Below the pieces are notes generated by a model. The model made no database searches, was not told the DNA's origin, and saw nothing but the letters and a program-made list of their open reading frames with translations. A stretch of DNA of 64,000 nucleotides from NCBI GenBank assembly GCA_017302435.1, contig JAFLDL010000004.1:90161-154160 (forward strand), written 5' to 3'. Shown here in pieces: positions 1 to 64,000 of the stretch (its first letter is position 1; every line of letters begins with the position of its first letter). The translations under genes were made by a program, and so were the position numbers. The stretch is from Candidatus Accumulibacter necessarius (GTDB lineage: Bacteria > Pseudomonadota > Gammaproteobacteria > Burkholderiales > Rhodocyclaceae).

Positions 1-434
1 TCAGGTCGCTGCTGGAAGCGGGAGCGGAGATCGAGACCACCGACGCACTCGGCAGAACACCCCTCCACATGGCAGCGTTCTACGGACGCACCAGGGCAAC
101 GGAACTTCTTCTCGCCAGCGGTGCGACCATCGAAGTCAGGGACCGGATCGGCATGACGCCCCTGCATGCGGCGGTCCTTGCAGGTGGCAGGCACGTAGTG
201 GAACTGCTGCTTGACCGAAAGGCGGATCCGAATGCGCGGACCGACACCGGGCAAACACCGCTGCACCTTGCCGCCGCGACCGGCCAGCCACGGGTCGCAC
301 GGCTCCTCATCGAACGGGGTGCCGACCCGAAGAGCAAGGACAAGCACGGCAAGACCCCGATCTTCTACGCCTCGCGCAACAAGCACCCGATCACGACCGA
401 AGCACTGCAGCCGTATGCCGCGAAGGACGACTGA
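1..434 (+). CDS. Ankyrin-repeat protein, C-terminal part (5' end outside window)
   Basis: The reading frame is open from base 3 and ends at TGA 432-434, so only the C-terminal ~143 residues are present. About four ankyrin units of ~33 residues can be read, with the usual G-x-TPLH-x-A helix-start signature (GRTPLHMAA, GMTPLHAAV, GQTPLHLAA, GKTPIFYAS). Ankyrin repeats are protein-interaction scaffolds. No enzymatic domain, signal peptide or membrane segment lies in the visible part, so partner and location are unknown. The last unit degenerates into a short capping tail. It converges with the fadD-type gene on the other strand. Confidence 0.85.
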   Translation, partial: RSLLEAGAEIETTDALGRTPLHMAAFYGRTRATELLLASGATIEVRDRIGMTPLHAAVLAGGRHVVELLLDRKADPNARTDTGQTPLHLAAATGQPRVARLLIERGADPKSKDKHGKTPIFYASRNKHPITTEALQPYAAKDD

Positions 435-521
435 CTGCGCCTCGTCACAACGGCTCGCACCTGCCCGCGGATCGGCTGGCGGTGCGTCTGACCAGAAGCA
501 CCGCCAGGGAGGTCTGGCGGA

Positions 522-2198
522 TCAGGCCTTCTTGATTGCCTCGTCGCGGAGTTCGCGGCGCAGGATCTTGCCGACGTTGGTCTTCGGCAACTCGGTACGG
601 AATTCGACCTGGCCAGGCACCTTGTAGCCGGTCAGGTGCTCCCGGCAATGGGCGATCAACGCCTCTGCAGTGAGCGCCGGGTCCTTCTTGACGACGAAGA
701 TCTTCACCGCCTCTCCCGACTTGTCGTGCGGAACACCGACCGCAGCAACCTCAAGAACGCCGGGATGCTGGGCCACGACATCCTCGACTTCGTTCGGGTA
801 CACGTTGAAGCCCGAGACCAGAATCATGTCCTTCTTCCGGTCGACAATACGGACGAAACCGGTTTCATCCATCACCGCGATATCGCCGGTCAGCAGGAAA
901 CCGTCAGGCATGATGACCTTGGCGGTCTCTTCAGGACGGTTGTAATAACCCTTCATGACCTGCGGACCCCGGATGCAGAGTTCGCCGCGCTCGCCCAGCG
1001 GTACATCGACGCCCGCGTCGTTGCGAATGGCGACCTCGGTAGACGAGATCGGCACACCAATCGCGCCGGTGTAGGCGGGGATGTCTAGTGGATTGATGGT
1101 TGCCGCCGGCGAGGTTTCGGTCAGACCATAGGCCTCGATGAGGGGCTTGCCGGTCACCTGCTTCCACCTTTCTGCAACCGCCCTCTGGACGGCCATCCCA
1201 CCGCCGAGCGTGACCTTGAGCTTGGCGAAGTCGAGCGCACAAAAGGCATCATTGTTCAGCATGGCATTGAACAGGGTATTGACGCCGGTGATGACCGTGA
1301 AGGGATACTTGCCCAGTTCCGCGACAAAACCAGGAATGTCGCGCGGGTTGGTAATCAGCAGGTTGCTGGCACCGATCTTGAAAAAGGTGAAGCAGTTCGC
1401 CGTCAGGGCGAAAATGTGGTAGAGGGGCAGCGCCGTAACGACCATGTGCTGCTCATCCCCCAGCGCCGGCTTGATCCAGGCGTGCGCTTGGGCGAGATTG
1501 GCCAGGATGTTGCGATGAATCAGCATGGCCCCTTTCGAGAGGCCTGTCGTTCCACCCGTGTACTGCAGAAAGGCCAGATCTTCCTGCTTGACGGCGACCG
1601 CCTTCAGCTCGGCCGAAGCGCCCTTGGCAAGCGCGCTACGGAAATTGACGGCGCGCGGCAGATTCCATGCCGGCACCATCTTCTTGACATACTTGACGAC
1701 GAAATTGACGACCGCACCCTTCGGAAAGCCGAGCATGTCGCCAAGACGAGCCACCACGATGTGTTTCACCGGCGTTCTCGCCACGACCTGCTCCAGGGTG
1801 ACAGCGAAATTCTCGAGAATCACGATGACGTCGGCGCCTGAATCCTTCAGTTGATGCTCCAGTTCGCGTGGCGTGTACAGCGGGTTGACATTCACCACCA
1901 CATAGCCCGCACGCAAGGCACCGAAAATACAGATCGGATACTGCAGCACATTCGGCATCATCAGGGCCACGCGGGCCCCCAGCGGCAACTTGAGAACCGA
2001 CTGCAGGTAAGCGGCAAAATCCCGCGACAACTTGTCGAGTTCCGCGTAGGTGATCTCGACCCCCATGTTGATATAGGCCACGCGGTCGCGATACTTTGCG
2101 ACGCTTTTCTCGAACAGCTCGCCAAGCGACTGGAACTCGCTCAAATCAACCTCGGCGGGTACGCCCTGTTGATAGCTCTTCAGCCAGATCTTCTCCAC
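522..2198 (-). CDS. fadD: Long-chain fatty acid--CoA ligase (FadD type)
   Basis: This is a 558-residue AMP-forming acyl-CoA synthetase, close to E. coli FadD (561). It activates long-chain fatty acids to acyl-CoA at the inner membrane. The phosphate-binding loop [11 protein letters not shown] lies around residues 212-222. The acyl-CoA synthetase signature runs through [11 protein letters not shown], and the C-terminal hinge/lysine region has [21 protein letters not shown] place the start at GTG 2198-2196 because a strong AGGAGGAG sits just upstream; the open frame extends 28 codons further but that part is low-complexity Arg/Gly. It could feed beta-oxidation or the lipid storage genes at 10-18 kb. 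Confidence 0.93.
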
Positions 2199-2436
2199 CT
2201 GCTCTCCTCCTGAGTGACCTTCTCTGTATAAGAATCGGCGTCGCCGGCACCTGCCGTCGGCTGACTGCCGTTCGCCTCCCAACCATTGACCGAATGGTTG
2301 ACGCTACGGGCTTTATTCTAAAGGATTTGTTGCTCCTGCCGGCGGGCAGAAGAGCATTTTCGCGATGAGCAACCGAAACCGGTGCTCGCCGGGAAAGCGC
2401 AGGCGCAGGCTGTCGTCATGGCTTCCCGCAGGCTTC

Positions 2437-2463
2437 ATCTGGCCAGGCGAAGCCTAGCCAGAT
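2437..2463. other. Imperfect hairpin in the 319-bp fdxA-fadD gap
   Basis: ATCTGGC-C-AGGC pairs with GCCT-A-GCCAGAT around a GAA loop, about 55 bases past the fdxA stop on the minus strand. No T-tract follows in either direction, so it is not a classical intrinsic terminator. It may be an mRNA 3'-end stabiliser. The rest of the 2199-2517 gap holds no gene that I can support. Confidence 0.4.
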
Positions 2464-2517
2464 CATCGCCGCCTGGCGTCGCGCGACTAGCGGAAAAAGG
2501 AGGGAGGACAGCCAGAC

Positions 2518-2841
2518 TCAGCGCAGCAGATACTTGAGCTTGTCCGGCTTGTTGTTCCACTCGTCGGCCTCGGGCAGCGCGTCGGTCCGCTCAACGATGA
2601 CCGGCCACGTCCGCGCCAGTTCGGCGTTGAGCGCGATGAACGCGCGCTGGGCTTCCGGTACATCGTCCTCGGCAAATATCGCTTCCGCCGGACACTCCGG
2701 AACACAAAGCGTGCAATCGATGCACTCCTCAGGGTCGATCACCAGGAAGTTCGGACCCTCGTGGAAACAGTCCACGGGACAGACGTCGACACAATCCGTA
2801 AACTTGCATTTGATACAGTTCTCAGTCACTACGTACGTCAT
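2518..2841 (-). CDS. fdxA: 7Fe-8S ferredoxin FdxA
   Basis: This 107-residue ferredoxin carries one [3Fe-4S] and one [4Fe-4S] cluster. Nine conserved cysteines are visible at 9, 12, 17, 21, 25, 40, 43, 46 and 50, the same spacing as Azotobacter ferredoxin I shifted by one. The second cluster motif reads [11 protein letters not shown]. The C-terminal ~55 residues form the tail typical of FdxA (W-P-V-I near residue 80). It is a soluble low-potential electron carrier whose partner is not shown by context. It stands alone, divergent from trxA, with ~190 bp between for promoters. Confidence 0.95.
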
Positions 2842-3030
2842 TGTCGCGCTTCTGCAGATTTAGACGCTCAGGACTATAGCGTATTTGGCGCCTCCGAGAC
2901 AGACCCACGGCTTCCATTAACGGGATTTTTTCGCTAGCATTGCAAAGCTGGCCGGCCAGAGCGTGGGCCAGACGCCATGCTACCCACCGCCGCCAGGCAC
3001 TCCTTCCCAGACCCCGCAAGAGGCATTTTG

Positions 3031-3357
3031 ATGAGCGAACACATCCATCACGTTACGGACGACAGTTTCGGCAGCGAAGTGCTGCAATCGGTTGAGCCTG
3101 TTCTCGTTGATTACTGGGCCGAATGGTGCGGTCCATGCAAAATGATTGCACCCCTGCTGGACGACATCGCACTTGACTATGCCGGCCGCCTGAAGGTCGT
3201 CAAGTTGAATATCGACGACAATCAGAGAACGCCAGCAAGTTATGGCATCCGTGGCATCCCGACACTGATGCTGTTCAAGAACGGTAACATCGAAGCCACC
3301 AAGGTCGGCGCCCTCTCGAGATCGCAACTGATCAGCTTCATTGACAATAATCTCTAA
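3031..3357 (+). CDS. trxA: Thioredoxin 1
   Basis: A 108-residue thioredoxin, essentially the length of E. coli TrxA (109). The redox centre WCGPCK is at residues 32-37, and the cis-proline loop [14 protein letters not shown] follows. It reduces protein disulfides in the cytoplasm and donates electrons to ribonucleotide reductase and other enzymes. The start ATG at 3031 gives the normal N-terminus; an upstream in-frame ATG at 2977 would add 18 atypical residues. The order trxA-rho is conserved in many proteobacteria and is kept here with a 200-bp rho leader between the genes. Confidence 0.97.
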
Positions 3358-3557
3358 ACTCGCTACGCTCCCAGCCTGAAGATTTCGTGGGTACACGGCC
3401 TGCCCATGGCCACTTGCCAGCCCGTACAATCCCTTCAGGCGTCCTCTCCCTTTAGCAGCACCCCTGCCGGCTTCACGGCCCCCCCTCTGGCACGCGTTTG
3501 ATTCGCGGCGGCGCGCAACACAGCGCGTTGGGTTCTTCCCTTTCTCGTCTCCAGCAC

Positions 3558-4814
3558 ATGCACCTATCCGAACTCAAAGCACTCCATGTAAGCCAGCTTC
3601 TGGACATGGCCATCAACAACAACGTCGAAGGCGCCAACCGACTGCGCAAGCACGAATTGATCTTCGCGCTGCTAAAGAATCAGGCCAGGAAAGGTGAGAG
3701 CATCTTCGGCGACGGAACGCTGGAAACACTGTCTGATGGCTTCGGTTTCCTCCGTTCGCCGGACACCTCGTATCTTGCGAGCACTGACGACATCTACGTC
3801 AGCCCGAGCCAGATCAGGCGCTTCAACCTGCATACCGGCGACACCATTGAAGGAGAAATCCGAACGCCGAAGGATGGCGAACGTTATTTCGCCCTGGTCA
3901 AGGTCGACCGGATCAATGGCGAAGCACCCGAGGCATCGAAGAACAAGATTCTCTTCGAGAATCTGACGCCCTTACACCCTGCCGAACATCTGCAACTCGA
4001 GCGTGACATCCGCGGCGAAGAGAACATTACCAGCCGCATCATCGACATCATCGCACCGATCGGCAAGGGCCAGCGCGGCCTGCTGGTGGCCAGCCCAAAA
4101 AGCGGCAAGACCGTGATGATGCAGCACATCGCGCACGCCATCACCACCAACCACCCGGACGTCACGGTCATTGTCCTGCTGATCGATGAGCGCCCGGAGG
4201 AGGTCACGGAGATGACGCGCTCGGTGCGTGGTGAAGTCGTCGCCTCGACTTTCGATGAACCGGCGACGCGCCACGTCCAGGTAGCCGAGATGGTCATCGA
4301 GAAAGCCAAGCGGCTGATCGAGCACAAGCGGGACGTCGTCATTCTGCTCGACTCGATCACCCGTCTGGCGCGCGCTTACAATACCGTCCAGCCGGCATCC
4401 GGCAAGGTGCTGACCGGTGGTGTCGATGCCAATGCGCTGCAGAAGCCAAAGCGCTTCTTCGGAGCTGCCCGCAACATCGAGGAAGGCGGCTCGCTGACCA
4501 TCATCGCGACGGCGCTGATCGATACTGGCAGCCGGATGGACGATGTCATCTACGAAGAGTTCAAAGGCACGGGGAACATGGAAATTCACCTCGACCGCCG
4601 CATGGCCGAGAAGCGCGTTTACCCTGCGATCAACGTCAATCGCTCCGGGACGCGCCGCGAAGAACTCCTGCTGAAGCCGGATGTGCTGCAAAAGATGTGG
4701 GTTCTTCGCAAGCTCCTCTACAACATGGACGATCTCGAAGCAATGGAATTTCTGCTCGACAAGATCAAGGCAACCAAGAACAACGCGGAATTCTTCGATT
4801 CGATGCGCCGCTGA
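3558..4814 (+). CDS. rho: Transcription termination factor Rho
   Basis: A 418-residue hexameric RNA-dependent ATPase that terminates transcription (E. coli 419). The N-terminal helical domain begins [18 protein letters not shown]. The RNA-binding OSB fold contains the [14 protein letters not shown] primary-site motif. The Walker A reads VASPKSGKT (E. coli has APPKAGKT), Walker B is [16 protein letters not shown], and the Q-loop/R-loop region ends in [20 protein letters not shown]. The start at 3558 gives the standard N-terminus; an in-frame extension to 3498 is not supported. The 200-bp leader after trxA could host autoregulation, which is an inference. Confidence 0.98.
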
Positions 4815-5000
4815 TCACGCCAGGGGGTGTCGCGGGGAAGGCAAGCACCGGAATCGATCACTTGGTGTCGGCGCGATCGGAACCCGGATTGCAGATGATG
4901 CAAAAATCACCGATAATTGCGATTTATCCAGACTCCTCATGTTTCGGGCGTCGCCTTGGCGCGGCGATCCGACAGATCTAACGCACAGGAAAAGCACCAG

Positions 5001-5216
5001 ATGAAAGACAACATCCACCCTGCATACAATGAAATCGCGGTGACCTGCTCCTGCGGCAACACCTTCACCACCCGATCGACCATGAAGAAGCCGCTGCACG
5101 TCGAGGTGTGCGCGGCCTGCCATCCGTTCTATACCGGAAAACAGAAGATCATCGACACGGCCGGCCGCGTCGAGAAATTCAACCAGAAATACGGCGCCAT
5201 GCGGAAGCCGGCTTAG
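5001..5216 (+). CDS. rpmE: 50S ribosomal protein L31 (zinc-binding form)
   Basis: A 71-residue type A L31. The four zinc-ligand cysteines are at 16, 18, 37 and 40 (CSC and CAAC), so this is the C+ form rather than the zinc-independent paralogue YkgM/RpmE2. The start ATG at 5001 matches the family ([12 protein letters not shown]). It lies 186 bp after rho and is followed directly by a clear intrinsic terminator. A role in zinc storage as well as ribosome structure is known for this form. Confidence 0.97.
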
Positions 5217-5237
5217 GTCGGCCGGCAGGGTCGACAG

Positions 5238-5265
5238 AAAAGGCAGCCCCTTGGCTGCCTTTTTC
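5238..5265 (+). terminator. Intrinsic terminator after rpmE
   Basis: AAAAGGCAGCC pairs with GGCTGCCTTTT around a four-base loop and runs into further T residues. It starts 22 bases after the rpmE stop. It separates rpmE from the GT39-type gene. Confidence 0.9.
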
Positions 5266-5302
5266 GTTTCCGTCAACGGACGTTCAAGCGAATACGCTCC
5301 AG

Positions 5303-6964
5303 ATGCCAGTGCAACCGGCGCACGCCCGCTTCAAAGGGATTCCAATGCCACCCAGCGGCTGGACTCTGGCAGTCCTGCTCGCCCTCTATGTGTTCACCGG
5401 GCTGATCGGCCACGACCCCTGGAAACATGATGACGCAATCACCATCGGCGTGGTCCATGACATCCTCTCAAACGGCCACTGGCTAACGCCCGGCCTCGCT
5501 GGCCGCCCCTACCCTGAACCGCCTCTCTACTACTGGGTAGCCGCAGCAGCCGGTTATCTGTGGTCCTGGCTGTTGCCGTTGCACGAGGGTGCGAGACTGG
5601 CCAGCGGCTTGTTCACCCTGCTCGCCCTAGGTTTCATCCTGCTCGCCGCGCGCGAACTGCACGGCCGCGAGCAAGCGCCGGCGGCGCCCCTGCTACTGGC
5701 CGGTAGCATCGGCTTCCTTTTCCACGCCCACGAAGCGCAGCCCATGCTGGCCACGCTGACTGCACATACCGCCGCCTACTGGGGACTGACCCAGTTGCTC
5801 GGCAAGCGGCCGCGCCACGGCGCCACCTGCTTCGGCGCGGCACTGGGGCTCGGTTTTCTTGCCAACGGCCTGGCAGCCATGCTGCCGCTGCTGCCGGTGG
5901 CAACCTTTGTCGTCTGGCGATCCGATAACCGTCAGCGCTCGGCGCTGCTGCTGCTTGGCTCGCTGCTCCTGGCCTGCGCGCTGGCCGGCGGCTGGCTGGG
6001 CGCCCTGTTCGTCGCAGATCCCCAGTACTTCGCAGGGTTCTGGCATGGTGAGTTGACCCAGCTCGGCGGCAGCGCTCAGCCCTTGCTCAACCTGCAGCGC
6101 CTGCTCCTCATGCTGCCCTGGTACGCCTGGCCAGCCTTCCCTCTCGCCGGCTGGGCACTCTGGGCGAAGCGCCGGCAGCTGGCAACCACCCCGCTGGCCT
6201 TGCCCGTTTTCGCTTTGCTGACAGCGCTGCTGCTGGTCAGCCTGTGGTTAGGCGCAGGCAGCGCACCCGCCTTGTTGCTGCTCTCACCACTGGTCCTGCT
6301 AGCCGTTCCCGGGGTTGCTTCCCTGCGACGCGGCGCGGCGAACGCTTTCGACTGGTTCGGCATGATTACCTTCAGCGTCTTTGCCCTGCTCGCCTGGATC
6401 GGCTGGTCGGCCATGGTATTCGGCTGGCCCGAAAAGCTTGCGCGACAGGCGGTTCGGTTGGCGCCAGGATTCGTCGCTCATTTCAGCATCCTGGCCGCCG
6501 GCCTGGCTCTGCTCGCGACGTTGATCTGGTGCTGGTTGATTGTCACCAGCCCGCGCTCGCCAATGCGCGGGATCATGCACTGGATGGCCGGTCTGACCCT
6601 GTTCTGGCTATTGATCGCGACGCTCTGGATGCCATGGATCGACTACGGAAAAAGCTATCGTCAGGTGGCCGCGTCCCTGGCAAAGGCACTGCCCGGCGAG
6701 CGCCATTGCATCATCAACGTCAACACCGCCAACTCGATACTCGCCGCCCTGGATTATTTCGAGGACATACGCACCGTTACAGCGAGATCCCCTGGCGCAA
6801 AAAACTGTGATCTGCTGCTCATGCAGGGTTCAGCCAGAGATGGCGGCGTCGCGATGGCTGCCGGCTGGGAGAAGATCTGGGAGGGCGGTCGCCCGGTCGA
6901 CCGCCGTGCCAGCGAAAAGCTACACCTTTACCAGCGCCAAGCAGGAACCTTGTCAGGCAAGTGA
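5303..6964 (+). CDS. ArnT/PMT-like membrane glycosyltransferase (GT39/GT83 type)
   Basis: A ~553-residue polytopic membrane protein with about ten to twelve hydrophobic segments. The N-terminal region has the family layout: a first transmembrane helix, then DPWKHDDA with acidic residues, then PYPEPPLYYW, as in lipid-phosphate-sugar-dependent transferases of the ArnT/PMT group. Such enzymes move a sugar from an undecaprenyl- or dolichyl-phosphate donor to lipid A, protein or glycan outside the membrane. The short C-terminal soluble part resembles the periplasmic end of ArnT homologues. ATG 5345 is an alternative start. The acceptor is unknown and no aminoarabinose genes are nearby. Confidence 0.8.
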   Translation: MPVQPAHARFKGIPMPPSGWTLAVLLALYVFTGLIGHDPWKHDDAITIGVVHDILSNGHWLTPGLAGRPYPEPPLYYWVAAAAGYLWSWLLPLHEGARLASGLFTLLALGFILLAARELHGREQAPAAPLLLAGSIGFLFHAHEAQPMLATLTAHTAAYWGLTQLLGKRPRHGATCFGAALGLGFLANGLAAMLPLLPVATFVVWRSDNRQRSALLLLGSLLLACALAGGWLGALFVADPQYFAGFWHGELTQLGGSAQPLLNLQRLLLMLPWYAWPAFPLAGWALWAKRRQLATTPLALPVFALLTALLLVSLWLGAGSAPALLLLSPLVLLAVPGVASLRRGAANAFDWFGMITFSVFALLAWIGWSAMVFGWPEKLARQAVRLAPGFVAHFSILAAGLALLATLIWCWLIVTSPRSPMRGIMHWMAGLTLFWLLIATLWMPWIDYGKSYRQVAASLAKALPGERHCIINVNTANSILAALDYFEDIRTVTARSPGAKNCDLLLMQGSARDGGVAMAAGWEKIWEGGRPVDRRASEKLHLYQRQAGTLSGK

Positions 6965-6995
6965 GGCAGGCAGCAGCACCAAACAAGCTGCGCCG

Positions 6996-7541
6996 TCAGA
7001 GCCTGATGAAATGCTCGCGGTAGTACTGCAACTCAGCAATCGACTCGCGGATATCGGCAAGCGCGGTGTGCTCGGCACGCTTGACAAAGCCCTTGGCGAT
7101 CTCGGGTTTCCAGCGGCGGCAGAGTTCCTTCAGCGTGCTGACATCGAGGTTTCGATAGTGAAACCAGGCTTCAAGCTGCGGCATGTACCTGGCCATGAAG
7201 CGCCGGTCCTGCCCGATCGAGTTTCCGCACATCGGACTGGCCGCTTGCGGCACGTAGGACTGCACGAAAGCCAAGGCCGCCGCTTCAACAGCCGCCTCGT
7301 CGAGCACTGATGCCCGGACCCGCTCGATCAGACCGGAGCGCGCATGCGTTCTCCGATTCCACTCATCCATCGCCGCAAGACAGGCGTCCTCCTGGCGTAC
7401 GGCCCACACAGGTGATTCGGCAACTGTTGTCAATTGGCTGTCGGTCACGACCATTGCCAGTTCGATGATGTGGTCCCGCTCAGGTTCCAGACCGGTCATT
7501 TCCATATCCAGCCAAACGAGGTGATTGGCATCCTGTGCCAT
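6996..7541 (-). CDS. orn: Oligoribonuclease
   Basis: A 181-residue DEDDh 3'-5' exoribonuclease that degrades dinucleotides and other tiny RNAs, including pGpG from c-di-GMP breakdown. The catalytic residues are visible: D12 and E14 in [10 protein letters not shown]112 in [12 protein letters not shown]158 and D163 in EHTALADI. Length and start match the family. It is divergent from the M48 protease gene with 43 bp between starts. The latter part of the c-di-GMP pathway would link it to the EAL protein at 32.8 kb, which is an inference. Confidence 0.97.
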
Positions 7542-7584
7542 ATAATCCGCCTGAACTCCAAAAACATGATTGTGTCACAGACGC

Positions 7585-8823
7585 ATGCTCAATACCTTCT
7601 CCTTCGCGTTTCTTGCCGCCCTGGTGTTAATGTGCGCCCTGCGCATCTGGCTGGCGCAACGTCAGATTTCGCATGTCATTGCTCATCGCGGGCGGGTACC
7701 CGCTGGTTTCGCTGATCGCATCGAGCTCGACGCCCATCAGAAGGCCGCCGACTATACCGTCGCTCGCACCCGCTTCGGCACAGTCGGGCTGGCGGTTGAA
7801 GTGGCCGTTCTGCTCGCCTTCACGTTCGGCGGTGGCCTGCAAACATTGCATGACTTCTGGTCGGGGCGACTCGACGGCCTGACCTACGGCGTTGCACTGA
7901 TCTTCAGCGTCGCACTGGTATCCGCCATCGTTGATCTGCCCCTGGCGCTCTACCGGCAGTTTGTCATTGAGGCCAACTTCGGCTTCAACCGCATGACCTT
8001 GAAGATCTTTATCAGCGACCTGCTGAAACAGGCGGCACTGGGCATCGTTATTGGCACACCCGTGCTGCTGGCCGTACTCTGGCTGATGGACAGAATGGGT
8101 GATCTGTGGTGGCTCCACGTCTGGCTCTTCTGGTGCGCTTTCAATCTGCTGCTCCTGTTCATCTATCCAACCTGGATCGCACCACTTTTTAACAAGTTCG
8201 TCCCGCTTGACGATGCCCAGCTGAAGGTGCGCGTCGAGGCGCTGCTGGCGCGCTGCGGCTTCACCAGTTCAGGCCTCTTCGTGATGGATGGCTCAAGACG
8301 CTCGCGCCACGGCAACGCCTACTTCACGGGTTTCGGCAAGACCAAGCGCATCGTTTTCTTTGATACGCTGCTCAGCCGCCTGCGCCCGGTCGAGGTCGAA
8401 GCCGTCCTGGCGCACGAACTGGGCCACTTCAAGCACCGACACGTCCTCAAGCGGATAGGAATGCTTTTCGCCATGTCGCTCGGCTGTCTCGCTCTGCTCG
8501 GCCAACTGATCGATGCCGAGTGGTTCTTCAACGGACTTGGCGTTACTGCCGGGAACACCGTCCTGGGACTGCTTCTCTTCTTCCTCGTCGGCCCCGTCTT
8601 CACCTTCCTGCTGACGCCACTCCTGAGTCTGCTGTCCCGTCGCGACGAGTTTGAAGCCGACCGCTACGCGGCAGCCCACGCCTCGGCAGGTGATCTTGTC
8701 AGCGCGCTGGTGAAACTCTATGGAGATAATGCTGCGACGCTGACTCCCGACCCGCTACACTCACTGTTCTATGATTCACATCCACCGGCTGCCCTGCGCA
8801 TTACCCACCTGCAAAGCGCTTGA
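7585..8823 (+). CDS. M48 family metalloprotease (Ste24/CAAX protease-like)
   Basis: A 412-residue zinc protease with several N-terminal membrane segments and a C-terminal catalytic domain. HEXXH is at H277-E278-H281 (AHELGHFKH), and the third ligand is E357 in FEADRYA. The layout and the N-terminal peptidase_M48_N region match bacterial Ste24-like enzymes, which act in the inner membrane. The ATG at 7585 is preferred to the TTG at 7570. It starts a compact run M48-phhB-rsgA-PHA protein on the plus strand. The substrate is unknown. Confidence 0.9.
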   Translation: MLNTFSFAFLAALVLMCALRIWLAQRQISHVIAHRGRVPAGFADRIELDAHQKAADYTVARTRFGTVGLAVEVAVLLAFTFGGGLQTLHDFWSGRLDGLTYGVALIFSVALVSAIVDLPLALYRQFVIEANFGFNRMTLKIFISDLLKQAALGIVIGTPVLLAVLWLMDRMGDLWWLHVWLFWCAFNLLLLFIYPTWIAPLFNKFVPLDDAQLKVRVEALLARCGFTSSGLFVMDGSRRSRHGNAYFTGFGKTKRIVFFDTLLSRLRPVEVEAVLAHELGHFKHRHVLKRIGMLFAMSLGCLALLGQLIDAEWFFNGLGVTAGNTVLGLLLFFLVGPVFTFLLTPLLSLLSRRDEFEADRYAAAHASAGDLVSALVKLYGDNAATLTPDPLHSLFYDSHPPAALRITHLQSA

Positions 8824-8847
8824 ACAGAACCAGAAAGAGTCCAGGCG

Positions 8848-9192
8848 ATGATGACCGAACCGGAACTTGCCCGCGAACATTGTCGCCCGCTTCGTGGCGG
8901 CGAACACTCACTGGATCAAACGCAGGCGTCGGCCCTGCTCGCCAGCCTGCCGGGCTGGCAGATTGTCGACCCGGGCCAGCTGCTGCAAAAGGAATTCACC
9001 TTTGCCAGTTACACGGCCACCCTGTTGTTCGTAAACACCGTGGCGGGAATGGCTGAACGTGAAAACCACCACCCCGATCTTGAAGTCGGCTACGGCCGTG
9101 TCAAGGTCAATTACAGTACGCACGACGTCGGCGGCCTGTCACGCAACGATTTCATCTGCGCCGCCAAGATCGAAGCATTGGCCAGGATTTGA
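8848..9192 (+). CDS. phhB: 4a-hydroxytetrahydrobiopterin dehydratase (pterin carbinolamine dehydratase)
   Basis: A 114-residue PCD/DCoH-type protein, normal length for the family. The active-site histidine pair is in AERENHHPDLEVGY, followed by VKVNYSTHDVGGLS. The enzyme dehydrates 4a-hydroxytetrahydropterin to recycle the cofactor of phenylalanine hydroxylase. No phhA is in the window, so the role may be general pterin repair or molybdopterin-linked. Two adjacent ATGs (8848 and 8851) are possible starts. Its stop overlaps the TTG start of rsgA. Confidence 0.93.
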   Translation: MMTEPELAREHCRPLRGGEHSLDQTQASALLASLPGWQIVDPGQLLQKEFTFASYTATLLFVNTVAGMAERENHHPDLEVGYGRVKVNYSTHDVGGLSRNDFICAAKIEALARI

Positions 9193-10055
9193 GACTCGCA
9201 GGTACCGTCGTCGCCGCCTATGGGCGGCAGTACCGCATCGAATTGGCAGATGGAACGACGCTGCTCTGCGTTCCTCGCGGCAAGAAGAGCGAGCTGGTCT
9301 GCGGCGACCGGGTGACGGTCCAGCGCACGAGCCCAGACCAGGGCGTGATCGGCGCGCTTGACACGAGGCGGACCCTGCTTTATCGCTCGGACAATTTCAA
9401 ACAGAAGCTGATCGCCGCCAACGTCACTCAGGTGATCATCGTTGTCGCCACCGAACCCTCGTTTTCGGACGAACTTATCACGCGCTGCATCGTCGCCGCT
9501 GAAAGTCAGGACATCCAGGTTCTCATCGTGCTCAACAAATGCGACCTCAGCGAGCGGCTGGCAGCCGCCACGGCGGCGCTGGCGCCTTACGAGAAGCTGG
9601 GTTACCGGATCGTCAGGCTTTCGGCACGCCAGAATGGTACGCTGCTGTTACCGTGTCTGGCCGGCCACACCAGCCTGCTGATCGGCCAATCAGGGATGGG
9701 CAAATCGACCTTGATCAATGCCCTGGTCCCTGGCGCCGCCGCACCAACCCGCGAGATCTCGCAAGCCCTGCACACCGGCAAACACACCACCACGCATGCC
9801 AGCCTCTACCGCCCAAGCGCCGACTCGGCGCTGATAGACTCGCCCGGCCTGACCGAATTTGGTCTACACCACCTGTCATCAGAGGAAATTGCGCACGCGT
9901 TTATCGAACTTCGGCCGCTGCTCGGCCATTGTCGCTTCCGCAACTGTCGACACGACCATGAACCGGACTGCAGAGTACTTGCGGCAGTCTGTCATGGTGA
10001 CATCGACCCGCGCCGCTACGCGGCGTTCCGCTCACTCTGCGCCGAAATCGGCTAA
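9189..10055 (+). CDS. rsgA: Ribosome small-subunit biogenesis GTPase RsgA
   Basis: A 288-residue circularly permuted GTPase that acts late in 30S maturation. The motif order is permuted as expected: G4 NKCDL, then the P-loop GQSGMGKSTL, then G3 DSPGLTEFG. An N-terminal OB fold and a C-terminal zinc knuckle (CRFRNCRHDHEPDC) are present. The start is TTG 9189-9191, overlapping the phhB TGA (TTGA), which points to translational coupling; the encoded N-terminus RLAGTVVAAYGRQYRIEL is the family's normal beginning. No better in-frame ATG exists nearby. Confidence 0.95.
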   Translation: MRLAGTVVAAYGRQYRIELADGTTLLCVPRGKKSELVCGDRVTVQRTSPDQGVIGALDTRRTLLYRSDNFKQKLIAANVTQVIIVVATEPSFSDELITRCIVAAESQDIQVLIVLNKCDLSERLAAATAALAPYEKLGYRIVRLSARQNGTLLLPCLAGHTSLLIGQSGMGKSTLINALVPGAAAPTREISQALHTGKHTTTHASLYRPSADSALIDSPGLTEFGLHHLSSEEIAHAFIELRPLLGHCRFRNCRHDHEPDCRVLAAVCHGDIDPRRYAAFRSLCAEIG

Positions 10056-10072
10056 CACCACAGGAGTTTCGC

Positions 10073-10351
10073 ATGAGCGACATCATCATTCGCCGCCAGC
10101 ACGGCAAGAGTCTCTCCGAGGCACGCGCGTCGGCTGAACACATGGCGTCGGAGTTGAACGAAGAGTTCGACCTCAGCTACCATTGGGACGGCGATGTCAT
10201 GCGCTTCAAGCGACCCGGTGTCGCCGGCGATCTGTCGGTCGACGATCAGCAGGTTGCTCTCAATATTCGTCTTGGCTTCCTGCTGTTCGCGCTCAAGCCC
10301 ACCATAGAACGTGAGATCCACAGGTTTTTCGACGAAAACTTCCCCACCTGA
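10073..10351 (+). CDS. Polyhydroxyalkanoic acid system family protein (PHA_gran_rgn)
   Basis: A 92-residue protein with the features of the small PHA-system family (PF09650 type): MSDIIIRRQHGKSLSEAR at the N-terminus, a central FDLSYHWDGDVMRFKRPGV strand region, and a C-terminal LLFALKPTIEREI segment. Members occur next to phasins and PHA genes, but their biochemical role is not settled. It follows rsgA by 17 bp on the same strand and begins the storage-lipid region (phasin, patatin, PhaD-like regulator at 13-16 kb). The family call is from recognised sequence pattern. Confidence 0.85.
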   Translation: MSDIIIRRQHGKSLSEARASAEHMASELNEEFDLSYHWDGDVMRFKRPGVAGDLSVDDQQVALNIRLGFLLFALKPTIEREIHRFFDENFPT

Positions 10352-10366
10352 AGAAAGCTGCCCGCA

Positions 10367-10385
10367 AAGCCGGCCGAACCGGCTT
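10367..10385. terminator. Short hairpin between convergent PHA-system and ACBP genes
   Basis: AAGCCGG pairs with CCGGCTT around CCGAA, and the right arm reaches the stop codon of the ACBP gene. There is no clear T-tract, so this is only a possible bidirectional terminator. Confidence 0.4.
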
Positions 10386-10645
10386 CAGCTCGCTTTCAAC
10401 TTTTCGATTAGGGCAATGTACTGCTGCATTGCCTCGGCAGCAGGTGTCCCCTTGATTGCTGCCCAGGCGTCGTATTTGGCGCGACCAACCATATCGGTAA
10501 AACCAGGGCGCCGGCCGTCGACGTCGCCGTCGCTGGCCTGCTTGTAAAGCGCATAGAGTTTTAGCAAAGTGGCGTTGTCCGGACGCTCGGGGAGTCTCTT
10601 GGAACTGGCAACAGCGGCCTCGAACTGGGCTTGCAGGTCACTCAC
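10385..10645 (-). CDS. Acyl-CoA-binding protein (ACBP)
   Basis: An 86-residue ACBP, the standard length. The sequence has the four-helix family pattern: FEAAVASSKRLPERP, then LKLYALYKQASDGDV, then AKYDAWAAIKGTPAAEAMQQYI, including the Tyr and Lys residues that contact the CoA moiety. ACBPs bind and buffer medium/long acyl-CoA in the cytosol. The start is GTG 10645-10643 behind AGAGGAA; the open frame continues far upstream only as an antisense shadow of the acyltransferase gene. It is divergent from the WS/DGAT gene (78 bp), so an acyl-CoA supply role for it is likely, by inference. Confidence 0.93.
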   Translation of the reverse strand: MSDLQAQFEAAVASSKRLPERPDNATLLKLYALYKQASDGDVDGRRPGFTDMVGRAKYDAWAAIKGTPAAEAMQQYIALIEKLKAS

Positions 10646-10723
10646 GGTGGTTCCTCTGGTTGATGATCGTGTGAACAGGCTTGCTATTATATGGGCTTGC
10701 CATTTCCACCGGGAGCACACGCG

Positions 10724-12247
10724 ATGACTTCGCGCCAGAGAATTTCTCATGTCGACACTGCCTGGTTGCGCATGGACCGACCTGAAAACCTGATGCAGAT
10801 CCTTGGTGTGATGGTTTTCAAGGGCCGCGTCGACGCCGAACGGTTCAAGCACACAGTCGCTCGACGCATGCTGCGTTACGAACGCTTTCGGCAGATTGCG
10901 ACGGAGGATTCCGATGCCTGGTGGTGGGTCGACGACTCCGACTTCGACATCGATGCGCACGTGCGCCACTGGTTTCTCCCGGCGCCCTGCGGCAAGCATG
11001 AACTGCAGAAGTTTGTCGCCGAAATGGCCAGCACGCCACTCAATCCGGCACGGCCGCGCTGGGAATTCAACCTCGTTGACATGGCCGACGGCAATTCCGC
11101 ACTGGTCGTTCGCATCCACCATGCAATTGGCGATGGCATTGCCCTGCTTGGCGTCATCCACTCGCTGACCGATGACCAGGCCGAGGCGCCGGAGGAGGGC
11201 GGCCCGCCGGCTGCATCGCCAGGCAGCAGCCGAACGCTTGGCCGCCTGGAAGACGAAGGCGACCAAGACGACGCTTTCTGGCGCCTGGTCCTGGAGCCTC
11301 TGACGGACATCGCGTCCGCCTCGATACGCGTCGGTGGCCACCTCTGGGGACAATACCTTGGCCTGCGCAATGACCCGGCACGCCTTCGCGACTACGCCCG
11401 GGTGGCGAGTGCGGTTGCCCAGGAAGTCAGCCAGCTTGCCTTGATGCCCAACGACACGCCGACGCGCTACAAGGGCAAGCCTGGCACGGTCAAGCGCGTG
11501 GCCTGGTCGGAACCGCTCCTGCTGAGCGACATCAAGGCGGTCGGCAAGGCTCTCGGCTGCTCGGTCAACGACACCCTGCTCGCTTCGGTCGCCGGTGCCC
11601 TGCGCAGCTATCTGGTAGCCAAAGGTGATCATCTGGGCACCGGTGCAATTCGCGCCATGGTACCGGTCAATCTGCGTGCCCCCGGGGACGTCGACGATCT
11701 CGGCAATCGCTTTGGCCTGGTCGCACTCGAACTGCCGATCGGCATCGAGAACCCGCTGGCCAGGCTGTACGCGACGCGGGCCCGGATGGCTGCGTTGAAG
11801 GGTTCGTATCAGGCGATGCTGACCTTCAGCATCCTTGGCGCTGCCGGCATGGCGCCAAAATTTGTCGAGGACCAGATTCTCAACCTGCTGACCAGCAAGA
11901 CCACGGCGGTCATGACCAATGTCCCGGGTTTCCAGCAGCCCCGTTACTTCGCCGGCAGCGAGATCGACCAGCAGATGGTCTGGGTACCGCAAGCCGGCGA
12001 CATCGGCATGGGCGTCAGCATCCTGTCCTACAATGGCAGAGTGCAGTTCGGGCTGATTACCGACCGGAACATGGTCGACGACCCCGAGCAGATCGTCAAC
12101 CGATTGGCAGTTGAGTTCGACAAACTGCTCTGGCTGCTCCTGCTGGAGCCTTGGGACCGGCTAAGCGATCCTGACGCGGTAGCCGACGATCTTGCCGGCC
12201 AGCCGCCTCCCCGCGCAGCGAAGCGCCGCATGACTGGCGCACCCTGA
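10724..12247 (+). CDS. Wax ester synthase / diacylglycerol acyltransferase (WS/DGAT)
   Basis: A 507-residue bifunctional acyltransferase of the Acinetobacter AtfA/Marinobacter WS type. The catalytic HHxxxDG motif is at residues 132-138 (HHAIGDG). The PLNPARPRWEF motif precedes it, and the C-terminal domain has TNVPGFQQPRYFAG. It condenses acyl-CoA with a fatty alcohol (wax ester) or diacylglycerol (triacylglycerol) at the membrane or lipid droplet surface. The ATG at 10724 gives the normal N-terminus (RISHVDTAWLRMDRPENLM). Context is strong: ACBP divergent beside it and a fatty acyl-CoA reductase at 16 kb. Confidence 0.95.
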   Translation: MTSRQRISHVDTAWLRMDRPENLMQILGVMVFKGRVDAERFKHTVARRMLRYERFRQIATEDSDAWWWVDDSDFDIDAHVRHWFLPAPCGKHELQKFVAEMASTPLNPARPRWEFNLVDMADGNSALVVRIHHAIGDGIALLGVIHSLTDDQAEAPEEGGPPAASPGSSRTLGRLEDEGDQDDAFWRLVLEPLTDIASASIRVGGHLWGQYLGLRNDPARLRDYARVASAVAQEVSQLALMPNDTPTRYKGKPGTVKRVAWSEPLLLSDIKAVGKALGCSVNDTLLASVAGALRSYLVAKGDHLGTGAIRAMVPVNLRAPGDVDDLGNRFGLVALELPIGIENPLARLYATRARMAALKGSYQAMLTFSILGAAGMAPKFVEDQILNLLTSKTTAVMTNVPGFQQPRYFAGSEIDQQMVWVPQAGDIGMGVSILSYNGRVQFGLITDRNMVDDPEQIVNRLAVEFDKLLWLLLLEPWDRLSDPDAVADDLAGQPPPRAAKRRMTGAP

Positions 12248-12344
12248 GAGATTGCCACGGGCTGCGGCAATTCCCGTGAACACCTCAGCCGGGCCGTATC
12301 GCGCATCAATCCCAATGGCCCCTCGGCAGATGGAAAACCGCGAG

Positions 12345-13118
12345 TCAGTCGGCAAGTTCGGCCTTCGCCGCTTCGACGTCCAGACGTTCCATCGCATCCA
12401 TCGGCTGGCAGCCTGCAGCTTCCTGATACAGCCGTTCGGCGTCCTTCAGCTTCGCCTTGCCGAACATCAGGACCAAGGCGTTGGCATACTCGATGCGGGC
12501 GATCGCAGAGTCGGGGATCAGTTCGAGCGCGGCTTCAAGCAGTTCCTTCCCGGTGTCCTTCTTTGCCCCGTAGGTAATTCCGCCAACCAGCGAGCCGACC
12601 TTGTCGATCACCTCTGCGTGATAGGCGCCAAGCGCGATGCGCGCGTCAGCGTGGCGAGGCTCAAGCGCCAGAGCCTGCGTCAGGCTGTGTTTGATCTTGC
12701 CGCCCATGCCCTCGGCGAGCGCCTTGACCACCGAAATGCTCTGGCTGTAGCGACCAAGCGCAAAGGCGTGGAGATACCAGGCATTCACATCGGCGGGCGT
12801 CTTTTCCTGCTGCTCCTCGCAGCGCTGCGCGACCTGCGTGAGCAAGCTGCGCTTGCGCTCGTCGTCAGTCTCGAGATAACCGGCGTAGATCGTCGCCGCC
12901 TTGTTGGCCACGTTGTAACCAGCCAAGCCGCAAGCCAGACCAGTCGCGACCGCCTGGCCAAAGTCACCAGCGTGATAGCTTCGCCAGGCGTCCTGCACTT
13001 TTGGATCGTCGGGGAAGGGCTCGCAGTCGCCGCGATGCAGGCGTGCCCAGTTCTCTTGCAACGCCCCGCCGGCATAGTTGTATGCCTTGTCAGGATAGGG
13101 AAACTTTTTCCAGATCAT
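12345..13118 (-). CDS. Uncharacterised TPR-like protein
   Basis: A 257-residue soluble protein without signal peptide. It begins MIWKKFPYPDKAYNYAGG behind a GAGCGAGGA ribosome site. Several helix-turn-helix units of TPR character can be seen (AWRSYHAGDFGQAVATGLA, HADARIALGAYHAEVI, PDSAIARIEYANALVLMFG), suggesting a protein-interaction solenoid. I know no function for it. It sits 47 bp after the PhaD-like TetR gene on the same strand and just past the WS/DGAT gene, so it may belong to the storage-lipid region. Confidence 0.75.
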   Translation of the reverse strand: MIWKKFPYPDKAYNYAGGALQENWARLHRGDCEPFPDDPKVQDAWRSYHAGDFGQAVATGLACGLAGYNVANKAATIYAGYLETDDERKRSLLTQVAQRCEEQQEKTPADVNAWYLHAFALGRYSQSISVVKALAEGMGGKIKHSLTQALALEPRHADARIALGAYHAEVIDKVGSLVGGITYGAKKDTGKELLEAALELIPDSAIARIEYANALVLMFGKAKLKDAERLYQEAAGCQPMDAMERLDVEAAKAELAD

Positions 13119-13165
13119 TGCTTGTCCTCGCTCCAGGTTCGTGAAGAATGGCCTTGCCCACCAGG

Positions 13166-13813
13166 CTACGCCGGGAGGTACTCCTGCGACAGCCTTTCGA
13201 GCAGGCCTCTCGATTCGCCCAACAGAAACGGCGAAACCATCGCCATCACCTGATACACGCCGCGGCCAATGCGACCACTCTCGACCTTGCCGCGTGGGTC
13301 GCACGCATACTCGAAGGACAGCCAGTAGCTCGCGAGCACGGTCATGTTCGTCGCCAAGGCACGCAGCTCCTGAGTGCTGGCGCGCATCGCACCTGCCAGG
13401 ACCAGCCCGTCGCACAAGGTGGTCGCCGTCCGCACCTTGTGCGCCAGTATCTGCCTGAAATGAATCTCCAGAACACGATTGCGGGTCAACAGATCATTCA
13501 GGTCGCGATAAAAGAAACGATACTTCCAGATCTGTTCGAACAGGAGATGCAGGAACAGCCAGATATCCTCGACGTTGGCTGGCCGTCTGGTCGGCGCGGC
13601 AAGGGTTTCCTCGATCTCCCGTTCGAAGACGGCAAAGATTGATTCGAGGATTTCGTCCTTGTTATGGAAATGATAATAAAGGTTACCGGGACTGATGTTC
13701 ATCTCGTCCGCAATGACCGTGGTCGTCACATTCGGCTCACCGAAGTCATTGAACAGGCGCAGGCTCGTTTCGAGAATGCGTTCGCGCGTACGCCGCTTCG
13801 GCTTCTTGTCCAT
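13166..13813 (-). CDS. TetR family regulator, PhaD-like
   Basis: A 215-residue regulator. The N-terminal TetR helix-turn-helix is clear: RERILETSLRLFNDFGEPNV then ADEMNISPGNLYYHFHNKDE. The C-terminal ligand domain (EDIWLFLHLLFEQIWKYRFFYRDLNDLL) is very like Pseudomonas PhaD, the regulator of PHA genes that is thought to sense a fatty-acid-derived ligand. Start ATG 13813. The neighbourhood (patatin and phasin upstream on the same strand, TPR-like gene downstream) supports control of storage genes. Targets are not visible from sequence. Confidence 0.88.
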   Translation of the reverse strand: MDKKPKRRTRERILETSLRLFNDFGEPNVTTTVIADEMNISPGNLYYHFHNKDEILESIFAVFEREIEETLAAPTRRPANVEDIWLFLHLLFEQIWKYRFFYRDLNDLLTRNRVLEIHFRQILAHKVRTATTLCDGLVLAGAMRASTQELRALATNMTVLASYWLSFEYACDPRGKVESGRIGRGVYQVMAMVSPFLLGESRGLLERLSQEYLPA

Positions 13814-13923
13814 CCACTGCCCGTCCTGATCTGTCAGCAACGGCCAGCATAGCACTCCGTGCCAGCCCAGGGAATCCTCGCAGCCGTGATCTGCAAAGCC
13901 CAAGCCCGGCGAGCACGGCAGGA

Positions 13924-15141
13924 TCAGGCTTTCTGTGCTTCCAGCCAGACTTCGAGATCGCGCAACGAAGCGTCAAGCGCGCTGGCGCTGGTCGCCAGAT
14001 CCGGACGGCGCTTGTGTGACAGCAACGAACGACTGTGGTCCTTGAGTACACCGAGATTCAATTCAATACCGTGACGAGCGAAGATCGGCCTCAACTCATG
14101 GCGCCGCCGGTAGAGATCGCTGCGGGTGCGTTGATAGGCATGCTCGCATAAACGACTGCGGCCCCGATAGCTGAACACATTGGTAAAGAACATGTCCGCA
14201 TCATCACGCGTCGGCTCGAACAGGACCACGTCCCTCCCCTGAAACTCGTGCCGATAGCGATCCATGCCGGTGCGCATCCGCGAGTGGATGATGGCCCGGA
14301 AAGTTTGCGCCAGGACGACCGGCAAACCGCCATCAACCAGATGCTCGGGAGCCGGTGTCCGGTTCCCGTGCAGCGGCCGTTTGGCTGCCAGGCGTGAATC
14401 AAAGGGCACCAGCGGGTTGATGCAGATCAGCAACTCGGCGCCCTGCTGCAGCGCAACCGAAGCATGCAGTGTCTTGATCAGAGCGCCATCGACGAAATAC
14501 CGCTCGCCGATCCGGACCGGTGGAAACAGGCCCGGCAAGGCAGCACTGGCCTGCACGGCGACAGAGATGGGCACCTCATCATGCCCCTCGGAGCCGAAGG
14601 CGACCGACTCTCCGGTGTCGAGATCGGTTGCTACGATGAACAGCCGATGCTTGAGCTGGCGAAAATCGTTGCTCCGCCCGCCGGTCGAAAAGAGTCTTCG
14701 CAGCAGTTGGTCAATTCCTGAACTGTTGAAAAGCCCGGCGGGAATCGCATGACTGAGACCCTGGAACGCCTCGACCAGACGAAGATGCCAGGGATCCGAA
14801 AGGTACTGGCGCAAGGACGACCAGAACAACACTGGCACGGCAAGCGCACGCCGCAGGTATTCGCCGAAAGCCGGACGCAGAAGCATCTCGGGGTCAAATA
14901 CCTCGTCGGTATCGTTTTCCACCAGCATGCGGGCCAACTTGGCAGGCCCCAGGCCGTTGGCGACGGCAGCCGATATGAAGGCACCCGAACTGACCCCGAC
15001 GTAGATGTCAAAGCCGGTAAAGTCCAAACCATCGAGAGCCTCGGCCAATGCGGCCATCGCACCGACCTCGTAAATACCACCCACCGGACCACCCCCGGCG
15101 AGCGCCAGCCCGATCCTCGCACGCTTCCTTGCAGCAACCAT
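13924..15141 (-). CDS. Patatin-like phospholipase/acylhydrolase
   Basis: A 405-residue patatin-family protein. The oxyanion loop is LALAGGGPVGGIYEVGA, the nucleophile elbow is GVSSGAF (Ser-Asp dyad), and the dyad aspartate is in DGALIKTLHAS. There is no signal peptide, so it should act in the cytoplasm. Patatins hydrolyse acyl esters of phospholipids or neutral lipids, and some are granule-associated. Placed between a PhaD-like regulator and a phasin, a role in mobilising stored lipid or PHA is plausible but unproven. Start ATG 15141. Confidence 0.9.
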   Translation of the reverse strand: MVAARKRARIGLALAGGGPVGGIYEVGAMAALAEALDGLDFTGFDIYVGVSSGAFISAAVANGLGPAKLARMLVENDTDEVFDPEMLLRPAFGEYLRRALAVPVLFWSSLRQYLSDPWHLRLVEAFQGLSHAIPAGLFNSSGIDQLLRRLFSTGGRSNDFRQLKHRLFIVATDLDTGESVAFGSEGHDEVPISVAVQASAALPGLFPPVRIGERYFVDGALIKTLHASVALQQGAELLICINPLVPFDSRLAAKRPLHGNRTPAPEHLVDGGLPVVLAQTFRAIIHSRMRTGMDRYRHEFQGRDVVLFEPTRDDADMFFTNVFSYRGRSRLCEHAYQRTRSDLYRRRHELRPIFARHGIELNLGVLKDHSRSLLSHKRRPDLATSASALDASLRDLEVWLEAQKA

Positions 15142-15285
15142 GGACCGCCATCCTTTCTCCTGGGGATACACCGCCTGCGGCAACATCCGACGCCGCTTTC
15201 CTGTGACTCGCTGTCAGCAGATCAAGCTCAAGACGACAGCGGACAAGCGCCGCCTGTCAACCGCAATCGCCTGCCTCAGCCAGCT

Positions 15286-15311
15286 GAGGCCCTCCCCTGG
15301 GGGAGGGCCTC
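15286..15311. other. Perfect 12-bp inverted repeat between phasin and patatin genes
   Basis: GAGGCCCTCCCC and GGGGAGGGCCTC are separated by two bases. It lies ~73 bases after the phasin stop on the minus strand. No T-tract follows on that strand, so it is more likely an mRNA 3'-end stabiliser or processing element than an intrinsic terminator. It could uncouple phasin from patatin expression. Confidence 0.6.
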
Positions 15312-15383
15312 GCACACTCTGCAACCCTGGTTGAGGGCCTGGTCCAGGCACCGATGCCGGGTTGCACCAAACCGCTGAGGAAC

Positions 15384-15953
15384 CTACTCGCTTGGCTGTG
15401 GAATGGTATTCAGCACATCAGCCGGAGTCACCGGCGGGACCGGCTTGGCGGCAGCGGCTTTGGCCGCAGGCCGGCGAGTAGCCGGTCTGGCGGCAGCCGG
15501 TTTGGCGGCCGCTGGCTCAGCCGCGGTGGCCGCTTCTTTCACGACCGGCTTGGCGACGATCTTGGGAGCAGTTTTCCCCTCGGTCAGGGCCTGCACGGCG
15601 GCACTCAACTCGACGACGCGCTTGGACAGGCGATCAATATCCTGCTTGCTCGGTACACCCAGACTTCCAAGGGCGCGCGCAACACGATCCTCGAACACCT
15701 GCTCCAGGCGATCCCAGGTCCCCGCGGCTTTACCTGCCACCTGAGCAATCCGCTCGTCGGTCATCTTGCGGGTTTTCGACTGGATGCTCTCGCCTTCCTT
15801 GACCAAGGCATCGAACACCTTGCCGCCTTCCTCCTGGGCCTTTGCAAAAGCGCCGAGCCCGGCAAGCCAGATCTGCTGGGCAGATTCCTTGACTGTCGAC
15901 GCCAACTGGTTCTCGCTCACGCCACCAGCCAATTCTCTGAGTTTCTTGCCCAT
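15384..15953 (-). CDS. Phasin family protein (PhaF/PhaI type) with AAKPAA-rich tail
   Basis: A 189-residue granule-associated protein. Residues ~1-125 form the phasin domain (WLAGLGAFAKAQEEGGKVFDAL, then a predicted coiled coil around DIDRLSKRVVELSAAVQAL). Residues ~130-180 are a Lys/Ala/Pro-rich repeat tail like that of PhaF, which in Pseudomonas binds DNA and helps segregate PHA granules. AAGGAG lies six bases before ATG 15953, favouring that start over the ATG six bases upstream. Phasins coat PHA granules; coating wax ester/TAG inclusions in this strain is only a possibility. Confidence 0.9.
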   Translation of the reverse strand: MGKKLRELAGGVSENQLASTVKESAQQIWLAGLGAFAKAQEEGGKVFDALVKEGESIQSKTRKMTDERIAQVAGKAAGTWDRLEQVFEDRVARALGSLGVPSKQDIDRLSKRVVELSAAVQALTEGKTAPKIVAKPVVKEAATAAEPAAAKPAAARPATRRPAAKAAAAKPVPPVTPADVLNTIPQPSE

Positions 15954-16113
15954 TTCCATCTCCTTCAACGTAGTCACAAAAAAGGTCAACAAGTTTTTTG
16001 CTTGCCCTAAGAAGCCAGTGTAGTGACAATATCTAGAGGACGCACACTAAAGACCCGGGCAACGGTCTCTAGACGACGGCAGTCCTGCAAACAAGGACCA
16101 CGGGAGAGAACAA

Positions 16114-18099
16114 ATGAATTACTTCGTTACCGGCGCTACGGGTTTCATCGGCAAGCGGCTTGTCGCCAAACTGTTGGCAAGGCCCGAAGCGACCGTCTAT
16201 TTCTTGACACGCGCAGTTGAGCAGTCCCACCTGCAGGATCTGTACGAGTACTGGGGTTGTGAAGCCAGCCGCGCCATCCCGATCGTCGGCGACCTCACGC
16301 AGGCTGAACTGGGCGTTTCAAAAGCAGACATCCGCAAGCTGAAGGGCAAGATCGAGCACTTCTTTCACCTCGCCGCAATCTATGACCTCAAGGCGAGCGC
16401 CGAAGACCAGCAGCGTGCCAACGTCGACGGCACGCGCAATACCGTGCGGCTGGCCGAGGAAATCGGTGCCGGACATTTCCACCTGGTCAGTTCAATTGCT
16501 TCTGCCGGCCTCTTCGAAGGACTGTTTCGTGAAGACATGTTCGACGAAGCGGAAAACCTCGACAACCCCTACTTCCGAACCAAGCATGATTCCGAGGGCA
16601 TCGTCCGCAAGGAGTGCAGGATTCCCTGGCGCATCTTCCGCCCGGCGATCGTTGTCGGCGACTCGCGCACCGGCGAAATGGACAAGATCGACGGCCCCTA
16701 CTACTTCTTCAAGCTGATCCAGAAAATGCGCCGGATGTTCCCCTCCTGGATGCCGACGATCGGCATTGAAGGCGGGCGAATCAACGTTGTCCCGGTCGAC
16801 TTCGTCGTCGCCGCCATGGACCATATTGCGCACCTCGAGAACGAGGACGGTAACTGCTTCCACCTGACCGATCCGACACCGATGCGCGTCGGCGATCTGC
16901 TCAACACCTTCGCGCGTGCGGCGCACGCGCCCGAAATGGCGTTGCGCATCAACGCCGCCCTGCTCGGTTTCATTCCGCGCTCGATGCGCAAGGCGATGTT
17001 CGCCCTGACGCCGGTTCGCCGCATCCGCAGCGCCGTGATGAAGGATCTTGGCCTGCCCGACGACATCCTCGACTTCGTCAACTACCCGACCCGCTTCGAC
17101 TGCCGGGAGACGCAGCGCGCCCTCAAAGGCAGCGGCATCGCGGTGCCCCCGCTCGACAGCTACGCCTGGCGCCTGTGGGATTACTGGGAACGTCACCTCG
17201 ACCCCGATCTGTTCATCGATCGCACCCTGCGCGGCCAGGTCGAAGGCAAGGTCGTACTGGTCACCGGCGGCTCCTCCGGTATCGGCAAGGCCACTATTCG
17301 CAAGCTGGCCGAGGCCGGAGCAATTGCCGTCACCATCGCTCGCGATGCGCAGGCGCTGGAAGCAGTCCGCAAGGAATTCGAGTCAGCCGGCCTGCGCCTG
17401 ATCACGCACGCCGTCGACGTGGCCGACACACAGCAGTGCGAAGCCTTCGTCAAGTTCATGAACGAAGAGCATGGCGGTGTGGACATCCTGGTCAACAACG
17501 CCGGTCGCTCGATTCGCCGCGGCATCGAAAACTCCTTCGATCGCTTCCACGACTTCGAGCGGACGATGGAAGTCAACTATTTCGGTGCGCTGCGGCTGAC
17601 GATGGGCTTCCTGCCGGCCATGATTGCCAAGCGCAAGGGGCACGTGATCAATATCTCGTCAATCGGCGTCCTGACCAATGCGCCGCGCTTCTCGGCCTAC
17701 GTCGCCTCAAAGGCGGCGATGGACGCCTGGGCACGCTGCGCCGCGTCGGAGTTTGCCGACCGCGGCATCGAATTCACGACCATCAACATGCCGCTGGTGA
17801 AGACCCCGATGATCGCGCCGACCAAGCTTTACGATCAGGTGCCGACGCTGTCCCCGGAAGATGCGGCCGATCTGGTGGTCGAGGCGATCATCCACAAGCC
17901 GGTACGGATCGCCACGCGACTGGGCATTTTCGGCGCCCTGCTGCACTCGGTGACGCCAAAGGTTGCCCAGATAACGATGAATACCTCTTTCCGGATGTTC
18001 CCCGACTCCAGTGCCGCGGCGCACAAGCAGCAGGAGCCAGCCCAGCAAACGGCTGACCAGGTTGCCTTCTCGCAGATGATGCGCGGGATTCATTTCTGA
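16114..18099 (+). CDS. Two-domain fatty acyl-CoA reductase / SDR fusion (Marinobacter FAR type)
   Basis: 661 residues, the same length and layout as the bifunctional fatty acyl-CoA reductase I recall from Marinobacter (Maqu_2507). The N-terminal extended SDR/thioester-reductase half has GATGFIG at 7-13 and Tyr153/Lys157 (YFRTK). The C-terminal classical SDR half has TGGSSGIG near 382-389, NNAGRS, a Ser in NISSIG and Tyr529/Lys533 (YVASK). Linker phrases such as WDYWERHLDPDLF are characteristic. Known members reduce acyl-CoA to fatty alcohol via aldehyde using NADPH. With WS/DGAT nearby this completes wax ester synthesis. A GGGAGAG site precedes the ATG. Confidence 0.9.
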   Translation: MNYFVTGATGFIGKRLVAKLLARPEATVYFLTRAVEQSHLQDLYEYWGCEASRAIPIVGDLTQAELGVSKADIRKLKGKIEHFFHLAAIYDLKASAEDQQRANVDGTRNTVRLAEEIGAGHFHLVSSIASAGLFEGLFREDMFDEAENLDNPYFRTKHDSEGIVRKECRIPWRIFRPAIVVGDSRTGEMDKIDGPYYFFKLIQKMRRMFPSWMPTIGIEGGRINVVPVDFVVAAMDHIAHLENEDGNCFHLTDPTPMRVGDLLNTFARAAHAPEMALRINAALLGFIPRSMRKAMFALTPVRRIRSAVMKDLGLPDDILDFVNYPTRFDCRETQRALKGSGIAVPPLDSYAWRLWDYWERHLDPDLFIDRTLRGQVEGKVVLVTGGSSGIGKATIRKLAEAGAIAVTIARDAQALEAVRKEFESAGLRLITHAVDVADTQQCEAFVKFMNEEHGGVDILVNNAGRSIRRGIENSFDRFHDFERTMEVNYFGALRLTMGFLPAMIAKRKGHVINISSIGVLTNAPRFSAYVASKAAMDAWARCAASEFADRGIEFTTINMPLVKTPMIAPTKLYDQVPTLSPEDAADLVVEAIIHKPVRIATRLGIFGALLHSVTPKVAQITMNTSFRMFPDSSAAAHKQQEPAQQTADQVAFSQMMRGIHF

Positions 18100-18216
18100 C
18101 CTCCCGGTGGGACCCCTGGGAGCGACCGGATAGCAGGCACACCAGCACATTGCAGATCGGGCCGCTCCGCCGGTCCGGATGATAACGCCGCTTTACCCTT
18201 TTCCGCGCCACTACTC

Positions 18217-18636
18217 ATGACCACAGCCACCGCAAGCCCCGTGCCGGCCCACAACGCCCGCCAACTCCTGAAGGAGCTGCAGGAGGCCTTTCCGGTCTTC
18301 CGTGACTGCCTGCCACTGGCCATCGGCATTGACAAGCAACTCTTGGGCCGGCTGCCCGGCGTCGATCGCAAGGCTCTGCGTATCGCACTGGGGATGCATA
18401 CGCACTCGCTGCGTTACCTGAAAGCGATGACCTGCGCAACTGTACGCCTCGATCTCGATGGCCAGGAGACCGACGAAATCCCCGCAGAGCACCGCAAGCA
18501 TGCGTCAGAACTGATCCAGGAACGGATCCGGAAGCAGGCGGAACAACGCAAGGCACAGCGCGAAGCCGAGGTGCTGGCCCGCCAACGCGCCGAGAAGCTC
18601 GACCAGCTGGTCGAAAAGTTTGGCCGTAGCCGCTGA
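18217..18636 (+). CDS. proQ: ProQ/FinO family RNA chaperone
   Basis: A 139-residue protein whose residues ~10-95 are the ProQ/FinO RNA-binding domain (LLKELQEAFPVFRDCLPLAI, GIDKQLLGRLPGVDRKALR, then LRYLKAM). The C-terminus is a charged helix rich in Arg/Glu/Gln instead of the Tudor domain of E. coli ProQ, so this is a short FinO-type chaperone. Such proteins bind structured sRNAs and mRNA 3' ends. It is followed 44 bp later by an unknown gene on the same strand. Confidence 0.9.
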   Translation: MTTATASPVPAHNARQLLKELQEAFPVFRDCLPLAIGIDKQLLGRLPGVDRKALRIALGMHTHSLRYLKAMTCATVRLDLDGQETDEIPAEHRKHASELIQERIRKQAEQRKAQREAEVLARQRAEKLDQLVEKFGRSR

Positions 18637-18680
18637 GCGGCCAGCCGGTCACAGAACGCCACTCTGCCCGGCAAGAACGC

Positions 18681-19241
18681 ATGGACCACCTGCTCAAGGA
18701 CAGTGCCACACTTGAGTTGTACGCCTGGCTGGACGAGGATGCCGAGTTGCCGGGGTGGGACATCCTGATCGGCAACCCCTTTGGTCAATCGCTACCTGAG
18801 GACCAGTTCACGACCGTTCAGAACTACTTTGCCGAGTATCACCTGGAGTACTTCCGCCAACGCCTCTACCAGCAATTCCCGAGCCGACTGCACGCCCTGC
18901 TGCTCTTCGCGACACGCGTGGACGCCGAAACCTTCCGCATCAAGCATCCGGCGCGTGTGTTTGGCAAGACGCTAGCCCGTGCGCGCAGCCAGGGCGCTTA
19001 CCTTTGCTCATTTCACGATTCGAGCTGGCTCGACTACCTGCGATTGCCGCATAGCCTCAGCCTGTCGACGCTTGATGAAATCGCCAACCACTACTGGAAG
19101 GGCGCCCTGGTCGAAGACGTCGGGCTGACCTTCCTCAACGAACGCTGGCGGGAACCACCGGTTATCGAAGCTCTTTTTCAAGGCAAGCTTGAAGCCGTCA
19201 CGACACGCCCCGAGAGCGGCTGGCTGCCCGGCTTCGCCTGA
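18681..19241 (+). CDS. Uncharacterised protein downstream of proQ
   Basis: A 186-residue cytoplasmic protein, no signal peptide or membrane segment. A PSRLHALLLFATRVDAETFR segment, then a VEDVGLTFLNERWREPPVIEALFQG segment, recall the loosely defined DUF2441-type proteins (ADP-ribosyltransferase-like fold), but this is a weak impression and I do not assign a function. Codon use is like the neighbours and it is open from ATG 18681 to TGA 19241. It may be co-transcribed with proQ. Confidence 0.7.
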   Translation: MDHLLKDSATLELYAWLDEDAELPGWDILIGNPFGQSLPEDQFTTVQNYFAEYHLEYFRQRLYQQFPSRLHALLLFATRVDAETFRIKHPARVFGKTLARARSQGAYLCSFHDSSWLDYLRLPHSLSLSTLDEIANHYWKGALVEDVGLTFLNERWREPPVIEALFQGKLEAVTTRPESGWLPGFA

Positions 19242-19324
19242 AAAGCAGGGAACTTGCAGACCCTCCAGTGTCGCCACGGAGCCGCCCGCAAGCCCCGGCG
19301 CCATAACCAGATCATCGTTGCTGC

Positions 19325-19353
19325 TTGCTGACCGCTCGGGCAGCAGTTACAAT
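19325..19353 (+). promoter_or_regulatory. Putative sigma-70 promoter of rpsO
   Basis: TTGCTG (19325-19330) and TACAAT (19348-19353) are separated by 17 bases, about 100 bases before the rpsO start. The -10 box matches consensus in five of six positions; the -35 box is weak. Confidence 0.55.
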
Positions 19354-19451
19354 CGCCGGCTCGCTTCGCCGAGCGAATAAACACATTGATCAACCGGGCG
19401 CTGGCTCTATCAAACCGGGGCGGCGCCGCTCCCAAGGAAAGAGAGTTTGAC

Positions 19452-19721
19452 ATGGCGATAGATGTTGCGAAAAAAGCGCAGATCATGACCGATTACCAGC
19501 GTGCGGCGGGTGATACCGGGTCTTCCGAGGTCCAGGTGGCCCTGCTGACCGCACGCATCAATGAACTGACCGGCCATTTCAAGGAACACAAAAAGGACAA
19601 CCACTCGCGTCGCGGCCTGTTGCGCATGGTCAGCCGTCGCCGGAAGTTGCTGGACTACCTGAAGCGCACCAACGTTGACTCGTACCGCACCCTGATTCAG
19701 CGTCTCGGCCTGCGCAAATAA
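19452..19721 (+). CDS. rpsO: 30S ribosomal protein S15
   Basis: An 89-residue S15 of canonical length ([21 protein letters not shown] at the start; [26 protein letters not shown] in the core). It binds 16S rRNA early in 30S assembly. The ATG at 19452 follows GGAAAGAGAG. The rpsO-pnp order is the classic one. The 185-bp spacer to pnp holds a strong hairpin. Confidence 0.98.
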
Positions 19722-19776
19722 GCCTGCTGACCGAACCGCGCTGCGGTCGGCAAATGCAGGCTACTGGAAAAGCCGT

Positions 19777-19808
19777 CAGCGGCCAGCCCCTCGCGGGCTG
19801 CGCCGCTG
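19777..19808 (+). promoter_or_regulatory. pnp leader hairpin (candidate RNase III/PNPase autoregulation site)
   Basis: CAGCGGC-CAGCCC pairs with GGGCTG-C-GCCGCTG around CTCGC: 13 base pairs with a single bulged C. It lies ~100 bases before the pnp start. In E. coli the pnp leader carries a long hairpin cut by RNase III and used by PNPase to repress its own mRNA. The position fits that role; equivalence is an inference. Confidence 0.55.
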
Positions 19809-19906
19809 TTTCTGCTGCTGCGGCTTGGTTGGCAAATGGGTGCGTCGGTTGAATTGTCTGCCGGAGTCGTGGGCAGGCACGCGCCAGACTATTGAGAAAG
19901 GGAACA

Positions 19907-22021
19907 ATGTTTAATATCGTCAAGAAAAGCTTCGCCTACGGCGCCCATCAGGTGGCACTCGAAACCGGCGAAATCGCGCGCCAGGCTGGCGGGGCTGTCA
20001 TGGTCTCGATGAACGACACGGTCGTACTGGTCAGTGTGGTCGGCAACAAGACAGCCAAACCCGGGCAGGACTTCTTTCCCCTGACCGTTGATTACATCGA
20101 GAAAACCTACGCTGCCGGGCGGATTCCCGGCGGCTTCTTCAAGCGCGAGGGCCGTCCCTCGGAGAAGGAAACGCTGACCTCGCGCCTGATCGACCGCCCT
20201 CTGCGCCCGCTATTCCCGGAAGGCTTCCACCACGAAGTCCAGATCGTCGCAATGGTGATGTCGCTCAACCCGGAAATTGATCCCGATATTCCGGCCTTGA
20301 TCGGTGCCTCGGCAGCGCTGGCAATCTCCGGTATCCCCTTTGACGGGCCGATCGGCGCCGCGCGCGTCGGCTACATCGACGGCCAGTACGTCCTCAATCC
20401 AAGCGCCACCCAGCTGGTATCGAGTCAGCTCAACCTGGTGGTCGCGGGTACCCAGGCAGCCGTGCTGATGGTTGAATCGGAAGCCATGGAACTGTCCGAG
20501 GAAGTCATGCTCGGCGCCGTTGTTTTCGGGCACCAGCAGATGCAGACAGCGATCGACGCCATCAACGAACTTGCCGACGAGGCCGGCAAGCCGGAATGGG
20601 ACTGGGCCCCGGCCGCCAGAAACGAAGCCGTGCACGGCAAGGTCAATCAACTGGTTGAAGCTGAACTGCAGGAGGCTTACCGGATCACCAGCAAGCAATT
20701 GCGCAGCCAGCGAATCAAGGAGATTACCGCCTACGCGGTCGAAGCCATGACCGCCGACGATGACGCTCCCGACGCTAGCGCGGTACGCAAGATGGTCGAC
20801 GACGTCGAAGCGCGCATCGTCCGCGGCCGCATCCTCGCCGGCGAGCCACGCATCGACGGTCGCGACACGCGCACCGTCAGGCCGATCGCCATCCGCTCGG
20901 GCGTGCTGCCACGGGCGCATGGTTCGGCCCTGTTCACCCGAGGCGAGACGCAGGCCATTGTCGTCGCCACACTTGGTACCGGGCGTGACGAGCAGATCAT
21001 CGACGCGCTGTCCGGCGAGTACCGCGAACGCTTCATGCTGCACTATAACTTTCCACCCTACGCAACCGGTGAATGCGGCCGCGTCGGCACGCCGAAGCGG
21101 CGTGAGATCGGACATGGCCGGCTGGCCAAGCGAGCCTTGCTTGGCGTCCTGCCGTCGGCCGAGGACTTCTCCTACACCATCCGCGTCGTCTCCGAGATCA
21201 CCGAATCGAACGGCTCCAGCTCTATGGCCAGCGTCTGCGGCGCCTCGCTGGCACTGATGGATGCCGGTGTGCCGCTCAAGGCGCACGTGGCTGGCATAGC
21301 CATGGGTTTGATCAAGGAAGGCAATCGCGTTGCCGTGCTGACCGACATCCTCGGCGACGAGGATCACCTCGGCGACATGGACTTCAAGGTTGCCGGGACC
21401 GAGTCAGGCGTTACCGCGCTGCAGATGGACATCAAGATCCAGGGGATCACCCGTGAGATCATGCAGGTCGCGCTGGCTCAGGCCGGCGAAGCCCGCCTGC
21501 ACATCCTGCACCAGATGCAGAATTCGATGTCCGGACACCGGGAAGAGGTATCGAGCTACGCCCCCCGCCTCTACACGATGAAGATCAACCCCGAGAAGAT
21601 TCGCGACGTGATCGGCAAGGGCGGGGCTGTGATTCGCGCCATCACGGAGGAAACCGGCACGACGATCGACATCAAGGACGATGGCACGATTACCATTGCT
21701 TCCGTCAGCGGTGACGCCGCCGATGCGGCCCGCGCCCGGATCGAATCGATTACCGCTGATGTCGAGGTTGGCAAGGTCTATGATGGAACGGTTCTCAAGT
21801 TGCTTGACTTCGGCGCCATCGTCAGCATCCTGCCCGGCCGCGATGGTCTGTTGCACATTTCGCAGATTGCCAACGAACGCGTCAACGCCGTTGCCGATTA
21901 CCTGAAGGAAGGCCAGAAAGTACGCGTCAAGGTCCTCGAAGCCGACGAAAAGGGTCGCGTGCGCCTGTCGATGAAAGCGCTGACGGCTGAAGAGGGCGGT
22001 GCTGTCGCCACCCCGGCGTAG
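19907..22021 (+). CDS. pnp: Polyribonucleotide nucleotidyltransferase (PNPase)
   Basis: A 704-residue phosphorolytic 3'-5' exoribonuclease, standard length. Two RNase PH domains are present (first ~1-220, second ~310-545, with the catalytic region [20 protein letters not shown]). A KH domain ([18 protein letters not shown]) and an S1 domain ([19 protein letters not shown]) follow. The ATG at 19907 has GAGAAAGGG upstream; an in-frame ATG at 19892 is less likely. It acts in RNA turnover and the degradosome. It ends before a bidirectional terminator. Confidence 0.98.
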
Positions 22022-22050
22022 TTCCCCGTCAGAGAGGCTCGACAACAGCC

Positions 22051-22081
22051 AAAAAAAGGACGCCGTGGCGTCCTTTTTTTG
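22051..22081. terminator. Bidirectional intrinsic terminator between pnp and dksA
   Basis: AAAAAAAGGACGCC and GGCGTCCTTTTTTT form a perfect stem around a tiny GT loop, with A- and T-tracts on both sides. It serves the convergent pnp (+) and dksA (-) genes. Confidence 0.93.
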
Positions 22082-22122
22082 TTCCGCAGCCTGGAAACGA
22101 GGCCTGCTCGGCGGCAACCGGA

Positions 22123-22548
22123 CTACTTGGCGATCTGCTTTTCTCGCACCTCCTCGAGCGTCTTGCAGTCGATGCAGAGCATCGCCGTTGGCCGCGCTTC
22201 CAGACGCTTGATGCCGATCTCGACACCACAGGCGGCGCAGTAGCCGTAGTCGCCACTGTCGATGCGCGCGATGGTTTCCTCGATCTTCTTGATCAGCTTC
22301 CGCTCGCGGTCGCGGTTGCGCAGTTCGATTGCGATGTCGGTTTCCTGGCTCGCCCGATCGTTGGGATCAGCAAAGACCGTCGCTTCATCCTTCATGGTGT
22401 GCACTGTACGCTCGATGTCTTCCATCAGTTGGAGCTTCAGAGCTTCCAGGATGCCGCGAAAATGATCCAGCTGATCGCTGTTCATGTACTCCTCGCCCAC
22501 TCGCGGTACGTAGGGAGTGAAATGCTTGTAAAGCGACTCTTCAGCCAT
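22123..22548 (-). CDS. dksA: RNA polymerase-binding transcription factor DksA
   Basis: A 141-residue DksA. The long coiled coil (about residues 30-105) has the tip [13 protein letters not shown] with the two key Asp residues. The zinc finger keeps all four cysteines (CAACGVEI and CIDC). It binds the secondary channel of RNA polymerase and with ppGpp shifts transcription at rRNA and biosynthetic promoters. It converges with pnp and has its own short upstream gap to the PAP2-type gene. Confidence 0.97.
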
Positions 22549-22637
22549 ATTCGGAGATCCTGTTTCCTGTTTGAAAAAAAGACGACTAAATATCAGAAAT
22601 GGCAGCGTCTTGCAAGCTACCCGGGCGAGTATCGGAT

Positions 22638-23258
22638 TTACCCCGGCCAGAAGACCGCACCGACCAACAGTGCAGCGAACAGCCCCGCCAGTACGTCCAG
22701 CGTCCAGTGCGCCCGCAGCACGATCACCAGAACCATCTGCAAAACGGCCAGCAGCGCCCCGACCAGGGTCAACGCGTCGATGCCGAGGACGGCGATCTGG
22801 ATGGCGCCATAGACGGCCAGCGCGGTATGCCCGGAAAAGAAGAAATCGTTGCCGACGGCATAGGTGACGAAGAGCGAGGGAAAACCCGGATCACGCCAGA
22901 TGATCCCCGACGGCGGTGGCAGGGCGACAAGCGCCTGGCTCAACTGGCGCAAGGCGAAGAGGCAGAGCAGGCCCCAAAACGGGCTGAAGCTCGGCCCGAA
23001 CACGGCATAAACGAGAACGAACAGGGTCACCGCATCGACCCCCAGCGAACTGACGATCAAAGCCGTTCGGGCAGCGCCCGGATGCTCGTGCAGCCAGGCG
23101 TTGCTCCCCGCGGTAAGCCGGTGCAGGTGGTCGTAGATGCCATCGCCATCGAGATGGCGATGGCCGATCAGACGTTGAGTGCAGAACCAGGCCACCAGAC
23201 CACCGGCAATTGCCGCCAGTCGCCAGGCGATGGCTTCCCAGGAAGGCAGGTCGGCCAT
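22638..23258 (-). CDS. PAP2_C / sphingomyelin-synthase-like membrane protein
   Basis: A ~206-residue protein with about six membrane helices. The C-terminal catalytic signature is that of the sphingomyelin synthase branch of the PAP2 superfamily: [14 protein letters not shown] and [11 protein letters not shown], giving the His-His-Asp triad. Such enzymes transfer a phospho-head group between lipids or hydrolyse phospholipids. The substrate is unknown here. TGA of the upstream hexapeptide gene abuts GTG/ATG starts at 23261/23258 (TGAGTGATG), so the two are co-transcribed and coupled. I prefer ATG 23258. Confidence 0.8.
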
Positions 23259-23261
23259 CAC

Positions 23262-24002
23262 TCAGCTGGCGCCGACACCGTTGCCGGGTGACGCCTCGCC
23301 CCGCTCCAGATCCACCCGCCGGGCGGGAATCCCGGCCCAGGTTTCACCGGCAGGAATACGGGTATTGGGCAGGACGAAGGAGCCCGCCAGCACCTTGGCC
23401 TTTTCACCGACTTCGACGCCACCCATGACAATCGCGCGCAGGCCGATGGTGGCGCCGCTCCCCAGCCTGACCGGCGCAATCACCAGATAGCCACCCTGCG
23501 CGTAATGCGCCATGACGCTGGCCGAGCCGCCAATGGTTACCCCGTCGGCCATTTCAATCAGCGATGGATCGGCAATGGCGGTCGAATTGATCGTCACGTT
23601 GCGCCCGATCTTCATACCCATCAGGCGGTAATAGAGTTGCGCAAAAGGCGAAGGCGTCACGAACTCCAGGAAAGAGTAACGAACCACCAGTGTTAGCGTG
23701 CAATGGACATACCAGCGAAGAGCCATCAGCGATACCGCCGAGCCCCGATAGGGCTGCAGCCGGCCGCCGAGAAGCAGGTTCAGCAGCGGTGCCACCAGCA
23801 GCAGGGTGAGGCCATAGGCGAAGTAACTGCTGGCCAGGGCGAGGCCGGTCAGCGGATAGCGCCAGGCCGACGAAAACGTCGCCAGCATCGGCGCCAGGAT
23901 TTCGTCAAACAGCCACACGGCCGTGCCCAGGGAAAGGCCGGCCGCGGCAATTGCCAGGGCGATGAACGGCAAGGGACCGATGAGGGCGAGGAGTCGTTGC
24001 AT
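23262..24002 (-). CDS. Membrane-anchored hexapeptide-repeat acyltransferase-like protein
   Basis: 246 residues. The first ~100 hold three or four membrane helices. Residues ~130-235 form a left-handed beta-helix of hexapeptide repeats (MKIGRNVTINSTAIA, GVTIGGSASVMAHYAQGG, RLGSGATIGLRAIV, GVEVGEKAKVLAGSFVL). The tail WAGIPARRV is typical of O-acetyltransferases. The N-terminal helices plus beta-helix recall the C-terminal module of NRPS-like Pls/EpsL proteins. It probably modifies a lipid or envelope glycan together with the PAP2_C partner. The acceptor is unknown. Confidence 0.82.
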   Translation of the reverse strand: MQRLLALIGPLPFIALAIAAAGLSLGTAVWLFDEILAPMLATFSSAWRYPLTGLALASSYFAYGLTLLLVAPLLNLLLGGRLQPYRGSAVSLMALRWYVHCTLTLVVRYSFLEFVTPSPFAQLYYRLMGMKIGRNVTINSTAIADPSLIEMADGVTIGGSASVMAHYAQGGYLVIAPVRLGSGATIGLRAIVMGGVEVGEKAKVLAGSFVLPNTRIPAGETWAGIPARRVDLERGEASPGNGVGAS

Positions 24003-24121
24003 GGCAAGGTGCCGGAAAGAGTCGCCGCGCCAGTGGCCTCAGCCACCTTCACGGCCTGGGTGAAGGAAAGCCGGCCAGCTGGTCGCTCGACCGGCATTTC
24101 CCCGTACGGATGCACAACGGA

Positions 24122-26125
24122 TCACTGTCGACCGAGGTTCGCTTCGGCCTCGGCCGCCGTTGCGTAGCTGTGCGCGGAGATTCTCCGCTTCTCCAGCGCC
24201 TCGCCGAGTCGGGCGCGAAGAAAGGTGTTCGAGGTAAACCGCGTCACATCGTGGTAGCAGGTTTCCATCAGTCCCTTGACCATGTCGATGTAGTCGTCGA
24301 CCAGTTCGGGCAGGATCGAAAAGCGATCGTAATTGACGATCGCGTACACCTTGTGCCCGAGCGGTGCGAGCCTCTCGACGACCGCCTGCCGCACGCGTGC
24401 GACCTCATCCTGGCTGCGGATGCTCAGGCCCTCGAAGTTGAGGAAGAGAACGTTCTTCCCGGCGTCGTAGGAAAGGCGTTCGGCCAGCGGCATCTCGAGC
24501 ATCTGCGGCCGCAGTTTCATCGGCTCTTCGCGGAAAATCCGGCTGTCCATCAGCATCGGCGGCGTGCGCATCACCGGCACGAAATCCATCCGGTCGAGGA
24601 TGTCTGTCTGCAGGTCGATGCCGGGCGCGATTTCAATCAGTTCGAGTCCCTCGGCGCACAACCGAAAAACACAGCGTTCGGTGATGTACAACACCGGCAT
24701 CCCCCGCCGGTGCGCTTCGGGACCGCTGAAAGTGCGGTGCTCGACCTCCTGTACGAATTTTCTGGCCTTGCCGTCCTGAACAATGCGCAGCTTCCCCTCC
24801 TCGAGCGCTATTTCCAGGTTGCCGGCGGTGAACGTACCGACAAAGACCACCTTCTTGGCATTCTGCGAAATGTTGATGAAGCCACCGGCTCCGGCCAGGC
24901 GCGGGCCGAACTTCGAGACATTCAGGTTACCCTGCTTGTCGGCCTGGGCCAAGCCAAGAAAGGCGAGATCGAGACCGCCACCGTCGTAGAAATCGAACTG
25001 GTTCGGCTGATCAATGATCGCCTGAGCATTGGTCGCCGCACCGAAGTTGAGCCCACCGGCTGGAATGCCGCCGATCACGCCGGGTTCGGCGGTCATCGTC
25101 ATGAGGTCGGCGATCTGCTCCTCGGCGGCGATGCTGGCCACCCCTTCCGGCATGCCGATGCCGAGATTGACCACCGCATTCGACCGCAGCTCCAGCGCCG
25201 CCCGCCGCACGATGATCTTGCGCTCGCTCATCGGCATCGCCGGAATCGCCGACATCGGCACCCGGATCTCGCCGGCGAAAGCTGGGCTGTACTGCTCGCC
25301 GAAGGTCTGCATGTGATACTCGGGCTTTTCGGCCACCACCACGCAATCGACCAGAATGCCCGGCACCTTGACCTGTCGCGGGTTGAGCGTGCCGCGTTCA
25401 GCGATCCGCTCGACCTGGACGATGACGATACCGCCCGAGTTCCTGGCCGCCATCGCGATCGCCTGCGCTTCCAGCGTCAGCGCCTCCCTCTCCATGGTCA
25501 CGTTGCCATCCGGATCGGCGGTCGTGCCGCGGATGATGCCGACATTGATCGGGAAAGCCTTGTAGAAAAGATACTCCTCGCCGTCAATCTCCATCAGACG
25601 AACGAGTTCGTCCGTCGTCATCGGGTTCAGCTTGCCGCCGCCGAAGCGTGGATCGACAAAGGTGCCGAGACCGACGCGGGTAATCGTCCCCGGCTTGCCA
25701 GCGGCGATATCACGAAAGAGGTGGGCGATCACCCCTTGCGGCAGGTTGTAGGCCTGGACGCGATTGGCCACTGCCAGTTGCTGCAGTTTCGGCACCAGCC
25801 CCCAGTGCCCGCCGATGACGCGACTGACCAGCCCATCGTGACCCAGGTGGTTGAGCCCGCGTTCCTTGCCGTCGCCCTGCCCGGCCGCGTAAACCAGCGT
25901 CAGGTCACGCGGGTGACCAAGCCCATGCGGGTCTTCGCTCTCTCTTTCAAGAAACAGATCTTCAAGGGCGATGGCGATGTTCTCGGCGAAACCGATGCCG
26001 ACGAAACCACTGGTGGCCACGGTGTCGCCGTCCTGAATCAAACGCACCGCGTCGCGCGCGGAGACGACCTTCCCGGTGTCAGAGGCGCGCAGCGAGGAGG
26101 CGATGGGATGACTGGAATGAGGCAT
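24122..26125 (-). CDS. Acetate/propionate CoA-transferase-like protein (Pct/YdiF type) with extra C-terminal domain
   Basis: A 667-residue family I CoA-transferase. Residues ~20-530 carry both alpha and beta subunit regions as in propionate CoA-transferase. The catalytic glutamate is E347 in [12 protein letters not shown], and the CoA-site glycine-rich loop [13 protein letters not shown] follows. Family members are about 520-530 residues. This one continues ~130 residues (from [19 protein letters not shown] to the end) in a domain I do not recognise as part of the fold. It should swap CoA between acetyl-CoA and short-chain acids, matching the acetate and MaoC-Pta genes that follow. Confidence 0.9.
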
Positions 26126-26215
26126 GACTTGTCTCCTGGAATGATCGGTTGGTGACCGGCCCGGACGTTGCCGCGGACGGGGTATGCGGAAGCGATCGTC
26201 GAAGCGGCGGGACCG

Positions 26216-26602
26216 TCACCTGTCGGCTTGAGCCGGCTCGATTTCGCTGCTGGGCGACGTGGACTCACCCGCCCGCTGCCAGGGCCAGCGGCCTTCCAGT
26301 TCGACCTGCAAGGCGGTGCTCAGGAAGGTCCGGATCAGGACGATCAGGCCCAGGACGAGGACACCTTCGAGTGTCGGCGTCACCGCCACGGTGCGGATGA
26401 TGTCGGCAGCGACGAGAAACTCCAGCCCAAGCAGGATTCCTCGCCCGATGTCCTGCCGGAACTGGCGGTAGGGGTCGGCCCCCTGGCGACGATGGACCGC
26501 CAGGCGAGCCGTGGCGACCAGGGTGCCGAGGACAATGACCAGCACCCCAATTCCGTCGAACATCAAGCCGACTGTCTCGGCCAATTCGTTGAACCATGGC
26601 AT
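26216..26602 (-). CDS. DUF1622 family membrane protein
   Basis: A 128-residue protein with two or three membrane helices (VGLMFDGIGVLVIVLGTLVA, FLVAADIIRTVAVTPTLEGV, LVLGLIVLIRTFLSTALQVE). This is the DUF1622 pattern, a widespread inner membrane family of unknown function. Start ATG 26602 (MPWFNEL). It is flanked on the same strand by an unknown 342-residue gene (93 bp upstream) and the CoA-transferase (90 bp downstream). Nothing shows its role. Confidence 0.82.
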   Translation of the reverse strand: MPWFNELAETVGLMFDGIGVLVIVLGTLVATARLAVHRRQGADPYRQFRQDIGRGILLGLEFLVAADIIRTVAVTPTLEGVLVLGLIVLIRTFLSTALQVELEGRWPWQRAGESTSPSSEIEPAQADR

Positions 26603-26695
26603 CGAAGCTTCCTCCCGTTCCGCTCCCCTTCCGCCCAATGAATCGCGTTCGTTCTCCGCGACAAGAATGCTCGCCAGCGACCTGCGGTCAACGGC

Positions 26696-27724
26696 TCAGA
26701 GGTAACGCGTCGCCTCATCAAAATTGATCTTCTGCACAGACGGTAGTTCGGTGCGCGCGACGCGCGCCAGGACGAAGGCTCTGCGCATCGGCGGCGAACC
26801 ACTGAGGTGCGCAAGGGCAAAATCGACACTGGCAGCCGGATCGGTGCTGCTTTCCTCAAGCACCAGGTTCATCGGGCTGAGCCGCAATCGCCTCGGCTCG
26901 ATGCGCAGACAACGTTGCGGGTGCTCGAGGACCGTCTTCAGACATTCGAGTTCCGCCTCCAGAGCCGACTCGCCACCCCCAATCGCTTCCAGTTGTCGCT
27001 CGTTTTCCAGCAACTCAGCCTCCAGTCTGGCCTGCTCGCTTGGCGCTGCCGGGGCTTCGCCGAACATTGACCCCAGGCCTGGTCCGTGTTGTTGCAGCAA
27101 GCGCAGACGCGCCCGAATCAGCGAACGATTCCCCTCCAGTTCCTGCCGTTCCACGCGCTCGGCGCCAATCTCGGCCAAGGCGTGAGCAACCAGATATTCG
27201 AAAACCTCGACACCAATGACACGGCGCAACAGGGACTGATCGCGGTCGCAAATGCGCGCTTTGTGGTCCGAGAAACTGACGCTTGTCTGGGCCACATCGC
27301 GCTGTACCATGTTCCCGTGCAGCGCCATCCCGAAAACCCGCTGTTCGTTGAACGCCATGCCCAGGACCAGGTAAGCCTCGTCAATTTCCGGGAACCTGTC
27401 GAACAGCGTTCGCAGATTGTCCGATCGGCCGAGGACCATGGGAATATCCGACGGTGCGACGAAAAATGCCCGCAAGGCCGGGTCGGAAGACCAGACCGTC
27501 GACGAGACCGGTCGCACGGGCGGCAGTGCCTGGACCTGCGCGCGCAAGAAGGCGATCGTGGTCTCGACCGCAGGTGTCAGGCGTTTGTGGCAGTTTGAAA
27601 GCAGCTTGAGCCTGGGATTGGTCAGCGTGATCGCCTTTTCGACCGCCCAGCGAACCAACTCGTCGGAGGCGCGGTCTGGATCGAATTGACCTGACCGATT
27701 CTTGAACCAGTCGAGAATACCCAT
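26696..27724 (-). CDS. Uncharacterised 342-residue cytoplasmic protein
   Basis: A soluble protein starting at ATG 27724 behind GGAGGAAGAGGAA (MGILDWFKNRSGQFDPDRAS). No signal peptide or clear membrane helix. The middle (about residues 175-270) is rich in Glu/Leu/Arg and probably a long coiled coil (RARLRLLQQHG, then EQARLEAELLENERQLEA). The C-terminal part (ESSTDPAASVDFALAHLSGS) is globular. I do not recognise the family. It heads the run unknown-DUF1622-CoA-transferase on the minus strand. Confidence 0.75.
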   Translation of the reverse strand: MGILDWFKNRSGQFDPDRASDELVRWAVEKAITLTNPRLKLLSNCHKRLTPAVETTIAFLRAQVQALPPVRPVSSTVWSSDPALRAFFVAPSDIPMVLGRSDNLRTLFDRFPEIDEAYLVLGMAFNEQRVFGMALHGNMVQRDVAQTSVSFSDHKARICDRDQSLLRRVIGVEVFEYLVAHALAEIGAERVERQELEGNRSLIRARLRLLQQHGPGLGSMFGEAPAAPSEQARLEAELLENERQLEAIGGGESALEAELECLKTVLEHPQRCLRIEPRRLRLSPMNLVLEESSTDPAASVDFALAHLSGSPPMRRAFVLARVARTELPSVQKINFDEATRYL

Positions 27725-28023
27725 TTCCTCTTCCTCCAATGGAAGGTACTGGCCACCTCATGGTAAAGCCACTCACCGCCGGCGGCCAGTCCTGTGGGAG
27801 AACGACGCGCAGCCGATCATGTCGCTTGCCGAGCACCTTCTCGTTCAGCAGATCAATCGGCACCGCACCGGCGTCGACTACTTCTTCCGCTGCGACTGAC
27901 CTGCCTGAACGTCTTTCTCGTAGGCGGTTCCTTCGGCTTCTGCGGATCGTGGATCGAGCCTCCAGCCCCGCCAACAATGGCAATCTTCATCCTGGAGATC
28001 TCCGCAAACTCGATGCGAATTGA

Positions 28024-28332
28024 TCCTGGCGAAATGGACACGGGCCGCCCTCGCAACGCAGTTCTCACTCTACCCGCGAGTCCAGGCGCCTGCAAGGTGA
28101 TGAGACCGATATCGGGTTGTCGGCACTGCAACTGCTCTTTGAGTGGGAGAACCTCGCCAGCGAACAGGAGCCGGCGCTGTGGCTGGTCGGGCTCAACCCC
28201 GGCGTGCTCGAAGTGGTGCGGCGCTCGGGGCTGGCCGACAGACTGGGCTCCGAGCGCCTGCTGTACAATGCTCGGGCGGCGATCGAGCGTTTCCTGGCCG
28301 GGGAAGAGAAAAGCGGTGGCAAGCCAGGATAG
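28024..28332 (+). pseudogene. Remnant of a SulP-type STAS domain
   Basis: From the in-frame stop at 28021 to TAG 28332 the plus strand reads a ~90-residue segment ending in LSALQLLFEWENL, ALWLVGLNPGVLEVVRRSGL and RLLYNARAAIERFL. This is very like the C-terminal STAS domain of SulP anion transporters (ALWLVGLNPEVL style). The transporter part and a proper start codon are missing, so it is probably a decayed gene end. A separate protein-like phrase (SLAEHLLVQQINRHRTG) at about 27820-27895 on the same strand, ending in a stop, may belong to the same wreck. Otherwise 27725-28445 holds no supported gene. Confidence 0.5.
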
Positions 28333-28445
28333 CCGCCAGGCAGGGTTGCGATGCGCACACGCAGAGATCGGCCGTGACGCATCGCCGGGCAGCCACCGCC
28401 CGATCCGATCAACTGAATCCGGCCACCTGATGAGGAGAGCAACAC

Positions 28446-29294
28446 ATGGCAGCACTCGACACAAGACAACTCAGCCCGACCGAGGCCTTCTTTCGCGACC
28501 TTGCGGAGAAGGTGAAAGGCCCGGCCGGCGCGCTCGAAGGCAAGAAGGCGCTGATCATCGGAATCGCCAACAACCAGTCCATTGCCTACGGCTGCGCGCT
28601 CGCTTTCCGCGCCATGGGCGCCAGCGTCGCGATGACCTACCTCAACGACAAGAGCAAACCGTACACCCAGGCACTCGCCGACCACCTGGGCGTCGACCCG
28701 GCGCTGTATCTCCCCTGCGACGTGCGCATACCCGGACAACTCGAAGCGGTTTTCGCAGCGATCGAGAAAACCTGGGGCCGCCTCGACATCGCCCTGCACT
28801 CGATTGCCTTCGCGCCACGAGACGACCTGCATGGCCGCGTCACCGACTGTTCGCGCGACGGTTTCCTGCTGGCCATGGACGTCTCGTGCCACTCGTTCAT
28901 CCGCATGGCGAAACTCGCCGAGCCGCTGATGAAGGATGGCGGATCATTGTTCACCATGAGCTACTACGGTGCCGAGAAGGTGGTCGATCGCTACAACCTC
29001 ATGGGCCCGGTCAAAGCGGCGCTCGAGGCGTCGGCGCGTTACCTCGCCGCCGAACTGGGACCGAAAGGGATTCGGGTGCACCCGATTTCGCCCGGCCCGA
29101 TAAGGACCCGGGCCGCGTCCGGAATCGATCGCTTCGACGAGTTGATGGACATCGCCGCGACGCGCGCCCCGAGCCACATGCTGGCCACCATCGAGGATGT
29201 CGGCATGGCGACGGCCTTCCTCGCTTCCGACTACGCGAAGCTCATCACCGGCCAGACGATGCACATCGACGGCGGCTACCACGTCGTCGGCTGA
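28446..29294 (+). CDS. fabI: Enoyl-[acyl-carrier-protein] reductase, FabI type with N-terminal extension
   Basis: A 282-residue divergent SDR of the FabI family. The nucleotide loop IGIANNQSIAYG, the catalytic Tyr-x6-Lys (YNLMGPVK) and the ISPGPIRTRAASGI loop are all present. FabI is usually ~260 residues; here ~30 residues (MAALDTRQLSPTEAFFRDLA) precede the Rossmann fold. It reduces trans-2-enoyl-ACP or enoyl-CoA with NADH. GAGGAG precedes the ATG. It converges with acetate kinase and MaoC-Pta, an association that suggests an acyl-CoA metabolic rather than bulk fatty acid role (inference). Confidence 0.88.
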   Translation: MAALDTRQLSPTEAFFRDLAEKVKGPAGALEGKKALIIGIANNQSIAYGCALAFRAMGASVAMTYLNDKSKPYTQALADHLGVDPALYLPCDVRIPGQLEAVFAAIEKTWGRLDIALHSIAFAPRDDLHGRVTDCSRDGFLLAMDVSCHSFIRMAKLAEPLMKDGGSLFTMSYYGAEKVVDRYNLMGPVKAALEASARYLAAELGPKGIRVHPISPGPIRTRAASGIDRFDELMDIAATRAPSHMLATIEDVGMATAFLASDYAKLITGQTMHIDGGYHVVG

Positions 29295-29319
29295 AGCGAC
29301 TTCCGGCCAGGCGCGGAAC

Positions 29320-30504
29320 CTACAGGGCCAGCAGCTTGCGCGTGTGACGGGCGATCATCAGCTCTTCGTTGGTCGGCACCACCCACGCTGACGTCCCGCT
29401 GCCGGCGCTGCTGATGCGCGGGCCGGCCAGTTCGTTGGCCGCCTCGTCGATCTTGATGCCGAGCCAGCGCGCCTTCTCGCAAACGAGTTGCCGGATACGC
29501 GCGCTGTTTTCGCCAATCCCGGCGGTGAATACCAGCGCATCAAGGCCGCCGAGCACGGCGGCGAGCGCGCCGAGTTCACGGCTGATGCGGTACACGAAGT
29601 GGTCGATCGCCAGCCGGGCGCGCGGTTCCTCGCTCGCCAGCAGAACGCGCATGTCGTTGCCGATGCCGGACAGGCCGAGCAGGCCCGAGCGCTTGTAGAG
29701 CAGATCCTCGATCTGCTTCGCGCTCATCCCCTCCTGCTGCAGCAGGTAGAGGACGATGCCGGGATCCATGTTGCCCGGCCGCGTCCCCATCAGCAGGCCG
29801 TCGAGGGCGGTGAAGCCCATCGAGCTGCCGACGCTGCGGCCCGCGTGCATCGCGCACATGCTGGCGCCGCTGCCGAGGTGGGCAACCACCACCCGCCCGC
29901 CGGCTACGGCTGGCGCGATACCTGGCAAGGCGGCGGCGATGTACTCGTACGAGAGTCCGTGGAAGCCGTAGCGGCGCACACCCTGCTCGAAATACTCGTA
30001 CGGCAGACCGTAGAACTGCGCGACCCTTTCCTGCGTCTGGTGGAAGGCGGTGTCGAAACAGGCGACCTGCGGCAGTTCCGGCTGCACCTCCTGCACGGCA
30101 CGGATAGCCGCCAGATTGTGCGGCTGATGCAGCGGCGCCAGCGGTATGAAGTCCTCGAGGCGGCGCATCGCCTCCGGCGTCACCAGCAGGGGGGCCGCAT
30201 AGTCCGGGCCGCCATGCACGACGCGGTGACCGACACCTGCCAGCACGCTGCCCTGGAAACGCGAGCGCAACAGTCCGGCGATCCGCTGCAGCGCCTGCGC
30301 ATGGCCGCTGACCTCGCTCTTGTCCCACTGCTCGTCGGCAATCCGCTCGCCGGCGCCATCCTTGACCTTGAGACGCGGCGCGGTGCCGAGCCCCTCGACC
30401 TGGCCGACCGCGACGGCGCGCATCTCCCCCGCCGCAGGCACTGCAAACAGCGAGAACTTGAGGCTCGACGAGCCGGCATTGAGGACCAGAATCAGATTTT
30501 CCAT
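29320..30504 (-). CDS. ackA: Acetate kinase
   Basis: A 394-residue acetate/propionate kinase. The family blocks are visible: LNAGSSSLKFSL at the N-terminus, MGFTALDGLLMGTRPGNMDPG in the middle, and VFTAGIGENSARIR near the C-terminus. It interconverts acetate + ATP and acetyl phosphate + ADP in the cytoplasm. The gap to the upstream MaoC-Pta stop is one base, so the two form one operon for acetate activation or overflow. Length and start are standard. Confidence 0.96.
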   Translation of the reverse strand: MENLILVLNAGSSSLKFSLFAVPAAGEMRAVAVGQVEGLGTAPRLKVKDGAGERIADEQWDKSEVSGHAQALQRIAGLLRSRFQGSVLAGVGHRVVHGGPDYAAPLLVTPEAMRRLEDFIPLAPLHQPHNLAAIRAVQEVQPELPQVACFDTAFHQTQERVAQFYGLPYEYFEQGVRRYGFHGLSYEYIAAALPGIAPAVAGGRVVVAHLGSGASMCAMHAGRSVGSSMGFTALDGLLMGTRPGNMDPGIVLYLLQQEGMSAKQIEDLLYKRSGLLGLSGIGNDMRVLLASEEPRARLAIDHFVYRISRELGALAAVLGGLDALVFTAGIGENSARIRQLVCEKARWLGIKIDEAANELAGPRISSAGSGTSAWVVPTNEELMIARHTRKLLAL

Positions 30505-30505
30505 C

Positions 30506-31918
30506 TCACGCTCCTGCCTTGATCGGGGACTGAGCCGCCGCGGCGGTGGCCATCAGGACGGCGACCGCGCACGAGGCGAGCTTGGTGCGCCGGTTGTCGG
30601 CACGGCTGGTGAGGATGATCGGCACCCGTGCGCCGAGGACGACGCCGGCACCATCGGCATTACTCATGAAAGTCAGTTGCTTGGCAAGGATGTTGCCGGC
30701 GGCGAGATCGGGCACGACGACGATATCCGGATCACCTGCAACCGCCGAGTCGATCTTCTTGATCCGTGCCGCTTCCTTGCTGATCGCGTTGTCCAGCGCC
30801 AGCGGGCCATCGAGAATCGCGCCGCTGATCTGGCCACGGTCTGCCATCTTGCACAGCGAGGCGGCGTCGGTGGTGCAGACCATGCGCGAATTGATCGACT
30901 CGACGGCGCAGATGATCGCCACCTTCGGCCGTTCGATGCCCAGGACGTGTGCCAGATCGATCGCGTTCTGACAGATGTCGCGCTTGGTGTCGAGGTCGGG
31001 GGCGATGTTGATCGCCGCGTCGGTGACGATCAGCGGCTTGTGATAAGTCGGCACGTCCATCAGGAAGGCGTGCGTGATCCGCCGCTCTGTGCGCAGCCCG
31101 GTTTCACGGCTGACGACTTCGGCCATCAGTTCATCGGTGTGCAGGCTGCCCTTCATCAACGCCGTCGCCTTGCCGCGGCGAACCAGTTCGACCGCCCGGA
31201 ATGCGGCGGCATGACTGTGCGCGACGTCCTCGATCTGCACGCCGGCGAGGTCGAGGCCGGCCTGCTCGGCGACCGCTCGCAGCCTGGCCAGCGGTCCAAC
31301 CAGGATCGGTTCGATCAACCCCTCGCGTTTCGCCGCCAGGGCAGCAGCGAGCGACGACTCGTCACAGGGATGAACCACCGCGACGGATACGGGTGGCAGT
31401 TGCTGACAGCGTTCGACGAAACGCTCCAGGTTGTCGTGGCTCTGAATCGACACCTGTGCCGCGTCCGGACGTTGCATGCGAATCTTGACCTGTGGCGCGA
31501 TGACCCGCGCCGTGCCGGTCATGATCGTCTCGCCGCGGGCGTTAAGGCCGCGACAGTCGAAAGTGACCCGCCGGCTTGCCGCATCCCTGGCGATGGCGGT
31601 GATCGAGATCGTCACCTTCTCGCCAATCGGCACCGGTGCCAGGAACTCCAGATCCTGCCCCGAGTGTACCGTTCCCGGACCGGGAAGCTGGTTGCCGAGC
31701 AGTCCCGAAACCTGGGCGCCCAGCCACATGCTTTGTGCGCCAAGGTCGGACGGACCAAGCTGTCGGTCGAGTTCGCTGTCGAGCTGGGTCGGGCTGATGT
31801 CGCCGGAAACAGCCGCGAAAAGCTGCACGTCGCGCAAGGTCAGGGTATGCGTGATGGTCGCGGTGTCGCCGATGTTGATTTCGTCGAAGCAATGATTCTG
31901 GAGGATTTCCGAACTCAT
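30506..31918 (-). CDS. Bifunctional MaoC-like / phosphate acetyltransferase fusion
   Basis: 470 residues. Residues ~10-150 are a MaoC/hotdog domain (FDEINIGDTATITHTLT). Residues ~165-465 are a PTA/PTB domain (VAVVHPCDESSLAAAL, ALMKGSLHTDELM, DGPLALDNAISKEAA). The C-terminal half converts acetyl-CoA to acetyl phosphate and partners ackA directly downstream. In (R)-enoyl-CoA hydratases the active site is D-x4-H (as in PhaJ). Here the segment is SGDISPTQLD, with D40 kept but the His replaced by Gln45, so hydratase activity is doubtful. Start ATG 31918. Confidence 0.92.
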   Translation of the reverse strand: MSSEILQNHCFDEINIGDTATITHTLTLRDVQLFAAVSGDISPTQLDSELDRQLGPSDLGAQSMWLGAQVSGLLGNQLPGPGTVHSGQDLEFLAPVPIGEKVTISITAIARDAASRRVTFDCRGLNARGETIMTGTARVIAPQVKIRMQRPDAAQVSIQSHDNLERFVERCQQLPPVSVAVVHPCDESSLAAALAAKREGLIEPILVGPLARLRAVAEQAGLDLAGVQIEDVAHSHAAAFRAVELVRRGKATALMKGSLHTDELMAEVVSRETGLRTERRITHAFLMDVPTYHKPLIVTDAAINIAPDLDTKRDICQNAIDLAHVLGIERPKVAIICAVESINSRMVCTTDAASLCKMADRGQISGAILDGPLALDNAISKEAARIKKIDSAVAGDPDIVVVPDLAAGNILAKQLTFMSNADGAGVVLGARVPIILTSRADNRRTKLASCAVAVLMATAAAAQSPIKAGA

Positions 31919-32156
31919 GATCTGCTCACTGGGATGATGGTGATGGCGTTCTTGGCAATGGACCGCGCCTCGCGCGTGCCTCGCATCATTATAGCGTCGC
32001 CTGTCTGGCGAGTACTGGCAGACGGCCATCCCGCAAATCAGGAGACCGGTGACCAAGCGCGGTTTCTCCCGACCCGGCAGGTTTTCGCTTACCATGGCTT
32101 GGCGACCGAATCCGGCCAACCCTTCCCCCTCATAACAACCATTCGCAGGTAACCAC

Positions 32157-32726
32157 ATGCACAAGACCGTCTTTTCGCAAGTTGCTCAAGCATCCCGGCT
32201 GTTCCTGCTTGCTGTCATCGCAGCCTTGGTGGGCTCGGCAAACGCCATCGCGGCGGACCGTGCAGCGCTCGAACGGGATGCGCACAGTGCCTATCAGAAG
32301 CTGATCACCCGGGTCACTGGGGCAAAAGCCTTGTCCAGGGATGCGGTCGCCGTCCTCGTGTTTCCAAAGATCACCAAGGCCGGTCTCGTCGTCGGCGGCC
32401 AGTACGGAGACGGCGTGCTCTTCAGGGGCGGTCAGGCAGCCGGATACTACAACACCGCCGGCGCTTCGTACGGACTGCAGGCCGGCGCCCAGCAATTTGG
32501 CTATGCCATGTTCTTCATGAATGAGAAGTCATTGAATGCTCTGAATCAGAATGATGGCTTCGAAGTCGGTGTTGGTCCCAGCGTGGTGGTGGTGGACCAG
32601 GGCATGGGCAAGTCGCTGACCACGACGACCGCCAAGGACGACATCTACGCCTTCATCTTCAGCCAGAAGGGCCTGATGGCCGGCATTGGCCTGCAGGGCA
32701 ACAAGATCACCCGGCTGGCCGATTGA
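32157..32726 (+). CDS. SYLF-domain lipid-binding protein (YSC84-like), exported
   Basis: 189 residues. The N-terminus is a Sec signal peptide (LFLLAVIAALVGSANAIA, cleavage near residue 33). The rest is the SYLF/YSC84 domain: AVLVFPKITKAGLVVGGQYG, YYNTAGASYGLQAGAQQFGY, then VGVGPSVVVVDQG. The domain binds phosphoinositides in eukaryotes; in bacteria these are periplasmic or outer membrane proteins of unclear role. It faces the FHA-EAL gene across a short hairpin. Confidence 0.88.
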   Translation: MHKTVFSQVAQASRLFLLAVIAALVGSANAIAADRAALERDAHSAYQKLITRVTGAKALSRDAVAVLVFPKITKAGLVVGGQYGDGVLFRGGQAAGYYNTAGASYGLQAGAQQFGYAMFFMNEKSLNALNQNDGFEVGVGPSVVVVDQGMGKSLTTTTAKDDIYAFIFSQKGLMAGIGLQGNKITRLAD

Positions 32727-32816
32727 TTGCTGGCAGGTTTTTGCGGCCAATTCCAGACGCCTCCCGGCGGCAGGGACTTCTCTGCGGCCGGAGCGGGCCA
32801 GGTGAATCGGCCCAGG

Positions 32817-32838
32817 TCCCGGCTAGGCTAGGCCGGGA
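32817..32838. terminator. Short stem between convergent SYLF and FHA-EAL genes
   Basis: TCCCGGC and GCCGGGA flank an eight-base loop containing the stop codon of the FHA-EAL gene. No T-tract is present, so it is only a possible terminator. Confidence 0.3.
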
Positions 32839-34012
32839 GCTGATCTAGTGGCAGTGGCTTGCCGGTCAGGAAGCCCTGGATGAGCTGGAAGCCCATCTCG
32901 CGGCAAATCTGCGCTTCGGCTTCCTTTTCGATCCCTTCGGCCAGCGGCACCGAGCCAAGCTCCAGGACCAGCTTGACCAGGTCGCGGACGACGTGGCGCT
33001 TGCGTTCGCTGGCCAGGTGAAGGTCGTGCACCAGGCCCATGTCGAACTTGACGAAATGGGCCGGCGCCTCGCCGAGTTCGCTCAAGCGGGCCTGGCCGGC
33101 ACCGAAATCGTCGTAGGCGAAGCGCACGCCGATGTCGCGCAAACGCGCAGCAAACTCGACGAGACGTCTGCTCTCGGTCACCGCGGTTTCGTGGATCTCG
33201 ATCACCAGATCCAGTCCCGGCATCCGTCGCCGCAGATCGGCGAGCGAGGCAAGGAACGCCTTGCTGAACGTTTCGTTCGGGTGCGTGTTGGCGAACAGCG
33301 TGAAACCTTCCAGGCGGGGCGCCAGCGCGTCGATGCTGAAGTTGCGGAAAGCCTCGCTGAGCTCCTCCTCGCGCCCCAGGGCTCTGGCCATTTGAAAAAG
33401 GCGAGCCGGGGAACCGGGCAGCCCGGGGTGATTGGCCCGGCCGAGCAATTCGTAGGCGACGATCCGGCCGCTGGCTGCCTCGACGATGGGCTGGGCTGCG
33501 CCGGACATGCCCTGGCCGGCAAGCAGTTCGTAGAACTGGGACTCGTTCGGCACGAAAAGCTCCGAGAGAGCCAGATCCTGGGGCGCCAGCATGGTGCGCG
33601 CCTCGTCGACGCGGGCAAGCTCCACTCGGCGGATACCCACGCGAAACTCGGCGGGGCCAAAATGCACGACGTCGTTCTCCTTGAGCAGGGACGAGCCTTC
33701 GACGCGCTCGCGGTTTACCGAGCTGCCATTGGTGCTGTTCAGGTCGGTCAGACGGATACGGCCGCTGATGTCGGCCGTCAGCACGGCGTGGTGCCGGCTG
33801 AGGTCGGACGAGGCCACCGTCAGATCGTTGCTTTTGTCGCGCCCGACGCGGAACGGCAGGTGGGTGATGTTGTAGGTGACGTGAGACCCATCCGCGGTAA
33901 TGGACTCAAGGAACCACTGACTGTCCAACTGGATCTTGGACTCGACGAACCACTGACCGTCCAACTCAATCTCCACTGTCAAGTATTGCGCCGCTCGCAT
34001 CGGATCCGGCAT
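32828..34012 (-). CDS. FHA-EAL domain protein (putative c-di-GMP phosphodiesterase)
   Basis: 394 residues, cytoplasmic. An FHA domain spans ~45-130 (LPFRVGRDKSNDLTVASSDL, SRHHAVL, LNSTNGSSVN), which binds phosphothreonine peptides. An EAL domain spans ~165-390: YELLGR (EAL motif as ELL), FANTHPNETF, VIEIHE, AYDDFGAG, FVKFD, AEGIEKEAE and QGF. The metal and catalytic residues all seem kept, so hydrolysis of c-di-GMP is likely. The extreme N-terminus has a doubled 12-residue unit. It would couple Ser/Thr kinase signalling to c-di-GMP. Start ATG 34012 (ATG 34000 possible). Confidence 0.88.
   Translation of the reverse strand: MPDPMRAAQYLTVEIELDGQWFVESKIQLDSQWFLESITADGSHVTYNITHLPFRVGRDKSNDLTVASSDLSRHHAVLTADISGRIRLTDLNSTNGSSVNRERVEGSSLLKENDVVHFGPAEFRVGIRRVELARVDEARTMLAPQDLALSELFVPNESQFYELLAGQGMSGAAQPIVEAASGRIVAYELLGRANHPGLPGSPARLFQMARALGREEELSEAFRNFSIDALAPRLEGFTLFANTHPNETFSKAFLASLADLRRRMPGLDLVIEIHETAVTESRRLVEFAARLRDIGVRFAYDDFGAGQARLSELGEAPAHFVKFDMGLVHDLHLASERKRHVVRDLVKLVLELGSVPLAEGIEKEAEAQICREMGFQLIQGFLTGKPLPLDQLPA
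33911..33966. repeat. Two-copy 36-bp tandem repeat inside the FHA-EAL gene
   Basis: Copies of the same 20-base core lie at 33911-33930 and 33947-33966 and differ at one base. They encode LDGQWFVES and LDSQWFLES, 12 residues apart. This is a recent in-frame duplication in the N-terminal leader of the protein. Confidence 0.8.
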
Positions 34013-34106
34013 TTCGCCCTGTCCGCCGATAGTAGCAGCCCTGGCGCAGATCAGCGCGATGTCTCCCGCAACCGGCCGAGACGGCCGCGGCTCGAAGGGC
34101 AGCGCG

Positions 34107-34724
34107 TCAAAGGACGTAGAACAGGATCGCGAAGTAATGGGCCGCACTGCCGGCCAGCACGAACAGGTGCCAGATACCATGCGCGTGCCTGAGCCGGGTG
34201 TCAAGCGCAAAGAAGATGATCCCGGTCGTGTAGAACACACCGCCCACGGCCAGCCAGGCGAAACCCGCCGTGCCGAGCGCCTGCAGCAGCGGCACCATGG
34301 CCACCACCACCACCCAGCCCATCACGACGTAAATGACCACCGACAGGACTCGCGCCTCGCTCTTCAGCCACAACTCCTGCAGACCACCGACCAGGGCCAG
34401 CCCCCACACCACCGCCAGCAGGGACCAGCCCCAGGGACCGCGCAAGGTGACCAGGCAGAACGGCGTGTAGCTGCCGGCAATCAGCAGATAGATGCTCTGG
34501 TGATCCAGCTTGCGCAGGATGTCCTTGGCGCGCCCGCGAAAGCTGTGGTACAGGGCGGAAAAGCTGTAAAGCAGCACCAGCGTGGCACTGTAGATCGAGA
34601 CGCTGATGATCTTCCACGGGTCGCCAGCCAGCGCCGCGAGCACCACCAGGACGATCGAGCCGGCGGCCGCGAGAACGGCGCCGACCAGATGCGTCCACGC
34701 GTTGAATTTCTCCCCGTAGTACAT
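34107..34724 (-). CDS. trhA: Hemolysin III family membrane protein (TrhA/PAQR-like)
   Basis: A 205-residue protein with seven membrane helices. The family signatures are present: EKFNAWTHLVGAVLA, SALYHSFRGRAKDILRKLDH with its conserved His/Asp, and HAHGIWHLFVLAGSAAHYF. These residues form the metal site seen in PAQR proteins. E. coli TrhA (YqfA) affects membrane energetics and lipid fluidity. It follows btuF by 23 bp and precedes the FHA-EAL gene on the same strand. Confidence 0.92.
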   Translation of the reverse strand: MYYGEKFNAWTHLVGAVLAAAGSIVLVVLAALAGDPWKIISVSIYSATLVLLYSFSALYHSFRGRAKDILRKLDHQSIYLLIAGSYTPFCLVTLRGPWGWSLLAVVWGLALVGGLQELWLKSEARVLSVVIYVVMGWVVVVAMVPLLQALGTAGFAWLAVGGVFYTTGIIFFALDTRLRHAHGIWHLFVLAGSAAHYFAILFYVL

Positions 34725-34747
34725 ATCAGAGCGTGGTCAACCCGGGG

Positions 34748-35644
34748 TCATTCAGCGGGCCGGCGGCTGCGCGCCGTTTCGAGGTGCTGGCAGAGGCGCT
34801 CGGCGCCCTCGAGCAACCGCGGCGTGTGGCGCTGGATCAGGTCGGGCGGCACAAAAAAGAGGTTGCCGCGGGCGACGGCAGTGATCGAGGTCCAGCGCCG
34901 CCAGTCATCGAGCCACTCGGGGCGCGCCTCGTCCATGCCGCTGGCGACGATGGCCTCGGGGTTGGCAGCAATGACCGCTTCGACCGTCACCGTCGGCGCC
35001 ATCGTCGATAACTGGCCGAAAACGTTGTTGCCGCCGCACAGGTGGATGACGTCGGAGATGATCTGCCTGCCGCCAACGGTCATCAGTGGCTGCTTCCAGA
35101 TCTGGTAGAAAGTGCGGACCGATGGCCGGCTGCCGTAGCGCTTGTGCAGGCCTGCCAGGCGCTGACGAAAACTTTCGGCGGCGCTCCTGGCGACTGCTGC
35201 GCTGCCGGCCAGCGCCCCGAGGCGCTCGATCTCGCCGGCCACGTCGGCGATCTGATTGGGCTGCGAGAGGTAGATCGGAATCCCCAGGCCGCGCAAGCGG
35301 TCGAGGTGCGCCGCGGCGTTGCCGCTCTGCCAGGCAACGATCAGGTCTGGCCGCAGAGCCGTGATTCGCTCGAGGTCGATCCGGGAGTAGCCCCCGACAC
35401 GCGTGATCCGGCTCGCCGCCGGGGGGTACTCGCTGTACTCGACGGTGCCGACGATGCGCTCGCCGGCACCGGCAGCGAACAGCGTCTCGGTCAGATGCGG
35501 CGCCAGGCTGACGATGCGTTTCGCCGGTTGCGCGAGGCGGATCATCGCACCGGAATCGTCGGTGACGCTGACCTCGGCGTGAACCGGCTGGCCGGCAGCC
35601 AGCAACCAGACGACGAGGAGTTGCCTGAAGAGCGAGCAATGCAT
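34748..35644 (-). CDS. btuF: Cobalamin-binding periplasmic protein (BtuF type)
   Basis: 298 residues with a Sec signal peptide (LLVVWLLAAGQPVHA, cut near residue 23). The mature part is a class III substrate-binding protein: RIVSLAPHLTETLFAAGAG, PDLIVAWQSGN, GGNNVFGQL. It should deliver vitamin B12 or cobinamide to BtuCD, whose genes are not in the window. It lies 113 bp after cbiB on the same strand, in the cobalamin region. No cobalamin riboswitch is evident upstream. Confidence 0.9.
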   Translation of the reverse strand: MHCSLFRQLLVVWLLAAGQPVHAEVSVTDDSGAMIRLAQPAKRIVSLAPHLTETLFAAGAGERIVGTVEYSEYPPAASRITRVGGYSRIDLERITALRPDLIVAWQSGNAAAHLDRLRGLGIPIYLSQPNQIADVAGEIERLGALAGSAAVARSAAESFRQRLAGLHKRYGSRPSVRTFYQIWKQPLMTVGGRQIISDVIHLCGGNNVFGQLSTMAPTVTVEAVIAANPEAIVASGMDEARPEWLDDWRRWTSITAVARGNLFFVPPDLIQRHTPRLLEGAERLCQHLETARSRRPAE

Positions 35645-35757
35645 GTCAGGGAATCCGGTTCGCCAGTGCGTTGCGGCACCGCCCCGCAGCCGGCCTGCCG
35701 GGCAGACCGTGCGTCGGAAACTGCCGGTTCGGCAGCGCGCGGCCGGTGAGATGTTCG

Positions 35758-36714
35758 TCAGGCACGGAGCAGTCCCCAGCAGAGCAGTGCCGACAGCCAC
35801 AGCCAAAGGCTGCGGCGAACGAGCGTCAGCGCCCGCCCTATGTCCTCGGCAGACGCCGGTCGCCCTTCGCCGAGCGGCGGTCGGGACTCGACGCGACCGT
35901 GGTAGACCGCTGGACCACCCAGGGCAAGGCCGAGGCTGCCGGCCCCGGCCGACATCACCGGACCGGCGTTCGGGCTCTTCCAGCGCGGCGCCTGCTGCCG
36001 CCAACAGCGCAGCGCCGTGCGCGTGCTGCCGCACAGGGCGTAGGACAGCGCGGTGAGACGCGCCGGGACAAGATTCAGCAAGTCGTCGAGGCGCGCGGCA
36101 GCCCAGCCAAAGTCGGCAAAGCGCTGGTCGCGGTAACCCCACATCGCGTCGAGCGTGTTGGCCAGGCGGAAAAGAACCGCGCCCGGTCCGCCAAGCAGCG
36201 CGAACCAGAAGAGCGCACCGAAGATGGCATCGTTGCCGTTCTCCAGCGTCGATTCGATGCAGGCGCCAGCGACACCGGCGGCATCGAGTTCTTCGGTCTG
36301 GCGCGAGACCATCCAGCCGACGTGCTGGCGCGCCACAACCAGATCACCGCGTGCCAGATCGTCGGCGACGCGCCGGGCGTGCTCGCCCAGGCTGCGACCA
36401 CCCAGCGCCAGATAGAGCAGGATGGCGTCGATGATCCCGCCAGGCAGACCCGGTGGGATCGCCCAGAGAGCCAGCGCCAGCCAGGGCAGGATGAGCAGCG
36501 ACCAAGCCAGCAAACCGCGCAGGCGACGCTGCTGACCGGTGTTGAGGATCCGCTCGCAGGCCTCGGCAAGGAAACCGAAACCGACCAGAGGATGCCAGCA
36601 CCGCGGCTCGCCGAGCAGCCGGTCAAGGCCGGCACCGGTCACCGCCGCCAGCGACAGAATCAGCGCAGTCGACGTTTCGGCAGCGAGTGGGAGTGAAGAA
36701 AGCACAGTGGGCAT
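35758..36714 (-). CDS. cbiB: Adenosylcobinamide-phosphate synthase CbiB/CobD
   Basis: A 318-residue membrane protein that attaches the aminopropanol(-phosphate) arm to adenosylcobyric acid. The signatures LDRLLGEPRCWHPLVGFG, STLENGNDAIFGALFWF and NTLDAMWGYRDQRFADFGW are typical. The order is divergent with cobQ (34 bp between the starts), whose product cobyric acid is its substrate. Start ATG 36714. Confidence 0.95.
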   Translation of the reverse strand: MPTVLSSLPLAAETSTALILSLAAVTGAGLDRLLGEPRCWHPLVGFGFLAEACERILNTGQQRRLRGLLAWSLLILPWLALALWAIPPGLPGGIIDAILLYLALGGRSLGEHARRVADDLARGDLVVARQHVGWMVSRQTEELDAAGVAGACIESTLENGNDAIFGALFWFALLGGPGAVLFRLANTLDAMWGYRDQRFADFGWAAARLDDLLNLVPARLTALSYALCGSTRTALRCWRQQAPRWKSPNAGPVMSAGAGSLGLALGGPAVYHGRVESRPPLGEGRPASAEDIGRALTLVRRSLWLWLSALLCWGLLRA

Positions 36715-36748
36715 GCGACAATCGGGTTGAACGAATCCGGATTCTACG

Positions 36749-38227
36749 ATGAACGAGCACCCCACCCCCAGCCTGATGGTCCAGGGCTGCACTTCCGATG
36801 CTGGCAAGAGCATCCTGGTGACCGCACTATGCCGCATCCTGCGCCGCCGCGGCGTGCGCGTTGCGCCCTTCAAGCCGCAGAACATGGCGCTCAATTCGGC
36901 GGTCACCGTCGATGGTGGCGAGATCGGCCGCGCGCAGGCACTGCAGGCGCTCGCCGCCGGGCTGCCGGCACACTCCGATTTCAATCCGGTACTGCTGAAA
37001 CCGGCAACCGACCGACGGGCGCAGGTGATCATTCACGGCCAGGCGCTGCGCGACTTCGATGCCTGCGACTACCACGCCTACAAGCCGCGCGCGATGAAGG
37101 CCGTGCTCGAATCGTGGCAGCGCCTCTGTGCGCAGTACGAATGCCTGCTCGTCGAAGGCGCCGGCAGCCCCGCCGAAATCAATCTGCGCGACCGCGACAT
37201 CGCCAACATGGGTTTTGCCGAGGCGGTTGATTGCCCGGTCATCCTGATCGCCGACATTGATCGTGGCGGCGTCTTCGCGCATTTTTGCGGCACGCTCGAC
37301 CTCCTCTCGCCTTCCGAACAGGCGCGCGTCAAGGGCTTCGTGATCAACCGCTTTCGCGGCGACATCGCTCTCCTCGAGAGTGGCCTGCGCTGGCTGGAAG
37401 AGCGCACCGGCAAGCCGGTGCTGGGCGTGCTGCCCTATCTGCACGGTCTCTATCTCGATGCCGAGGACGCCCTGCCGCGCAAGGCGGAGGAAAAGGCGGC
37501 GACCAGCCTGCGGGTCATCGCGCCGGCCTACCCGCGAATCTCGAATCACAACGATCTCGACCCGCTGCGTTTCCACCCGGAAGTCGACTTTCGCTTCATC
37601 GGCCCAGCCGACCGGCCACCGCAGTGTGATCTGATCGTGCTGCCCGGATCAAAGGCGGTGCAGGCCGATCTCGCCTGGCTACGCGCTCAGGGCTGGGAGG
37701 AAGCCATCCGCCGCCACCTGCGCTACGGCGGCAAGCTGATCGGCATCTGCGGGGGCCTGCAGATGCTCGGCCGCCAGCTGCACGATCCGCTGGGGCTGGA
37801 AGGGCCTGCAGGCAGCACACCGGGATTGGGCTGGCTGGATTATGAAACGCAGCTGGCGACCGAAAAAAGACTGGAGAATGTCAGCGGTGAACTGCTGCTG
37901 CCGGAAGCGCCGGCGGTCGCCGGTTACCGCATCCACATGGGCGTCACCCGCGGCGCGGCCCTGCTGAAGCCGGCGGCCATCCTCGCCGGCGAGGCGGACG
38001 GCGCGCTGTCCGACGATGGCCAGATTCTCGCCACCTACTGCCATGGCCTGTTCGATTCACCGTCAGCGCTGTCGGCCTTGCTGGCCTGGGCCGGACACCG
38101 ACCGACGCAGCACTTCGACGCGCGCCGGCGCCGCGAACAGGATATCGAGCGACTCGCCGACGCCGTCGAGGCGAACCTCAATCTGCGCCCACTGGCCGCG
38201 TGGTTGCCGGCGCAGGCGATCGCCTGA
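36749..38227 (+). CDS. cobQ: Cobyric acid synthase
   Basis: A 492-residue glutamine-dependent amidotransferase that amidates four side chains of adenosylcobyrinic diamide. The N-terminal P-loop is [14 protein letters not shown]. The C-terminal class I glutaminase-like domain has the Cys nucleophile in [10 protein letters not shown] and the His in YCHGLFD. Length is standard. The gene heads the plus-strand part of the B12 cluster. Confidence 0.97.
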
Positions 38228-38309
38228 TGATCAATTCAGCACTTGTTCAGCAATGCCGGCGCTCCTGGCCCAGCCAGCGACCGCGCTGACCCGGGGAACC
38301 GCCGATCGC

Positions 38310-38774
38310 TCATTCGTCCGGCTCTTCGCCGCGCACCAGCAGCAGCGAAATCTGGCTCTTGCGGACCAGGCGCTCGGCGACGCTACCGACAAAGAAACGC
38401 TCGATTCCACGTCGCCCATGCGTACCGACGATCAGCAGATCGGCCTGCCATTCCGTCGCCGCATCGATCAGCATGTCCGATACATGCTTCTGCTCCGATT
38501 CGACGAGCCTGATTTCGACCTCGATCCCGGCCGCGCGCGCCGTTTCCGCCAGGCGGCCAAGAAGGCCCTGCGCACCCAGGCGCATGCGGGCCTCGGTCTT
38601 GCCGACGCTGTTCGGCAGCATCATCGCCACTTCGCGCTGCGCCAGAATCGTCTCGTCGACCGCATGACAGATCGCCATTTGCGCACCGGTACTCCTGGCG
38701 AGTTCGACCGCCGCCTTCATCACCTGGCTGGTCATGAAGCTCTCATCAACGGCAACCATGATTCGCTTGTACAT
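38310..38774 (-). CDS. Universal stress protein (UspA family)
   Basis: A 154-residue single Usp domain. The N-terminus is KRIMVAVDESFMTSQVM, and the ATP-binding motif G-2x-G-9x-G-S is present in GTHGRRGIERFFVGSVAERL. It is cytoplasmic and probably binds ATP. It lies between cobQ and cobU on the minus strand and interrupts the B12 set, with no functional link I can see. Start ATG 38774. Confidence 0.93.
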   Translation of the reverse strand: MYKRIMVAVDESFMTSQVMKAAVELARSTGAQMAICHAVDETILAQREVAMMLPNSVGKTEARMRLGAQGLLGRLAETARAAGIEVEIRLVESEQKHVSDMLIDAATEWQADLLIVGTHGRRGIERFFVGSVAERLVRKSQISLLLVRGEEPDE

Positions 38775-38854
38775 AGTTCTCGGATCCTCGTTCGGCAAAG
38801 TTGTCAGACAACCGCAAGAATAGCACTCATCGCCCCCGCCCGAGTACCTCGACA

Positions 38855-39400
38855 CTACTTCAGCGTAAGCGGCAGACCCGCCGCCACCAGCGTCACCCGT
38901 TCGCACACCGCCGCCACCCGTTGGTTCAGCCGCCCCTGCTCATCGGCAAACAGCCGCGCGACCGCCGCCATCGGCACGATACCCCAACCGACCTCGTTCG
39001 AGACCAGGATGACCCGCCCCGGCAGTTGCGGCAGAAGGTCGATCAATGCCTGCGTCGAACCGGCCAGCCGCGGGCAGCGCAACGGCTCCCCGGCTTCGGC
39101 CTGGCTGACCGCTTCGCCGGCAAACAGAAGATTCGACAACCACAGCGTCAGGCAGTCAACCAGCAGACAGACCTCGGGCGCCGCATGTCGACGCAAGGCA
39201 GCGGCCAGATCGAGCGGCTCGACGACCAGTCCCCACTCCCGACAACGCCGCGCCTGATGGTGTTCGATGCGTCTTGACATCTCGGCGTCGAGCGCCTGTG
39301 CGGTCGCCACATAAACGACGTGCAGTCCGCTCTCGCTCGCCCGGCGCTCGGCCAGCAGGCTCTTGCCCGAACGCGCGCCGCCAATGATCAGTTCTCGCAT
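38855..39400 (-). CDS. cobU: Bifunctional adenosylcobinamide kinase / guanylyltransferase
   Basis: A 181-residue CobU. The P-loop GGARSGKSLLAERRA is at residues 7-21. The GMP-acceptor histidine region is SRRIEHHQARR, and LLVDCLTLWLSNLL carries the Walker B. It phosphorylates adenosylcobinamide and adds GMP to activate the nucleotide loop. The start ATG 39400 gives the normal N-terminus. It is divergent from cobT (65 bp between starts). Confidence 0.96.
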   Translation of the reverse strand: MRELIIGGARSGKSLLAERRASESGLHVVYVATAQALDAEMSRRIEHHQARRCREWGLVVEPLDLAAALRRHAAPEVCLLVDCLTLWLSNLLFAGEAVSQAEAGEPLRCPRLAGSTQALIDLLPQLPGRVILVSNEVGWGIVPMAAVARLFADEQGRLNQRVAAVCERVTLVAAGLPLTLK

Positions 39401-39465
39401 GCCGCGAAGCTTAGCATGGCCGGTGATGGGTATAATCGGCGCCTTTGTCCCCGACAGGTCACCGC

Positions 39466-40500
39466 ATGCACTTTTCCATCGAGCCAACTGCTGCCGTCCC
39501 AGGCCTGCAGGCCCGGATCGACAGCAAGACCAAGCCGCCCGGTTCGCTCGGCCAGCTTGAACGCCTGGCACTGCAGATCGGCCAGGTGCAGCAGTCGCTG
39601 ACGCCAAGCCTCGACCATCCTCGGCTGCTGGTCTTCGCCGGCGACCACGGTGCCGCCCGCGCCGGCGTTTCGGCCTATCCACAGGAGGTGACCTGGCAGA
39701 TGGTCGAGAACTTCCTCTCCGGTGGCGCGGCAATCAACGTCTTCGCCCGCCTGAACGGCCTCGAACTGCAGGTGATCGACGCCGGCGTGGCGCACGACTT
39801 CGGCGCCCGCCAGGGTCTCGTCGACGCCAAGATCGCTTTCGGGACGCGCAGCTACCTCGAACAGGCCGCGATGAGCAGCGCCGAGCGCGACGCCGCCCTG
39901 GTCCGTGGCGCGGCCATCGTTCACGCCCTGGCCGAACAGGGCTGCCGGGTGATCGGCTTCGGCGAGATGGGGATCGGCAATACCGCCGCCGCCGCGCTGC
40001 TGACCCATTGCCTGACCGGCACGCCATTGGTGGACTGCGTCGGACGAGGGACCGGCCTCGACGATGCCGGACTGGCGCGCAAGCAGGCACTGCTGGCGCA
40101 AGCTGCGCGGCGAGCGGCGCTTGCGCCCGATGCCGATGCCTTGAGCGTACTCGCCGAATTCGGCGGCTTCGAAATCGCGATGATGAGCGGCGCCATGCTC
40201 GCCGCTGCCGAGCGGGGCCTGCTGCTGCTGATCGATGGCTTCATCGTCACCTCGGCGCTGCTCGTCGCCGCCCGTCTCGCACCTGCGATTTGCGACTACT
40301 GCGTCTTCTGCCATCGCTCTGCCGAACCCGGCCATCTGGCCCAACTGCGCGCACTGAATGCCGAACCCCTGCTCGATCTCGGCTTGCGCCTCGGCGAGGG
40401 AACCGGCGCCGCTCTCGCCTGGCCGCTGGTGCGCGCCGCTGCCGCTTTCCTAAACGAGATGGCCAGCTTCGAGTCAGCCGGCGTCAGCAGCCAGTCCTGA
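39466..40500 (+). CDS. cobT: Nicotinate-nucleotide--dimethylbenzimidazole phosphoribosyltransferase
   Basis: A 344-residue CobT that makes alpha-ribazole phosphate for the lower ligand of B12. The motifs [44 protein letters not shown] and the C-terminal [19 protein letters not shown] (with the catalytic Glu) are all present. A TATAAT box at 39431-39436 lies ~30 bases before the ATG, with no good -35 box. With cobU it forms a divergent pair; cobS and cobC are not in the window. Confidence 0.96.
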
Positions 40501-40594
40501 ACAGCGAACGCGGACCCTTGCCCGGATCGCGTGCCCGGATCGTTTTTCAGGCAGCCTTCGCGACTCTTCCCATCACCACCCCAAAGGAGCAGAC

Positions 40595-40915
40595 ATGCTG
40601 ATCACCACCACTGCCAACATCGAAGGCAAGCGCATCACGCGCTATTACGGCCTCGTCGCCGGCGAGGCGATTCTCGGCGCCAATGTCTTCAAGGACATGT
40701 TCGCCGGCATTCGCGATCTCGTCGGTGGCAGGTCAGGCACCTACGAAAAGGAACTGCAGCGCGCGCGCGACATCGCGCTCAAGGAACTCGAGGAACGGGC
40801 GCAGGAACTCGGAGCGAACGCAGTGGTTGGCGTGGACCTCGACTACGAGGTTCTCGGCGAGAAGAACGGCATGCTCATGGTTTCGGCGAGCGGCACGGCT
40901 GTCGTCGTGGAGTAG
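40595..40915 (+). CDS. YbjQ family (heavy-metal-binding-like) protein
   Basis: A 106-residue small protein of the YbjQ/UPF0145 family. Typical features are [22 protein letters not shown] at the N-terminus, a charged helix ([20 protein letters not shown]) and a C-terminal strand ending in SASGTAVVV. It probably assembles as a pentamer; metal binding is only a database annotation for the family. AAAGGAG precedes the ATG. Confidence 0.9.
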
Positions 40916-41028
40916 ACAGACCCTGGGTCACCCCGCACGGCCTGACCCAGGATCCGGCGGCACAACTGACGGAAGAGGACAGCATTCCCCGCTCCCCGCG
41001 AGCACATCGCGATGACCGCGCAGCCAGA

Positions 41029-41841
41029 TTACGCGACGCGCCAACGACGGGCAACGAGAGCGGCCAGGGCGGGTAGTGCAAGCAGCAAGGTTCCCGGCTC
41101 GGGCAACTCAGGCGGCGACGTGATATCCAGTGTGGTCGTGATGGCGAAGTTCGACTGCGAGGTGTGCCGCTCGGCGAAGAAGATGTCGAGGTCGTAAGGG
41201 GTGCCGGCCACCAGGCCCAGGTTCTTCAAGTCTTGCGCAGTGAAGCTCTTGGTTGCCGCACCGTGAACGCCGCCAAGGTCCAGGACCAGCTTGCCGTCGA
41301 CAAACACCCAGAGGTCATCGTCACCGGTAAAGGTAAAACTCTTGTTCGGTCCCAAGGCAGGATCGCTGAACGCCAGCTGTCCTTCGAGCTGCATGGTGAA
41401 GTGGTAGTTGTGCGAGCGGCCCTGATCGCCGTACAGCTGGCCGTCGATCGGGAAGAAAGCGTTGTTGCTGTAGGTATAGGTTCCCGCCGGCCCCTCGGTC
41501 AGGAGAAGCGAGGTCGGCTTCGAGAGATTGAACCCCGGGGTGTCGACGTACCACTTGGCAAAGTTCGCTGCCGTAGAGGCACCGGCGACGATGTTCGCAC
41601 CGGCGGTCGGCAAGCCTCCGCTGAGGGTTGACGCCACCATGCCAGTGACCACGCCGGGGATGGCTCCTTCGAAGTCCGACAATTGCGTACAACTGTTGGC
41701 GATGCCCGGCGCACAGAAATCGCGAATCGTCCCGGTCAGCGTCACGTCGGCGGCCATGGCCGAAGCGCTGCAACCAAGGCCCAAGAGCGCCAGGACCGGC
41801 AGCAGGCTTGTCCCACGACGGGATTGTTTCTGGTAGTTCAT
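41029..41841 (-). CDS. Fibro-slime domain PEP-CTERM surface protein
   Basis: 270 residues. A Sec signal peptide covers ~1-31 (LLPVLALLGLGCSASAMAAD). The middle is a fibro-slime/PA14-like domain (TFTGDDDLWVFVDGKLVLDLG and DIFFAERHTSQSNFAI). The C-terminus is a PEP-CTERM sorting tail: LPEPGTLLLALPALAALVARR, i.e. PEP motif, hydrophobic helix and Arg cluster. Exosortase should cleave it and deliver the protein to the cell surface or EPS matrix. AGGAG precedes ATG 41841. A sigma-54-type promoter lies ~117-132 bp upstream of the start. Confidence 0.92.
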   Translation of the reverse strand: MNYQKQSRRGTSLLPVLALLGLGCSASAMAADVTLTGTIRDFCAPGIANSCTQLSDFEGAIPGVVTGMVASTLSGGLPTAGANIVAGASTAANFAKWYVDTPGFNLSKPTSLLLTEGPAGTYTYSNNAFFPIDGQLYGDQGRSHNYHFTMQLEGQLAFSDPALGPNKSFTFTGDDDLWVFVDGKLVLDLGGVHGAATKSFTAQDLKNLGLVAGTPYDLDIFFAERHTSQSNFAITTTLDITSPPELPEPGTLLLALPALAALVARRWRVA

Positions 41842-41955
41842 TTCATATTCTCCTGAGGAATTGGACAAAGAGGCAGGGACCAAAACGGCGCTTGATACAA
41901 CCACGAGGCAAGCGCCCGGCGGGTCACACGACGATTAGGCTACCCTGACCGGAAT

Positions 41956-41973
41956 AAGCATAATTGATGCCAA
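41956..41973 (-). promoter_or_regulatory. Putative sigma-54 (RpoN) promoter of the PEP-CTERM gene
   Basis: On the minus strand the sequence reads TTGGCATCAATTATGCTT. The -24 GG (41971-41970) and -12 GC (41959-41958) are exactly ten bases apart, the invariant RpoN spacing, in a TGGCA-N8-GC context. Transcription would start near 41946, about 105 bases before the ATG. PEP-CTERM genes in other betaproteobacteria are known to use PrsK/PrsR with RpoN. Confidence 0.72.
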
Positions 41974-41999
41974 TCCCTGGAGAACAGGAAAAAAGTCTC

Positions 42000-42079
42000 A
42001 ATCTTACAAATTGTTAGAGAATTTACCGGGAGTCCCCCGCGCACCTCGCCAACGCCAGGCGCCCTGCATCTGTAAGATT
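42000..42079. promoter_or_regulatory. Paired 9-bp inverted repeat upstream of the sigma-54 promoter (candidate activator site)
   Basis: AATCTTACA at 42000-42008 and its exact complement TGTAAGATT at 42071-42079 are 62 bases apart, in an AT-rich stretch of a GC-rich genome. They lie ~30 to ~110 bases upstream of the -24 box, where a sigma-54 enhancer-binding protein would sit. PrsR is the likely candidate by inference. Confidence 0.5.
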
Positions 42080-42216
42080 TATTGACAGTTGCTTGCTGCC
42101 TGCGGACATCAGGCCGACCCTGCTCGCCCGGCGGAAAAAGCGGCGCTGACCTGGGCTTGCGCTATCGGCGGATAGTCAGGAAAACCTGTGGGCAGCGTTC
42201 ATGCCGGCCGTTTGCG

Positions 42217-43464
42217 TCACAGTAGCATCGCGACGACACTGCCGCAGGAGAGCGTCGCCAGGGTGCCTGAAACCAGCGTCCAAGGGCCGAGCTGGACGAT
42301 TTCGCGCCGACGTTCCGGCGCGATGGCGCACATGCCGCCGAGAAGAATGCCGAGACTTCCCAGATTGGCGAAACCGCACAGGGCATAGGTCATGATGACC
42401 TTGCTGCGCGGCGTCAGCACGTCCTCGGAAAGTCGCGCCATGTCGAGGTAAGCGATCAACTCGTTGAGGACTGTCTTGGTCCCCAGCAGCGAGCCAGCAA
42501 CAGCGGATTCGGCCCAGGGAATGCCGGCCATCCAGGCAAAGGGCGCCATCAGCCAGCCCAGCAGGCGTTGCAGAGACAAGGGAACAGCGTCTACCGTCGG
42601 CAACAGGCCAAGCACCTGATTCGTCAGGCTGACCATCGCCACCAGGACAATCAGCATGGCGGCGATGTTGATCAACAGGGTGGCGCCTTCGCCGGTTCCA
42701 CGGGTAATGGCCTCCATGGTGCTGTGATCGGTCGGTGGCAGCTGCAGGTGCTGCCCGGTCGCCGGACCTTCGGGGGGCACCAGAATGACGGCAAATACGA
42801 TCGCCGCGGGCGCGCTGATGAACGAGGCTGCCAGGATGTGACCCAGCGCATCGGGCACCACCGGGCCGAGAATGCTGGCGTACAAAGCCATCACCGTGCC
42901 TGCGACGCCAGCCATGCCACCGCTGAGGATGATGAACATCTCGCCACGACTGACGCTCGCCAAGTAGGGACGGATCAGCAAGGGCGCTTCCACCATGCCG
43001 ACGAACACATTGGCCGCGGTTGACATGCCAACCGCGCCACCGACGCCCAGCGTTCTCTCGAGCAACACCGAGAAGCCCCTGACCAGCCAGGGCAAGACAC
43101 GCCAGTGATAAAGCACCGCCGACAGCGCACTCATCACCAGCACCACCGGCAGGGCCTGAAAGGCGAGGACAAAACTGCTTCCAGGAACGGTTTCTGCGTA
43201 GGGCAGCGACGCCCCGCCGAGGAAGCCAAACACCAGCCGGGTGCCTTCGCGGGTAGCTGCGGCAATCGCCAGTAGCGCGTCGTTGCCTGCCGCGAAAATC
43301 TCTCGCGCGCCGGGCAAGCGGAAGATCAGCAACGCCAGTGCCAACTGCAGGCCGATTCCGCCAAGGACCGTCCGCCAGGGAATGGCGCGCCGTCCGGACG
43401 AGAGGGTCCACGCCAGGCCAAAGAGCAAGAGGTAGCCGACGACGGCCTGCAGAAGCGGATTCAC
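42217..43464 (-). CDS. Concentrative nucleoside transporter (NupC/CNT family)
   Basis: A 415-residue membrane transporter with about eight to ten helices. The family signatures are present: GTRLVFGFLGGA with PYAETVPGSSFVLAFQALPVV, then MSTAANVFVGMVEAPLLIRPYL, then GTKTVLNELIAYLDMARL near the C-terminus. It imports nucleosides with a cation gradient across the inner membrane. Specificity cannot be read from the sequence. It lies upstream of the PEP-CTERM gene on the same strand but 375 bp apart. Confidence 0.94.
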   Translation of the reverse strand: MNPLLQAVVGYLLLFGLAWTLSSGRRAIPWRTVLGGIGLQLALALLIFRLPGAREIFAAGNDALLAIAAATREGTRLVFGFLGGASLPYAETVPGSSFVLAFQALPVVLVMSALSAVLYHWRVLPWLVRGFSVLLERTLGVGGAVGMSTAANVFVGMVEAPLLIRPYLASVSRGEMFIILSGGMAGVAGTVMALYASILGPVVPDALGHILAASFISAPAAIVFAVILVPPEGPATGQHLQLPPTDHSTMEAITRGTGEGATLLINIAAMLIVLVAMVSLTNQVLGLLPTVDAVPLSLQRLLGWLMAPFAWMAGIPWAESAVAGSLLGTKTVLNELIAYLDMARLSEDVLTPRSKVIMTYALCGFANLGSLGILLGGMCAIAPERRREIVQLGPWTLVSGTLATLSCGSVVAMLL

Positions 43465-43592
43465 TGCTCGGTCTCCACCAACCCATCGATTAGCACGGCC
43501 ATGGCAACCGCCTCGCCGGAGGCTTCACTCACCCTTGCGGTCTGTTCGTCGGCCAGCAGCATCGCAGCAGTCGACCGGGTCGCTGCCGGCGC

Positions 43593-43997
43593 CTACTTTC
43601 CCGTCCGGGAGCGCCGGTCGACCGGCTTCCCCACCCGCTCGAACTCGGGCCGGATTCGACTGGCGCTCTGATAGCCCGGCTGGATTTCTGCTTCCGGCGT
43701 GGGCGGAACGTCGCGCGGCTGGACCGGCGCGGCGAACGCCGGCTTGTCCGGGGCAAAGCGCGCGCCGTAGTTGCGCTCGTAGCGATCGAGAAAACGTCGC
43801 ATCTGTTCGTAGTCCGAGCAATTGCGGGGGGAAAGGCAAGGACCGAACGAATCGTAGATGGTCCAAGGCGGCACCACCGTACCGTAGGGAGCGAACCAGG
43901 GGCCGACGACCACCTCGCCACCGACAACATAGCTCGCTGCAGTGGCCTCAAGGGCGATGCAGGTGTAGGCAGCAGCAAGAAGGAAGTAGGCGCGCAC
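43593..43997 (-). CDS. Uncharacterised small secreted protein
   Basis: 134 residues with a Sec signal peptide (MRAYFLLAAAYTCIALEATA, cut near 20). The mature part is rich in Pro, Tyr and Arg, with a two-Cys segment (GPCLSPRNCSDYEQMRRFLDRY) that could form a disulfide. No known domain. The C-terminal third is probably disordered. Function unknown. Confidence 0.7.
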   Translation of the reverse strand: MRAYFLLAAAYTCIALEATAASYVVGGEVVVGPWFAPYGTVVPPWTIYDSFGPCLSPRNCSDYEQMRRFLDRYERNYGARFAPDKPAFAAPVQPRDVPPTPEAEIQPGYQSASRIRPEFERVGKPVDRRSRTGK

Positions 43998-44257
43998 GGT
44001 AGTTCAGTGTAACACCGGCCGAGCGCGCGCTTGCCGGGAAGTGATCACCGCCCCGGCAACTGGCACGCCGCATCCTGCACGCCTGTGGCATGCCGAGCCA
44101 GCAGCGATCAGTCCACATGATCGGGAAGTTCTCCAGATCATCGGGCAATTTCGGGCGGATTGGTGGTAAAATTTATAGTTGATCGACGTACCAGCCGGTC
44201 AACCATTTAGCTATTGGCTCGTTGTACTCATTTTTATTGTCGATAAGGAACCCCATC

Positions 44258-44593
44258 ATGAAGAACTCCCTCCTCGTTGCTGCGCTGATCGCTCTTGCCG
44301 TTACCGCCTGTGGCAAGAAGGAAGAAGCCAAGCCAGCCGCCGCTCCGGCTGCTCCTCCGGCTGCTGCCGCGCCGGCCGCTGCGCCTGCCGCTGCTGCTGC
44401 CGCCACCGATGCCGCCAAGGCGTCCGAGAAGGCCGCTGGCACGGCTGCCGATGCCGCCAAGGATGCCGCCAAGCCGGCAGAAGCCGCCGCCGCCGCCGCT
44501 GACAAGGCCAAGGAAGCTGCTGGCGCCGCTACCGATGCCGCGAAAGCTGCCAGTACGGCTGCTGACGCCGCCAAGGACGCAATGAAGAAGTAA
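44258..44593 (+). CDS. Ala/Lys-rich low-complexity lipoprotein
   Basis: 111 residues. A type II signal peptide (MKNSLLVAALIALAVTACGKK) has the lipobox Cys at 18. Next comes an Ala/Pro-rich linker (~25-48), then a helical Ala-Asp-Lys repeat of heptad-like units (AADAAKDAAKPAEAA, ADKAKEAAGAATDAAKAAST) to the end. It resembles small Lpp/late-embryogenesis-like periplasmic proteins, probably a membrane-tethered amphipathic helix. AAGGA precedes the ATG. A strong terminator follows. The 260-bp upstream gap is locally AT-rich (around 44160-44180, TATAGT at 44174) and probably holds its promoter. Confidence 0.85.
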   Translation: MKNSLLVAALIALAVTACGKKEEAKPAAAPAAPPAAAAPAAAPAAAAAATDAAKASEKAAGTAADAAKDAAKPAEAAAAAADKAKEAAGAATDAAKAASTAADAAKDAMKK

Positions 44594-44611
44594 TCTTCTT
44601 CCAGGAATCAC

Positions 44612-44640
44612 AAAAAAGCCGGCTCACGCCGGCTTTTTTG
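44612..44640. terminator. Bidirectional intrinsic terminator after the lipoprotein gene
   Basis: AAAAAAGCCGGC and GCCGGCTTTTTT form a perfect stem with a TCAC loop, flanked by A- and T-tracts. It ends the lipoprotein transcript and also lies past the stop of the convergent MBL hydrolase gene. Confidence 0.93.
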
Positions 44641-44651
44641 TGGGCGAAGGA

Positions 44652-45422
44652 TCAACGCAACTGCCGCCAGTCGAACCCGCCGTCCTGGTCGGCAACCCCG
44701 ATCCAGTCCTCGCTGCAGCCCAATGCCGATGCGAGAGCCCTTGCCGCCAGCTCCGGCCGGTTGTTCTCCTGGCTCAAATGCGCGGCAAGGACATGCTGTA
44801 GCCGCCTGGTGTCGATCTGTCTCAACAGTGCCTCCGCCTGCTCGTTCTCCAGATGGCCAAAGCGCCCACCGATCCGTCGTTTGAGTGATGCCGGATAGCG
44901 CGACGCCGCGAGCAGCGCGTGATCGTGGTTGCACTCCAGGACCAGGCCATCGCAGGCGCGCAGAGTATCGACAATGTGCGGCGTGATTGTGCCGGTATCG
45001 GTGAGCACGCCAAGCCGGCGCACGCCGTCGCTGAACGCAAACTGCACCGGTTCGCGGGCGTCGTGGGGCACTGGAAACGGCTGCACCTGAAGGCTGCCAA
45101 TCGCAAAAGGCGTATGTCCGTCGATCAGACGGCACTCGGGCAAGGAAGCACTTGCGCGCGGAGCGGCGGCATGGGTGCCGTGCGTGAGATAGACCGTCAG
45201 CCGATGACGACGGGCAAAGGCGAAAACACCGCCGACGTGATCGCCGTGCTCGTGCGTCACCACGATCGCGGTCAACTCATCGGGCGCCATACCGAGTCTG
45301 GCCAGCCTCGCTGTTGCCTCACGGCTCGAGAAACCACAATCCAGCAGCACCCTGGTCTCGCCGGCATCGACAATCAGCGCGTTGCCCTGACTGCCGCTGC
45401 CCAACGAGGCGAAGCGGATCAC
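44652..45422 (-). CDS. MBL-fold metallohydrolase (YycJ/WalJ-like)
   Basis: A 256-residue metallo-beta-lactamase-fold enzyme. The metal motif HxHxDH is in VVTHEHGDHVGG, with later histidines in FPVPHDA, LECNHDH and LAAHLSQENN. The start is GTG 45422, whose last bases overlap the bamC stop (GTGA), indicating coupling. YycJ-type proteins are 5'-3' DNA exonucleases in Firmicutes; in proteobacteria the role is not established. No signal peptide. Confidence 0.88.
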   Translation of the reverse strand: MIRFASLGSGSQGNALIVDAGETRVLLDCGFSSREATARLARLGMAPDELTAIVVTHEHGDHVGGVFAFARRHRLTVYLTHGTHAAAPRASASLPECRLIDGHTPFAIGSLQVQPFPVPHDAREPVQFAFSDGVRRLGVLTDTGTITPHIVDTLRACDGLVLECNHDHALLAASRYPASLKRRIGGRFGHLENEQAEALLRQIDTRRLQHVLAAHLSQENNRPELAARALASALGCSEDWIGVADQDGGFDWRQLR

Positions 45423-46561
45423 TTCAACTGATCGTAAAGCAGGTTGAGAATCCTCTTCGACGTCTCCGATTGGTCAACACCCCCCTCGAGCGACAGCACC
45501 TGAACCGTCGACTTGCCGCCCGCCTCGCGGACGAATATACGGTACTGGGTTTGTGTCTTGCTGGCAGAGCTTCCCTTGAAGGGGTTGAGCTTCGACAGAA
45601 AGCTGTCCTCCTTCTTCTCGTTGTCGGTTTCCGGATCGACATAGCGAACGAAGTACAGGCCCCGCGACCGATCCCGGTCTTCGACGGTGAAACCGACGCG
45701 GTCCAGCGCCAGGCCCACTCGACGCCAGGCGCGATCGAAGGTTTCCTCGACCTCCAGCGTCCCGGCACCGTCAGCGCCTCGCGACAGTCTGGCGCGCTCC
45801 AGGGGCTTCTCCTGTGCTGCCTGGATGGCCGCCGTGGCGCGCTTTTCCTCGCTGCCCAGGCGAATCATCAGACGGCGCAGCATCTCCGCCTCCAGTTCCG
45901 GGTCGGCCGGGCGTGGTTGCCACTTGGTCTGATCCTTGCCCTCGGAAACGAAAATCTCGTACATACCGCGATGGCTGATGAAGATGTCGGTGGTCCCCGG
46001 AGTGGTCCCGGGTTCCAGACGGGTGCGGAACTTGTCCCGTTCGGCGGTCGAATAGACGGAATCGATGACCTTGCCAAGAACGTTCCGGATGAAATCCTGC
46101 GGGATCTTGGCGCGGTTCTCCGCCCAGTCGGTTTCCATTACCCCGGCATCTGGCAACTCCAGCTTGATCAGAAAACCGGTCTCCTGCCAGAACTCCTTGA
46201 CCGTTCCCCAAAGCTTGTCAGGCGAGCCAGTGGCGACCAGCCAGCGTTGGGTTCCCGAACGCTCGATGCGGGCCTGATCCACCTCCGGCAGGACTTCACT
46301 CTTCTGCTGGGCCCTTGCCTGCGGCGAACGCTCGGCCGCGTACGCCGAGAAAGTGGCCGTCCCCTTGCCGGCGGTGTCCGGAACAGCATAGCGGTCATCA
46401 CGGGTGGGCGAGGTCAGGTCGGGGGGCACTTCCAGCGGTGGCACACTGCTGCCGGATGCCGACTTGTATTCGATTCTCTTGGGTTCAAGCAGCGAACCCG
46501 TGCAACCGGCAAGCAGCAGGAGCAGGAAGGCAAACCGGAAGCGCGAAACGACAGGACTCAT
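45419..46561 (-). CDS. bamC: Outer membrane protein assembly factor BamC
   Basis: A 380-residue lipoprotein. The signal peptide ends in LLLLAGCTGSLL with lipobox Cys 20. An unstructured N-terminal region follows, then two helix-grip domains (about 95-210 and 255-380, with SGTQRWLVATGSPDKLWGTV opening the first). It is a peripheral part of the BAM complex. dapA lies 16 bp upstream on the same strand, as in E. coli dapA-bamC. Confidence 0.93.
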   Translation of the reverse strand: MSPVVSRFRFAFLLLLLAGCTGSLLEPKRIEYKSASGSSVPPLEVPPDLTSPTRDDRYAVPDTAGKGTATFSAYAAERSPQARAQQKSEVLPEVDQARIERSGTQRWLVATGSPDKLWGTVKEFWQETGFLIKLELPDAGVMETDWAENRAKIPQDFIRNVLGKVIDSVYSTAERDKFRTRLEPGTTPGTTDIFISHRGMYEIFVSEGKDQTKWQPRPADPELEAEMLRRLMIRLGSEEKRATAAIQAAQEKPLERARLSRGADGAGTLEVEETFDRAWRRVGLALDRVGFTVEDRDRSRGLYFVRYVDPETDNEKKEDSFLSKLNPFKGSSASKTQTQYRIFVREAGGKSTVQVLSLEGGVDQSETSKRILNLLYDQLK

Positions 46562-46576
46562 TGGAAAACCCTGGTT

Positions 46577-47455
46577 CTAGACGAGCACGCCGGCCTGACG
46601 CATGGCCGCACGAACCCGCTCGTGATAGTCGGGCGACAGGGGTGTCAGCGGTAGCCGCAGCCCACCATCGATGAGGCCGAGTTCCCTGCATGCCCACTTG
46701 ACCGGGATCGGGTTGGCCTCACAGAACAACTGACGATGCAAGCCAAGCAAACGAGCATTCAACTGACGCGCCCTGACCGCGTCGCCAGCCAGCGCTGCGG
46801 CACACATGTCGTGCATCAGGCGCGGTGCGACGTTGGCGACCACCGAAATATCGCCGCTGGCACCCATCAGAATCAGGGCACAGGCGCTGGCATCATCACC
46901 GCTATAGACGGCGAAACCCGCGGGCGCACGGGCGATCAGCTCAATCCCGCGATCCATGCCGCCAGTGGCATCCTTGATGCCGACAATGTTCGGTATTTCG
47001 GCCAGACGTAGCGCTGTCTCGTTGCTCAGGTCGGCCACCGTGCGACCCGGCACGTTGTACAGGATCAGCTGGATATCGACGGCTTCGGCGATTGCCCGGA
47101 AATGGCGGTAGAGGCCCTCCTGTGCCGGCTTGTTGTAATACGGCACGACGGACAGCGCCGCGTCGGCGCCCGCCTGCCTGGCAAAGCGGGCCAGGGCGAT
47201 CGCTTCCGCGGTCGAATTGGCGCCGGTGCCGGCAATCACCGGGATCCGGCCGGCTGCCTGATCAACGGTCAGGCGGATCAGCTCGCAGTGTTCTTCCACG
47301 TTGACGGTCGGCGACTCGCCGGTGGTGCCGACGATGACGATCGCGTCGGTACCTTCCTGCACGTGGAAATCGACCAGCCGGCGCAGGCCGGGCAAGTCAA
47401 GGCTGCCATCCTCGTGCATGGGAGTGACAATCGCTACGATCGATCCAGTAATCAT
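46577..47455 (-). CDS. dapA: 4-hydroxy-tetrahydrodipicolinate synthase
   Basis: A 292-residue TIM-barrel enzyme of lysine and diaminopimelate synthesis. The Schiff-base Lys is in [11 protein letters not shown], the catalytic Tyr in [10 protein letters not shown], and the substrate-site [14 protein letters not shown] loop is present. It condenses pyruvate with aspartate semialdehyde. Length and start are standard. It is the first gene of dapA-bamC-MBL. Confidence 0.97.
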
Positions 47456-47572
47456 GGTCTTGGGTGGGCGCCCGGCAGCTTCGCCGGGAGGGTTTCGCCT
47501 AGGAAATCAGAACACTGAATTCTAACCGAAAGCAGGCGCGCTGCGATGAAAAACGTCGCCGCCAGGCAAGGA

Positions 47573-48499
47573 TCAGAGCTCGGCCAGCACCCGCAGATGG
47601 GCGGCCACGCTGCGCGCCAGCGCCGACAGCGAGTAACCCCCTTCGAGCATCGACACGATGCGCCCCTGCGCGAACTCGTCGGCGATCTGCTTCATCTGCT
47701 CGGTCACCCAGGCGTAGTCCTTCTCGAGCAGCCGCAGACCGCCCATCTCGTCCTCGTAGTGGGCGTCGAAACCCGCCGAGATGAACAGCATCTCGGGCTT
47801 GAACTCGCGCAGACGAGGCAGCCAGAGATCGCTCACCACGCGACGGAATTCCTCACCGTCGGCACCCCTGCCAAGGGGCACATTGAGCATGTTGGCCGCC
47901 GGGCGCTCGGTACCGCTGTAAGGGTAGAACGGATGCTGGAAGATGCTGACCATCAACACCCGCGAGTCGCCCTTGAAGCAGTCCTCGGTACCGTTCCCGT
48001 GGTGTACGTCAAAATCGACCACCGCCACTCGCGACAACCGGTGTGCCGCCAGCGCATGCGCCGCAGCCACCGCGATGTTGTTGAAGAAGCAGAAACCCAT
48101 CGCCGACGAGCGCTCGGCATGATGACCCGGCGGGCGGACGGCGCAGAAAGCGTTCTCGACCTCACCCGCCATCACCAGATCAACCGCCAGTACGCCCGCG
48201 CCGGCAGCCCGCAGCGCAGCCTGCCAGGTGTGCCGGTTCATGGCCGTGTCTGGATCGAGATGAACGATGCCCAACTCCGGCGAGGCGCGCTTCAGGCGCT
48301 CGAGATGCGCCGCAGCATGCACGCGCTTGAGCTGCTGGAAGCTCGCCTGCGGCGCGTCGTGATAGGAAAAGTACGAATCCAGTCCTTGAGCGATCAGGTG
48401 ATCGCTGATGGCATTCAGGCGCTCAGGGGTCTCGGGGTGGTAGGAACCCATGTCGTGCAGTTGGCAATCGCGATGGGTGATGAATGCAGTGCTCGTCAC
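47573..48499 (-). CDS. Histone deacetylase family / acetylpolyamine amidohydrolase-like protein
   Basis: A 308-residue class II HDAC-like zinc hydrolase. The tandem His pair is in RPPGHHAERSSAMGFCFFNN, the zinc ligands in VDFDVHHGNGTEDCF, and a further Asp in SAGFDAHYEDEMGGL. Bacterial members deacetylate polyamines, proteins or small acyl amides. The start is GTG 48499 (TSTAFITHRDCQLHDMG) behind AAAGG. No functional link to neighbours is seen. Confidence 0.92.
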   Translation of the reverse strand: MTSTAFITHRDCQLHDMGSYHPETPERLNAISDHLIAQGLDSYFSYHDAPQASFQQLKRVHAAAHLERLKRASPELGIVHLDPDTAMNRHTWQAALRAAGAGVLAVDLVMAGEVENAFCAVRPPGHHAERSSAMGFCFFNNIAVAAAHALAAHRLSRVAVVDFDVHHGNGTEDCFKGDSRVLMVSIFQHPFYPYSGTERPAANMLNVPLGRGADGEEFRRVVSDLWLPRLREFKPEMLFISAGFDAHYEDEMGGLRLLEKDYAWVTEQMKQIADEFAQGRIVSMLEGGYSLSALARSVAAHLRVLAEL

Positions 48500-48609
48500 T
48501 ATGGCCTTTCTGCCGCAGATGGGCGCCGCGATGGACGCAGCGATCTCCGATAAATCGAGTTATTGGCTGATGGTTTATTATCATCCCAATTGCGCCACCA
48601 CGACAAGCC

Positions 48610-49536
48610 ATGCCGCCCACGACCAGACCATCCCCAGTCCGCGAAATCCTCGCCGCCGCCAATGCGGTGATCCTCGGCAAGAGCACGCAAACCCGACTCG
48701 CCCTGTGCTGTCTGCTGGCAAGAGGCCATTTGCTGATTGAAGATCTGCCCGGCGTCGGCAAGACGACTCTGGCGCACACCCTGGCCCGCCTGCTCGGATT
48801 CCAGTTCTCGCGCGTCCAGTTCACCAGCGACATGCTGCCGGCGGACATCCTCGGCGTCTCGGTGTTTGACCGAGAACAGAGCAGTTTCAGGTTCCTGCCC
48901 GGACCAGTATTCGCGCAGGTGCTGCTGGCCGACGAAATCAACCGGGCCACCCCGAAGACGCAAAGCGCCCTGCTCGAAGCCATGGAAGAAGGCCAGGTGA
49001 CCACCGAAGGCGAAACCCGACCGCTGCCGGAACCGTTTTTCGTCATTGCTACCCAGAACCCCTCCAGCCAGATCGGAACCTTCCCCTTGCCGGAATCGCA
49101 ACTGGACCGCTTTCTCCTGCGCATCGACCTGGGTTACCCCGACCACGATGCCGAGCGCTCACTGCTCGAAAGCGGTGGCCGACGGGAGCAGTTGCCGACA
49201 CTCGCCGCCCGCCTTGGCGCCGGCGAGTTCGCCCTGCTGCAACGGCAGGCGGCGGCGGTGCACGTCTCGCCAGCCTTGCTCGACTACCTGCAACTGCTGG
49301 TCGAAGCAACGCGAAAGGAGCAGCGTTTCGTACACGGCCTCAGTCCACGGGCCGCCTTGTCGTTGCTTGCCGCTGCCCGCGCCTGGGCATTCACCGGCGG
49401 CCGCGCCATGGTCCTGCCGGAAGACGTGCAGGCGGTGCTGCCGGCTGTCGCCCGCCACCGACTACGGCTGGTCAGCGGCAGCCATGCCGACGCCGAGGAT
49501 ATCGCCCTGCTGATTCGCTCCGTGCCGCTGGCCTGA
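48610..49536 (+). CDS. MoxR family AAA+ ATPase
   Basis: A 308-residue chaperone-like ATPase. Walker A is EDLPGVGKTTLAHTLA, Walker B LLADEINRATPKTQ, and sensor 1 ATQNPSSQ. The C-terminal lid follows. MoxR proteins mature metal or envelope complexes. Its stop overlaps the next start (TGATG), and with DUF58 and a TgpA-like protein it forms a conserved three-gene module. Confidence 0.93.
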   Translation: MPPTTRPSPVREILAAANAVILGKSTQTRLALCCLLARGHLLIEDLPGVGKTTLAHTLARLLGFQFSRVQFTSDMLPADILGVSVFDREQSSFRFLPGPVFAQVLLADEINRATPKTQSALLEAMEEGQVTTEGETRPLPEPFFVIATQNPSSQIGTFPLPESQLDRFLLRIDLGYPDHDAERSLLESGGRREQLPTLAARLGAGEFALLQRQAAAVHVSPALLDYLQLLVEATRKEQRFVHGLSPRAALSLLAAARAWAFTGGRAMVLPEDVQAVLPAVARHRLRLVSGSHADAEDIALLIRSVPLA

Positions 49537-50510
49537 TGCGCCGACGCGAGAGATTCCAACGCTGGTTGTTCCACCTTGCCCGTGACGAGCAGGTGCCGAT
49601 CGTGCTCACGCAACGCCGCATCTTCATCGTGCCGACGTCCGGTGGCCTTCTGTTCGCCGTTGTTCTGGCCGTGATGCTGATCGGCGCCATCAACTACAAC
49701 CTCAGCCTCGGCCATGCCCTGACCTTTCTGCTCGCCGGACTCGGACTGGTCGCCATGGTGCATACCTTCCACAATCTGTTCGGCCTGCGCCTGACGGCGG
49801 GGCGCGCAGAACCCGCCTTCGCCGGCGACCTGGCACGCTTCCCGCTGGCTCTGGAAAACCCCCGCCGGCAGCCGCGCCGCGCCCTCGAGTTTTCCTTCAA
49901 GGACCAGCCGGTGGTCACGGCTGACCTTTCACCGCAGGGCCGCGCGACGATTGCCGTTCCCTTCGTCACACACCAGCGAGGACGCCTTGACCCGGGTCGC
50001 GTCACGCTCACCACACGCTATCCGCTGGGCCTCTTCCGCGCCTGGAGCTACCCCTATCCACCCTTTTCCTGCGTCGTCTATCCAAAGCCGCTACGCACAC
50101 CGCTGCCGGGAGCCTCGCCGGGAGCGCATGCCGATCACCGCCAGGGTGACAGCGGCCAGGAAGACTTCGCCGGTCTCCGACCGCGCCAGATCAGCGATCC
50201 GACCCGGCACATCGCGTGGAAAGCGGTGGCCCGCCGCTCCGACGAGCAGGCGCTGCTGGTCAAGCAGTTCGCCGGCGGAGCCATGGATGAACTCTGGCTC
50301 GACTGGTCGCTGACCCCGGCCGAGCGTGGCGACGAGGATCGCCTGTCGATACTCGCGGGCTGGATCATGGCGGCTGACGAACAACAGGCGTGCTACGGGC
50401 TGCGGCTGCCAGGCCAGCAGATCGCCCCGGCCCAGGGCGATGCGCATCGTTCCAGCTGCCTGCAGGCCTTGGCGTTGTACGGTGAAACCGAAGCGCGGGA
50501 TGCGCGCTAG
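49536..50510 (+). CDS. DUF58 domain protein
   Basis: 324 residues. Two membrane helices are at ~30-80 (GLLFAVVLAVMLIGAINYNL, LTFLLAGLGLVAMV), followed by a periplasmic/cytoplasmic beta-rich domain. The DUF58 core is GQEDFAGLRPRQISDPTRHIAWKAVARR. Family members work with MoxR. The stop overlaps the start of the TgpA-like gene by 11 bases. Confidence 0.9.
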   Translation: MRRRERFQRWLFHLARDEQVPIVLTQRRIFIVPTSGGLLFAVVLAVMLIGAINYNLSLGHALTFLLAGLGLVAMVHTFHNLFGLRLTAGRAEPAFAGDLARFPLALENPRRQPRRALEFSFKDQPVVTADLSPQGRATIAVPFVTHQRGRLDPGRVTLTTRYPLGLFRAWSYPYPPFSCVVYPKPLRTPLPGASPGAHADHRQGDSGQEDFAGLRPRQISDPTRHIAWKAVARRSDEQALLVKQFAGGAMDELWLDWSLTPAERGDEDRLSILAGWIMAADEQQACYGLRLPGQQIAPAQGDAHRSSCLQALALYGETEARDAR

Positions 50511-52479
50511 ACCACCGGCGGCGCTCGAACATGGCGCCGTGCCATGGCTGCTGGTGGTTGCCCTGGCGACCGCCGGCCCGCACGCCGAGCACCTGCCAGC
50601 CTGGCTGACGGTGCTGGTTGCCGCCGCCCTGCTCTGGCGCACCTGGCTATGGCATCAACAGCAGCGAATGCCGCCACGCTGGTCGCTCGCCCTGCTGGTG
50701 ATCGCCGCCGTCGCGGCGATCGGCTGGCAGTTCGGCAGCCTGTTCGGGAAGGACGCGGGCGTCGCCATGCTGGTCCTGTTTATGGCCCTCAAGCCACTCG
50801 AAATGCACAACCGGCGCGACGCGCTGGTAGTCATCATGCTCGGCTACTTTCTCCTGCTGACCCACTATTTCTACTCGCAGAGCATCCCCACCGGCCTCTG
50901 GCTGCTGGCCGCCTGCACGCTGCTGACCGGCGCCCTGCTCAGGCTGCATGGCGGCGCCCAGCCGGTCATCGCCATTGCCCGGGACGCCGGCCTCCTGCTC
51001 CTGCAGGCGCTGCCTTTCATGCTGCTGCTCTATCTCCTCTTCCCGCGCGTCACGGGTCCGCTCTGGGGGTTGCCGCAGGATGCCCATGCCGGGCTCAGCG
51101 GCCTGCCCAGCCAGATGTCGCCGGGGTCGATCAGCAACCTCACGCTGTCCGGCGCGATCGCCTTTCGCAGCCGCTTCGCCGGCGAGATTCCGGAGCAGGC
51201 CGACCTCTACTGGCGTGGCCCGGTGTTCGACGAGTACGACGGCGTCACCTGGCGTGCCAGCCGGCAGCACGGCAGATCACCAGCGCCGGCGCCGGTGATC
51301 GAGGCGCGTGGCCCCGCGCATGACTACAGCAGCATCCTCGAAGCCCACAACCAGCGCTGGCTGCTGGCACTCGACGTACCGACCCGCCTGCCCCCCGACA
51401 GTTCGCTGGCAGCAACGCTCGAAGCACAGTCTCGCGAACCGCTGCGCATCCGCTCCCGTTTTTCCTTCAGCTCGGTGCTCGACTATCGCGTCAACCGCAT
51501 GGAAGCGCCGGCCAGCCTGCAACAGGCGCTGACCCTGCCGCCGCAAGGTAATCCGCGCACGCGTGCCCTCGCCAGCGAGTGGCAGTCGCGACCACCAGCG
51601 AGGATCGCCGAGGCGGCTCTGGCGATGTTTCGCCAGGAGGACTTCCACTACACCCTGCGCCCACCGCTGCTCGGTGCGGACGCCATCGACGAATTCCTCT
51701 TCGACAGTCGGCGTGGCTTCTGCGAGCACTACGCCTCGGCCTTCGTCTTCCTGATGCGTGCGGCCGGCGTGCCGGCGCGCGTGGTTGCCGGCTACCAGGG
51801 CGGCGAGCTGAATCCGGTTGATGGCTATCTCACCGTGCGCCAGTCCGATGCCCACGCCTGGGCCGAGATCTGGCTCGCCGACGAAGGTTGGCTGCGCATT
51901 GACCCGACAGCCGCAGTCGCCCCGTCACGCATCGAGCAAGGCATCGTCGCCGCGCTGCCGGCCGGTGAGCCGCTGCCCGGCATCATCCGCCTCGACGCCG
52001 ACTGGATGCGCGACCTGCGCAACCGCTGGGAGGCGGCAAACAATACCTGGAATCAGTGGGTGCTCGGTTACAATCCGCAGCGCCAGCGCGAAGTCCTGTC
52101 GCGGCTCGGTTGGCCCGACCCCGACTGGCGGAGCATGACCGCCTTGCTGGCCGTGCTCTGCGGGCTGGCGCTGCTGCTCGTCGCGCTGTGGACGCTGCCA
52201 GGACGCCGCCGCGACGATCCGGTCCAGCGTGCCTGGCAGGCATACTGCGCGCAACTCGGGCGCCGCGGCATCGTTCGCGCCGACTGGGAAGGCCCGCTCG
52301 ATTTCGCGCAACGTGTGGCACGCGAAAAACCCGAGCTGGCCACGCTCACGAGCGAAGCCGCCCGGCACTATGCCGAACTGCGCTACGGCGAAGGTGACGG
52401 CGATAGCGACGGCGAACCACTGCGTCGGCTGCAACAATGCGTGCAGCGACTACCCCCGCAAAGGAGAAGAAGAATTTGA
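50500..52479 (+). CDS. Transglutaminase-like membrane protein (TgpA/DUF3488)
   Basis: 659 residues. Six or so N-terminal membrane helices (~15-190), a periplasmic transglutaminase domain with Cys-His-Asp triad (RRGFCEHYASAFVFLMRAAG, QSDAHAWAEIWL, WLRIDPTAAV), then one more helix (~545) and a DUF4129-type tail. P. aeruginosa TgpA is an essential protein of this layout. The start ATG 50500 sits inside the DUF58 3' end. An upstream GTG is possible. Confidence 0.9.
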   Translation: MRARPPAALEHGAVPWLLVVALATAGPHAEHLPAWLTVLVAAALLWRTWLWHQQQRMPPRWSLALLVIAAVAAIGWQFGSLFGKDAGVAMLVLFMALKPLEMHNRRDALVVIMLGYFLLLTHYFYSQSIPTGLWLLAACTLLTGALLRLHGGAQPVIAIARDAGLLLLQALPFMLLLYLLFPRVTGPLWGLPQDAHAGLSGLPSQMSPGSISNLTLSGAIAFRSRFAGEIPEQADLYWRGPVFDEYDGVTWRASRQHGRSPAPAPVIEARGPAHDYSSILEAHNQRWLLALDVPTRLPPDSSLAATLEAQSREPLRIRSRFSFSSVLDYRVNRMEAPASLQQALTLPPQGNPRTRALASEWQSRPPARIAEAALAMFRQEDFHYTLRPPLLGADAIDEFLFDSRRGFCEHYASAFVFLMRAAGVPARVVAGYQGGELNPVDGYLTVRQSDAHAWAEIWLADEGWLRIDPTAAVAPSRIEQGIVAALPAGEPLPGIIRLDADWMRDLRNRWEAANNTWNQWVLGYNPQRQREVLSRLGWPDPDWRSMTALLAVLCGLALLLVALWTLPGRRRDDPVQRAWQAYCAQLGRRGIVRADWEGPLDFAQRVAREKPELATLTSEAARHYAELRYGEGDGDSDGEPLRRLQQCVQRLPPQRRRRI

Positions 52480-53477
52480 AAAACCCATGCGTCACCCTCC
52501 TCTTCGGCCTGCTCGGCAGCGTCATGGCGCTGCCCGCCCACAGCCAGCAGGGCGCCGGATTCAGCCAGGACCCGGAAGTCAGGGCTTTCATCCTCGGCAT
52601 GCACGAACAGCACGGCTTTGACGTTGCCCACCTGACGCGGCAGTTCGCCGCCATCCGGCCCAACGCCACCGTGCTGCGCGCCATCCGTCCGCCTGCCGTC
52701 CCCGAAAAGCAGCGCTCATGGGAACGCTACCGCGAGCGCTTCGTAAACAGTCAACGCATAACCGGCGGCCTGTCCTTCTGGCAACAGCATGCGGCCACGC
52801 TGCAGCGCGCCGAGGTGATCTACGGCGTCCCGCCCGAGATCATCGTCGCCATCATCGGCGTCGAGACCATCTACGGTCAGAACATGGGCAGTTTTGGCGT
52901 CCTCGAGGCGCTCGCCTCACTGGCCTTCAATTACCCGCCACGGGCCGAGTTCTTCCGCGGCGAACTCGAGCAGTTTCTGCTCCTGGCGCGCGAAAACGGC
53001 GTCAGCCCACTCGAAGTCAAGGGTTCTTACGCCGGCGCGATGGGCATCCCGCAGTTCATGCCCAGCAGCCAGCGCCGCTTTGCCGTTGACTTCGACGGCG
53101 ACGACCGCATCGACCTGCGCCACAGCAACACCGACGCCATCGGCAGCGTCGCCCGTTTCCTGCAGCAGCATGGCTGGCAGAAAGGCGCGCCGGTCGCCGT
53201 ACCGGCAAACGTCAATGGCGATCCGGCCGCATTGATCGCCGCCGGCATCAAGCCCTCGCTGACTGTCGGAGAGATGGCCAGTCTGGGTGTCGTGGCGCCC
53301 GCAGCCAGCGAGCAGGCGGCGGCCCTGATCGACCTGGTCACGCCGGGGGCAGCAACCGAGTACTGGCTCGGCTTCGACAACTTCTACGTCATCACCCGCT
53401 ACAACCGCTCAAGCTTTTACGCGATGGCGGTCTTCCAGTTGGCAGAAGCCCTGCGCGTAGGGCAGAGCCGATTCTAG
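52476..53477 (+). CDS. mltB: Lytic murein transglycosylase B
   Basis: A 333-residue SltB-type transglycosylase that cleaves peptidoglycan. The catalytic Glu is in [34 protein letters not shown] and the C-terminal [15 protein letters not shown] are characteristic. The start is TTG 52476, overlapping the upstream TGA (TTGA), behind AAAGGAGAAG, and opens a signal peptide ([19 protein letters not shown]). It is convergent with rpoS and shares CTAG stops with it. Confidence 0.94.
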
Positions 53478-54430
53478 AGCAGGTTGTCGGCGGTACCGCC
53501 ACCGCGCCGGATGATGCGGCGAAGGTGATCGAGCGCTTCGATCTGAATCTGGCGAACCCGCTCACGGGTCAGATTCAGGTCGAGGGCAATTTCCTCGAGC
53601 GTGCACGACTCTGTGCCGCCAAGACCGTAGCGACGTTGCAGAACCTCCTGCTGCTTGTCGCAGAGCTGCCCCACCCACCGGTTCAGCAAGACCCCGATTT
53701 CGCTTGACTGCAGAAGTTCATCCGGATCGATCAGGCTATCGTCGGGGATGACATCGCCAATCGAGCGGCTGGGGTCTACCTGCAGAGGCGCATCGAGTGA
53801 CGCAATGCGCTCGTTGAGGTTCATCACCCGCCGGACATCGGCACTTGGCCGATCGATCAGATGGGCAATCTGGTCGACGCAGATCTCCCGCCCGTTGGCC
53901 GACTCCAGATGGCGGATGGCGCGCAGGACGAGGTTGATTTCCTTGACCACATGCACCGGCAGGCGGATCGTCCGCGACTGATTCATGATTGCCCGCTCGA
54001 TGCTTTGCCGGATCCACCAGGTGGCATAGGTCGAGAAACGGAATCCGCGCTCGGGATCGAACTTTTCGATCGCGTGGATGAGACCGAGATTTCCCTCCTC
54101 GATCATGTCGAGCAAGGGCAGTCCGCGGTTGAGGTAGTGCTTGGCGATATTCACCACCAGCCGCAGGTTGTGCTCGATCATCTTCTGCCGGGCCAGGAAC
54201 TCTCCTGCGCGCGCGCGCCGTGCCCAGGCAGCCTCCTCGGTCGGTGAAAACAGCGGCTTGGCGCCGATTTCGTTCAGGTAATGCTGCGTGACGTCATTGA
54301 GCAGTTCCGCCTCGGGCGACGGCACCAGGTCCGCCGGCTCCAGCCTCGGGAGCGCATCGACAAATGACAGCTCCGGCGGCTCGAGATCGTCTTCGCAGGA
54401 ATCAGAGTCCGAGTCGTAAACACCCGACAT
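53474..54430 (-). CDS. rpoS: RNA polymerase sigma factor RpoS
   Basis: A 318-residue sigma-70 family stationary-phase factor. Region 1.2 starts near [19 protein letters not shown], region 2 has [19 protein letters not shown] and [20 protein letters not shown], and region 4 ends with [19 protein letters not shown]. It directs the general stress response. It is the last gene of surE-pcm-nlpD-rpoS and in other bacteria is often also transcribed from within nlpD. Start ATG 54430. Confidence 0.97.
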
Positions 54431-54432
54431 GG

Positions 54433-55410
54433 TCAGCGCTGCGGCAGATGCTTGAGCGGGTCGACCGGCTTGCCCTGACGGCGAATCTCGAAGTGCAGCT
54501 TGACCTGGTCGGCGTCGGTGTTGCCCATTTCTGCTATCTTCTGCCCCTTGCCAACGCTCTGGCCTTCCTTTACCAGAACGTTCTGGTTGTGCGCGTAGGC
54601 CGTGAGATAGGTATTGTTGTGCTTGACGATCACCAGCTTGCCATAGCCGCGCAGGCCGGTGCCGCTATAGACGACCTTGCCGCCGCCGGCGGCCAGCACG
54701 CTGTCGCCGGCCTTGCCGCTGATGTCGATGCCCTTGTTGCCGCCCTCGCTGAACGTGCCAATCAGCTTGCCATTGGCCGGCCAGATCCAGGCGACGTCCT
54801 CGCTCCCCGACGCCGCATCGCCCGCCGACGCATCCGGCCGGCTTTCCGGCCTGGCTTCGGACTTTGCTTCGACCCGCGCTGCCGGGCTGACCTCCGGCTT
54901 CGCTTCAGGCCTTGCCACGACCGGCGTCACCGTCACCAGATCAACCGCCTGCGCCTGCGCACGCGCCAGCGCCTGCTCGGAGTAGGGTTCCTTGCCCGCC
55001 CTCGGCTCACGCTTCAGGAGATCAGCCGGACTACTGCTGCCAAGGGAACGCTGTTCGACCACCGTGCCGGTGCTGATCGGCCGCACCACGACCGCCTCGG
55101 TCGCCGCCGTGGCACCGGGCGCCCTGACCCGCAGCGACTGTCCGACCAGGATGCGATTCGGATTGTCGATGTTGTTCCAGGCCACCAGCTCCCGGTAATC
55201 AAGCCCATGATCGAGCGCGATGGAATACAGCGTATCGCCCCGCTTGACGGTGTACAGATCCTTGCTGGCAACCGACGCACCGGCAGTCGCCGCCTGACCC
55301 CCACGGTCGCCAGCCGGCGCCGGCGACTTGCTGGCGCAGCCCGCCAGAACGAGCAATGCCGACAAGATCAGAGCGCCCGGGTGGCGAGAAAAAAACCCTT
55401 GGTCCTTCAT
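54433..55410 (-). CDS. nlpD: NlpD-type lipoprotein (LysM + degenerate M23 domain)
   Basis: 325 residues. Lipobox LLVLAGCAS, a LysM domain ([20 protein letters not shown]), a Pro/Ala/Glu-rich linker and a C-terminal LytM (M23) domain. The LytM zinc ligands are lost: the first motif is NKGIDISG rather than H-x3-D, and the HxH position reads KLHFEIR. It should activate cell wall amidases (AmiC) in septum splitting, not cut peptidoglycan itself. The start overlaps the pcm stop (ATGA). Confidence 0.94.
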
Positions 55411-56066
55411 TCGACTCCCGACAGTAACGGAACAAAACGCACGGCGTCCAGGCGGGTTTCGACAAAACCCTCGGCCCGTCGTTCGATCAGCACGAGCTGC
55501 TGGCTTGCCGCGCCCAGCGGCAGGATCAGCCTGCCGTTGGGTGCCAGTTGTTGCAACAGGGCGCGCGGTACACGCGCCGCCGCCGCCGCGACGATGATCG
55601 TATCAAACGGCGCCGCCTCCGGCAGGCCGAGCTGGCCGTCGGCATGCTTCAGGCGCACCTTGAGTTGCCGGATGGCGCGCAGGTTGGCCTTGGCCTTGGC
55701 GAGCAACGGCGCGATTCGCTCGACCGCATAGACCTCGTCGGTCAACTGCGCCAATACGGCCGCCTGGTAGCCACAGCCGGCGCCGATCTCCAGCGTCTTG
55801 CCAAGGTCGTCGCGGCCAGCCAGCAGCGCCTCGATCATCCGTGCCACGACATAGGGCTGCGAGATCGTCTGCGAGAAACCCAAGGGCAGCGCCGTGTCCT
55901 CGTAAGCCCGTGAGGCCAGCGCCTCTTCGACAAAAACGTGGCGTGGCACGGCTGCGATCGCCGCCAGCACCTCTTCGTCAACAATGCCCTGCTCACGCAG
56001 GCGCTCGATCATTCGCGTCCGCGTCCGCTGCGAGGTCATGCCAAACCCGGAGACGGCGCCGCTCAT
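55407..56066 (-). CDS. pcm: Protein-L-isoaspartate O-methyltransferase
   Basis: A ~219-residue SAM-dependent repair enzyme that methylates isoaspartyl residues. The SAM loop is [17 protein letters not shown], and [15 protein letters not shown] is the substrate-side motif. The start ATG 56066 overlaps the surE stop (ATGA). An ATG four codons upstream (56078) is possible. It is part of the surE-pcm-nlpD-rpoS operon. Confidence 0.95.
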
Positions 56067-56806
56067 CGCGCCAGCCACTCGCGCATCAGGGGCAGTTGCG
56101 CATTATGCGTGAGGTCGATCTGCAGCGGTGTCACCGAGACCTGATGGTTCTGCACCGCGTGGAAATCGGTGCCCTCGCCGGCGTCCTGAGCCTCGCCGGC
56201 AGCGCCGATCCAGAACACCGTCTCGTTGCGCGGCGACAGCGTGCGCACCACCGGCTCGGCCTTGTGGCGCTTGCCAAGACGGGTGACGACGGTGCCGAGA
56301 AGTTGCTCCCAGGGGACGTCGGGCACATTGACGTTGAGCAGCACCGGCTCGCTGAGCGCCTGTTTCTGCAACAGCTCGACCAGTTCGCGGGCGACCCGCG
56401 CGGCGGTTGCGAAGTGCGCCCCCTCCTTGCTGCACAACGAAATCGCCAGCGACGGAACGCCGAGCAGGAAACCCTCGGTGGCGGCCGCGACGGTCCCGGA
56501 ATAAATGGTGTCGTCGCCCATGTTGGCGCCGATGTTGATCCCCGACACCACCATGTCCGGCAGCCCTTCGAGCATGCCGGTGACGGCGAGGTGAACACAG
56601 TCGGTCGGCGTGCCGTTGACGTGGTAAAAACCATTCGCCGCCCGTTTGAGCGACAGCGGACGATCGAGCGTCAGGGAATTGCTGGCCCCGCTGCGGTCGC
56701 GCTCGGGCGCCACCACGGTAATCTCCGCGATCTCCGACAGCGCGCGCGCCAGCAGCTCGATCCCCGGAGCGAAGTAGCCGTCATCGTTACAGAGCAGGAT
56801 CCGCAT
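56063..56806 (-). CDS. surE: 5'/3'-nucleotidase SurE
   Basis: A 247-residue metal-dependent phosphatase. The metal motif is [10 protein letters not shown] (Asp pair at 8-9), with Ser in [12 protein letters not shown] and Asn in [13 protein letters not shown]. It removes phosphate from nucleotides or short polyphosphates. First gene of the operon. The start ATG 56806 gives the standard N-terminus [10 protein letters not shown]. Confidence 0.96.
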
Positions 56807-56928
56807 AGTCCATCCACCAATGCCGAAGTACCTCGTCACACACCCAGCTGCCACCCAACTCAGCTGCCATGATCCTGCCAGGCAGGGTGCTCGATTATAA
56901 CCGCCTCCGCCGCCGAATCAGAACGAAG

Positions 56929-57069
56929 TCAATACCCGGCCTCCCCGCCGCTGCCGCAGTGCCCGCAGGGTGACCAGATCGGCCTCGTAACGAGACAGAG
57001 TCTCAGAAACCGCGCCACATGGTCATCGCCGTGCAGGCGTCGGATCAGCCCATCGGTATCGACGAGCAT
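56929..57069 (-). pseudogene. Remnant of a PIN-domain (VapC-like) toxin gene
   Basis: From ATG 57069 the minus strand reads MLVDTDGLIRRLHGDDHVAR, the N-terminus of a VapC/PIN toxin with its first Asp, then ends after 46 residues. A frameshift would join it to a further charged helix (SRYEADLVTLRALRQRR). The rest of the PIN domain is missing, and no antitoxin is seen. It lies in the 514-bp surE-fliC gap, whose remaining sequence holds the fliC promoter and nothing else I can support. Confidence 0.45.
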
Positions 57070-57187
57070 CGCACCACCTCACCCCTGTTATCTCTGCGCA
57101 TGCGGGTTTCCCCATGGTATCGGAACCCTCAACTTCGCTGCCCGACTGCCGATAGAGAACTTACACGGCCGGCCGGAAGAAAATCAC

Positions 57188-57214
57188 TAAAGTTCTTCGC
57201 CAGCAGGTCGTTAG
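57188..57214 (+). promoter_or_regulatory. Putative sigma-28 (FliA) promoter of fliC
   Basis: TAAA (57188-57191), 15 bases, then GTCGTTAG (57207-57214). This matches the FliA layout TAAA-N15-GCCGATAA with exact spacing and five of eight bases in the -10 box. It gives a ~100-base leader before fliC. Confidence 0.65.
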
Positions 57215-57320
57215 AAAAAACGTCAGCAAAGCAATTGCCACAAAGGATGGACCGGCCAATGCCCCACCAGGCAGGTCACCGGAAACCAGAAGTCAACTTG
57301 ACAGTGATAGGAGAAGGAAA

Positions 57321-58811
57321 ATGCCCCAAGTCATCAACACCAACGTCGCGTCGCTGAATTCGCAACGCAGTCTCAACATGTCGCAGACCTCGCTCGCGAC
57401 CTCGCTGCAGCGCCTGTCTTCGGGCCTGCGTATCAACAGTGCCAAGGATGACGCCGCTGGCCTGGCCATCTCCGACCGGATGAGCACCCAGATTCGTGGT
57501 CTCAATCAGGCCGCGCGCAATGCCAACGACGGGATATCTCTGGCGCAGACGGCTGAAGGCGATCTCGAACAGATCGGCAGCAACCTGCAGCGGATGCGCG
57601 AACTGGCTGTTCAGGCGGGCAATGCGTCCAACTCGGCATCTGACCGCGCAGCTCTAGATTCCGAAGTCCAGGCACTGTCCGCGGAAATCGACCGGGTGGC
57701 ACAGAATTCCTCGTTCAATGGTACCAAGCTGCTCGATGGCTCCTTCGTCGCACAGTCCTTCCAGATCGGTGCCAACGGGACAGCGAACGACCGGGTCTCG
57801 ATCGCATCGATTGCCAGCGCACGCACATCAGCTCTCGGCGGCAGCGGGACCTCAACACAAACAACGTTGACGGGTGGTGCGACGACTGCTGCAGCCCTGA
57901 CCGCAGGCGCTTTGACACTTAATGGCTTCCAGGTGGGGGCTTCCAGCATCGGCGCGTCGGCTGGTCAATCGGCAGCTAGCGCCTTCTCAAAGGCTGCGGC
58001 AATCAATCTGGTTTCATCGCAGTCGGGTGTCACTGCTACCGCCATGGCAACCTCTGTCACCGGTGCCGTTCAAACTGGCTTTAGTGCTTACACAGCAGCC
58101 AATTCCTTTAGCGTCAACGGGATCAATGTCGGCGCAATTGCGGCTGGTGGAACAGCTCCCGGCCAAGGTGCCAACGTGGCCGCGGCGATCAACTCCGTGT
58201 CCGCTCAAACGGGGGTAACTGCGACGGCAGCCAATGACGGAAAAGTGACTCTGACCGCTGCAGATGGACGTGACATCACGCTTCTGGCACAGGGCACCAC
58301 CACGGCTGCGACGGCCTTGTCAGACTTCGGCTTGGTCACCGGTGACGTCGCTGGCCCCGTAGCCGCGGTGTCAACCAGAGGGACGATCAAACTGGACACC
58401 AACAATGCTGCAGGTATCGTTATTGCCGGTGGTACGCCTGCCATTGCGGGTTTTGTTGCAGGCACGACTGCGGCCACCACCACCTTGACGGTGCAGAGCA
58501 TTTCTTCCATTAACGTGCTCACGGCAGGCAGTGCCACCAACGCCTTGTCGGCCATTGACGGCGCATTGGCAACAATCAACAGCGCGCGCTCGTCGCTCGG
58601 CGCCTATCAGAACCGGTTCAGTTCGGTTGTGACCAGCCTTCAAACGACATCGGAAAACCTCTCTGCCTCACGCAGCCGCATCGTCGATGCCGACTTCGCA
58701 GCGGAAACCGCCAATCTGACGCGCAACCAGATCCTGCAGCAGGCCGGCACAGCAATGCTGGCGCAGGCTAACTCACTACCGCAGAACGTACTCTCGCTAT
58801 TACGCGGCTAG
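57321..58811 (+). CDS. fliC: Flagellin
   Basis: 496 residues. The conserved N-terminal D0/D1 (VINTNVASLNSQRSLNMSQT, SSGLRINSAKDDAAGLAISD) and C-terminal D1/D0 (LGAYQNRFSSVVTSLQTTSE, LPQNVLSLLRG) regions flank a variable middle (~170-390) rich in Ala, Gly, Thr. The middle holds two flagellin IN-type motifs (LTLNGFQVGASSIGASA and FSVNGINVGAIAAGG), each followed by INLVSSQSGVTATA-like sequence. It forms the filament. The site AGGAGAAGGA precedes the ATG. A hairpin follows. Confidence 0.96.
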   Translation: MPQVINTNVASLNSQRSLNMSQTSLATSLQRLSSGLRINSAKDDAAGLAISDRMSTQIRGLNQAARNANDGISLAQTAEGDLEQIGSNLQRMRELAVQAGNASNSASDRAALDSEVQALSAEIDRVAQNSSFNGTKLLDGSFVAQSFQIGANGTANDRVSIASIASARTSALGGSGTSTQTTLTGGATTAAALTAGALTLNGFQVGASSIGASAGQSAASAFSKAAAINLVSSQSGVTATAMATSVTGAVQTGFSAYTAANSFSVNGINVGAIAAGGTAPGQGANVAAAINSVSAQTGVTATAANDGKVTLTAADGRDITLLAQGTTTAATALSDFGLVTGDVAGPVAAVSTRGTIKLDTNNAAGIVIAGGTPAIAGFVAGTTAATTTLTVQSISSINVLTAGSATNALSAIDGALATINSARSSLGAYQNRFSSVVTSLQTTSENLSASRSRIVDADFAAETANLTRNQILQQAGTAMLAQANSLPQNVLSLLRG

Positions 58812-58840
58812 GCGGACCCGTTTGAATAGCGGTAAGATCA

Positions 58841-58872
58841 GGGGCGCGATCGCGGCAACGTGGTCGCGCCCC
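58841..58872 (+). other. Hairpin between fliC and flaG
   Basis: GGGGCGCGA (58841-58849) pairs perfectly with TCGCGCCCC (58864-58872) around 14 bases. No T-tract follows, so it is probably a partial terminator or a 3' stabiliser that lets fliC mRNA exceed the downstream genes. Confidence 0.6.
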
Positions 58873-58898
58873 GGTGTCTCTTCAGCAAGGAGCGTGAG

Positions 58899-59270
58899 AT
58901 GAACATCCAACCCACGGTCATTGCCCTGCCGCCGCAGGGCAACCTGGCGGTCAGCAATGCGACGCGAGAACTCAGAACACCCAGTAGCGAAAAAGCCAGC
59001 CAGCCCACCGACGCACTTCAGTCGCCACTGCGCGTCCAACAGCCCGATCGGAACACCGTCGAAGCGGCCGCCAAGAGCGTTCGTGAGTTTGTCCAACCAA
59101 TCAACAGCAATCTGGAATTCAGCGTGAACGACGATACCGGGCAACTGGTCGTCAAGATCATCGACCGAACGACCAAGGAAGTCATCCGCCAGATGCCGTC
59201 GGAGGAAATGCTGGCACTTGCCAAGGCGCTGGATAGCATCAAGGGCTTGTTTGTCAAGCAAACGGCCTGA
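58899..59270 (+). CDS. flaG: FlaG family protein
   Basis: 123 residues. The C-terminal half is the FlaG domain (LEFSVNDDTGQLVVKIIDRT, EVIRQMPSEEMLALAKALD). The N-terminus is disordered and polar. FlaG affects filament length in Pseudomonas and Vibrio, and it lies between fliC and fliD as usual. The start is ATG 58899 behind AAGGAG. Confidence 0.93.
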   Translation: MNIQPTVIALPPQGNLAVSNATRELRTPSSEKASQPTDALQSPLRVQQPDRNTVEAAAKSVREFVQPINSNLEFSVNDDTGQLVVKIIDRTTKEVIRQMPSEEMLALAKALDSIKGLFVKQTA

Positions 59271-59309
59271 TAGTCGCACTATTGCAGCGAATGGCAGCAG
59301 GAGAAGAAC

Positions 59310-60716
59310 ATGGCGATTTCGTCCCCGGGCCTGGGCTCGAACCTCGATGTGAACAGCATCATCAGCCAGCTGATGTCGCTGGAGCAGCGCCCGCTGACCG
59401 CGCTGGCCCGAAAGGAAGCGGTTTTCCAGGGCAAGATCTCGGCCCTCGGTTCATTGAAGGGCGCCCTCTCGGCCCTGCAGACCGCCGCCTCTGCGCTGGT
59501 CCCGGCCAGCGGCAGCAGCGCCTTGGAAAAATTCAGTGTTTTCAGGAGTACGGTTGCCGATACCGCCATTGCCTCGGCGACGACCACTTCAAGCGCGGTC
59601 GCCGGCACCTACAGCCTTGAAGTCACCCAGCTCGCCCAGGAGCACCGCATAGCCACCGCAACGGGTATCGCCAGTCCGTTTGACGCCAGTAACCAGCTAC
59701 TGGGTGGCGGTGGCACGCTGACCATCTCGCTCGACACCGACGGCGGTGCGAGTCCGAACAAGACAACCAGCGTCACCATTGCCGACGGCGCGACGCCCGA
59801 AGCCATTCGCGATGCCATCAACACCGCCAGTGCCGGCGTTTCGGCGACGGTCATCAATGGCGTCGACGGCAAACAACTGGTTCTGGTCGGGGACAAGCCG
59901 GGCAGTGATCAGTTCATCAAGCTCTCCGGCGTCGCTGGCCTGTCGTACGACGGCGTCGGCGGCGATGCCGACGAGTTTGCCCAGTTGCAGGCGGCGCAGG
60001 GTTCGACGTTCAAACTCAACGGCATCGTGGTCGCCGCAAGCAGCAACACGGTCAGCACCGCCGTTGACGGCATCACGCTGACGCTGAGCAAGCAGAGCGC
60101 TGCCGGCGTAGCAACCACCCTGACCGTGGCGCGTGACACCTCGAGCCTGACGGCCGGCGTCAATGCCCTTGTCAAAGCGTATAACGACCTCAACAAGACC
60201 ACCACCGACCTCGGTAGCTACAATGCCACGACCAAGCAGGCCGGCGCACTCAATGGCGACAGCACCTTGCGTTCGGTGCAGGGCACCGTCCGCTCGCTGG
60301 TCGGAAGTATCCCCGCGGCAGTGGCGGGCGCCACCCTGCAGCGCCTGTCGGATATTGGTGTCAGCCTGCAGAAGGACGGCTCCCTGGCGGTCGATTCCAG
60401 CAAGCTGACGAAAGCGATCAGCGACAATCTGGCCGGCGTGGCCAATCTCGTTGCCGCCTATGGCAGCATCTTCAAGGGCGCCACGGAGGCGCTGGTTGGT
60501 ACGAACGGCAGCCTCGCTGCCCGTACTGAAGGACTCAACGCCTCGATCAAGAGCCTTGGCAAACAGTCCGAAGCAATCTCGAGCCGGCTGGCGCAGATCG
60601 AAGCGCGTTATCGCAAACAGTTCACGGCGCTCGATACGGCGATTTCAGGGATGACCAAGACCAGCAACTTCCTGGCGCAGCAACTCGCCAACCTGCCCAC
60701 CTACAACAACAGCTAG
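59310..60716 (+). CDS. fliD: Flagellar hook-associated protein 2 (filament cap FliD)
   Basis: 468 residues. FliD_N is at ~5-105 (SSPGLGSNLDVNSIISQLMS), a flagellin IN region in the middle (FKLNGIVVAASSNTVSTAVDGITL), and FliD_C with coiled-coil tail at ~220-460 (ALDTAISGMTKTSNFLAQQL). The cap assembles at the filament tip and promotes flagellin polymerisation. Followed by its usual partner fliS after 9 bp. Confidence 0.96.
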   Translation: MAISSPGLGSNLDVNSIISQLMSLEQRPLTALARKEAVFQGKISALGSLKGALSALQTAASALVPASGSSALEKFSVFRSTVADTAIASATTTSSAVAGTYSLEVTQLAQEHRIATATGIASPFDASNQLLGGGGTLTISLDTDGGASPNKTTSVTIADGATPEAIRDAINTASAGVSATVINGVDGKQLVLVGDKPGSDQFIKLSGVAGLSYDGVGGDADEFAQLQAAQGSTFKLNGIVVAASSNTVSTAVDGITLTLSKQSAAGVATTLTVARDTSSLTAGVNALVKAYNDLNKTTTDLGSYNATTKQAGALNGDSTLRSVQGTVRSLVGSIPAAVAGATLQRLSDIGVSLQKDGSLAVDSSKLTKAISDNLAGVANLVAAYGSIFKGATEALVGTNGSLAARTEGLNASIKSLGKQSEAISSRLAQIEARYRKQFTALDTAISGMTKTSNFLAQQLANLPTYNNS

Positions 60717-60725
60717 GAGCCCTGA

Positions 60726-61139
60726 ATGTTCGGTAGTGCACGCAACGCGATTTCAGCCTACCAGAAGGTGGGCGTTGACGCCGCGATCGAAGTCGCCGAC
60801 CCGCACCGGCTGATCCTGCTGCTTTTCGCCGGCGCACAGGCGGCGATCGGCAACGCGCGAGCCGCGATGAAACAGCAGCAGATCGCAGCCAAGGGCGAAG
60901 CCATCTCCAAAGCGGTCGATATCATCAGCAACGGGCTCAAGGTCAGCCTCGACCTCGAACAGGGGGGTGAGATCGCCGGGCAGCTTGACGCGCTGTACGA
61001 CTACCTGGTGATGCGGCTGCTGCGCGCCAACCTGGACAACGACCTGTCGGCGCTCGAGGAAGTCGCCGGCCTGCTTGAAGAAATCCATGGTGCCTGGCGG
61101 GAGATCTCGCCCAGCGCGCTGCAACAAGCCGTGGCATGA
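60726..61139 (+). CDS. fliS: Flagellar chaperone FliS
   Basis: 137 residues, four-helix export chaperone for flagellin. The N-terminus FGSARNAISAYQKVGVDAAI and the DPHRLILLLFAGAQAAI region are typical, and LDALYDYLVMRLLRANLDND follows. It binds the FliC C-terminus in the cytoplasm. Its stop overlaps the next start (ATGA). Confidence 0.95.
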   Translation: MFGSARNAISAYQKVGVDAAIEVADPHRLILLLFAGAQAAIGNARAAMKQQQIAAKGEAISKAVDIISNGLKVSLDLEQGGEIAGQLDALYDYLVMRLLRANLDNDLSALEEVAGLLEEIHGAWREISPSALQQAVA

Positions 61140-61459
61140 CCTCCTCGCTGGCTGCGCTGAAGCAACTGCTGGCACTCTCCGAGGCGATGCTCGGCGCTGC
61201 CGAAAGCGGCGACTGGGCGACGCTGGCCGCCCACGAGGCCGCACGGCGCGCGCTCGCCGACAGCCTGCCTGCCAGTCTGTCGGCCAGTCTCCCGACTGCC
61301 ATGCAGGCGAAGGCGCGCACGCTGATCGAGGCTTGCCAGCGCTGTGATGCCAGCGTCCGGCCGCTGGTCGACGCTCGCCTGAGCGAACTGCGCGTCGTTC
61401 TGCGCGCAGCGCGAGCGGGTACGACAGCAGGCACGCAAGCCGGCACGCAAGCGCCATGA
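61136..61459 (+). CDS. fliT: FliT-like flagellar protein
   Basis: 107 residues, helical, no signal peptide. Position directly after fliS with ATGA overlaps on both sides, small size and an alpha-helical hairpin (LKQLLALSEAMLGAAESGDW) match FliT-type export chaperones. Direct sequence similarity is weak. It would bind FliD and export components. Confidence 0.65.
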   Translation: MTSSLAALKQLLALSEAMLGAAESGDWATLAAHEAARRALADSLPASLSASLPTAMQAKARTLIEACQRCDASVRPLVDARLSELRVVLRAARAGTTAGTQAGTQAP

Positions 61460-62616
61460 TCCGCGCCGACGTCGCCAACCGGCTGCAGCCGGCGGCCGAC
61501 CTGGCGCTGCGACCGGCGCTGCCCGCGCAGGAAATCACCGACAAGCTCGCCGGACTCGTCGCCGGACAACGACTGCTGGCAGAGATCCAGTCCCTGATGC
61601 CCAACGGCACCTACCGTGCGCTGATCAACCAGCGGAGCGTGACGCTCGCGCTGCCCTTTGCCGCCAAAACCGGCGACGCGATCGAGCTGGAAGTCGCTGA
61701 AAGTGATGGCAAACTGACCCTGGCGGTTGTCTCGAAAGCGGCATCGGAGGGCGGCCAGGATGACGGCGACTCGGCCGCGACCAGCCTGAGCCGCACCGGC
61801 GTGCTGATCAGCCATCTGCTTGGCGGCGCCCGCGACGCCAGGAGCGGCCCGGTGGCATTGCCGCTCAACGGCAACCAGCCGATTGCCGCCAGCCCAACGG
61901 GCAAGGCACAGGACCTGCTGCCGCTGCTCAGGCAGGCGATCAGCGAAAGCGGCATGTTCTACGAATCGCATCAGGCGGAATGGGTCGAGGGCCGGGTCAG
62001 CAAGGCCCAGCTTCTGCAGGAGCCGCAGGGGAAACTGGCACCGCTGACGGCAGCCCGCCCGGAATCACTGCACGCCAGCGAATCCGCCAGCAGCGGACGC
62101 GTAGCAACCGACGTCGCCGGACCACTGCCGGCGCGATCCACCGACTCGCTCATCGGCACACTCCAGACGACGCAGGCTGCAACTGGACAGCCGGCACCGG
62201 CGGCACCCACGGTCGCCCCACAGGCCCTGGCGCTGGTCCAGCAGCAGCTCGAAGCCTTCGCCACACAGAATTTTGCCTGGCAAGGCCAGGTCTGGCCAGG
62301 TCAACAAATGGACTGGGAGATCGAGCACGAGCGAGCGAGCGGCGATCGCGATGACAGCAATGTCGGCAGCGATGGCGAAAAATGGCAGACGCGGCTGCGG
62401 CTGACACTCCCCCATCTCGGCGAGGTCGATGCGCGGCTGCACATCCACGACCGGCAGATCTCACTGTCGGTTGTCGCCAGCGACGTCGAGACGCGCGCGC
62501 TGCTGCGCAGCGACGTAGCCAGCCTACGCGGCCAACTCGAACAGGCAGGGCTGGATCTTGCTTCCCTGGGCATCGCCGCGCCGCCCGAAGCTCAGGCGCC
62601 GCCGGAGCCTTCGTGA
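61456..62616 (+). CDS. FliK-like hook-length control protein
   Basis: 386 residues. The N-terminal two thirds are variable; the C-terminal ~100 residues hold the Flg_hook domain (RLTLPHLGEVDARLHIHDRQ, LSVVASDVETRALLRSDVAS, RGQLEQAGLDLASLGI). FliK sets hook length and switches export specificity through FlhB. Here the neighbour is an FlhB-tail-like protein. The gene overlaps the fliT-like stop (ATGA). Confidence 0.85.
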   Translation: MIRADVANRLQPAADLALRPALPAQEITDKLAGLVAGQRLLAEIQSLMPNGTYRALINQRSVTLALPFAAKTGDAIELEVAESDGKLTLAVVSKAASEGGQDDGDSAATSLSRTGVLISHLLGGARDARSGPVALPLNGNQPIAASPTGKAQDLLPLLRQAISESGMFYESHQAEWVEGRVSKAQLLQEPQGKLAPLTAARPESLHASESASSGRVATDVAGPLPARSTDSLIGTLQTTQAATGQPAPAAPTVAPQALALVQQQLEAFATQNFAWQGQVWPGQQMDWEIEHERASGDRDDSNVGSDGEKWQTRLRLTLPHLGEVDARLHIHDRQISLSVVASDVETRALLRSDVASLRGQLEQAGLDLASLGIAAPPEAQAPPEPS

Positions 62617-62674
62617 CGGCTCGAGATGAGCCTCCGCAGAGATCTCGCGGTCTGCTTGCACGAGCAACAGGCGC

Positions 62675-62998
62675 ATGGCCAAAGCCCCCGATAACCCGCT
62701 GAAGAACGCCGTCGCCCTGGCCTACAGCCAGGCCGACGGGGCGCCGCGTGTCGTCGCCAAAGGGCGCGGCCTGCTGGCCGAGCAGATCATCGCCCGGGCG
62801 CATGAGCACGGCGTCTATGTCCATGAATCGGCGGAACTGGTCTCGCTGCTGATGCAGGTCGATCTGGATCAGCATATCCCGCCGCAGCTCTATCTCGCCG
62901 TGGCTGAACTGCTGGCCTGGCTCTATCGGCTCGAGAATGGCCTGGAGGCGTCGACGGCCCCCCTCTTCCCGGCCAGCGCTGAACAGCCGCCACCCTGA
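62675..62998 (+). CDS. FlhB C-terminal-domain-like small protein (EscU/YscU family)
   Basis: 107 residues, no membrane helices. It matches the cytoplasmic FlhB/YscU tail: DNPLKNAVALAYSQADGAPR, VVAKGRGLLAEQIIARAHEHG, then VHESAELVSLLMQVDLDQHI. The NPTH autocleavage motif is absent, as expected for the stand-alone YlqH-type paralogues. It probably modulates flagellar export with the preceding FliK-like protein. Confidence 0.87.
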   Translation: MAKAPDNPLKNAVALAYSQADGAPRVVAKGRGLLAEQIIARAHEHGVYVHESAELVSLLMQVDLDQHIPPQLYLAVAELLAWLYRLENGLEASTAPLFPASAEQPPP

Positions 62999-63074
62999 TG
63001 ACGGCGGCGCCACAGCTTACCGCGGTCCCAGTTTTGCTTTAAACTGGCTGCTCCAGCCGATTCCAGGAAAGCCA

Positions 63075-63878
63075 GTGGAAGAAACGGACGTTCAGGCACA
63101 AGCAGAAAAGGCAGCGGTCCGATTCGAAATCGAGCGACCCGAGGATTACGGTCAGTACCTCCTGCATTCCAGAGCCGAGATTGCGGCGGTGCTTCGCTCG
63201 CTGATCCAGCGGCGATCCCTGATCAGCGCCTACTTCGACCAGGGCCGATCCTTTCTGCTGACCTCGCTGCTGGGGCTTGACCTGGAGGCCGGTGAACTGG
63301 TCCTCGACTGGGGTCGCGAGGAAAAGGTCAACCGCCTGGCCTTGCTCGCCGAGCAAGTGCTGCTGACCACCACGGTCGACAAGGTGAAGGTCCAGTTCAC
63401 CCTGGGCAAGCTCTCGGAGACCCAGAGCGGCGGTTTGCCGGCCTTCAGCGCCGCACTGCCCGGACAGATCCTGAGACTGCAGCGGCGCGAGTATTATCGC
63501 CTGTCGACGCCGGTCACCAAACCAGTCAAGTTCGTTGCCACCATCAGGCGAACGGATGGCAGCGCCCTGCTCGCCGAGGCTTCCTTGCTGGATATCAGCG
63601 GTGGCGGCATCGGCCTGATGGCAACACCCAATCTCGCCTCCCTCCTGCAGCGCAGCGACCTGCTGAACGACTGCAAGATGACCCTGCCTGACGAAGGCCT
63701 GCTGGTCGCCAGTCTGTGTGTCCGCAACAAGCTTGACGTCGCAACCAGGGGAGGTGCACGTTACGTTCGCGTCGGCTGCCAGTTCGTTGCCCTGCCGGGG
63801 GCACGGATGACCATGCTGCAGCGCTACATTACCCGCGTCGAGCGTGAGCGAAAGGCCCGGCTGAGCGGGATGACCTAG
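63075..63878 (+). CDS. YcgR-like flagellar brake protein (PilZ domain)
   Basis: 267 residues. The N-terminal YcgR domain (~5-110) is followed by a PilZ domain (~125-240). The c-di-GMP motifs are LRLQRREYYRL (RxxxR) and LLDISGGGIGLM (D-x-S-x2-G). It slows flagellar rotation when c-di-GMP is high. The start is GTG 63075 behind AGGAAA. The stop TAG 63876-63878 lies at the left end of an IS, so the C-terminus may be altered. Confidence 0.9.
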   Translation: MEETDVQAQAEKAAVRFEIERPEDYGQYLLHSRAEIAAVLRSLIQRRSLISAYFDQGRSFLLTSLLGLDLEAGELVLDWGREEKVNRLALLAEQVLLTTTVDKVKVQFTLGKLSETQSGGLPAFSAALPGQILRLQRREYYRLSTPVTKPVKFVATIRRTDGSALLAEASLLDISGGGIGLMATPNLASLLQRSDLLNDCKMTLPDEGLLVASLCVRNKLDVATRGGARYVRVGCQFVALPGARMTMLQRYITRVERERKARLSGMT

Positions 63879-63879
63879 C

Positions 63880-64000
63880 AGCCTGTCGGACTTTCGGCTT
63901 GCTCCCCACCGGATATGCTATAATCATGCCTTTTGAAGCAACCGAGGGCCGGCATGTCCCACTTCATCGTCACCGACCGTAAGACCGACTACCTGCTACC
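63880..64000 (+). mobile_element. Left end of an IS1182-like insertion sequence
   Basis: The sequence AGCCTGTCGGACTTT just after the ycgR-like stop has the form of IS1182-family terminal repeats. An extended -10 promoter (TGCTATAAT, 63916-63924) and a transposase start follow. The right end is beyond the window. The exact terminal base is uncertain (63876-63882). Confidence 0.65.
63954..64000 (+). CDS. IS1182-type transposase, N-terminal 15 codons only
   Basis: From ATG 63954 the frame reads MSHFIVTDRKTDYLL and leaves the window. This is the typical start of IS1182-family (DUF772/DDE) transposases, which continue PPS-x-DWLPEDHLA. Length, intactness and catalytic residues cannot be judged here. 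Confidence 0.75.
   Translation, partial: MSHFIVTDRKTDYLL

Follow-up and report, generated by a model that had tools for sequence, protein, structure and literature searches.

The storage compounds associated with Accumulibacter are polyphosphate, glycogen and PHA. In Ralstonia, the PhaR repressor acts on the phasin (PhaP) promoter, and the coat is made only when a storage body is present; PhaR, unlike the regulator described here, is not known to be a TetR. The Marinobacter route to wax esters combines the fatty acyl-CoA reductase (FAR) Maqu_2507 with WS/DGAT. In Pseudomonas, the phasins PhaI and PhaF are under the TetR regulator PhaD, which acts on the phasin promoter and is described in passages of PMC9049629 as an activator located in the PHA-synthase operon. 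Passages of Galvan et al. 2023 (PMC10351704) report two Betaproteobacteria scaffolds with an acyl-CoA-binding protein (ACBP), a WS/DGAT, an SDR and a PHA-system protein, and a phasin on another scaffold. The SDR of these scaffolds is 59% identical to Maqu_2507, against which similar betaproteobacterial SDRs are compared there.

The window, the whole 64,000-nucleotide stretch of Candidatus Accumulibacter necessarius DNA that was analyzed, carries a comparable block at 10,073-18,099; the nearest relatives of its FAR likewise point to an Accumulibacter-type bacterium. As in the scaffolds of Galvan et al. (PMC10351704, in the passages concerned), ACBP adjoins WS/DGAT and a FAR-like SDR and a PHA-system protein are present. 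The sequence-only reading knew of no description of such a mixed locus in this lineage, but part of the locus type had been described by Galvan et al. The main text of that study contains neither "patatin" nor "tetr" (0 occurrences each), and its passages mention neither an operator nor a regulon. The enzyme families are those of the Marinobacter route by model and motif, but the window adds a phasin, a patatin, a TPR protein and a TetR in a conserved block with a shared dyad. With PhaD, the regulator shares the TetR-family DNA-binding trait (PF00440, PF13972), whereas its partner genes are wax-ester enzymes. Neither the PhaC nor the PhaZ family was found among the ten block proteins scanned, so a PhaD-type linkage to PHA synthase or depolymerase was not observed, and the literature search gave no published PhaD operator sequence. 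Among the matches listed in the literature searches, no paper on a wax-ester/TAG store in Accumulibacter was found. If true, a controlled store of this kind would give this phosphorus-removing organism an additional sink for carbon.

Gene content of the block

All of the genes that had been listed from the letters alone (PHA_gran_rgn, ACBP, WS/DGAT, TetR, patatin, PF05597 phasin and FAR) are present at the positions given and pass the Pfam curated cut-offs. The block starts on the forward strand with a 92-aa PHA_gran_rgn protein (PF09650/TIGR02610; 10073-10351; Pfam 93 bits, TIGR02610 85 bits, cut-off 40). The ACBP (86 aa, GTG start, reverse strand, 10385-10645; Pfam 98 bits) is divergent from WS/DGAT 1 (forward strand, 10724-12247), which scored 127/128 bits with WS_DGAT_cat/C and 379 bits with TIGR02946 (cut-off 310). 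Three WS/DGAT genes were found in the genome, the window copy being WS/DGAT 1. Its motifs are HHAIGDG (residue 132) and SVND (residue 280), and it matches 7nxg (110 bits) and 6chj (100 bits), solved WS/DGAT structures of the Marinobacter route.

Four reverse-strand genes follow: a conserved TPR protein of 257 aa (12345-13118), absent from the earlier list; the TetR-family regulator (13166-13903; PF13972 151 bits, PF00440 also matched); a patatin-like acyl hydrolase with intact GVSSG/DGA (13924-15186; Pfam 98 bits); and phasin 1 (PF05597/TIGR01837; 15384-15953; about 189 aa; PF05597 135 bits against 28.8, TIGR01837 99.6 bits, cut-off 94.7), ending in an A/P/K-rich tail of 64 residues. No above-cut-off match was obtained in the NCBIfam scan for ACBP, TPR, TetR or patatin. 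The phasin start at 15953 is preferred since a likely ribosome-binding site lies there, while the longest frame begins at 15992, and the true TetR start may be further downstream since most homologues align from residue 22-38. In the phasin-patatin gap, a 12-bp perfect inverted repeat (15286-15311) may be the terminator of the phasin transcript; this gap gave no alignment across relatives among the matches listed. Simple sigma-70 promoter and terminator scans performed no better than on shuffles and were set aside. A phasin C-terminal motif (VTPADVLN-like) was also dropped, with 10/75 rows matched and a few rows being misframed fragments.

The two-domain FAR (NF005539/PRK07201) lies on the forward strand at 16114-18099. 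It scored 1018 bits with NF005539 (cut-off 549), residues 1-661 aligning to model positions 1-657, i.e., full length, and 181 and 169 bits with adh_short and NAD_binding_4. One half carries GATGFIG and YFRTK and the other GGSSGIG and YVASK, all intact; both SDR halves, the HHAIGDG motif and the phasin tail claimed previously were seen again. NF005539 carries the NCBI name "SDR family oxidoreductase" only; its proteins are taken here to be acyl-CoA reductases, in line with passages of Galvan et al. 2023 (PMC10351704), and the FAR is a putative enzyme of this activity. The wax-ester route proposed from the letters alone is supported at the gene level, FAR and WS/DGAT being complete by family and motif, with their activities predicted. 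A FadD long-chain acyl-CoA ligase on the reverse strand at 522-2198 is a possible source of acyl-CoA.

Conservation of the gene block

Linkage was evaluated in 65 of 80 kept FAR loci, namely those for which about 10 kb upstream was available. A phasin lies upstream of FAR in 62/65, TetR in 55, the TPR gene in 53, patatin in 49 and WS/DGAT in 31, whereas three loci (L016, L038 and L039) have none of the five. With a stricter cut leaving out L038, L039 and L079, whose matches do not begin before residue 2 or 3, the phasin count is 61/62. Therefore, the linkage is not due to chance, and the block is linked in relatives instead of being scattered as unlinked homologues. It is widespread in Betaproteobacteria; in six sampled members of the host's own family, FAR, phasin and WS/DGAT are all missing. 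By match coordinates, FAR adjoins phasin (16) or WS/DGAT (9) in 25/26 FAR genomes, the exception being G017.

A dyad in the divergent phasin/FAR promoter

An operator-like dyad, TAGAGGACGCACACTA (yTAGRG-N6-nYCTAA), lies at 16034-16049 in the divergent phasin/FAR promoter (20-bp form, 16033-16052). Exactly 22 bp on, a degenerate second copy (16056-16071) keeps the right half CTA and has lost the left half; a full second dyad at this exact spacing is present in 25/80 loci. Within 400 bp upstream of FAR, the dyad (TAG-N10-CTA) was found in 73/80 related loci, at a density of 3.06 per kb vs. 0.020 per kb elsewhere in these loci. None of the nine promoters in which FAR faces WS/DGAT has it.

The 4.56-Mb draft genome was searched with the 20-mer (19 fixed bases), allowing up to 3 mismatches and using the reversed sequence as a control. 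Exactly two places were found, both without mismatch, and none in the control. Both sites separate a phasin from a wax-ester enzyme, namely phasin 1 from FAR in the window and phasin 2 from WS/DGAT 2 on contig C9, and the latter arrangement recurs in a second Accumulibacter genome. This dyad, common to both promoters and conserved upstream of FAR, is new here and is a concrete candidate for coordination as a putative operator. It gives some substance to the coordination proposed from the letters alone, but the claim that one region coordinates two storage polymers is too wide since, in the window and genome searches, the dyad is neither at the ACBP/WS-DGAT 1 promoter nor near PHA_gran_rgn. Taken as a whole, the sequence-only reading is thus partly supported.

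Other search patterns were less specific. A first dyad pattern retrieved the FAR site and five 3-mismatch matches, one overlapping the C9 region, with 8 and 9 matches in the controls. A tandem-dyad pattern was searched in the host genome and in the genomes that carry 15 of the 25 tandem loci, and was rejected as too loose (0-7 matches per strand and genome in the reversed control). In these 15 genomes it matched the FAR site exactly; in the host genome it matched only the C9 site, and in G001 also the C10 site, the remaining matches being within the control level. One match was inside a long frame read as a GGDEF protein (L109).

Phasin distribution and regulator

Among 200 genomes of the host order, FAR was found in 26, WS/DGAT in 28, PF05597 phasin in 29 and PHA synthase (PhaC) in 134, with FAR, WS/DGAT and phasin together in 26. 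Since 28 of the 29 phasin genomes carry wax/TAG genes, and the phasin is present in all 28 WS/DGAT genomes but in only 29/134 PhaC genomes, the data suggest that the PF05597 phasin belongs mainly to the wax system. It may serve PHA as well, PhaC being present in every one of the 29 phasin genomes. Outside the host order, WS/DGAT occurs in 6/10 phasin genomes. In a class sample of 281 genomes, 9/17 WS/DGAT genomes have no PF05597 phasin and 4/12 phasin genomes have no WS/DGAT; among the latter four, G382 carries FAR, TetR and phasin with the dyad.

That constant presence of PhaC would also be expected if phasin and PHA_gran_rgn were ordinary PHA-granule proteins with the wax-ester genes as mere neighbors, the TetR being a PhaD-like granule regulator and FAR sitting in its divergent promoter incidentally. 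PF05597 and PF09650 are counted among the phasin families in passages of a review (PMC5658603), and PhaI and PhaF are phasins under a TetR regulator (PMC9049629). We nevertheless consider this explanation unlikely: the phasin follows WS/DGAT more closely than PhaC in the host order, the second genomic dyad likewise faces a WS/DGAT, and the f58 genomes G223, G346 and G431, with phasin and no WS/DGAT, have no dyad. No Pseudomonas-like pha cluster was recognized at the f58 loci (2/3 loci read as frames). FAR might instead deliver its alcohol or aldehyde to a non-wax use, such as membrane or surface lipids, the linkage being a general acyl-chain response. The modest WS/DGAT count upstream of FAR (only 31/65) and G382, with FAR and no WS/DGAT match, fit this idea, but each of the 26 FAR genomes in the host-order sample has a WS/DGAT somewhere, making it very improbable.

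Regarding the binder of the dyad, a dyad was found in the 600 bp upstream of the phasin match for 29/35 phasin genes of TetR-orthologue genomes and was absent for 6/35, compared with 0/6 in genomes without the orthologue and a background of 1252/20000 for 600-bp windows drawn at random from these loci. By genome, the figures are 22/23 and 0/6, a link that is not phylogenetically independent because a single family supplies all six phasin genes without the TetR. This contrast, and the lack of a TetR match in all seven FAR loci without a dyad, speak for the cluster TetR. On the other hand, nine genomes with the TetR orthologue have no phasin, FAR or WS/DGAT, and no dyad within about 6 kb of the orthologue, six dyad loci have no TetR within 10 kb (L043, L044, L049, L056, L061 and L077), and in G347, with a dyad at the phasin, the sole TetR match in the fetched stretch is only 34% identical. 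Binding by another factor, with control by the cluster TetR limited to its own operon or to distant genes, is accordingly kept as a minority explanation, with a low probability in our estimation.

Proposed neutral-lipid storage module

A TetR-controlled neutral-lipid module, in which the phasin coats wax-ester/TAG bodies and perhaps PHA granules too, is the reading that we find moderately probable. FadD and ACBP would supply and buffer acyl-CoA, FAR would convert it to fatty alcohol, and WS/DGAT 1 with paralogues 2 and 3 would form wax ester or TAG by esterifying the alcohol or diacylglycerol. Patatin would hydrolyze acyl lipids for turnover, and the TPR protein could bind or ferry lipids. The bodies formed in this way would be coated by the PF05597 phasin, whose basic tail might tether them to DNA. 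Acting as a putative repressor with a presumed ligand, TetR would bind TAGRG-N6-CTAA dyads in the divergent promoters and thereby couple induction of the coat to that of the enzyme: phasin 1 with FAR in the window, and phasin 2 with WS/DGAT 2 on contig C9.

This arrangement suggests that a granule coat protein usually filed under bioplastic belongs to an oil-storage system too. More tentatively, and with rather less than even confidence, the PF05597 "PHA phasin" of Betaproteobacteria and of some Gammaproteobacteria could be a wax-ester/TAG coat under a dedicated TetR operator (yTAGRG-N6-nYCTAA) pairing phasin with wax-ester enzymes genome-wide, which with a lipid-carrying TPR protein would form a lipid-droplet program behind the PHA annotation, the wastewater organism Accumulibacter included. 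If wax-ester bodies are what the phasin family marks in these lineages, annotation as "PHA phasin" is misleading in many cases, and the dyad is a sequence handle for locating and testing lipid-body genes of Betaproteobacteria.

Structural similarity of the TPR protein

The predicted TPR fold is closest to lipid-binding TPR domains, making lipid binding a putative function. Its top structural matches are the PTPIP51 TPR domain (7cc7), for which passages of PMC9239997 report phosphatidic acid transfer in vitro, and a bacterial sterol transporter (7t1s). TM scores are 0.62-0.63 by query and 0.69-0.70 by target, but identity is only 15-17%, with an rmsd of 4.8-6.4, and ordinary TPR proteins rank close behind both. 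In addition, Pfam RMD1-3 matches 12/35 members at E 0.01.

Gene block and its conservation in relatives

The window (C34:90161-154160) belongs to a draft genome of 4.56 Mb in 88 contigs. Its putative wax-ester block (window 10,073-18,099), flanked by RsgA, as read from the sequence, and ProQ, has the order PHA_gran_rgn (+), ACBP (-), WS/DGAT (+), TPR (-), TetR (-), patatin (-), phasin (-), FAR (+). The genes named by the sequence-only reading were recovered and every active-site motif checked is intact, but the TPR gene (window 12,345-13,118, minus strand) between WS/DGAT and TetR had been overlooked. The enzymes would yield wax esters and TAG; two further WS/DGAT genes of this genome lie on contigs C56 and C9. 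Beyond ProQ, window 18681-19241 encodes a 186-aa protein with no Pfam/NCBIfam matches, found after ProQ in 9/80 loci (L005-L013).

A profile scan of genome contigs confirmed at least 579 FAR relatives, and the best 80 were analysed. Identity of the window FAR to those of other genomes reaches 92% among the matches listed; the nearest with a species name come from Candidatus Accumulibacter (91% and less), and the source genome is therefore termed Accumulibacter-type. The linkage recurs in relatives: Rhodocyclales- and Burkholderiales-type genomes among these 80 share the order ACBP- WS/DGAT+ TPR- TetR- patatin- phasin- FAR+, frequently in a form that lacks one or several of the genes. Craterilacuibacter and Crenobacter carry the block without ACBP, and WS/DGAT, TPR and TetR are inverted in locus L015. 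Counts were taken from the 65/80 loci with about 10 kb of upstream DNA, the other 15 having less upstream sequence. Upstream of FAR, phasin was found in 62 of the 65, TetR in 55, TPR in 53, patatin in 49, WS/DGAT in 31, ACBP in 26 and PHA_gran_rgn in 24; all seven partners were present in 16 and none in 3.

Six genomes of family f20 (L117, L126, L142, L153, L160, L169) are arranged differently, with FAR and WS/DGAT transcribed away from each other. There, PHA_gran_rgn adjoins or sits a few kb away, the six FAR/WS-DGAT promoters have no dyad and the genomes no TetR orthologue. Since PHA_gran_rgn directly adjoins phasin in 4/19 class-wide phasin loci (L178, L181, L183, L184), an old link between the two families is suggested.

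In some genomes whose phasin gene is missing or lies at another place (L201, L205-L207), the TPR gene still adjoins TetR; it is not beside TetR in eight other phasin-less genomes or in L203. The protein model (mean pLDDT 97.3, built from 35 sequences) best matches, among solved structures, the PTPIP51 TPR domain and a bacterial sterol transporter. Of the 35 members, 12 are matched by Pfam RMD1-3 and more by generic TPR models. For the PTPIP51 domain, in vitro transfer of phosphatidic acid is reported (PMC9239997). Given how widespread TPR folds are, and an identity of 15-17%, lipid carriage by the TPR protein is only a lead.

Co-occurrence of phasin and wax-ester genes

In an order sample of 200 genomes (at least 95% complete, source genome included, same set for each family), FAR (NF005539, E 1e-100) was found in 26, PF05597 phasin (E 1e-8) in 29, WS/DGAT (E 1e-12) in 28 and PhaC (E 1e-20) in 134. 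All 26 FAR genomes contain phasin and WS/DGAT; G091 and G153 have these two without FAR, and G213 only phasin of the three. PhaC is present in 29/29 phasin genomes. Fisher tests, which ignore relatedness, gave 2e-33 for phasin with WS/DGAT, 1e-29 with FAR and 6e-6 with PhaC. In six more members of the source genome's own family, FAR, phasin and WS/DGAT are absent together. By hand count from match coordinates in the 26 FAR genomes, FAR neighbours phasin in 16 and WS/DGAT in 9; in G017 it sits on a separate contig, apart from both.

The phasin-WS/DGAT association is weaker outside the order, because only 8 of 281 genomes sampled across the class share both (phasin 12, WS/DGAT 17; Fisher 1e-8), nine WS/DGAT genomes having no PF05597 phasin.

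A conserved dyad in the phasin promoter

When the phasin/FAR gaps of the window and of 14 close loci were aligned, one block proved almost invariant; it is a candidate operator. Across the 80 loci, its core is TAG-N10-CTA and the wider consensus yTAGRG-N6-nYCTAA (98 sites, 84 distinct), the TAG and CTA letters being set by the search pattern itself. In 73/80 loci, the dyad occurs in the 400 bp upstream of FAR; its density is 3.06 per kb in that interval vs 0.020 per kb over the remaining DNA of the loci, and a second copy lies exactly 22 bp off in 25/80. The seven dyad-less loci (L016, L025, L029, L030, L038, L039, L063) have no TetR match; nor do six dyad-bearing ones (L043, L044, L049, L056, L061, L077). 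The ACBP/WS-DGAT gap of the window contains no dyad.

With up to 3 mismatches, CTAGAGGANGCACACTAAAG matched the source genome only at C34:106193-106212 (window 16033-16052) and C9:9788-9807, both exactly, and its reversed control gave 0 matches. The C34 site lies between phasin and FAR, the C9 site between a second WS/DGAT on the minus strand and another PF05597 phasin on the plus strand (66 bits); therefore, each of the two sites detected in the draft genome separates a phasin from a wax-ester enzyme. The same phasin/WS-DGAT pair is present in another Accumulibacter genome (G001, which contains L013), where the tandem pattern matches with one mismatch. In L112 (G014 C45:40000-54000), a tandem dyad with one mismatch lies at about 6867, close in front of a different TetR gene, and may be due to chance; the downstream genes read as fatty-acid-degradation-like.

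A TetR search (E 1e-25) matched 51/200 genomes in two groups, at least 44% identity (32 genomes, termed TetR orthologues) vs at most 36%. For the 41 phasin genes of the order sample, a dyad within 600 bp upstream of the profile match was found in 29/35 from TetR-orthologue genomes vs 0/6 from the others (one family), or 22/23 vs 0/6 per genome. Random windows of the same loci contain a dyad in 6.3% of cases, real sites included. Of 19 class-wide phasin loci, three come from the order, two of them from the source genome. The dyad is present in 15 of the 19; the four without it are from three f58 genomes, which lack WS/DGAT, and G219, which has WS/DGAT. Outside the order, the dyad is present in 5/6 genomes with WS/DGAT vs 1/4 without, which is not significant (Fisher 0.19). 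Since none of nine promoters with FAR facing WS/DGAT contains it, the dyad tracks phasin, not FAR. TetR would be its binder and may act as a ligand-responsive repressor. Nine genomes keep TetR with neither the module nor a dyad nearby, which implies further targets, present or past, for this regulator.

Relation to known systems

The sequence-only reading knew of no description of such a mixed locus in this lineage, but most of the enzyme neighbourhood has already been reported in Betaproteobacteria (Galvan et al. 2023, PMC10351704). Beyond that report, no description of the dyad, the two-site phasin/wax-enzyme pair or a connection of this phasin with wax genes was found among the papers listed from the open-licence literature, and these are considered new. 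The single paper listed there for Accumulibacter with wax esters does no more than cite a wax-ester title.

PhaP1 of R. eutropha, which we take to belong to PF09361, has also been assigned to PF05597. This assignment appears in a legend of a review (PMC5658603) and, if right, would be evidence that the PF05597 family does not serve wax storage alone. The tail of the window phasin resembles in composition the DNA-binding tail of PhaF (function from the same review, PMC5658603), and by this likeness might act as a tether; the phasin itself would coat the wax-ester/TAG bodies.

At 10995-11683 of L217 (G382, C30:120000-135000), the gene for a 191-aa helical protein is immediately preceded by a second dyad of this kind. 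The protein, whose apolipoprotein-like matches are weak and below the cut-off, could be a further lipid-body coat protein controlled by this element.
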